Assembly (NCBI GenBank): GCA_005791875.1
Contig: SXTU01000045.1
Span: 1-32,702, forward strand
DNA length: 32,702 nt
Source: Verrucomicrobiales bacterium
Lineage (GTDB): Bacteria; Verrucomicrobiota; Verrucomicrobiia; Limisphaerales; SXTU01
Reading direction: 5' to 3'
The position numbers and the translations under genes are program-made. The notes beneath the pieces were generated by a model that had not been told where the DNA came from, did not search any database, and worked only from the letters and a program-made list of their open reading frames with translations. This document shows, in pieces, positions 1-32,702 of this stretch; the first letter of the stretch is position 1; each line of letters starts with the position of its first letter.

Positions 1-83
1 ATCGCGAAGTGGAACATCGAGTGCAGCGCCAGCCGGGTGATCTCCGGCGTGCGGTAGTAGGGGACGATGAGGGAATACTTCAC
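1..83 (-). CDS. Glycosyltransferase family 2, N-terminal fragment (runs off window)
   Basis: Minus strand from GTG at 83: (M)KYSLIVPYYRTPEITRLALHSMFHFA, a typical GT2 N-terminus (SLIVPYYR). Confidence 0.6.
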   Translation of the reverse strand, partial: MKYSLIVPYYRTPEITRLALHSMFHFA

Positions 84-104
84 CGGCAGAGACAGGTCGC
101 GGCC

Positions 105-734
105 TTACTTCTTCCTTACCCAGTAGCCGAAGAAGTTCGTCGTCAGGTAAGGCTCGATGTCGGTCGTGAGCTCCAGCTCCGGGTGCTGCGGCATGTATTT
201 CGCGATGGAGCGCAGTGGGCCGCCGTGCTCACGGAACTTGCGGAAGTTCAGCACGTCCACATGCGTGTCCTCCATGATGAGCGCCTGTCCTGGCGAGACC
301 AGCGGCGCGTAGTGCGTGAGTTCTTTGTCCACGAACTCGGCGTGGTGGTTCGCGTCCACGATGACGGAGCAAGTCCGGCTGCCAACGAGCGCCTTCACCT
401 TCGCCACGGTCTCCAGTGCGCCTGAGTCGCCGGTGATGAAGGTGGCGATGGGGATCTTCGGCTTCTCCAAGTCATCCAAGTCCACCGATACGATGGCGTT
501 GATGCCTGCGATCGCCGCGAACGACGACACGAACAGCGCGCTGCCGCCGTATTGCGTGCCCAGCTCGACTACCACCTGCGGGCGACAGCGGCAGAGCAGC
601 TTCTGGATGGCGAGCGCGTCGGACGGGAACTTGCGCAGCGAATGGCCGCCCCATGTCTGGCTGTCGTCGCGGCGGTCAAGGGCGGCTTTCACGGCGCGCT
701 TGCGCCAGAAGCCGACGGAGAAATCGTAGTTCAT
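105..734 (-). CDS. Class I SAM methyltransferase / cephalosporin hydroxylase-like protein
   Basis: Internal ATG at 734 gives MNYDFSVGFWRKRAVKAALDRRD...VVVELGTQYGGSALFVSSFA...SVIVDANHHAEFVDKEL...YWVRKK; ELGT.YGGSA motif; ATGA overlap with upstream gene. Confidence 0.7.
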   Translation of the reverse strand: MNYDFSVGFWRKRAVKAALDRRDDSQTWGGHSLRKFPSDALAIQKLLCRCRPQVVVELGTQYGGSALFVSSFAAIAGINAIVSVDLDDLEKPKIPIATFITGDSGALETVAKVKALVGSRTCSVIVDANHHAEFVDKELTHYAPLVSPGQALIMEDTHVDVLNFRKFREHGGPLRSIAKYMPQHPELELTTDIEPYLTTNFFGYWVRKK

Positions 735-1981
735 CAGCGGGGAAACTCTACCACCCGTGGCTCCGGGATGGGAATGATGAAGCGCCCGCCGCCGCGCTGG
801 TATTCGGTTTCGCGCGCGATGATCTCGTCCGCGAAGTTCCATGCCAGCAGCAGCGCGTAGTCGGGCTGGTCCTTGAGCAACGTCTCCGGCGGGCGCACCG
901 GAATCCACGAGCCGGGCGCGACTTTGCCCTGCTTGAACGGCGTGTTGTCTATGATGTAGTCGAGGTCCGAGGCGGTGAGGCCGCAGGTGTTGAGCAGCGT
1001 GTTGCCCTTGGCGGACGCGCCGTAGCCGATGACCCGCTGGCCGCGCGCGCGGATTTGCCGCAGCAGCGCGGGCAACTGCGTTTGGATGTGCTTCACGCGT
1101 TTCACAAACGGCTGCCACGCCGCCGGCTCGTGCAAGTCCAGATGCCGCTCGCGACCGATGAAGCGCGCCACGCTCTCGTGCGCGGGCGCGGGATCGGAGC
1201 GGCGACGGATTTGCAACAGCACCGAGCCGCCGTGAATCGGATAGTGGTCCACGCGGTGCAGCCTGAACGGCGACTTCGCCAGCAACGCCTCTACTGACCG
1301 CACCGAGACGTAGGAGAGATGCTCGTGATACACCGTGTCGAACTCGGTCTTCTCGAAGAAGTCCACGAGGTAGGGAACCTCCAGCGCGATGAGCGAACGC
1401 TCGTGCGTGATGGCGTCCAGCGCCGCGACCACGTCCTGCCAGTCGTCAATGTGCGCGAAGACGTGCCGTCCGCACACGAGGTCCGCCGCGCCCCACTCGG
1501 CGCGGATTTCGCGCGCGTTGTGCGAGTTGAAGAAGTCCGTCCACGTCGGCACGCCGTCGCGCTCGGCCAGCTCGGCGATGTTCCGCGCCGGTTCCACGCC
1601 CAGCACCGTGCAGCCGAGCGCTTGGAACTTCTGAAGGTAAGGCCCGGTGTTGCTCGCGATCTCCAACACGCGCGGCGGCTTGGCGAAGCCGGCTGTCTCG
1701 ACCAGATGTTTGCTCTGCGCCTCCAAGTGCGCCTGCATCGTGCGCGAGGTGGACGTGACGTAGGCGTAGCGCGAGTAGAGCACGCCGGGGTCAACGACCT
1801 CGGCGAGCTGCACGAGCGAGCAGTCCTGGCAAAGCCGCAGGCGCAGCGGGAGGAACGTCGCGTAGGCTTTCACCTCGGACGGTTCGAGGAAGTCGTTGGC
1901 CAGCGCCGTGCGGCCGAGGTCAACGATGAGCGCGAGGTTGCGCGAGCTGCAGGCGCGGCAGTTGTGGCGTTCGTGAATCAT
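734..1981 (-). CDS. Sugar C-methyltransferase-like class I SAM methyltransferase with N-terminal zinc-binding domain
   Basis: N-terminal C-x2-C (CRACSSRNL) plus C-x2-C-like LCQDCSLVQL, SAM-binding VLEIASNTGPYLQKF, C-terminal VIGYGASAKGNTLLN typical of the NovU/TylCIII-like C-methyltransferase family. Confidence 0.8.
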   Translation of the reverse strand: MIHERHNCRACSSRNLALIVDLGRTALANDFLEPSEVKAYATFLPLRLRLCQDCSLVQLAEVVDPGVLYSRYAYVTSTSRTMQAHLEAQSKHLVETAGFAKPPRVLEIASNTGPYLQKFQALGCTVLGVEPARNIAELAERDGVPTWTDFFNSHNAREIRAEWGAADLVCGRHVFAHIDDWQDVVAALDAITHERSLIALEVPYLVDFFEKTEFDTVYHEHLSYVSVRSVEALLAKSPFRLHRVDHYPIHGGSVLLQIRRRSDPAPAHESVARFIGRERHLDLHEPAAWQPFVKRVKHIQTQLPALLRQIRARGQRVIGYGASAKGNTLLNTCGLTASDLDYIIDNTPFKQGKVAPGSWIPVRPPETLLKDQPDYALLLAWNFADEIIARETEYQRGGGRFIIPIPEPRVVEFPR

Positions 1982-2499
1982 GCGGGAGGAAAGTGGAACG
2001 GCGACTTCGGATCGGTCTCGTGACGGATCTCATCCACGGGTCCGCGTCGGCCTTCGCCGCGAAAGAGGATGCTGGCCACCGTGACGACGAGGCCGGAGAC
2101 GCAGCCGACGTTGCGATAGCCATGCACGACACCACGCGGAATGAAGATGCGCGCTGGCCGGCGTGCTCCAGTGCGGATGAGCCAGCCCCGTTGCGGTCCC
2201 GCCGCGCCGGGCCGCGCGTCCCACAGCGCCAAATCGAAGTCCGACGGGCCGGCGAAGGTGAAGTAATCGTCCTGCTCCACATGCTCGTGTGGGCCGCGTT
2301 GCACGCCGGGGAGCGACCAGGAGGAGCAAGCCATGAGCGGCGCGAAGCCAGCGGGGATTTCATCGCTGCGCCACAGCTCGTGCAAGCTGCCGCGCGGGTC
2401 ATTGAAAATGGAAAGCGGCTCCACGCGCACACCGGGCAGGCCGGGGATTTCGCGCGGGCCGCCGGCGTCCACGGAAACCTCGTGCCACTCAGTCGTCAT
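1978..2499 (-). CDS. Cupin / dTDP-4-dehydrorhamnose 3,5-epimerase-like protein
   Basis: VRVEPLSIFNDPRGSLHELWRSDE...GVQRGPHEHVEQDDYFTFAG...RIFIPRGVVHGYRNVG; overlaps neighbouring genes, located in a nucleotide-sugar cluster. Confidence 0.65.
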   Translation of the reverse strand: MTTEWHEVSVDAGGPREIPGLPGVRVEPLSIFNDPRGSLHELWRSDEIPAGFAPLMACSSWSLPGVQRGPHEHVEQDDYFTFAGPSDFDLALWDARPGAAGPQRGWLIRTGARRPARIFIPRGVVHGYRNVGCVSGLVVTVASILFRGEGRRGPVDEIRHETDPKSPFHFPPA

Positions 2500-3388
2500 C
2501 GCGGGGCGGAGTATGCGGTTGCCACGGAGGCTGGCGCAACATCTCGCGCAGCCCGCGCCGCCATGAGCCGGGCGTTTCGCCGAGGAAGGCGGCGAGTTTC
2601 TGGTTGCTCAGGATGTTGTAGGGCGAGCGGCGGATGTTTGGGTTGAAGTATGCGGTCGTCACCGGGATGACCTCGATGGGCTTCGCCAGGACGCCCGCGT
2701 CCAGCGCCTCGGCGACGATCACCCTCGTCCACTCGAAGCGCGACAGGCCCTCGTCGTTGACCGTGTGGAACAAGCCGCTCGCGCCGCCTTGCACGAGCGC
2801 GAACGTCCAGCGCGCGAGGTCCGGCGCGTAAGTCGGCACAGAGGCTTGGTCGGTCGTCGCGCGAATGACGTTGCCGGCGATGGCCTGCCGGAGAATCACG
2901 TGGACATAGGTGCGCGGCTTCGTCGCGTGCTGGCCGAAAATCCAGCTTGGCCGCAGCGCGAGATGACGCGGGCTGGCCGCGAGCACGGCGCGTTCGCCCG
3001 CGAGTTTCCCAGTGGCGTAGTGGTTGATCGGATTCGGCGCGTCGGCCTCGGAGTAAGGCGTTGTCTGCGCGCCGTCGAAGATGTAGTCGGTGCCGAAGTG
3101 AACGAGCCGAGAGTCGCGCGCCGCGCACAGCTCCGCGAGGTGTTGTGGACCGGTGGCGTTCACGGCCCACGAAAGATCGCGCTCCACCTCGCACTGATCC
3201 ACGGCGTTGTAGGCGGCCGTGTTGATGACGACCTCGGGCCGCAGCTCGGCGAGCCGTTGCTCCATGAGTGAGGCGTTCGTCAGGTCGAACTCCGCGTGGC
3301 TGAGGCAGATGAGTTCCACGCCGTCGGTAGCCTGCTGCCGCAGCGCGCCCGCGAGCAGGCCGCCGGCACCGGTGACGAGGATTCGCAT
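2489..3388 (-). CDS. rmlD: dTDP-4-dehydrorhamnose reductase family protein (RmlD-like SDR)
   Basis: MRILVTGAGGLLAGALRQ...VVINTAAYNAVDQCEVERD...LVHFGTDYIFDGAQTTPYSEADAPNPINHYATGKLAGE: classic RmlD motifs. Confidence 0.85.
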   Translation of the reverse strand: MRILVTGAGGLLAGALRQQATDGVELICLSHAEFDLTNASLMEQRLAELRPEVVINTAAYNAVDQCEVERDLSWAVNATGPQHLAELCAARDSRLVHFGTDYIFDGAQTTPYSEADAPNPINHYATGKLAGERAVLAASPRHLALRPSWIFGQHATKPRTYVHVILRQAIAGNVIRATTDQASVPTYAPDLARWTFALVQGGASGLFHTVNDEGLSRFEWTRVIVAEALDAGVLAKPIEVIPVTTAYFNPNIRRSPYNILSNQKLAAFLGETPGSWRRGLREMLRQPPWQPHTPPRDDD

Positions 3389-3475
3389 CGCGCGGGACTC
3401 TGCGAAACGGGCCGTTTGAAAACCAGCTCAAAGCCCGCTTCCCCGGCCCGACCAACCGCGCTAGTGTCCGCGCCG

Positions 3476-4015
3476 ATGCGGTTCAAATCGGAAATCAAGT
3501 TCGCCGTGCTCGGGGTGCTGCTGCTCGCCGGCTACACGCTGCTGGCGTGGCAGCTCGGCTGGCACGACAAGGACTTCACCAACGCCCAGCACGGCAAGAA
3601 GATCGCCGGCGCGGTGTTTGTCGCGAGCATCTGGCTGGCCGTGCGCGAGCGGCGGGATCGGCGGCAAGGCGGGTTCATCGAATTTGAGGAGGGCTTTCAG
3701 ACCGGCATGATCGTCAGCGCCATCACCGCGTTCGGGAACGGCGTGTTCATCGCCTGCTACAACCATTTCATCAACCCCGGCTGGCTCCAGCGCGCATTGG
3801 AGTGGCGGAAGGCCGGGGCGTTGGCCGGTCTTACAGAGCGCGAACTGGGGCGGCCCGAGGCGAGCGCGACCGTCTCGCAGATGTTGGTGTTCGACCTCCT
3901 GCTCGACCCCATAGGCAAGGTCCTCATGGGAATGATTCTCACCACGGCCATCGCGGCTGTGCTGCGACGGAAGCAGCCGGGGGAAGCCCTTGGCCAGCCG
4001 CCAGCGGTCAGATGA
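3476..4015 (+). CDS. DUF4199-like membrane protein
   Basis: ATG at 3476; two or more TM segments, ISAITAFGNGVFIACYNHFINPG; consistent with DUF4199. Confidence 0.55.
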   Translation: MRFKSEIKFAVLGVLLLAGYTLLAWQLGWHDKDFTNAQHGKKIAGAVFVASIWLAVRERRDRRQGGFIEFEEGFQTGMIVSAITAFGNGVFIACYNHFINPGWLQRALEWRKAGALAGLTERELGRPEASATVSQMLVFDLLLDPIGKVLMGMILTTAIAAVLRRKQPGEALGQPPAVR

Positions 4016-4099
4016 CGAGGCTGGAGCGGCCTGACGTTCCGGCTGCTTTTGATATTGCCGCAGTTGAAGGTCCACGCGCCCGCCGCTAGGCTCCCGTGC

Positions 4100-4513
4100 A
4101 TGAGCGCGTTCCCGGTCAGTGTGGAGAAGGAAACCCAACTCTCCCAACGCATGGCCGCGCTGGGCGTGCGCGAGGGCGACATCGAGGAATCCTTCGTGCG
4201 CTCGGGCGGCCACGGCGGGCAGAACGTGAACAAGACTTCCACGTGCGTGATGCTGGTCCACCGCCCGACGGGCCTCCAGGTCAAGTGCCAGGAGACCCGT
4301 CACCAGGGACTCAACCGCGACATCGCGCGCCGTCTGCTGCTCGACAAGATTGAGGCGTCGCGACGGGAGAAGTTCACCGCCGCGCGGGACCAACGGGAGA
4401 AACTCCGCCGTCAGAAGCGCAAGCGTTCCAAGGGCGCAAAGAACCGGATGCTCGCCGACAAGTCGCACCACGCGGGGAAGAAGGCGGCGCGGCGACCGGT
4501 CGCGATGGAGTAG
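4100..4513 (+). CDS. Peptide chain release factor-like protein (GGQ domain, basic tail)
   Basis: SFVRSGGHGGQNVNKTSTCVMLVHRPTGLQVKCQETRHQGLNRDIARRLLLDKI then Lys/Arg-rich C-terminus; no codon-recognition domain. Confidence 0.85.
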   Translation: MSAFPVSVEKETQLSQRMAALGVREGDIEESFVRSGGHGGQNVNKTSTCVMLVHRPTGLQVKCQETRHQGLNRDIARRLLLDKIEASRREKFTAARDQREKLRRQKRKRSKGAKNRMLADKSHHAGKKAARRPVAME

Positions 4514-4594
4514 CTGGCCAAGACCGCAAAGGCCGTCTTGCCAAAGCGTCCCGGATCGCGTCTCTTCACTGCGTCACTGAGCCCAATCGCCGCC

Positions 4595-6004
4595 ATGCTC
4601 ACACTTCACGGCCAGCCAGTTCGCCACTGCGATGGACTCGCGCGCCGGGGCTTTCTCACGGCGGGGTTGCTGAGTCTTGGCGGGTTGAGCCTGGCCGAAT
4701 TGCTGCGCCTCGAAGCGCGCGCGGGCGTCCGCTCCTCGCGCAAGGCTGTCATCCTCCTGCATCTCGACGGCGGCCCGCCGCAGATGGACTTGATTGACCC
4801 CAAGCCCGACGCGCCGAGCGAGATTCGCGGCGAGTTCAAGTCGCTGCCCACGAAGATCCCCGGCCTGCACCTCACCGAGCTGATGCCGCAAGTCGCGGCG
4901 CACGCGGACCGCTTCGTCTTCCTGCGTTCGCTCGTCGGCGCGGACGGCCAGCATGATGCCTTTCAATGCCAGTCTGGGTTCACGGCTAAGGAACTCGCTC
5001 CCATCGGCGGACATCCGGCCTTGGGCAGTGTCGTCACGAAGCTGCTCGGTCGCCCGCAGGACGCCGCGCCGAGCTTCGTGGACCTCATGCAAGGCCGACC
5101 GCTCGTGCGCAACAGCGCGCGTCCCGGCTTCCTCGGCCCGGCCTGCTCGCCATTTCGGCCGGACCTCTCGCATCTCTTCGAGCGGCAGTTGGAGCCGGGC
5201 ATGGTGAACGAACTGTCCCGTCAACGCGCGGGTCACACGTTGCAACTCGAACTCACCGAGGGCTTGTCTGCTGGCCGGTTGGGCAATCGCGTGGAGTTGC
5301 TCGCGCAGTTCGATCGCCTGCGTCGCGACCTCGACAGCAGTGGGGCGATGAACGCGCTCGACCAGTTCAACCAGCAAGCCGTCGGCATTCTCACCTCCGG
5401 CAAGTTCGCCGCCGCGCTGGACCTCGCGAAGGAAGACCCGCGCGTCATCGAGCGCTACACGCCGCGGATGGCCGGGCCGGCAGAGCGCGATTACACGACC
5501 GAGGGGCCGAAGGCTTTGCAGAAACTTCTGCTGGCGCGCCGGCTCGTCGAGGCGGGTGTGCGGTGCGTGAGCGTGTCGCTCAGTGACTTCGACACGCACT
5601 CGAACAACTTCGACCGGATGCGCCATCTCGGGCCGTTGCTGGACCATGGATTGCACACGCTGGTCGAAGACTTGCGCGAGCGCGGACGGCTCGACGACGT
5701 GCTCGTGCTGGCGTGGGGTGAGTTTGGCCGGACGCCCAAGGTGAACCGCAGCGCCGGGCGCGACCACTGGCCGCGCGTGAGCATGGGCATGATGGCTGGC
5801 GGCGGCTTGAAGACGGGGCAGGTCATCGGCGAGACGGACAAGTGGGCGGCGGAAGCCACCGCGCGGCCGGTTCATTATCAGGACGTGATCGCCACGCTCT
5901 ATCACCATCTCGGCCTCGACCCGCACCAAGCCACGCTCACGGACATCACCGGACGGCCGCAGCATCTGGTGAGCACCGGGCAGGTCATCAGCGAGATTGT
6001 TTAG
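4595..6004 (+). CDS. DUF1501 domain-containing protein (Tat-type N-terminus)
   Basis: ARRGFLTAGLLSLGGLSLAELLRLEA...AVILLHLDGGPPQMDLIDPKPDAPSEIRGEF...LVLAWGEFGRTPKVN..GRDHWPR. Confidence 0.85.
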   Translation: MLTLHGQPVRHCDGLARRGFLTAGLLSLGGLSLAELLRLEARAGVRSSRKAVILLHLDGGPPQMDLIDPKPDAPSEIRGEFKSLPTKIPGLHLTELMPQVAAHADRFVFLRSLVGADGQHDAFQCQSGFTAKELAPIGGHPALGSVVTKLLGRPQDAAPSFVDLMQGRPLVRNSARPGFLGPACSPFRPDLSHLFERQLEPGMVNELSRQRAGHTLQLELTEGLSAGRLGNRVELLAQFDRLRRDLDSSGAMNALDQFNQQAVGILTSGKFAAALDLAKEDPRVIERYTPRMAGPAERDYTTEGPKALQKLLLARRLVEAGVRCVSVSLSDFDTHSNNFDRMRHLGPLLDHGLHTLVEDLRERGRLDDVLVLAWGEFGRTPKVNRSAGRDHWPRVSMGMMAGGGLKTGQVIGETDKWAAEATARPVHYQDVIATLYHHLGLDPHQATLTDITGRPQHLVSTGQVISEIV

Positions 6005-6011
6005 CCGCGCC

Positions 6012-7259
6012 ATGAAACCTTTGCGTGCCGCCGATCCGTTCTCCCGCCGCGAATTCGTGCGCGCCGGTTCCGCGCTCGCTGCGTCCGCGGTGGCCGCCGG
6101 GATTGCAGACACGACGCAGGCGGCGGACGCCCCCGCACCGACGAAGCCCGCCGCACTTCGTCCCTTGCTCACGCCAGCGGACAAGTTCCGCGACGTGTCC
6201 CGGGGCAAGCCCATTCCTCATTCGCTCAAGGGCGACGCGCTTGTGGAAGCCCGGCTCACCCCGGAGACTTGGCGGCTGGAGATCACCGCCGACACGACGC
6301 CGAATCCAGCGATCAAGGACCAGCCCGGCCTGAGCACGCCGCTGACGCTCGCGGACGGCACCGCGCTGGACCTGCCCGCGCTGCTGAAGCTCGGCGAGAA
6401 GCACGGGGTGAAATTCCTCAAGGCCATGCAGTGCCTGAACATCCCCGCGCCGCTCGGCCAGGGACTTTGGGAAGGAGTGCCGTTGCGCGATGTGCTGCGG
6501 CTCTGCGGCCAGTTGCGCAACGTCCGCCGCATCTACTACTGGGGCTTCCACAACAACGACCCGAAGCAGATCTTCCAGTCCTCGCTCAGCTACTCGCAGG
6601 CGATGGAGACGGCACCGGGCGAGCTGCCTGCGTTCCTTGCCTACCGGCTCAACGGCGAACCGATCCCGCTGGTGCGCGGCGGTCCCGTGCGCATGGTCAT
6701 CCCGTGGGCGCACGGCTTCAAATCCATCAAGTGGCTCCAGCGCATCGTCGTCACGAACGACTACAAGGCCAACGACACTTACGCCGAGCAAAACAACGAC
6801 CCCGAAGCACCCCTGAAGACAGGGGCGTATCTCGACACACTTCCGGCGAAAGTTCCCGCCGGTCAGGCAGTGCATGTCGGCGGCCTCGTCATCTCCGGTT
6901 TGTCGGGGCTGAAGCGCGTCGAGTATTCGCTGACTCGTGGCGATGCGAAGGCCGATGCCGCCGAGCAATGGACCGAGTCGCAACTTGAAGCCCCGCCTAC
7001 AGACTGGCGCAGCGTGCTCCCCGCTGGGGTGTCCGCGCGGCAAATCCTCGGCTTCAATCCGCAGACCGGCCAGCCCGCGACGTGGCCGTTGCGCTACAGC
7101 ATGATCTCCTGGTCCGCCGTGTTGAAAGGACTCGCCCCCGGCAAGTATTCCGTGCGCCCCCGCGCCGTGGACCTGAACGGCTTCGCGCAGCCGGAGCCGC
7201 GACCGATCCAGAAGGCCGGCAGAAACTCGCTCGATGCTCGCGAGTTCGAGGTGGTGTGA
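6012..7259 (+). CDS. Sulfite oxidase-like molybdopterin-dependent oxidoreductase (Tat signal)
   Basis: FSRREFVRAGSALAASAVAAG Tat signal; KFLKAMQCLNIPAPLGQGLWEGVPLRDVLRLCG candidate Mo-ligand Cys; VRMVIPWAHGFKSIKWLQRIVVTNDY and C-terminal dimerisation-like domain. Confidence 0.75.
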   Translation: MKPLRAADPFSRREFVRAGSALAASAVAAGIADTTQAADAPAPTKPAALRPLLTPADKFRDVSRGKPIPHSLKGDALVEARLTPETWRLEITADTTPNPAIKDQPGLSTPLTLADGTALDLPALLKLGEKHGVKFLKAMQCLNIPAPLGQGLWEGVPLRDVLRLCGQLRNVRRIYYWGFHNNDPKQIFQSSLSYSQAMETAPGELPAFLAYRLNGEPIPLVRGGPVRMVIPWAHGFKSIKWLQRIVVTNDYKANDTYAEQNNDPEAPLKTGAYLDTLPAKVPAGQAVHVGGLVISGLSGLKRVEYSLTRGDAKADAAEQWTESQLEAPPTDWRSVLPAGVSARQILGFNPQTGQPATWPLRYSMISWSAVLKGLAPGKYSVRPRAVDLNGFAQPEPRPIQKAGRNSLDAREFEVV

Positions 7260-7405
7260 CTGTCGGGTTCGCGTGACTGATTTCCACGGGCTTTTCGGAT
7301 CACGGAGCAGGGGATGTTACCGCGCGGAGACGGACCCTTCCCTGCGGGCTTTGCGCAACCTCCGCGTTGAAGTGGAGCGCTTCAGTCCCAACTGAATCGT
7401 TCCGG

Positions 7406-8092
7406 CTAGGCCAGCGTCGCCGGCGAGATGGTCAGGTGCTGGATCTCCTCCAACTGCGCCTCCAGCGAGAAGGACACGCCCATCGCAAGGTAGATCAGCG
7501 AGCCAAGCGCGTTCATGTTCGCGTCCTGCTCGGAGGCGGCGTCAATCCGGCCCTTGAAGCAGCGGTTCACCTCCTGAAGCTGCTCGTAAAGCAGGTTCAA
7601 ACCCTTCATCTCCCAGTCCGGCTCGCCGCCCTTCTTGTGAATGAGAAACTGCTGGATGAGATACGCGCCCACGGTGCGGAAGATGGTTTCCTCCATCGTC
7701 GAGAACGGCAGGTGCGTGCGGGCAAGCCCCTTGAGCCGCGAGAGGATCGGGCAGCCGCTCGTCGCCATCACGAGGCCGAAGAGCGCGCGCAGGCCGGTCT
7801 GCGCGTCGGTGCGCTTGACGTAGGTGCGCTCCGGCGTGCGGACCTCCAGCGTGACTTCCACGTAGGAGATCATGGCGCGGAAAGTCTCGGTGATCTTCTT
7901 CGCGTCGAGCGCGGCGGGGCAGTGGCGGAACTCGTCGCCTGAGAGCGGGCAGAGCGTGCATTGCTGGAAGTCCAGCTTGGTCCAGAACGGACGCTCCACC
8001 TTGTCGAAGCGGGCCTGGTAAGTGCGCTCCGTGTCCACCTCGAAGTTGAATGTCTGGCCGTCGTCGAGCTTGAACACGTATTCGATGGTCAC
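7406..8092 (-). CDS. Conserved hypothetical protein with Cys cluster
   Basis: GTG at 8092: MTIEYVFKLDDGQTFNFEVDTERTYQARF..PFWTKLDFQQCTLCPLSGDEFRHCPAALDAKKITETFR; no antisense alternative with recognisable homology. Confidence 0.65.
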   Translation of the reverse strand: MTIEYVFKLDDGQTFNFEVDTERTYQARFDKVERPFWTKLDFQQCTLCPLSGDEFRHCPAALDAKKITETFRAMISYVEVTLEVRTPERTYVKRTDAQTGLRALFGLVMATSGCPILSRLKGLARTHLPFSTMEETIFRTVGAYLIQQFLIHKKGGEPDWEMKGLNLLYEQLQEVNRCFKGRIDAASEQDANMNALGSLIYLAMGVSFSLEAQLEEIQHLTISPATLA

Positions 8093-8260
8093 GCGCCGAG
8101 CGTAGCGGGCCAGGGCAGATGGGGCCAAGGGATTTTGCCGCGCTGATTGTTTTCCAAGACCTGACCAGAGAAGCATTGGGCGGACGCAGCGCCGCGCGTG
8201 AGTCGGCGCGAGAGGCCTTTGCCCTTGCCAACGGCGGGGGGCATTTCTACCGTCAGGCGC

Positions 8261-8662
8261 ATGGATTCGCAGTTGGTCCAATACATCCCGGTGCTGTTCC
8301 TCCTCCTCGTGGCTCTCGCCATCGCCGGCGGCATCCTCGTGCTGTCCGAGATCGCCGGGCGCTTCTTCAACCGCAAGATCGCCGCGCGCACGACGCAGAT
8401 GAAGGACACCCCCTACGAGTGCGGTATGTTGCCCATCGGCGGCGGCAGTTCTCGTTTCTCGGTGAAGTTCTACCTCGTGGCGATGCTCTTCATCCTCTTC
8501 GACATCGAGGTAGTGTTCCTCTACCCGTGGGCCGTGGTCTATCGCGAGCAGTTGGCCCAGAACTCCGTCGTCATCCTTGGCTCGATGGCATCCTTCGTAG
8601 GCATCCTCTTCGTCGGCTACTTCTACGCGCTGAAGAAAGGCGCGCTGGATTGGAAGAGCTGA
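8261..8662 (+). CDS. nuoA: NADH-quinone oxidoreductase subunit A
   Basis: MDSQLVQYIPVLFLLLVALAIAG...TPYECGMLPIGGGSSRFSVKFYLVAMLFILFDIEVVFLYPWAV: diagnostic NuoA/ND3. Confidence 0.93.
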   Translation: MDSQLVQYIPVLFLLLVALAIAGGILVLSEIAGRFFNRKIAARTTQMKDTPYECGMLPIGGGSSRFSVKFYLVAMLFILFDIEVVFLYPWAVVYREQLAQNSVVILGSMASFVGILFVGYFYALKKGALDWKS

Positions 8663-8700
8663 ATGAAACGCGCAGCGCGGAAGCCGGAGCGCGAAACCCA

Positions 8701-8727
8701 GCCGGGCCAAGTCGCCCGGCCTTTTTG
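8701..8727 (+). terminator. Intrinsic terminator after nuoA
   Basis: GCCGGGC-CAAGTC-GCCCGGC-CTTTTTGT. Confidence 0.8.
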
Positions 8728-8777
8728 TCGGCAGCATGGTTCCCGCGACTGAATCCTGAACACCGATTACTTTTCCC

Positions 8778-10214
8778 ATGAGCATCTCCATCAAATTCGG
8801 CACCTCCGGTTGGCGCGGCCTCATCGCGCGCGACTTCACCTTCGACGGCGTCCGCCTCGCGGCCCAGGGCATCGCGGACTATCTGAACGCGGAGCGCGCC
8901 AACCCGGCCTCGCCCATCGCCCTGCGCAGGCCCGTCCTCATCATCGGCCACGACACGCGCTTCCTCGGGCGCGAGTTCAGCCTCGCCGTCGCCGAGGTCC
9001 TCACCGCCAACGGCCTCACCTGCCTGCTCTGCCAGCGCGATGCGCCCACGCCCGTCATCGCGCACACCATCCGCCATCGCAAGGCCATCGGCGGCATCAA
9101 CATGACCGCCAGCCACAACCCGGCGGAATATCAGGGCCTCAAGTTCTCCACTTACAACGGTGCGCCGGCTACCGCCGAGGTCACCAAACAAGTCGAAGCG
9201 AACATCGCCAAGCGCCAGTCCGAGGGCTGGACGTTCAAGGCCGCCGTCGTCGGCACTTTCTCGTGCAAGACCATTGACCCGCAGCCCGACTACTTTAAGC
9301 AGATGCGCAAGCTCATTGACTTCGCCACCATCCGGAAGGCGAAGCTCAACGTCGCCGTCGAGCTGATGTATGGCACCGGGCGCGGCTACCTCGACACCCT
9401 CCTCACCGAGGACGGCGGCGCGAAGGTCACGACCTTCCACAACGAGCTGAACCCGCTCTTCGGCGGCCATCATCCGGAGCCCGACGCGCACGGCATGGAG
9501 GAGGTCACCAAGTTCGTCCTCAGGGGCAAGGCGCAGTTCGGCCTCGGCCTCGATGGTGATGCCGACCGCTTCGGCGTTGTGGACAAGAGCGGCGTGTGGC
9601 TCACCCCGAACCAGATTCTCGCCCTCGCCCTCTATCACCTGAAGAAGAACCGCGGCTGGACCGGCGCGGTCGTCCGCACCGTGCCCACGAGCCACCAGGT
9701 GGACGCCGTCGCCGAATTGCTCGGCGTCAAACTCCACGAGACCCCTGTCGGCTTCAAATACATCGGCGCGCTCATGGAGAGCGAACCCGTCATCGTCGGC
9801 GGCGAGGAGAGCGGTGGCCTCAGCGTGAAGGGCCACGTGCCGGAGAAGGACGGCGTGCTCGCCTGCCTGCTCATGGCGGAACTCGTCGCCACGGAGAAGA
9901 AATCCCTCGGCCAAATCCTCGCCGCGCTGGAGAAGCAGACCGGCGAATTCCACACCACCCGCATCAACGTCAAAATCAACCCCGAGACCAAGGACGCCCT
10001 GCTCGGCAAGTTGAAGGCCGGCCTCAAAGACGTGGGCGGCCTCCCTGTGGAGAAGTTCATCACCACCGACGGCTTCAAGTTCCTCCTCCCGAATCGCGAG
10101 TGGGTCGCCTTTCGCGCCAGCGGCACCGAGCCGCTCATCCGCTGCTACATCGAGGCCAAGTCCGCCAAGCAGTTGAAGAAGCTCGAAGCGGCGTGCCGGA
10201 AGCTGCTGGCCTGA
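8778..10214 (+). CDS. Phosphomannomutase/phosphoglucomutase family protein
   Basis: KFGTSGWRGLIARDFT, GGINMTASHNPAEYQGLKFS (catalytic Ser loop), GLDGDADRFGVVD, FRASGTEPLIRCYIEA. Confidence 0.92.
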   Translation: MSISIKFGTSGWRGLIARDFTFDGVRLAAQGIADYLNAERANPASPIALRRPVLIIGHDTRFLGREFSLAVAEVLTANGLTCLLCQRDAPTPVIAHTIRHRKAIGGINMTASHNPAEYQGLKFSTYNGAPATAEVTKQVEANIAKRQSEGWTFKAAVVGTFSCKTIDPQPDYFKQMRKLIDFATIRKAKLNVAVELMYGTGRGYLDTLLTEDGGAKVTTFHNELNPLFGGHHPEPDAHGMEEVTKFVLRGKAQFGLGLDGDADRFGVVDKSGVWLTPNQILALALYHLKKNRGWTGAVVRTVPTSHQVDAVAELLGVKLHETPVGFKYIGALMESEPVIVGGEESGGLSVKGHVPEKDGVLACLLMAELVATEKKSLGQILAALEKQTGEFHTTRINVKINPETKDALLGKLKAGLKDVGGLPVEKFITTDGFKFLLPNREWVAFRASGTEPLIRCYIEAKSAKQLKKLEAACRKLLA

Positions 10215-10229
10215 GCCTGAGTGCCGCAT

Positions 10230-10262
10230 CCTCTCCGCCTCGAAGCGGGGAGAGGTTTCTTC
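10230..10262 (+). terminator. Possible terminator downstream of the phosphohexomutase gene
   Basis: CCTCTCCGC-CTCGAA-GCGGGGAGAGG stem with 2-nt bulge followed by TTTCTTCT. Confidence 0.45.
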
Positions 10263-10340
10263 TCAGAGTATTCTCGTTGCGTTGAGGTGATTGGGAGGTA
10301 GGCTCCCGGCCAAGTCCTTTTACTTCACCTCAACCAAACC

Positions 10341-11756
10341 ATGTCCATGAACCTACCCAAGACTTCCCGGCGCACGGCACTTAAAGCCGGCGGCGTCGGC
10401 CTGCTCAACCTCGCGGTCCCCGGCCTCGTCGTCGGCAAGGACAAGTTCGACACGTCGGGCAAGGCTGTGTCCTCTAAGAAGTGCTGCATCTTCGTGCTCC
10501 TCTGCGGCGGCCCAAGCCACATTGACACATGGGACTTGAAGCCGGACGCGCCGTCCGAGATTCGCGGGCCTTACAAACCCATCCGCTCCAAGGTGCCCGG
10601 CATGCAGTTGAGCGAACTGCACCCCAAGCTCTCCCAAGTCACCGACCAGTTTTGCCTGATCCGCTCGATGACGCATCCGCGCCCGATCAACAACCACTTC
10701 GATGCCATGCACAATTTGCTGTGTGGGCAGGTGGTCGAGCGCGTGCGGGAAGGCGTCCCCGACGACCTGCCCTACATCGGGTCGGTGGTGGCCAAGCATC
10801 TTTCCAACGAGCGCAACCTGATCACCAACGCGTGGCTCATCAAGTGCGTCGGCGCGCCGGTCTTCTGCGCGCCGAACATCGGCTCCGGTGGTTATCTCGG
10901 CTCAAGCTACGCGCCGGTGTTCATCGGCTCCGCTGACAACCATCCGGCGATGCCGAAGTTCAAGCTGCCGGAGATTTATGACTCCGGTGATCCCGCGCGG
11001 ATGCAGGAGCGGCGCAAGCTGCTCGACACCTTGGAGTCGAACCGCCTCGCAGAAGAACCGCAGGCCAAGGACTGGCATGAGCTGCGCGAACTGGCCTACG
11101 ACGCGATGACCCGGCCGGAAGGGCGCGCGGCATTCGACTTGAAACAGGAGCCGCTGGCTGTCCGCGAGCGTTACGGCATGCATCCGCTCGGCCAGAACCT
11201 CCTGCTCGCCCGCCGCATGGTGGAGGCCGGCGTGCGCTTCGTGACAGTCAATGGTTGGGTTGGCCCTGCGCCCGGGGAAAGCGGTGGTGGGCCGCCCAGT
11301 TCCAGTTGGGACATGCACGGCGGCAACATGGGAATGGGCAACGCCTTCAGCAACGGTTCCTATGGCATGAACCACTGTCTGCCCCGGCTGGATGAAGCTC
11401 TTTCCGCCCTCCTGACTGACCTGAAGGAGCGCGGCATGCTGGACGACACCCTTGTCGTCGCGATGGGCGAGTTCGGGCGCACGCCGGTCATCCTCACGCA
11501 AGGACCACCCGGCCGTCAGCACTGGCCCCAGTGCTTCTCCGCGATCGTGGCTGGCTGCGGTATTCGCGGTGGAGCCGTCTATGGCGAGTCGGACAAGACC
11601 GCCGCCGCTCCGAAAAGCAACCCCGTGACGCCCCAAGACCTCCACGCCACCATCCTGCACGCTTTGGACGTGCCGTTGAGCGACCTCGGCAAGAACACCG
11701 GCATCATCCGCCCGCCCTTCTCCTCGGGCAAACCCGTGATGGCGCTGTTCGGATAG
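10341..11756 (+). CDS. DUF1501 domain-containing protein
   Basis: RRTALKAGGVGLLNLAVPGL...CCIFVLLCGGPSHIDTWDLKPDAPSEIRGPYKPI...VVAMGEFGRTPVI..GRQHWPQ. Confidence 0.88.
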   Translation: MSMNLPKTSRRTALKAGGVGLLNLAVPGLVVGKDKFDTSGKAVSSKKCCIFVLLCGGPSHIDTWDLKPDAPSEIRGPYKPIRSKVPGMQLSELHPKLSQVTDQFCLIRSMTHPRPINNHFDAMHNLLCGQVVERVREGVPDDLPYIGSVVAKHLSNERNLITNAWLIKCVGAPVFCAPNIGSGGYLGSSYAPVFIGSADNHPAMPKFKLPEIYDSGDPARMQERRKLLDTLESNRLAEEPQAKDWHELRELAYDAMTRPEGRAAFDLKQEPLAVRERYGMHPLGQNLLLARRMVEAGVRFVTVNGWVGPAPGESGGGPPSSSWDMHGGNMGMGNAFSNGSYGMNHCLPRLDEALSALLTDLKERGMLDDTLVVAMGEFGRTPVILTQGPPGRQHWPQCFSAIVAGCGIRGGAVYGESDKTAAAPKSNPVTPQDLHATILHALDVPLSDLGKNTGIIRPPFSSGKPVMALFG

Positions 11757-11877
11757 TCCCGAGGCCCGAAGTAGATTAGCTGCAAAGAACGCAAGGCGAC
11801 GCAAAGAGAAGCCCAAGTGGAGAGCGGAAGCAGTTCCAAGCCAAGTGATGGAAAGTCTGTCGGTAGCTGCTGTCCTG

Positions 11878-11912
11878 AAAAGCACAACGCCCAGTTGTGA
11901 ACTGGGTGTTGC
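11878..11912 (-). terminator. Hairpin with T-run on minus strand; probable terminator of the truncated symporter gene
   Basis: Minus strand AACACCCAGTT-CAC-AACTGGGCGTTGTGCTTTTC; 11-bp stem with one wobble. Confidence 0.45.
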
Positions 11913-11990
11913 TTGAGGTCAGTATGGCGGGCGGCTACTTGTTGAGCGCGCCGCGCACGAGCTTCTCCAAGTGTGGAGGCCGAATTCCAG

Positions 11991-12098
11991 TCAGAGACTC
12001 GTCACCGTCTGGTCTTCCGTCTTCAACTCCCCTTCCCAGCGGGCCATGACGGCGGAGGCGAGGCAGTTGCCGACGAGGTTCACCGTCGCTCGCGCTCC
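11991..12098 (-). pseudogene. 3' remnant of a DctA-type dicarboxylate/cation symporter gene
   Basis: Minus strand reads KGARATVNLVGNCLASAVMARWEGELKTEDQTVTSL*, matching from memory the DctA C-terminus pattern [22 protein letters not shown].KELD; no upstream part of the gene present. Confidence 0.65.
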
Positions 12099-12100
12099 TT

Positions 12101-13504
12101 TCAATCCTCCGGGCGCTCGCCGTGGGGGGCCATCTTCACGAGCTTGGGGTCGAACTGGCCGAGGACTTCCACGAGATCGGTTTGCGCGGCCATGACTTGG
12201 TGGATGTCCTTATAGACCATCGGCACCTCGTCGAGGCCGGCGCTGATGAGGTGGACGCCGGCTTCCTTCAACACGCGGTTGACCTTGTGCCACTCGAAGG
12301 TCGCTGCGGCTTTCTTCCGGCTCATCACGCGGCCCGCACCGTGCGAGGCGGACTTGAGCGAGGCCGCGCTGCCCTTGCCGCGCACGACGAAGCCGGGGGA
12401 GGCCATCGAGCCGGGGATGATGCCGAGCACGCCGACACCGGCGGGTGTCGCGCCTTTGCGATGCACGATGACTTCGCGCTCCACGCCACCGATGACGTGG
12501 CGTTCCTTCCACGCGAAGTTGTGGTGGTTCTCCACGTCGAGCAGCACGCCCACGCGGAGGTGCTCGGCGAGGTGCTGGTGAATCAGCGCGTGGTTCGCGG
12601 CGGCGTAGTGGCCCATCAATTCCATCGCGGCCCAGTATTCCTGGCCCTCGGCGGAATCGAGCGAGAGCCACGCGAGTTGCTTGTGCTCCTTGGGCAACTC
12701 GGGGTGTTGCTCCATCGCGAGCTTGCTGTAATGCTCGCACACGGCAGCGCCGGTGCCGCGGCTGCCGCTGTGCGAGAGGAGGGCAACGTATTCGCCGGGT
12801 TCGAGGCCGTTGATTTTCTCGCGCGCGGTGAAGACGCCGAACTCGACGAAGTGATTGCCGCTGCCGCTGGTGCCGAGCTGGGACCACGCGCGGCCTTTGC
12901 GCAGCTTGGTGACGGGGCTGACGTTCCAATCGGCATCGAGCACGGCGTGTTGGCGCGGCTCCGTGAAATGCGCGCCGATGCCGAAGCGCGTCTCGTCCGC
13001 GATGGCTTTGATGAGCCGTTCGCGGCGGCGGTCCAACTCGCGCACGGGGAGGTCGAGCACGGTCATTTTCATGCGACACGCGATGTCCACACCGACGGCG
13101 TAGGGGATGACGGCGTTGTCGGTGGCGAGCACGCCGCCGATGGGCAAGCCGTAGCCGACGTGGGCATCGGGCATGAGCGCGCCCGCGACGGCCACGGGGA
13201 GCTGGCAGGCGCGGGCCATTTGGTTGACGGCCTCGGGTTCGATGCCCTCGCCCCACTGTTGCCACGGCGCGGACGCTGGGTGGATGGGGCGGGTGGAATT
13301 GAGCAACACCCGGGCGAACTCACCGCGCAAGGGGTCGGCGGTGAAGTAGCCGGGCGCGTGGACGATGGCTTCGACCTCGGCGGGCAGCTTCAGTTTGTCA
13401 CCGCCGTTGAGCACGAAGTCCCCGATGAAGGCGATGCCGCGTCGCGTGGCTTCCCCGGGCGGCACGCCGAGGGCGATGAGGTCTTTGGTGTTCATGGTCG
13501 GCAC
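12101..13504 (-). CDS. rtcB: RtcB family RNA ligase-like protein
   Basis: VAVAGALMPDAHVGYGLPIGGVLATDNAVIPYAVGVDIACRMKM, GTSGSGNHFVEFG, LSHSGSRGTGAAVCEHY, GIIPGSMASPGFVVRGKG, SHGAGRVMSRKKA. Start may be Met at 13495. Confidence 0.92.
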   Translation of the reverse strand: MPTMNTKDLIALGVPPGEATRRGIAFIGDFVLNGGDKLKLPAEVEAIVHAPGYFTADPLRGEFARVLLNSTRPIHPASAPWQQWGEGIEPEAVNQMARACQLPVAVAGALMPDAHVGYGLPIGGVLATDNAVIPYAVGVDIACRMKMTVLDLPVRELDRRRERLIKAIADETRFGIGAHFTEPRQHAVLDADWNVSPVTKLRKGRAWSQLGTSGSGNHFVEFGVFTAREKINGLEPGEYVALLSHSGSRGTGAAVCEHYSKLAMEQHPELPKEHKQLAWLSLDSAEGQEYWAAMELMGHYAAANHALIHQHLAEHLRVGVLLDVENHHNFAWKERHVIGGVEREVIVHRKGATPAGVGVLGIIPGSMASPGFVVRGKGSAASLKSASHGAGRVMSRKKAAATFEWHKVNRVLKEAGVHLISAGLDEVPMVYKDIHQVMAAQTDLVEVLGQFDPKLVKMAPHGERPED

Positions 13505-13545
13505 GGGGAAGCTAGCGAATCAGCGCGCTGGGAGAAACCACTTTT

Positions 13546-13639
13546 GCCTCACGCAAAGTCCGCGAAGGACGCAAAGGGGGCTTGGGGCAGTCAGCTTCAC
13601 AGGTCTTCCTTTGCGTCCTTCGCAACCTTTGCGCGAGGC
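13546..13639. repeat. Intergenic inverted repeat, 32-bp arms
   Basis: GCCTCACGCAAAGTCCGCGAAGGACGCAAAGG (13546-13577) versus CCTTTGCGTCCTTCGCAACCTTTGCGCGAGGC (13608-13639); 28/32 matches when reverse complemented. Confidence 0.85.
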
Positions 13640-13744
13640 CATGCCGTTTGCGCAAACCTTGCGCAGCTCCACCCGTTTTGCGCACGGATTGCCCGACGGA
13701 GATGATGAGGTCGAGGGTTTCAGGCCCAAAACCGTAAATCCATC

Positions 13745-13761
13745 TTGGCATGGGTGTTGCT
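13745..13761 (+). promoter_or_regulatory. Candidate sigma-54 (-24/-12) promoter
   Basis: TTGGCATGGGTGTTGCT: GG-N10-GC spacing, close to the TGGCAC-N5-TTGC consensus, 74 nt before the ATG at 13835. Confidence 0.6.
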
Positions 13762-13834
13762 TAAGAGTGCCAAACCGCGCCCGCTGTTGCGAGCGCACAA
13801 CCGTCAACTCATCAACCAAGCCAGAAGGAACCGT

Positions 13835-14368
13835 ATGAAGAAGTTAGCCCTCCTCGCCGCCGCGCTCGTTGCCGTCGGCGGACTCACCAGCAGCGCCACC
13901 GCCCAAGAGCAGAAGCGGGGTGGCTTCAACCCCGATGAGATGCGCGCCCGCATGGCCGAGCGGATGCGTGAACTGCTCGACGTGAAAAACGACGACGAGT
14001 GGAAGCTGATTTTCGCCCGCCTCGAAAAAGTTACAGAAGCCCAGCGCGATGTGCGCAGTCTCAACGGTGATATGCGCCTGCTGTTCAGCCGCAGTGGCGA
14101 CCAAGGCGGCGGCGACAACAACCGCAGTCGTGGCCCCGGCGGTCCGGGCGGCAGTCCGTTCGGTGGCACGCCCAATCCCGACTCCGAAGCCTTCTCCAAG
14201 GCCGTCCAAAACAAGGCTCCGACCGAGGAGTTGAAGCAGCGCATGGCCCGCGTCCGCGAGGCCCGTAAGAACGCCGAGGCCAAGTATGAAAAGGCGGCCG
14301 ATGACTTGCGCCAGGTGCTCACCGTCCGCCAGGAGGCGACACTTGTGGCCATCGGCACGCTGAAGTAA
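13835..14368 (+). CDS. Exported hypothetical protein, first gene of T2SS operon
   Basis: MKKLALLAAALVAVGGLTSSATAQEQKRGG signal peptide; charged helical MRARMAERMRELLDVKNDDEWKLIFARLEKVTEAQRDV; 23 nt upstream of gspE. Confidence 0.75.
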   Translation: MKKLALLAAALVAVGGLTSSATAQEQKRGGFNPDEMRARMAERMRELLDVKNDDEWKLIFARLEKVTEAQRDVRSLNGDMRLLFSRSGDQGGGDNNRSRGPGGPGGSPFGGTPNPDSEAFSKAVQNKAPTEELKQRMARVREARKNAEAKYEKAADDLRQVLTVRQEATLVAIGTLK

Positions 14369-14391
14369 TCACGTTCACAAGGGAAACAGGG

Positions 14392-16128
14392 ATGAGCCAA
14401 TTGAACATTGTTGACGGGACGATGCGGGCGCTGCTGGAGCGGATGATCTCCGCCCGGCAACTCTCGCCGCTCGACGCGCAGACCTTCGCCAAGCAGGGCG
14501 GGGCTGCCACTGAGGACGCCGCTCTCCGCTGGCTCGCGACGGAATACGACGTGCCGTTCACCGCGCTCGACGCCGTCGAGCCGGACCGTCAGGTGCTCTC
14601 CCTGTTTCCCGCGCGCGTGCTGTTGAAGGAGCATTTGCTCCCGCTCCGCCGCACGAACGGCGTCATCGAAGTCGCCACCAGCCGCCTCTTCGCCACGCAG
14701 GGCCTCGACGCGCTCAAGGCCATGACGGGCCTCTCGCTCACGCCCGTCCTCGCGCCCACCGAGGTCATCGAGCGCGAGATGAAGAAGCATCTCGGCGTCG
14801 GTGCGGACACCATCGGCACGCTCAACGAAGAGGCCGGCCTCGAAGTCGTGCAGGAAGGCATCGCGGACGACGACCTCGACAGCGCCGCCGAGGACGCGAG
14901 CATCATCCGCTTCGTGAACCAGGTGCTGCGCGACGCCATCGAACTGCGCGCGTCGGACGTGCATCTGGAGCCTTTCGAGGACGAGTTCCGCATCCGCTAC
15001 CGCATTGACGGTGACTTGCAGGAAGTCCCCGTGCCGCCGTCGCTGAAGCGCTTCCAGCCCGCCATTGTCTCGCGGGTGAAAATTCTTTCGCACCTGAACA
15101 TCGCGGAGAAGCGCGTGCCGCAGGATGGTCGCATCAAAATCCGCGTGGACACGCACGAGGTGGACATCCGCGTCTCCATCATCCCGATGCTCCACGGTGA
15201 GGCCGTCGTCATGCGTCTGCTCCGCCAGAACTCGAAGCTGCGCGGCATGGGCGACCTCGGCATGAACCACCGCGAGCTGGAGTGCTTCCGGCGCGTCGTG
15301 CAGCTACCGCACGGCATCGTCCTCGTCACCGGCCCCACTGGCTCCGGTAAGACCTCGACGCTTTACACCGCGCTGAACGAGATCAACGACCACGTCCGCA
15401 AAATCATCACGATTGAGGACCCGGTTGAGTATCAGCTCAAGGGCGTCAACCAAATCCAGGTCAACGAGAAGTCCGGCCTCACCTTCGCGCGCGGGCTGCG
15501 CTCCATTCTGCGACACGATCCGGACGTGGTGCTCATCGGCGAAATCCGCGACCACGAGACGGCGCAGATAGCCGTGCAGGCGTCGCTGACCGGCCATTTG
15601 GTTTTCTCGACCTTGCACACGAACGACGCGCCCGGCGCGATTACGCGCCTCGTGGACATGGGCGTGGAACCGTATCTCGTCGCCAGCTCGCTCGAAGCCG
15701 TGCTGGCCCAGCGCCTCGTGCGGGTGCTCTGCCCGCATTGCAAGGTCGTGGACGACTCGCCCACCGCTGCCACTTACAAGGCGAAGCTCGGCATTCCGCT
15801 GGCCCACCCGATTTACAAGTCCGTCGGCTGCCGCGAGTGCCGCAACACCGGCTTCCACGGGCGCAACGCCATCTTCGAGTGGATGGACACCAACGTGGAA
15901 ATCCGGCAGTTGATTCTCCAAAACACCTCCGCCGACAAGCTCCGCGATGCCGCGCTGCGCAACGGGATGCGGACGCTCGCGGAAGACGGCTGGCGGCTGG
16001 TGCGCCAAGGTGCCACGACCGTCGAAGAAGTCCTGAGCGTCACCACCGCGAAGGAAGTTTCCCGCACCAGCGTGGACGAGAAGGACGATGGCGGGGAGAC
16101 AGCGGCGCAACTGGCTGTGGCCCTTTAA
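14392..16128 (+). CDS. gspE: Type II secretion system ATPase GspE
   Basis: GPTGSGKTSTLYTALNEIN (Walker A), VDIRVSIIPMLHGEAVVMRLL, LIGEIRDHETAQIAVQASLTGHLVFSTLHTNDA, Zn motif CPHC..CREC. Confidence 0.95.
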   Translation: MSQLNIVDGTMRALLERMISARQLSPLDAQTFAKQGGAATEDAALRWLATEYDVPFTALDAVEPDRQVLSLFPARVLLKEHLLPLRRTNGVIEVATSRLFATQGLDALKAMTGLSLTPVLAPTEVIEREMKKHLGVGADTIGTLNEEAGLEVVQEGIADDDLDSAAEDASIIRFVNQVLRDAIELRASDVHLEPFEDEFRIRYRIDGDLQEVPVPPSLKRFQPAIVSRVKILSHLNIAEKRVPQDGRIKIRVDTHEVDIRVSIIPMLHGEAVVMRLLRQNSKLRGMGDLGMNHRELECFRRVVQLPHGIVLVTGPTGSGKTSTLYTALNEINDHVRKIITIEDPVEYQLKGVNQIQVNEKSGLTFARGLRSILRHDPDVVLIGEIRDHETAQIAVQASLTGHLVFSTLHTNDAPGAITRLVDMGVEPYLVASSLEAVLAQRLVRVLCPHCKVVDDSPTAATYKAKLGIPLAHPIYKSVGCRECRNTGFHGRNAIFEWMDTNVEIRQLILQNTSADKLRDAALRNGMRTLAEDGWRLVRQGATTVEEVLSVTTAKEVSRTSVDEKDDGGETAAQLAVAL

Positions 16129-16131
16129 TTC

Positions 16132-17460
16132 ATGACGACCTTTCAATATCGCGCACTGCATGCGAATGGCTCCGTTGCCGAGGGCGTCCTCGAAGCGAAC
16201 GGACGGCAGGAGGCGTTCAAGCAGATGGAGTCGCGCGGTCTGCGGCCCATCAACCTGACCGAGCGCGGGGCCGGCAGCACCAAGACCATCACCGCGCCGT
16301 CGAAGCCCGCGGCGAAAGAAGCCAAGGCTCCCGCGAAGCCTCAGTCGAAAGACACCTCTCCGAAGGACGCAAAAGCCGCCGCCAACATCCCCGCGCCCAC
16401 CAGCCTGAGTTTCGGCACGCCGAAGATTTCAGCGCGTATGCTGGAGAACTTCACGCGCCTGCTCTCCAGCCTGCTCGCGGCGGGCGTGCCGTTGAGCCGC
16501 GCGCTCGTCATCCTTCAGCGCGAGGCGTCCAGCCCCGTCGCGCAGGCGAAGTGGAAGGAAGTTCACGACCTCGTCGTGGACGGCATGACGCTCGCCGACG
16601 CGATGGCGAAATCGCCGGATGTTTTTCCGCGCGTTTATGTCGCAATGGTCGAGGCTGGCGAGACCGGCGGCTTCCTCGACGTGGTGCTCAAGCAAATCGC
16701 CGACTTCCAAGCCAGCGAGAAGGAAATGAAGAGCAAGGTCATGACCGCGATGCTCTACCCGGCCATCCTGCTCGTGCTCGCGCTGGGCGTGCTCATCTTC
16801 CTGCTGGTGTTCTTCATCCCGCGCTTCCAGCTCGTCTTCCAGGGCTTCGGCGCGAAGCTCCCGCTGCTCACCCAGATCATCATCGGCGCGAGCGACGTGC
16901 TGCGCAGCTACGGCGTGCTGCTGTTGTTGGGTGTCTTCATCAGCGGCTACCTCGCGCGGAACTGGGTGACTTCGTCCGCCGGCCGCCGCGCGTGGGAAGG
17001 CTTCATTCTCCGTGTGCCGACCATCGGCAGCCTCGTCGCGCAGTTCGCCATGTCGCGCTTCTGCCGGATGCTGGGGACGCTGCTGGGCGCGGGCGTGCCG
17101 CTCATCGCCTGCCTGAACGTCGCGCGCCGCTCCATCGGCAACCAGATACTCGTGGACGCCGTGGCGCATTCCATTGACCGCGTGAAGGAAGGCAAGGCGC
17201 TTGGCCCCAGCCTCGGCGACTGCCGTGTGCTCTTCAGCGGCTCGACGCTGGAAATGATTTCCGTCGCCGAGGAGAGCGGGAAGCTCGATGGCGAACTCAT
17301 CCGCATCGCCGACGTGACCGAGGGCGATCTCGACCGGCAGTTGAAGACGGCGGTGGCGATGGCCGAGCCGCTGATGCTCTTCGTCATCGCCGCGTTCATC
17401 GGCACCATCTTCATCGGCATGGTCATCCCGATCTTCACTTTGCAGGAGCACATCAAGTAA
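16132..17460 (+). CDS. gspF: Type II secretion system inner-membrane protein GspF
   Basis: FTRLLSSLLAAGVPLSRALVILQ..., VAMVEAGETGGFLDVVL, FCRMLGTLLGAGVPLIACL, MISVAEESGKLDGELIRIADVTE. Confidence 0.95.
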   Translation: MTTFQYRALHANGSVAEGVLEANGRQEAFKQMESRGLRPINLTERGAGSTKTITAPSKPAAKEAKAPAKPQSKDTSPKDAKAAANIPAPTSLSFGTPKISARMLENFTRLLSSLLAAGVPLSRALVILQREASSPVAQAKWKEVHDLVVDGMTLADAMAKSPDVFPRVYVAMVEAGETGGFLDVVLKQIADFQASEKEMKSKVMTAMLYPAILLVLALGVLIFLLVFFIPRFQLVFQGFGAKLPLLTQIIIGASDVLRSYGVLLLLGVFISGYLARNWVTSSAGRRAWEGFILRVPTIGSLVAQFAMSRFCRMLGTLLGAGVPLIACLNVARRSIGNQILVDAVAHSIDRVKEGKALGPSLGDCRVLFSGSTLEMISVAEESGKLDGELIRIADVTEGDLDRQLKTAVAMAEPLMLFVIAAFIGTIFIGMVIPIFTLQEHIK

Positions 17461-17480
17461 CCCTTCACTCTCAAACACAC

Positions 17481-17929
17481 ATGAACATGAAAGTCAGAAT
17501 CCAGAATCCAGAATCCAGAATCGCGCCACGCGCGGCTTCACGCTGATCGAGCTACTCCTCGTGCTGGTCATCCTCGGCATCCTCGCGGCCATCGTCGTCC
17601 CGAAGTTCTCCGGGCGCACCGAGCAGGCGCGTGAGACCGCCGCGAAGACGCAGATCGCCGGCTTCAGCACCGCGCTGGACGCCTTCGAGGTGGACACTGG
17701 CGGCTACCCGAAAGGCAGCGAGGGCTTGATGGACCTCGTCCAGGCCCCGCGCGAGGCGACGGGCTGGAAAGGCCCCTACATGAAAGACATGCCGATGGAC
17801 CCCTGGGGCCGCCCCTATGTCTATGTCTGCCCGGGTCGCAACAACCAGAGCAGCTACGACATTTCCTCTCTCGGCGCGGACGGCCGCGAGAGCGAGGACG
17901 ACGTGACCAACTGGTCGAAGGCGAAGTAA
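17481..17929 (+). CDS. gspG: Type II secretion major pseudopilin GspG; reading frame interrupted at a heptamer repeat
   Basis: Conserved frame from about 17522: NRATRGFTLIELLLVLVILGILAAIVVPKFSGRTEQARETAAKTQI...YPKGSEGLMDLVQAP...GPYMKDMPMDPWGRPYVY...SLGADGRESEDDVTNW. The ATG at 17481/17487 is 2 nt out of phase with GFTLIE and hits TGA at 17544. Confidence 0.85.
17495..17522 (+). repeat. Perfect heptanucleotide tandem repeat (CAGAATC)x4
   Basis: CAGAATC CAGAATC CAGAATC CAGAATC read directly, between the gspG ATG and the prepilin cleavage motif. Confidence 0.98.
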
Positions 17930-17939
17930 CGCAACGCCG

Positions 17940-18596
17940 ATGAAGGCCTCGCCGCAACAAACAACCCCTGTGCGCTCGGAGCGCGGACGCCGACCGGTTC
18001 CGCGTTCCGCAATCCGCGTTCAGCGTTTGCCGAGCGCCTTCACCCTCATCGAGCTCATCCTCGTCATGGCGCTCATCACCATCGTGGTGGGCGTCTCGAT
18101 GCCGTCGCTGAAAGGCTTCTTCAAGGGCCGCGACCTCGACTCCGAGGCGCGCCGGTTCCTCTCGCTCACGCGCTACGCCGCGAGCCGCTCGGTGGCCGAG
18201 GGCATTCCCATCGAGCTTTACGTGGATACGCAGCAGAGGCTCTACGGCCTCCGTGCGCAGGCGGGCTTTCTGGAGAACGACACCAAGCGCGTGCAATACA
18301 AGCTGCCCGAGGATCTCAGCTTTGAAGTCACCGCCGCCCCGGCGAAGAAAGTTTCCGGCGAGGAGAATCCCGACGATGACACCGACCTCGCCAATCCCAC
18401 GGACGTTTCCGCCAACGGCAATCCGATCAAGACCATCCGCTTCTACTCCGACGGCTTCATCGGCAGCAAAAGCCCCGCTGCCATCATCCTGCGTCAGCGT
18501 GGCGCGGACGAGTCCGCCGAGGGCGACGCCGTCGCCATCGCTCAAAGCCCCACGCGTTTGAACTATGAGATTCGCACCATCCAGCCACAGCGCTAG
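17940..18596 (+). CDS. gspH: Type II secretion pseudopilin GspH-like
   Basis: PSAFTLIELILVMALITIVVGVSMPSLKGFFKGRDLDSEARRFLSLTRYAASRSVAEGIPIELYVD. Confidence 0.85.
   Translation: MKASPQQTTPVRSERGRRPVPRSAIRVQRLPSAFTLIELILVMALITIVVGVSMPSLKGFFKGRDLDSEARRFLSLTRYAASRSVAEGIPIELYVDTQQRLYGLRAQAGFLENDTKRVQYKLPEDLSFEVTAAPAKKVSGEENPDDDTDLANPTDVSANGNPIKTIRFYSDGFIGSKSPAAIILRQRGADESAEGDAVAIAQSPTRLNYEIRTIQPQR
17998..18025 (+). repeat. Degenerate heptamer repeat in gspH leader
   Basis: TTCCGCG TTCCGCA ATCCGCG TTCAGCG. Confidence 0.6.
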
Positions 18597-19077
18597 TGGG
18601 GCAGGCTTCCAGCCTGCCGCTACGGGCGTCTCGCCCGCGCTGGCCTGTGTGCAAAACGCGGGCAGGATGCCCGCAGCGGCAGCTGGGACGGCTGCCCCAC
18701 TAGGGCGTCGCCAGTGCGCCGCGTTCACGCTGGCCGAGGTGCTGGCGGCGCTGCTGTTCATGGCCATCGTCATCCCGGTGGCGCTGGAGGGCCTGCGCAT
18801 CGCGAGCCTCGCCGGGCAGGTCGGCGAGCGGAAGTCCGTGGCCGCGCGCGTGGCCGACCGCGTCCTGAGCGAGATGGCGATCACGGGTTCGGGGCCGGGC
18901 GGCAACGACAGCGGCTCGATCGTCGAGAGCCAGCATGAATTCCAGTGGACCGTCCAGTCCGTCGCGTGGGCCGAGGACGCCGCGTTGCAGGAGACGACGG
19001 TGCGTGTCGTGTATTTCGTCCAGGGCAACGAATATGAGGTGTCGGTGAGCACGCTGATGGAGGGGGGGACGCTGTGA
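18565..19077 (+). CDS. gspI: Type II secretion pseudopilin GspI-like
   Basis: QCAAFTLAEVLAALLFMAIVIPVALEGLRIASLAGQVGERKSVAARVADRVLSEM. Alternative start ATG at 18667 inside the repeat element gives a shorter leader MPAAAAGTAAPLGRRQCA. Confidence 0.8.
   Translation: MRFAPSSHSASGAGFQPAATGVSPALACVQNAGRMPAAAAGTAAPLGRRQCAAFTLAEVLAALLFMAIVIPVALEGLRIASLAGQVGERKSVAARVADRVLSEMAITGSGPGGNDSGSIVESQHEFQWTVQSVAWAEDAALQETTVRVVYFVQGNEYEVSVSTLMEGGTL
18593..18703. repeat. Palindromic REP-like element with internal hairpins
   Basis: Ends CTAGTGGGGCAG...CTGCCCCACTAG; internal hairpins GGCAGGCT-TCC-AGCCTGCC, CGGGCG-TCT-CGCCCG, GCGGGCA-GGA-TGCCCGC. Confidence 0.85.
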
Positions 19078-20099
19078 AATTCGTTCTGTCCAAAGTCCAA
19101 AGTCGTTCGGCTGCCGGACGCGCCTTCTTCTCCCTCTCCCCCACGGGGGGAGAGGGCCGGGGTGAGCGGGCCGCGCGTGCAGCAGACAGTTGCACTTCCA
19201 AATCCACCGCGTCCCGTTCGGCTCGAACTACCGGACGCGTCCCTTGCTCCGCAGCCCGCCCCCTCACCCTAGCCCTCTCCCCCGATGGGGGCGAGGGGAC
19301 CCGCGCTCAGTGCGCCGTTCGGCCTCGGATTCGCCATTCGCCATTCGCCATTCGCCATTCACTTTCCGCCTTCACCCTGCTGGAACTTCTCATCGCCGTT
19401 GTCGCCTTTGCCATCGTGCTGGCGGCCATCAACGGCGTGTTCTACAGCGGCCTGAAGCTGCGCAACCGCTCCGCCGCGTCGCTGGAAAAATCCCTGCCGC
19501 TCACGCAGGCGCTCACCATCCTCAAGCGCGACCTTGCCAGCATCGCGCCGCCGTCCACGAACACGACGAAGCTCATCGGCGAGCTGCAATCCTCGCCCAC
19601 CGGCACCAGTGGCAGCCAGCCGCAGTTCGGTTCGCTGGCCGGCGCGACCGGTGGCATGAGCGGGCAGTCCTCGCAGGTCAGCCCGGATTTCTACACGCTC
19701 TCGGGCCTGCTCGACTCCGACTCGCCGTGGCCGAACGTGCAGAAGGTGGCCTACCTGCTCGTGGACTCCACGAACCGCAGCGCGCTGGGCAAGGACCTCA
19801 TCCGCGCCGTCACGCGCAACCTGCTGCCCGCGGGGGGCATCGAGGAGGAGCCGGTCGAGCAACTCCTCCTCACGGATGTTTCCGATGTGCTGTTTTTCTT
19901 TTTCGACGGCACGGACTGGCAGGAGTCGTGGGACTCGACGGCGGACGAGACGATGAAGCTCCCGCGCGCGATCAAGGTGCAGTTGCAGATGGCATCCGAG
20001 GACCGTGCCAGCCAGCAGCCGCCAATTGAGCTGGTCGTGCCGCTGACCGTCGAGGCCAGCACGAACACGACTTCTCAGGCGACTGGAGGGGCGCAATGA
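19074..20099 (+). CDS. gspJ: Type II secretion pseudopilin GspJ-like with about 99-aa leader
   Basis: LSAFTLLELLIAVVAFAIVLAAINGVFYSGLKLRNRSAASLEKSLPLTQALTILKRDLASI; GTG start overlaps gspI stop. Confidence 0.8.
   Translation: MKFVLSKVQSRSAAGRAFFSLSPTGGEGRGERAARAADSCTSKSTASRSARTTGRVPCSAARPLTLALSPDGGEGTRAQCAVRPRIRHSPFAIRHSLSAFTLLELLIAVVAFAIVLAAINGVFYSGLKLRNRSAASLEKSLPLTQALTILKRDLASIAPPSTNTTKLIGELQSSPTGTSGSQPQFGSLAGATGGMSGQSSQVSPDFYTLSGLLDSDSPWPNVQKVAYLLVDSTNRSALGKDLIRAVTRNLLPAGGIEEEPVEQLLLTDVSDVLFFFFDGTDWQESWDSTADETMKLPRAIKVQLQMASEDRASQQPPIELVVPLTVEASTNTTSQATGGAQ
19132..19302. repeat. Inverted pair of CCCTCTCCCCC/GGGGGAGAGGG hairpin repeats in gspJ leader
   Basis: CCCTCTCCCCC-AC-GGGGGGAGAGGGCCGGGGTGAG (19132 onward) and, inverted, CCCTCACCCTAGCCCTCTCCCCCGATGGGGGCGAGGGG (19261 onward). 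Confidence 0.8.
19329..19360 (+). repeat. Perfect heptanucleotide tandem repeat (GCCATTC)x4 plus partial copy
   Basis: ATTC GCCATTC GCCATTC GCCATTC GCCATTC, 7 nt before the GCC encoding the -1 residue of GspJ. Confidence 0.98.
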
Positions 20100-21571
20100 G
20101 GATGCCGTTCACGCATCGTGAGGTGGACACTCTTGTCCACCGTGAAACGTCCCGTGTCACTGTCGGCGGCATGGCGGACAGGAGTGTCCGCCCCACGGAG
20201 CGCGCCTCTGTTCTCATCATCGTGCTCTGGGTTGCCTTCGGCCTCGTCAGCCTCGCGATTTACTTCGCGAACTCCTCCTCGCTCGAACTTCGCGCCGCTG
20301 ACAACCGCGTCGCCGCGCTTGAGTCCGAACAGGCCATCGCGGGCGCGGCGCGCTACATCAGCAACGCCCTTGCGAACGTCACCGAACCCGGCGTCCCGCC
20401 CGACTCCGCCACGCTCAAAGTCGAGGCCATCCAAATCGGCACCGCGCGCTTCTGGCTCATCGGCCAACCGCTCGACGAAGAGGACGACCTCGAAGTCACG
20501 TTCGGCCTCGTGGACGAGGGCGCGAAGCTCCACCTCAACACCGCCACCGCCGCGATGCTCGCCAAGCTCCCGCGCATGACGGCTGAACTCGCCGCCGCCG
20601 TCGGGGACTGGCGCGATGCGGACAGCGACCCGTCCGAGAACGGCGCGGAGGACGAGATTTACGGGCGGCTCAACCCGCCTTACCGCTGCAAGAACGCGCC
20701 CTTCGAGAGCATCGAAGAGCTGCGGCTGGTCTATGGTTTCACCCAGGACATCCTCTACGACGAGGACGCGAACCTGAACGCCGTGCTGGACCGCAACGAG
20801 GACGACGAGGACGCCACCTTGCCGAACGACAACCGCGACGGCGTGCTCAACCGTGGCGTGCTGGCCTATCTGACCATCCACAGCAAGCAATCGAACATGA
20901 AGACCAACGGCCAGATGAAGGTGAACGTCGGCACGGTGGACCCGAACGGCCTGCGCACCTTGATGACGGACGCGGGCATCAGCAGCCAGACCATGGGCCA
21001 GGTTCTGGCGCGTTTCCCCGCCGACAACGGCCAGGGCGGACAGAACGGCGGGCAAAACCAGAATGGGCAGAACGCTGGCGGCACCAGCACAACCAACAAC
21101 AGCGTGCTCCAGTTCTACACCCGCAGTGGACTCAGGGCAGAGGACTTCGCGCTCATCGAGGCCGACCTCACCGTGTCCACCAACTCTGTCATCGAGGGCC
21201 TCGTCAACGTGAACACCGCCACCGCCACCGTGCTGGCCTGCCTGCCCGGCCTCGACGCCGAGAAGGCCGGCGCACTTGTCGCCGCGCGCACTGGACAGAC
21301 CGAGCAGCATTCCATCGCATGGGTGAAGGACGCGCTCGACGCGCAGGTGGCTGACCAGCTAGGCCCCTTCATCACTGGCCGCAGCTACGTTTACTCCGCA
21401 GACATCGCGGCGCTGGGCCATCACGGGCGCGGCTACCAGCGCGTGAAGTTGATCTTCGACACGACCGAGGGCGGCGCAAAGATCCGCCAGCGTCAGGACC
21501 TCACGCACCTGGGCTGGGCGCTGGGGCAGAACGTCCGTCAGCAGATTGCCGAGTTGCAGAACCCACCATGA
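20096..21571 (+). CDS. gspK: Type II secretion minor pseudopilin GspK-like
   Basis: ERASVLIIVLWVAFGLVSLAIYFANSSSLELRAADNRVAALESEQAI...VTFGLVDEGAKLHLNTATAAMLAKLP...VNVNTATATVLACLPGLD (helix-hairpin-helix-like). Confidence 0.88.
   Translation: MRMPFTHREVDTLVHRETSRVTVGGMADRSVRPTERASVLIIVLWVAFGLVSLAIYFANSSSLELRAADNRVAALESEQAIAGAARYISNALANVTEPGVPPDSATLKVEAIQIGTARFWLIGQPLDEEDDLEVTFGLVDEGAKLHLNTATAAMLAKLPRMTAELAAAVGDWRDADSDPSENGAEDEIYGRLNPPYRCKNAPFESIEELRLVYGFTQDILYDEDANLNAVLDRNEDDEDATLPNDNRDGVLNRGVLAYLTIHSKQSNMKTNGQMKVNVGTVDPNGLRTLMTDAGISSQTMGQVLARFPADNGQGGQNGGQNQNGQNAGGTSTTNNSVLQFYTRSGLRAEDFALIEADLTVSTNSVIEGLVNVNTATATVLACLPGLDAEKAGALVAARTGQTEQHSIAWVKDALDAQVADQLGPFITGRSYVYSADIAALGHHGRGYQRVKLIFDTTEGGAKIRQRQDLTHLGWALGQNVRQQIAELQNPP
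20122..20192. repeat. Paired hairpin repeat (same family as 31378-31423, opposite orientation)
   Basis: GGTGGACA-CTCT-TGTCCACC and GGCGGACA-GGAG-TGTCCGCC. Confidence 0.85.
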
Positions 21572-23022
21572 AAGCACCCAAGCAAACGACCGCGACCTCG
21601 ATTCTCGGCCTCGTGCTGGACGGTAACCGGCTGGACATCGTCAGCCTCAAGCGCACGAACGGCTCGGTGGAAATACGCAAGTCCGCCACGGCCACGCTCT
21701 CGCTCGACCCGCTTACAAACGACCCTGACTTGGTCGGCGCGGAAATCCGCACGCACCTGGACAAGGCTGGCGTGCGCGACCGCCGCTGCGTGGTCGGCGT
21801 GCCGCTGAACTGGGCGCTCACGCTCGCGGTGAAAGTCCCCGCCGGCCTCCCGCCGGAGGACGTGCAGGCGCTCCTGCTGATGGAGGCCGAGCGCGGTTTC
21901 CCCTACGCGCCCGAGGCGCTGATGCTGGGGCAGTCAATCGTCGGCGTGCCCGATGGGGACCGCATGGCGACGCTCGTGGCGGTTCCGCGCGACCACGTCA
22001 CGCGATTGCAGGAGGCGCTGGAATCCATCCAACTGCGGCCGCTGAGTTTCACGCTCGGCATCGCCGCGCTTCAGCCGGTGGCGGAATCGGAAACCGCCGG
22101 CGGGGTGGTCGCGCTGGTGGCCGGTGAGAAGGGCGTCGCCTTGCAAGTCACCGCGCAAGGCGGCATCGCGGCGCTGCGTTTGCTGGAGGGCGCCATCGAG
22201 CAGGACGGCTCTGAGCGACGGGTGCAGGTGGACAGCCTTTCGCGTGAGCTGCGCATCACGCTCGGCCAGTTGCCAGACAACGCGCGCGGCGCGGTGCGGA
22301 ACCTGAAAGTTTTCGGGCAAGGCGATCTGGCCGAGGAGCTTTACGAGCAGATCCGCCCGCGCGCCGAGGCGTTGGGGATGCGCGCGCAGCTCGTGAAGGA
22401 GTTCGCGCCGCTGGAGTTCGGCGTCGCGCTGCCTGCGGACACTGCGGCCTCTGCTGCGTTGTGCATCGCGGCGCGGCATTTGACCAGCAAGCCGGCGGCC
22501 TTCGAGTTTCTGCCGCCGTATGTCAGCAAGTGGAAGCAGTTCACCGAGCAGCACGCGTCCAAGAAGCTCGTCTATGCCGCCGTCGCGCTGGGCGTGGCCG
22601 CGCTGGCGGTGGCCGGGATGTTTGGCTGGCAGCAAGTGCAGCTCAACAAGCTCAACGGCCAGTGGGATGGCATGAAGGTGCGCGTCACGCAGGTCAAGGA
22701 CATGGAGGTCAAGATCCGTAAGTTCCGCCCGTGGTTCGACGAGTCGTTCCGCGCGTTGAGCATCCTGAAGAAAGTCACCGAGGCGTTTCCGGAGGACGGC
22801 GCGGTCGCCGCCAAGTCCGTCGAGATCCGCGACCGCTCCGGCGTGACTTGCAGCGGCACGGCGCGGAACAACGCGGCGCTGCTCAAGATGCTCGACCAGC
22901 TCCGCGCCTCGAAGCAGGTCACGGATGTCAAAGTCGAGAACGTCAAGGGCGGCCAGAACGGACAGCCGCTGGAGTTCACCTTTAACTTTCACTGGGCCGA
23001 CAGCGCCCAAGCCAGCCGATGA
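21568..23022 (+). CDS. gspL: GspL/PilM-like actin-fold assembly protein
   Basis: SILGLVLDGNRLDIVSLKR..., CVVGVPLNWALTLAVKVPAGLPPEDVQALLLMEAERGFPY, TM YAAVALGVAALAVAGMFGW; position in operon. Confidence 0.75.
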   Translation: MKAPKQTTATSILGLVLDGNRLDIVSLKRTNGSVEIRKSATATLSLDPLTNDPDLVGAEIRTHLDKAGVRDRRCVVGVPLNWALTLAVKVPAGLPPEDVQALLLMEAERGFPYAPEALMLGQSIVGVPDGDRMATLVAVPRDHVTRLQEALESIQLRPLSFTLGIAALQPVAESETAGGVVALVAGEKGVALQVTAQGGIAALRLLEGAIEQDGSERRVQVDSLSRELRITLGQLPDNARGAVRNLKVFGQGDLAEELYEQIRPRAEALGMRAQLVKEFAPLEFGVALPADTAASAALCIAARHLTSKPAAFEFLPPYVSKWKQFTEQHASKKLVYAAVALGVAALAVAGMFGWQQVQLNKLNGQWDGMKVRVTQVKDMEVKIRKFRPWFDESFRALSILKKVTEAFPEDGAVAAKSVEIRDRSGVTCSGTARNNAALLKMLDQLRASKQVTDVKVENVKGGQNGQPLEFTFNFHWADSAQASR

Positions 23023-23573
23023 ACAACAAGAGCCGCGAACAATTGCTGGGCATTTTAGCCGTCACCGCCGTGCTGCTGATGGTGGGCGACAAGTTCGTCC
23101 TCCAGCCGCTCACCGACAGTTGGAAGGCGCGCACCAAGCGCATCGCCGAGCTGGAGAAACAGGTGGACGAGGGCGCAAAGAAACTGGAGCGCGAGCGCGC
23201 GGTGCGGGACAAGTGGGCTGCCATGAAGGCCAACACGCTCACGAATGACGTGTCCGCAGCCGAGGGGCAGGCTTTGCGGGCGTTCGAGCGGTGGGGCCGG
23301 GACGCGAACCTGACCGTCAGCGGCCTCAAGCCGGCGTGGAAGCGCGCTGCCAGCGGCGAGGAGCACCAGACGTTGGAGTGCCGCGCGGACGCGACCGGCA
23401 GCCTATCGAGCCTCGCGCGGTTTTTGTATCAGGTGGAGAGAGACCCCCTAGCCATGAAGGTGGACGTGGTGGACCTGACCACGCGTGACACCGAGGGCCG
23501 CAACCTCACCCTGTCGCTGCAACTCAGCGGCCTGGTGCTAACCCCGAAGAAGAATGAAAACTCCGCGAAATAA
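23019..23573 (+). CDS. gspM: GspM/PilO-like assembly protein
   Basis: Short N-terminus, single TM LLGILAVTAVLLMVGDKFVLQPL, coiled coil, C-terminal ferredoxin-like region; position in operon. Confidence 0.7.
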   Translation: MNNKSREQLLGILAVTAVLLMVGDKFVLQPLTDSWKARTKRIAELEKQVDEGAKKLERERAVRDKWAAMKANTLTNDVSAAEGQALRAFERWGRDANLTVSGLKPAWKRAASGEEHQTLECRADATGSLSSLARFLYQVERDPLAMKVDVVDLTTRDTEGRNLTLSLQLSGLVLTPKKNENSAK

Positions 23574-23634
23574 CCCCGACCAGGACGGCATCATCGCGCT
23601 GGCAGCCGGTGACAAAGCGTGCGACTGTCCGGCC

Positions 23635-24753
23635 ATGAACCCCCCGTCTCCATTGGCGTTCGCCTTGAGCGGCGCGCTGTTGCTCGCCGCCTTCGCCGCG
23701 TCCGCGCAGTCGTCCCGCACGAATGGCCCCGCGCCGCAGTCCTCTGGCAAGCAGTCCGCCAGCAAGCAGGCCCCTGCGCCGCCGGCAGTTTCGCCCGCGC
23801 AGAGCTTCGACGCGTTCAAGAACATCCCCGACCGCAACATCTTCAACACCCGCCGCTACGCAGGACGGACCGAGGCCGCGCCGCAGACGGTGCGCCGTGA
23901 TCCGGTGATCGAGTCCTTCTCGCTGCTGGGCACGCTGGATTATCCGAAAGGTTCCGTGGCGTTCTTCGAGGGCAGCAGCTCCAGCCATCGCAAGGCGGTG
24001 AAGGTGGATGAGACCATCGGCGACTGTAAAGTCACCGGCATCGAGCCCAATCTCGTGCGGCTGGAGTCGGCGGGGAAGCCGGTCGAGCTGAAGGTCGGCT
24101 ACATGCTCCGCCGCGAGGATAAGGGCGAGTGGAAGATGCGCGAAGCAGAGCGCCCGGTGGAATTCACCTCGAACTTCTCTTCCAGCTCGGGTTCGAGTTT
24201 CGGTTCCAGCTCGCAGTTTGGCTCCAGCAGCGGTTTCAGCCGGGACTCGCGCAGCGGCAGCTCGTGGTTCAACAGCCGGGATTCTCGTTCTGGCAGCTTC
24301 AGCCGCGATCCGCGCTCCAGCTCGCCCTTTGGCGGGAGCAGCAGCAACCCGGTGGAGATGGCACAGTCGCGCATCCGCGATCAGGACCGCAACGGCGACG
24401 GCAGGATTTCCCGCGAGGAAGCGGACAGCCGGTTGCGCGACAACTTCCGGACTATTGACCGCAACGGCGACGGCTCCGTGGACACGGAGGAATACACCTC
24501 CTACTACGTGACGCGGTTTGGCGGCGGCTCCAGCAGCTCGTTCAACTCCGGCGGCAGCAGCTTCAATTCCGGCAGCCCATCCAGTTCGGGTGGAACCTTA
24601 AACTCGGGTGGCAGCTCCAGCGGCTTCAACACAGGAAACAACAGTTCGGGCAGTTCAAGCGCCCCGTCTTCCGGCTCTACCAGCTCGGGCGGCGCAGGTG
24701 AAAGCGACCTTCTAAAACGACTCATGGAACAACGTTCACGGGAGAACAGATAA
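23635..24753 (+). CDS. gspC: GspC/PilP-like protein fused to Ser-rich linker and EF-hand pair
   Basis: MNPPSPLAFALSGALLLAAFAASAQ; FDAFKNIPDRNIFNTRRY; HR-like SFSLLGTLDYPKGSVAFFEG..KAVKVDETIGDCKVTGIEPNLVRLESAGKPVELKVGYMLRR; EF loops DRNGDGRISREE and DRNGDGSVDTEE. ORF track extends upstream to 23554. Confidence 0.75.
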   Translation: MNPPSPLAFALSGALLLAAFAASAQSSRTNGPAPQSSGKQSASKQAPAPPAVSPAQSFDAFKNIPDRNIFNTRRYAGRTEAAPQTVRRDPVIESFSLLGTLDYPKGSVAFFEGSSSSHRKAVKVDETIGDCKVTGIEPNLVRLESAGKPVELKVGYMLRREDKGEWKMREAERPVEFTSNFSSSSGSSFGSSSQFGSSSGFSRDSRSGSSWFNSRDSRSGSFSRDPRSSSPFGGSSSNPVEMAQSRIRDQDRNGDGRISREEADSRLRDNFRTIDRNGDGSVDTEEYTSYYVTRFGGGSSSSFNSGGSSFNSGSPSSSGGTLNSGGSSSGFNTGNNSSGSSSAPSSGSTSSGGAGESDLLKRLMEQRSRENR

Positions 24754-24754
24754 T

Positions 24755-26443
24755 ATGAAATCCAACCTCGCCATCATCCTCTCAGTCAGCCTCGCCGGCT
24801 CAGTGCTGGCCCAGACGCCACCCGCGCCCGCGCCCGCACTGGCCCCCGCCGCGCCCGCCGCGCCCAAGAGCGACGACGAGCGCCCGGCCGGCCTTGCTGC
24901 CGCGCTCGCGGCGGCAGCGGCCGAGAAGGCCGCCGAGGCGGCTCGCCCGCCCACGCCCGCCGCGCCGAAGGAGCCAGTCAAGCGCGTCATTAACGAGACG
25001 GATAAGGGGATGCGCTTGAACTTTCGTGGTGTGCCGCTGGAGTTGGTCCTCAATTACTTCTCCGAGGCTGCCGGCTTCATCATCGTGCCCACGGTCGGCG
25101 ACATCCGCGGCCGGGTGGATGTGTGGAGCGAGGACGTGCTCACCAAGGACGAGGCCGTGGCCGTGCTCAACAACGTCCTCTCTCGCAACGGCTACGCTGC
25201 CTTTCGCGTGGATCGCACGCTCAAAATCGTGAACAAGGATGAGATGAGCCGGCAGCCCCTCCCGGTCAAACCCGGCGGCGACCCGGAGAAAATCCCGGCG
25301 ACCGAGAACATGGTCACGCAGATCATCCCCATCAAGTTCATCAGCGCCGAACAGGTGATCAAGAACTTCGACTCCCTCCTGCCCACCTCCTCGATCATGA
25401 CCGCGAACGCCGGCGCCAACGCGCTCGTGATCACCGACACGCAGATCAACATCAAGCGCGTGGCCGAGATCATCAAGGCGCTGGACACGCCCGTGGCCAG
25501 TGTCTCCGCCATCCGCGTGTTCACGCTCAAGTATGCCGATGCTAAAACGCTCGCGACCGTGGTGAAGGATCTCTTCGTCACTGCCGAGTCGCGCGGCGGC
25601 GCACAGCAGGGCGGCGTCAACCCCATGCAGCAAATGTTTCAAAGGTTTGGCGGCGGCGGTTCCAGCCGCGGAAGTGGCGGTGGTGGTGGTAGTGCCGGCG
25701 GCACCGGTGGTCGCGTGACCACGCCCAAGGTCGTCGCGTCGGCGGACGAGTTGAGCAACTCGCTGATCGTGAGCGCGCCCGAGGATTCGATGACGATGAT
25801 CGAGGACGTGATCAAGCAGGTAGACGTGCCGGTCGAGGACGTGACGGAGATCAAGGTCTTCCGCCTGAAGCATGCGAGCGCCGACGACACCGCCACGATG
25901 ATCAAGAACCTCTTCCCCGACACGAGCACGCAGGGTGGACGGACCGGCGGACGGACCGGCGGCAGCAGCTTCTTCGGCGGCTTCCGCCCGCCCAGTGGCG
26001 GCGGCACTGGCGCGGCAGCCGGCCAGAGCGAGCGAGCGCTCAAGCAGAACAAAGTTGTGGCTGTGGCCGACAACCGCACCATGTCCGTCATCGTCACTGC
26101 GTCGCCCACGCTCATGGAGCAAATCACGGGGATGATCACCCAGCTCGACTCCGATCCATCGAAGCAGCAGAAGGTCTTCGTCATCCCGGTGGAGAACGCC
26201 GACCCGGCGCAGATGCAGCAAATCCTGCAAGCTCTGTTCCCAACTCAGAGCGGTCGGACTGCGCAGTCGTCCAGCGGCCGGACAGGCACAGGCGGCTTCG
26301 GCACAGGCACCACCACGCGCAACAACGGCGGCCAAAGCAGCCCCAGCGGCCGGTCGGGCAGCAGCGGTTTTGGTGGTAACAGCAGTGGCGGCAGCAGTGG
26401 CTTTGGTGGTGGTAACAGCGGCGGCTTCGGCGGCGGCCGCTAG
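24755..26443 (+). CDS. gspD: Secretin N-domain protein (N-terminal part of split GspD)
   Basis: Signal peptide; tandem N-domains (LNFRGVPLELVLNYFSEAAGFIIVP..., TQIIPIKFISAEQVIKNFDSLLP..., IRVFTLKYADAKTLATVVKDLF..., IKVFRLKHASADDTATMIKNLF..., KVFVIPVENADPAQMQQILQALFP) ending in Gly/Ser-rich tail and TAG; no secretin core. Confidence 0.88.
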   Translation: MKSNLAIILSVSLAGSVLAQTPPAPAPALAPAAPAAPKSDDERPAGLAAALAAAAAEKAAEAARPPTPAAPKEPVKRVINETDKGMRLNFRGVPLELVLNYFSEAAGFIIVPTVGDIRGRVDVWSEDVLTKDEAVAVLNNVLSRNGYAAFRVDRTLKIVNKDEMSRQPLPVKPGGDPEKIPATENMVTQIIPIKFISAEQVIKNFDSLLPTSSIMTANAGANALVITDTQINIKRVAEIIKALDTPVASVSAIRVFTLKYADAKTLATVVKDLFVTAESRGGAQQGGVNPMQQMFQRFGGGGSSRGSGGGGGSAGGTGGRVTTPKVVASADELSNSLIVSAPEDSMTMIEDVIKQVDVPVEDVTEIKVFRLKHASADDTATMIKNLFPDTSTQGGRTGGRTGGSSFFGGFRPPSGGGTGAAAGQSERALKQNKVVAVADNRTMSVIVTASPTLMEQITGMITQLDSDPSKQQKVFVIPVENADPAQMQQILQALFPTQSGRTAQSSSGRTGTGGFGTGTTTRNNGGQSSPSGRSGSSGFGGNSSGGSSGFGGGNSGGFGGGR

Positions 26444-26470
26444 TTCAACTCAGAATTCCGGTCAGTTCAC

Positions 26471-27700
26471 TTGAAAGGCATAATGATGAAACATGGTTCG
26501 ATGAAAGCGATTGGTTTGGGATGGCTGCTGGCCGGTGCGCTGGCGGGGACCGCGCACGCGCAATTCCAAGGTTTTGGCGGAGGCGGCTTTGGCGGTGGGG
26601 GCACTGGCGGCGGGGGCGCGGCCAGCCGCACCCAGGCCGGCGGTGGCCAACCGCTGGGCGGGGCGGACATTTCCTTCGACCCGGAGACGCGCAACATGAT
26701 CGTCGTCACGGACGACAAGACCCTGGCCGAAATCAAGAAGGTGATCTCCGGCCTGGATCGCCCTTCGCCGCAAGTGCTCATCAAGGTGATCTTCCTGGAG
26801 GCCACGTATCGCAAGGACTCCGACATCGGCTTCGCCGGCGGCTACAACCACAACCCCAACCCCGGCGGCAACAGCGGCGTCGCGGGCCAGGGATTTGGCA
26901 GCGCCCCTATCAAGGATCTCGCGAGCGTCGCCGCGCTGGCCGCACCGGGGGCGGGCATCTACTCCATCCTCGGTAATGACTTCCAGGCGACGCTCCGGGC
27001 GATCGCCACGGCGGGCAAGACTGAGGTGCTCTCCCGCCCGTCCATCCTCGCGCGCAACAACCAACTGGCCACCATCAGCCTGGGCCAGCAGGTGCCGCTC
27101 ATCACGAACACGCGCTTCGACAACTTCGGCAACCAGATCAACACCATCACCTACCAAAGCGTGGGCGTGAACTTGAGCGTCACGCCCTTCATCTCGTCGG
27201 ACGGCAACGTGGAGATGGTCGTCACCCCGGAGATTTCCTCGCTGGCCGACAAGTCGCAGTGGGTCGCGATCTCCGGCGGCACCAACGCCGTCTCCGCGCC
27301 AGTCATCAACTCCCGCATCGCCACCACCACCGTCGTCGTGCCCGACGGCCAGACGGTTGTCATCGGCGGCCTGATGGAGAACACGCAGAACGACTCGGAG
27401 AGCAAGGTGCCGCTGCTTGGCGACATTCCGCTGCTGGGAAATCTTTTCAAGCGTCGTGTGAAGGACAATGTGAAGCGCGAGCTGATGATTTTCCTCACGC
27501 CGACCATTGTGAAAGCACCGTCGCAACTGGCGGACATGACCACGGACGAGAAGCTGAACAAGAAGATCGCCCCGAAGGCCTTCCCGCAGGAGGACCTGGA
27601 CCGCTTCCTCGAAAGCCTGCCGCTGAAGGACCCGCCGCCGGCCGTCAAGCCCGCGGCTGCGCCCGCTGTTCCTGCGCCTGCCAGGCCCACGCCCAAATAG
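26471..27700 (+). CDS. gspD: Secretin core protein (C-terminal part of split GspD)
   Basis: Second signal peptide MKAIGLGWLLAGALAGTAHA|Q; Gly-rich; half N-domain ISFDPETRNMIVVTDDKTLAEIKKVISGLDRP; secretin core QVLIKVIFLEATYR...VLSRPSILARNNQLATISLGQQVPLIT...SVGVNLSVTPFI...VVVPDGQTVVIGGLMENTQND..VPLLGDIPLLGNLFKRR. Confidence 0.92.
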   Translation: MKGIMMKHGSMKAIGLGWLLAGALAGTAHAQFQGFGGGGFGGGGTGGGGAASRTQAGGGQPLGGADISFDPETRNMIVVTDDKTLAEIKKVISGLDRPSPQVLIKVIFLEATYRKDSDIGFAGGYNHNPNPGGNSGVAGQGFGSAPIKDLASVAALAAPGAGIYSILGNDFQATLRAIATAGKTEVLSRPSILARNNQLATISLGQQVPLITNTRFDNFGNQINTITYQSVGVNLSVTPFISSDGNVEMVVTPEISSLADKSQWVAISGGTNAVSAPVINSRIATTTVVVPDGQTVVIGGLMENTQNDSESKVPLLGDIPLLGNLFKRRVKDNVKRELMIFLTPTIVKAPSQLADMTTDEKLNKKIAPKAFPQEDLDRFLESLPLKDPPPAVKPAAAPAVPAPARPTPK

Positions 27701-27718
27701 CGCCGCGCTCCCCGCCGC

Positions 27719-29239
27719 ATGATCCGTCATCCACGCTTCGCCTTCGTCGTGCTGCTGGCCGCGTGGTCGGCGATGGCGGTCTGGCAGGTGATCGAGCACA
27801 GCCGGGTGGAGACCGCCGCGCGCGAGGCCTTGATCCGCCGCTCGCGCGACATCACCGGCACGCTGGGCAAGTTCATCGAGTCCCAGCGGCGCTTCGGTGT
27901 CGTCTCGCAGGAGCGGATGGAGGTGGCCTTGCAATCCGTCATCACGTTCAGCGGATTGCAGTCGCTCGCGCTCCTGAACAAGGCCGGTGAAGTCGTCGCG
28001 TCCGCAGGCGTGCCCGTGGACCTCGAAGCCAAGGGATTGCTTCAGAGCGGCGTTCACTGGGGCGAAAAAGTCCTCACCGTGGTCAACCCGATGGACCTCG
28101 GCACCAACGTCGTCGTCGTCCTGCCGCCGCGCGACACGAACGCGCCGCCGCGTGAGGATTTCCGGCCGCTGCCCCGCCCGCCCGGCGAGCCGCGCGAGCC
28201 GCGTCCCCCCGAAACCAACGCGGTCCCGCCCACGAGATCCGGCGACGGCACCATCGTATCCGGTGCTGGCGTGGTCTCCACCAACCGCCCTGACCGCCGG
28301 GACGCGTTCCGCCGCCCGCCCAGCGGCTCGTCGTTCGGCCGCCCGCCGTGGATTCCCGAGGCGGAGTTCAAGAAGCTGGCGGAGAACCGCACCACGCACG
28401 GCTTTCTGATCGCCCTGTCCACAGCACCGTTCCTTCAGGCCAAGGAGACGGATTTCTGGACGCGCACCCTGATCGTCAGCTTCGCGGGCGTCGCCGCGCT
28501 GGGCGTCGCCCTCGCGCTGCGCAACCTCAGCAAGTCCGCCGACCTCCAGTTCCGCCTGCTGCGCGCCAGCGAGATGAACTCCCACCTGCGCGAGATGAAC
28601 CTCGCCGCCGCCGGCCTCGCCCACGAGACCAAGAACCCGCTCAACATCATCCGCGGCTTGGCGCAGATGATCTCCAGGCAGGACGACGCCCCTCCCGCCA
28701 TCGCCGAGAAGTCGCGCGGCATCGTGGACGAGGCGGACCGCGTGACCGCGCAGTTGAACGAGTTCATCAACTACTCCCGCCCGCGCGAGGTCCGCCGCTC
28801 GCCTGTGCCGTTGGTCAGCGCCGTCGGCGAGGTCGTCCGCGCGCTCGGCTATGACCTGGAGGAGAAGGCCATCCAACTCACCGTCCAGCCCGACCTGCCG
28901 CGCATCGAGGCCGACGAGCAGCTCCTGCGGCAGGCGCTCTTCAACCTGCTCATCAACGCCACGCAGGCGCTTGAGCGGGGCGGCGAGATCCGCGTGAACG
29001 CGACCCGCAGCGGCGAGAACACGCTGACGCTTGAGATCAGCGACAACGGCCCCGGCGTTGCGCCCGAGAACCTGAAGGAAATCTTCAAGCCCTACTTCAC
29101 CACGCACCAGAAGGGCACCGGGCTGGGCCTGGCCATCGTCCAGCAGATCATCCTCGCCCACGGCTGGGAGATCGAATGCCTGCCCAACCAGCCGCGCGGC
29201 GCGCTCTTCCGCGTCAGCCACATCAAGGTGCTGCCGTAG
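27719..29239 (+). CDS. Membrane sensor histidine kinase
   Basis: N-terminal TM, Pro-rich sensor region, second TM TLIVSFAGVAALGVALAL, H-box GLAHETKNPLNIIRGL, N-box NLLINATQAL, DNGPGV, GTGLGLAIVQQI. Confidence 0.9.
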   Translation: MIRHPRFAFVVLLAAWSAMAVWQVIEHSRVETAAREALIRRSRDITGTLGKFIESQRRFGVVSQERMEVALQSVITFSGLQSLALLNKAGEVVASAGVPVDLEAKGLLQSGVHWGEKVLTVVNPMDLGTNVVVVLPPRDTNAPPREDFRPLPRPPGEPREPRPPETNAVPPTRSGDGTIVSGAGVVSTNRPDRRDAFRRPPSGSSFGRPPWIPEAEFKKLAENRTTHGFLIALSTAPFLQAKETDFWTRTLIVSFAGVAALGVALALRNLSKSADLQFRLLRASEMNSHLREMNLAAAGLAHETKNPLNIIRGLAQMISRQDDAPPAIAEKSRGIVDEADRVTAQLNEFINYSRPREVRRSPVPLVSAVGEVVRALGYDLEEKAIQLTVQPDLPRIEADEQLLRQALFNLLINATQALERGGEIRVNATRSGENTLTLEISDNGPGVAPENLKEIFKPYFTTHQKGTGLGLAIVQQIILAHGWEIECLPNQPRGALFRVSHIKVLP

Positions 29240-29301
29240 GGCCTGCCGCATAAGCACTCCGACTCCATAGGAACAGGCCGGTTGAAATCTTGACCACCCC
29301 C

Positions 29302-29329
29302 TTGACCGCGAATTGCGGGCCGCTACTCT
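29302..29329 (+). promoter_or_regulatory. Possible sigma-70-type promoter upstream of cupredoxin gene
   Basis: TTGACC-N16-TACTCT about 65 nt before ATG at 29395. Confidence 0.3.
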
Positions 29330-29394
29330 CCGTCCACTTTGACAGCGGGGCCGGAATGGCCTGGCGTCAATTTGGACAACACTGAAACACGAAC

Positions 29395-30078
29395 ATGAAA
29401 TCACTGATACTGACCCTCACCGCCGTCGCCATTGTGGCCGGCAGCGCCTCGGCGGGCGACGTCACCGGCAAGATCACCCTCAAGGGCACGCCAGCTCCCG
29501 AGAAGGAAATCCCTGTGGACCCCACCTGTGGCAAGCTGCAAGCCGGCAAGAAGGTCATGACCCGTTTCTACGTGTCGGACGCCACCGGCGGCCTCGCCGA
29601 CTGCGTGGTTTATCTCGAAGGCGCCAAGGGCGGCGCGGCTTCGGACAAGGCGGTCGTCATTGACCAGAAAGGCTGCGAATACCTGCCCTACATCAACTCC
29701 GCGCAGACCGGCCAGCCGATCCGCGTGCTTAACTCCGACCCCCTTATGCACAACGTCCACCCCACCCCGGCGGTGGACGGCAACAAGGAAGACAACAAGG
29801 CCCAGATGGCCGGCGGCAAGCCGCTCGACTTCGCCTTCACAAAGGCCGAGAAGTTCCTCCGCTTCAAGTGCGACGTGCATCCGTGGATGTTCGCCTACGT
29901 GAGCGTGTTCGACCACGGCTTCCATGCCGTCACCGGCAAGGATGGCTCCTTCAAGATCACCGGCGTGCCGGACGGCAAATACAAGCTGGTCGTCGAGCAC
30001 CGCAAGGGCGGCAAGGTCGAGAAGGAAATCGAAGTGAAAGGCAGCGCGAAGGCGGACTTCACCATCGAGGCCAAGTAG
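29395..30078 (+). CDS. Exported cupredoxin-like / carboxypeptidase-regulatory-like protein
   Basis: Signal peptide; candidate type-1 copper ligands LMHNVHP and FKCDVHPWM; C-terminal FKITGVPDGKYKLVVEHRKGGK Ig-like segment. Confidence 0.75.
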   Translation: MKSLILTLTAVAIVAGSASAGDVTGKITLKGTPAPEKEIPVDPTCGKLQAGKKVMTRFYVSDATGGLADCVVYLEGAKGGAASDKAVVIDQKGCEYLPYINSAQTGQPIRVLNSDPLMHNVHPTPAVDGNKEDNKAQMAGGKPLDFAFTKAEKFLRFKCDVHPWMFAYVSVFDHGFHAVTGKDGSFKITGVPDGKYKLVVEHRKGGKVEKEIEVKGSAKADFTIEAK

Positions 30079-30092
30079 TTCAATTTCCGGAC

Positions 30093-30135
30093 TTCAGCCG
30101 CCGTAGTCTTGGGACTGCGGCGGCTGAATCTTTTT
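30093..30135 (+). terminator. Intrinsic terminator
   Basis: TTCAGCCGCCGTAGTC-TTGG-GACTGCGGCGGCTGAA-TCTTTTT; 16-bp stem with one wobble. Confidence 0.9.
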
Positions 30136-30243
30136 GGCGCAGGCATTCCGGCCGATTAACCGCTGAACTGCGCGCAATCAGCCCCGATGAAATCGTCCCG
30201 CCGCGCTTGAAACCGGCTGCCGGGCGGATATCTCTATCACCCC

Positions 30244-31449
30244 ATGCCGCAAACGGCTGAACATCTTTGGCTCCACCGCTTCGCCGTGCTTACGGCGCTG
30301 GCGACGCTCCTTCTCATCGGCATCGGCGGGCTGGTCACGAGCCACGGCGCGGGCATGGCGGTGCCGGACTGGCCGAACAGCTATGGCTACAACATGTTCA
30401 CCTTCCCGGTGTCCATGTGGGTCGGCGGCATCCTCTACGAACACTCGCACCGGCTGGCGGGGTCGGTGGTCGGCTTCATGACGCTGGTGTTGGCGTTGTG
30501 GATGAACGGCCGGCCCGCCGCAAAGTGGCTGCGCTGGGGAAGCGTCGTCGTGCTGGCGCTTGGGTTAGTCGCGTCCACGAGCGCCAAGGTGAAGCTCGAC
30601 AATGTGTTGTTCCTCGTCGGCACGGGCGTGGCGGGCTTCGGCATCAGCTTCGTCTGGCCGCGCCATGAAGCCGTCAGCCCGCGACTGGCGCGGTTCGGAT
30701 TGCTCGCGCTGGTGCTGGTCATCGTGCAGGGCGTCCTCGGCGGGCTGCGCGTGACGGCTCTGGCGGACTGGCTGGGCATCTTCCACGGCACGCTGGCGCA
30801 GTGCTTTCTCGTGTTGATGTGCGCCATTGCGCTCGTGACGAGCGACTGGTGGGCGCGGCTGAAGGCGGAGTCGCCGCCGGTGGCCGTCCCCGCGAAGGTG
30901 CGGCGCTTCCTGCTCATCACGACGCTCCTGATCCTCGGCCAACTCGCGCTTGGAGCTTCGATGCGCCACCAGCACGCGGGCCTGGCCGTGCCGGATTTTC
31001 CGTTGGCACACGGCAAGGTCTGGCCCGCGACGGACACCATTTCGCTCGAAACTTACAACCGCTCCCGGAACGACCACCGGGAGTTCAAGCCGATCACCGC
31101 CAGGCAAATCCACCTCCACATGGCGCACCGCATCGGGGCCCTCGTGGTGTTCGGCCACGTGCTGGGCTGCCTGCTGAAGCTGCGGCGCACGATGGGCGCA
31201 GCACATCCGGTGGCGAAGGCTGCGGGCGTTTGGTTCGGGCTGATTTGCGTCCAGTTCGGCCTCGGCATCTGGACGGTCCTGAGCAACAAGGCGGCAGACA
31301 TCGCGACGCTGCATGTCCTCGTGGGAGCGGCGAGCCTGGTCACGGGCGCGCTGCTGACGCTGCTGACGGCGGCGTGGAGCGGACACTCCTGTCCGCTGCC
31401 CGCCTGCGGACAAGAGCGTCCGCCTCACGCACCTGGAGCAGGATTATGA
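30244..31449 (+). CDS. ctaA: Heme A synthase (COX15/CtaA)
   Basis: GIGGLVTSHGAGMAVPDWPNSYGYNMF, YEHSHRLAGSVVGF, RHQHAGLAVPDFPLAHGKVWP, HLHMAHRIGALVV. C-terminal about 23 aa read through a repeat. Confidence 0.92.
   Translation: MPQTAEHLWLHRFAVLTALATLLLIGIGGLVTSHGAGMAVPDWPNSYGYNMFTFPVSMWVGGILYEHSHRLAGSVVGFMTLVLALWMNGRPAAKWLRWGSVVVLALGLVASTSAKVKLDNVLFLVGTGVAGFGISFVWPRHEAVSPRLARFGLLALVLVIVQGVLGGLRVTALADWLGIFHGTLAQCFLVLMCAIALVTSDWWARLKAESPPVAVPAKVRRFLLITTLLILGQLALGASMRHQHAGLAVPDFPLAHGKVWPATDTISLETYNRSRNDHREFKPITARQIHLHMAHRIGALVVFGHVLGCLLKLRRTMGAAHPVAKAAGVWFGLICVQFGLGIWTVLSNKAADIATLHVLVGAASLVTGALLTLLTAAWSGHSCPLPACGQERPPHAPGAGL
31378..31423. repeat. Paired hairpin repeat at 3' end of ctaA
   Basis: AGCGGACA-CTCC-TGTCCGCT and GCGGACA-AGAG-CGTCCGC; matches reverse complement of 20122-20192. 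Confidence 0.85.
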
Positions 31450-31526
31450 TGAGGATTAAGAGCAGGATTAAGATTGAATCGCACCGACTCCGCTCTTGCT
31501 CTTGGTCCTGATCTTAATCTTAATCT
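31440..31526. repeat. 12-bp imperfect tandem repeat x3 with inverted counterpart
   Basis: AGGATTATGATG AGGATTAAGAGC AGGATTAAGATT, then GATCTTAATCTTAATC downstream. Confidence 0.7.
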
Positions 31527-31539
31527 ACCTCTGATTTTG

Positions 31540-32442
31540 GTGAAGACCACTGCCCAAAAATTGACCGCAGACGCCGCCGCCCACGACAAGACGCGCTCCG
31601 GCATGCTTGGGGAGCTGTTCAAGGCGCGGCTCACGAGCCTCGTGCTGCTGACCACGCTCGTTGGGTTCTACCTAGGCCAGCGCGGCCCCATGAACTGGCT
31701 GTTGCTGGTCAACACGCTCATGGGCACCGGCCTGCTGGCTTGCGGCGCGGCGGCGCTCAACCAGTATCTCGAACGCGATTTCGACGCGCTCATGGAGCGC
31801 ACGGAAGACCGGCCCTTGCCGGCGGGTCTTATCCAACCCCAGACTGTCGTTGTGCTCGGCGGGGTGATTTCCTTGGCCGGGCTGCTCTGGCTGGCGTTTG
31901 GCGCAAATCTCCTCACCGCCGTCCTCGGCGCGGTGACGCTCATCAGCTACCTGTTCATCTACACGCCGCTGAAGCGCAAAACCACTTTGAACACGGCCAT
32001 CGGCGCGATTCCCGGCGCGCTCCCGCCGCTGATGGGCTGGACGGCGGCGCGCGGCGACTTGTCCATCGAGGGCTGGGCGCTCTTCGCGATTCTCTTCTTC
32101 TGGCAACTCCCGCACTTCCTCGCCATCGCGTGGATGTATCGCGAGGACTACGCCAAGGGCGGCTTCGTCATGCTGCCGCTGGTGGACCGCGATGGCACGC
32201 GCACGGGGCGCTCGGCGGTGAGCCACACGCTGGGCCTGCTGCCGGTGAGCTTGAGCCCTTTCGTTTTCCAAATGTCCGGCGCGCTCTACTTGGCGGGCGC
32301 GCTGGTGCTGGGGTTGGGGTTCCTCTGGTTCGCCGGGCGGTTCGCGAAGCAGATGGACCGCCTGAGCGCGCGGCGGCTGTTCTTCGCCTCGATTTTGTAT
32401 CTGCCGCTGCTGCTGGGGCTGATGGTTTTTGACAAGCGGTAG
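31540..32442 (+). CDS. ctaB: Protoheme IX farnesyltransferase (CtaB/CyoE)
   Basis: ALNQYLERDFDALMERTEDRPLPAGLI, YTPLKRKTTLNTAIGAIPGALPPLMGWTAARG, FFWQLPHFLAIAWMYREDYAKGGFVMLP. GTG start proposed; ORF track start at 31474 lies in a repeat. Confidence 0.92.
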   Translation: MKTTAQKLTADAAAHDKTRSGMLGELFKARLTSLVLLTTLVGFYLGQRGPMNWLLLVNTLMGTGLLACGAAALNQYLERDFDALMERTEDRPLPAGLIQPQTVVVLGGVISLAGLLWLAFGANLLTAVLGAVTLISYLFIYTPLKRKTTLNTAIGAIPGALPPLMGWTAARGDLSIEGWALFAILFFWQLPHFLAIAWMYREDYAKGGFVMLPLVDRDGTRTGRSAVSHTLGLLPVSLSPFVFQMSGALYLAGALVLGLGFLWFAGRFAKQMDRLSARRLFFASILYLPLLLGLMVFDKR

Positions 32443-32490
32443 CAAGATGAAGTTGGCAGCAGACAAGAAAAGCAGCAGCTTAGTCCCGAA

Positions 32491-32520
32491 TTGACATTCA
32501 ATCCCCCGCCGCGAGATAAA
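32491..32520 (+). promoter_or_regulatory. Candidate sigma-70-type promoter for ctaD
   Basis: TTGACA-N18-GATAAA, 49 nt upstream of the ATG at 32569. Confidence 0.45.
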
Positions 32521-32568
32521 ACGCGGCCTGCGCGGGAACGCAACCGAACGCAGACTGAAAAACAATTT

Positions 32569-32702
32569 ATGCAGGCCACGAAAACTACGCACACGGAACC
32601 GGCGCACAGCCGCGAGCACCACGACCCCGGCTTCCTGCGCTCCTACGTCTTCTCCACCGACCACAAAATCATCGGCATCCAATACGGCTTCACCGCGCTG
32701 GC
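32569..32702 (+). CDS. ctaD: Cytochrome c oxidase subunit I, N-terminal fragment (runs off window)
   Basis: MQATKTTHTEPAHSREHHDPGFLRSYVFSTDHKIIGIQYGFTAL; STDHKIIGIQY is diagnostic. Confidence 0.85.
   Translation, partial: MQATKTTHTEPAHSREHHDPGFLRSYVFSTDHKIIGIQYGFTAL

Follow-up and report, generated by a model that had tools for sequence, protein, structure and literature searches.

A heptamer array parts the gspG start codon from its reading frame in one verrucomicrobial genome, while arrays in its relatives and in core genes stay in frame

Results

The window, that is the whole stretch of 32,702 nt that was analysed, is contig 278 of a 4.7-Mb draft genome, and its nearest named matches are MAGs labelled mostly Verrucomicrobia, Pedosphaera or Limisphaerales. 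It carries a type II secretion (T2SS) locus in which gspG is accompanied by gspE, gspF, gspH-K, a PilM/PilN-like gene and a secretin in two pieces. The identity of gspG is certain: the conserved frame on the forward strand, from the Gly codon of the G|FTLIE motif to the stop codon (17534..17929), scores 140.3 bits against TIGR01710, the family of the type II secretion major pseudopilin (curated cut-off 88.85), and Pfam T2SSG and N_methyl also match its product. As in that family, the protein is whole from G|FTLIE to the C-terminal loop and its gene stands in a gspEFGHIJK run, but it differs in having its start codon out of frame and one residue fewer in the C-terminal loop. By profile search the remaining T2SS genes of the window are open frames with family matches, with GspF scoring below its equivalog cut-off. 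The gspD gene is split, as it is in congeners too, here into two adjacent secretin ORFs at 24755-26443 (Secretin_N, GspD N0) and 26471-27700 (C-terminal Secretin domain). The latter has an apparent signal peptide of its own, and this second part also occurs in seven further genomes of the genus, where, as in the window, it mostly shows a stop or a short frame.

The upstream gene gspF ends with a TAA stop codon (17458..17460, forward strand) 20 nt 5' of ATG 17481, which shares one frame with ATG 17487. These codons are followed by a perfect tandem heptamer array, (CAGAATC)x4, at 17495..17522 on the forward strand; two-unit CAGAATC matches with at most two mismatches were observed 3 times against 0.14 expected, a number reached in none of 100 shuffles. 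The Gly codon of GspG lies 53 nt 3' of ATG 17481, and the frame of the two ATGs is a 21-codon ORF (17481..17546, forward strand; MNMKVRIQNPESRIAPRAASR) that closes at TGA 17544-17546, inside the gspG coding region. A start scan of the 159 nt over which the gspG frame stays open upstream of 17534 found no ATG, GTG or TTG, and the earliest start listed for this frame, GTG 17561, is beyond the cleavage site. This assembly therefore holds a pure non-triplet tandem repeat between the start codon and the mature gspG coding sequence, as expected of a contingency locus, and no in-frame class III prepilin leader with ATG, GTG or TTG before G|FTLIE. The positions given in the preliminary description, and the out-of-frame start itself, are confirmed, and its calculation that five copies would make a leader of 60 nt and two copies one of 39 nt is right.

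We found no Shine-Dalgarno-like motif between the gspF stop codon and ATG 17481, so translation of gspG is probably coupled to that of gspF. A near-cognate start codon (table 11) does lie near the motif in the frame of gspG: ATC at 17513..17515 on the forward strand is a candidate start that would give a seven-residue leader, IQNRATR-G|FTLIE. Expression of gspG from this codon would fit the constraint that the gene still shows, and the leader would have a length and charge suitable for a prepilin, but the codon lacks a ribosome-binding motif, relatives conserve the upstream ATG 17481, and ATC is usually a very weak start, so that we regard this explanation as very improbable. Ribosomal frameshifting was rejected, as a -1 shift would be required and no slippery run was apparent by eye, and so was an RNA structure at the array, whose stability is not in excess (z +1.24).

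The dN/dS of gspG is 0.11-0.19 against the three closest congeners. The gene thus still looks constrained, which suggests that it was recently functional, or is still functional in part of the population, and, given this constraint, that the frame break would be recent. The C-terminal loop (DGRE-SEDDV, 17879..17911, forward strand), which by its position we take to be the calcium loop of solved GspG, is one residue shorter than in 122/122 other orthologs, where it reads DGRE(G)xEDD with DGREGTEDD conserved. This unique deletion hints at relaxed constraint at the locus, though only weakly because solved GspG proteins vary in the length of this loop.

Leaders of gspG were compared in the ten other genomes of the genus (congeners), nine of which have the gene. 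In these the in-frame ATG stands 60 nt before the Gly codon (63 nt in one genome), so that the leader of the window's allele, at 60 - 7 = 53 nt, is exactly one heptamer under the congener length, which is the length calculated above for five copies. Congener G004 has the same CAGAATC unit, in four perfect and one degenerate copies, and is in frame at 60 nt; at the leader site of the others there are AACTCGC or AACTCTC arrays, or degenerate heptamers. A comparison of copy number in sister genomes had been proposed as a check of phase variation, and it revealed no alternation of ON and OFF copy numbers. G004 also has a second, divergent gspG-like gene (L040, G004:C116:6422-6784; 54% identity) immediately 3' of gspG. 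The public record of one congener contig (L061) names Akkermansia muciniphila, but the genome falls among those of the genus and is probably a mislabelled MAG.

The census was extended to 123 gspG orthologs of the order, 122 of which are decidable for their start. Heptamer arrays are present in the leaders of 22/123, with units that differ widely and include CAGAATC, TCCGCCG, CCAATCG, ACTCAAG, ATTCGTC, AAATCCG, TTCAGCC and GTCGAAG. Twenty of these array-bearing orthologs keep the frame, the window's allele does not and one is undecidable; the last, L296, had been considered a second out-of-frame ortholog and was dropped, as its contig ends 99 nt 5' of the motif. The window's allele is also the only one of the 122 in which a start is absent. 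In-frame leaders can be long, with ATG 213 nt upstream in L223 and 153 nt in L235. The leader of L224, sister to L223, has 87 nt, so that the pair differs by 126 nt, equal to 18 heptamers or 42 codons. If the frame were free, about 1/3 of the arrays would be expected in frame against the 20/21 observed (approximately 4e-9 as calculated by hand, a value overstated by the non-independence of sisters), and we therefore conclude that selection holds the frame of gspG. Nothing in the 123 orthologs suggests that relatives alternate between ON and OFF alleles, and the coexistence of common ON and common OFF copy numbers that marks contingency loci is not seen (1/21 decidable out of frame). Along the gspG loci, period-7 arrays are concentrated in the leaders and around the point where gspG meets gspH; mature gspG and the 400 nt at the 3' end of gspF that were examined have none, and arrays of other periods hardly occur.

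Since the frame break belongs to a single assembled allele, an error of assembly or consensus has to be weighed, in which case the leader in living cells would have five copies and be in frame at 60 nt. The congener leaders at 60 nt, the solitary position of this allele among 122 and the quality of the assembly (a 314-contig draft, 90.7% complete and 3.2% contaminated) speak for such an error. However, contig ends overlap by exactly 141 nt, as is typical of a short-read assembly with k=141, so that an array of 28-35 bp is contained in a single k-mer; arrays of up to 34 bp elsewhere in the assembly are in frame within conserved genes, and no contig ends inside an array. The k-mer size and the in-frame arrays argue against a systematic error at arrays, and are still compatible with an isolated consensus error or with a population of mixed alleles. 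On balance we hold an erroneous four-copy consensus to be rather unlikely. An assembler capping array length was also rejected, as relatives have a similar length range and contig ends in arrays were not found.

Heptamer arrays are a general feature of this genome. In about 1.06 Mb of it, sampled as stretches, there were 33-34 period-7 arrays of at least three copies, whereas period 6 had 10, period 8 had 2 and periods 10-12 had none, an excess of the kind that defines heptanucleotide simple sequence repeats (SSRs). By a mechanical ORF call, coding stretches hold 20 of 34 heptamer arrays, 12 lie outside them and 2 at their edges, so that placement is not mainly intergenic. A dispersed CAGAATC family was rejected, the three-unit pattern occurring in this genome at gspG only, as was a second gene broken by an array, the suspicious array pair appearing to lie between two separate genes.

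Among the 82 prepilin-motif genes of the genome, clear leader arrays were found in gspG, gspJ and a second cluster on contig 18, and a degenerate one in gspH; gspG is the only array-bearing prepilin gene without a usable start. The array is not a general feature of prepilins, as most other prepilin genes are free of arrays and have a short leader with a start. In gspJ, (ATTCGCC)x4.6 at 19329..19360 (forward strand) is in frame with GTG 19074, a start that overlaps the gspI stop codon here and likewise in congeners, and in gspH the degenerate (GTTCCGC)x4.4 at 17997..18027 (forward strand) is in frame with ATG 17940. The gspJ leader (19074-19367) has 98 codons against 27 in two congeners and is full of dispersed repeats, with palindromic arms at 19132-19184 and 19245-19297 besides the heptamer array. 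The gspI leader (18590-18706) contains an imperfect inverted repeat with 50-nt arms that are 80% complementary, another dispersed repeat type that is likewise in frame.

Arrays are not restricted to dispensable, mostly surface genes. In-frame heptamer arrays occur in the genome's own aroA, glnS, lpxB and hrpB (hosts confirmed by NCBIfam; only these four were named), and in congeners CAGAATC arrays are in frame within aroA and within genes that, from their protein sequences, appear to be uvrA and pheT. In a loop of AroA, heptamers were present in all congeners examined (L390/L375 for the own genome; L373-L381; L394), at near-constant length and always in frame, with site lengths that are all multiples of three. 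The unit at this site is AAAAATC in the own genome, CAAAATC in G008, CAAACTC in G006, GGCAAAA in G001, G002 and G004, and CAGAATC in G003, and in G005 and G007 the site holds instead a hairpin with CCCCAGA in its loop. Outside the genus the loop is mostly shorter or unrelated, with a degenerate array in L397, from another family. At fixed sites in uvrA (L347, L348) and pheT (L362-L372), congeners have in-frame heptamer arrays or degenerate remnants of them, and at that site the own pheT has a palindromic repeat instead of heptamers.

Discussion

The preliminary description proposed that gspG is phase variable. What holds of this proposal is that the window's allele is one unit out of frame relative to nine congeners, that slippage by one unit would be the simplest origin of the difference and that the allele lacks an ordinary start. 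A true contingency locus would go further, with slippage between four and five copies toggling GspG and the type II system and with the array maintained for switching. The geometry fits this, as a non-triplet unit separates the start codon from the mature protein and is one unit off the in-frame length; heptamers switch genes elsewhere (neuO, hmw1A), and homogenised units in related arrays imply that slippage occurs. However, 20/21 decidable array-bearing relatives are in frame, the other array-bearing prepilin genes of the genome have a usable start, the GspG loop carries a unique deletion, and four to five copies are a short tract for fast switching. Like arrays in housekeeping genes, where switching would be senseless, also count against a contingency reading, which we consider decidedly unlikely.

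The explanation that we favour, with modest confidence and for one assembled genome, is a sporadic OFF or loss-of-function allele of gspG that lost one heptamer by slippage in a tolerant leader and is not an evolved switch. The array would be one of the short heptamer repeats found genome-wide (3-5 copies, many units), which are normally in frame and would be hosted by tolerant stretches such as prepilin leaders, surface loops and N-termini. Because prepilin peptidase is expected to cut the leader off GspG, the sequence of the leader would be nearly free and its reading frame not. Most likely, slipped-strand mispairing shortened the leader from 60 to 53 nt, by one unit, and so put ATG 17481 out of step with the conserved frame. 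The allele in its assembled form would yield a 21-residue peptide and no GspG, and type II secretion would not work in carrier cells; gspG would then be a non-essential gene, and slippage could in principle revert the OFF allele. The constraint that gspG still shows, and the open, family-matching frames of the other T2SS genes in the window, count against this explanation. If the four-copy allele is real, the loss of seven bases should silence an entire secretion system. An out-of-frame heptamer, then, should not automatically be taken for a contingency locus.

The in-frame arrays in core genes are more surprising than the gspG break. Core genes are expected to be purged of non-triplet repeats, an expectation challenged by in-frame arrays in AroA, a DNA-repair protein and aminoacyl-tRNA synthetases, and what would surprise a specialist is the turnover of units at near-constant length in essential genes. 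The stepwise series of aroA units (CAAACTC, CAAAATC, AAAAATC) suggests mutation together with homogenisation, although each single-unit step would break the frame. One tentative and rather doubtful idea is that tolerant sites in essential genes (loops of AroA, PheT and UvrA) and in prepilin leaders are standing heptamer slots, in which units are replaced between species while length and frame remain nearly constant; renewal would then go beyond one-unit slippage, and the gspG break would be a visible miss. The core-gene arrays are a natural system for asking how units turn over without breaking essential frames. A limited and partial search of the literature found no description of in-frame heptamer arrays in Verrucomicrobia core genes.

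Both the over-representation of heptamers and phase variation by heptamers are already known, and the gspG allele is a variation on them. Heptanucleotide SSRs are over-represented in prokaryotes, and in most genomes no other long unit is as abundant (Mrazek et al. 2007, summarised by PMC4679880 and PMC4692102); Lin and Kussell, cited by PMC4692102, report an enrichment of SSRs near N-termini. The prokaryotic heptanucleotide SSRs described in these papers, and cyanobacterial STRR, resemble the present arrays in their unit of 7, often about four copies, and dispersal over many loci, but the families studied there are mainly intergenic (TAACTGA of Beggiatoaceae, GGGAATC of Xanthomonas; PMC4679880, PMC4692102). 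In contrast, more than half of the present arrays lie inside ORFs, in frame and in core genes too, with units that vary by locus and species. Heptamer contingency loci such as neuO of E. coli K1 and the hmw1A promoter of H. influenzae share with the gspG array a non-triplet unit whose copy number sets surface or secretion expression. At those loci, both ON and OFF alleles occur among strains and switching has been observed experimentally, whereas at gspG all relatives are ON, with short tracts, and copy-number variation is not seen in the present data. Rickettsia palindromic elements, which are 100-150 bp long and belong to few families, are likewise repeats tolerated in frame within essential proteins. 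The present arrays differ from them in being tandem heptamers of 28-35 bp with many units, with a hairpin at some sites (own pheT; aroA of G005 and G007). Paired inverted heptamer arrays around a short GC-rich centre, hairpin-like with heptamer arms, were also observed (L033, L303, L144:10868-10947), and such pairs occur in gspH leaders and at intergenic sites.
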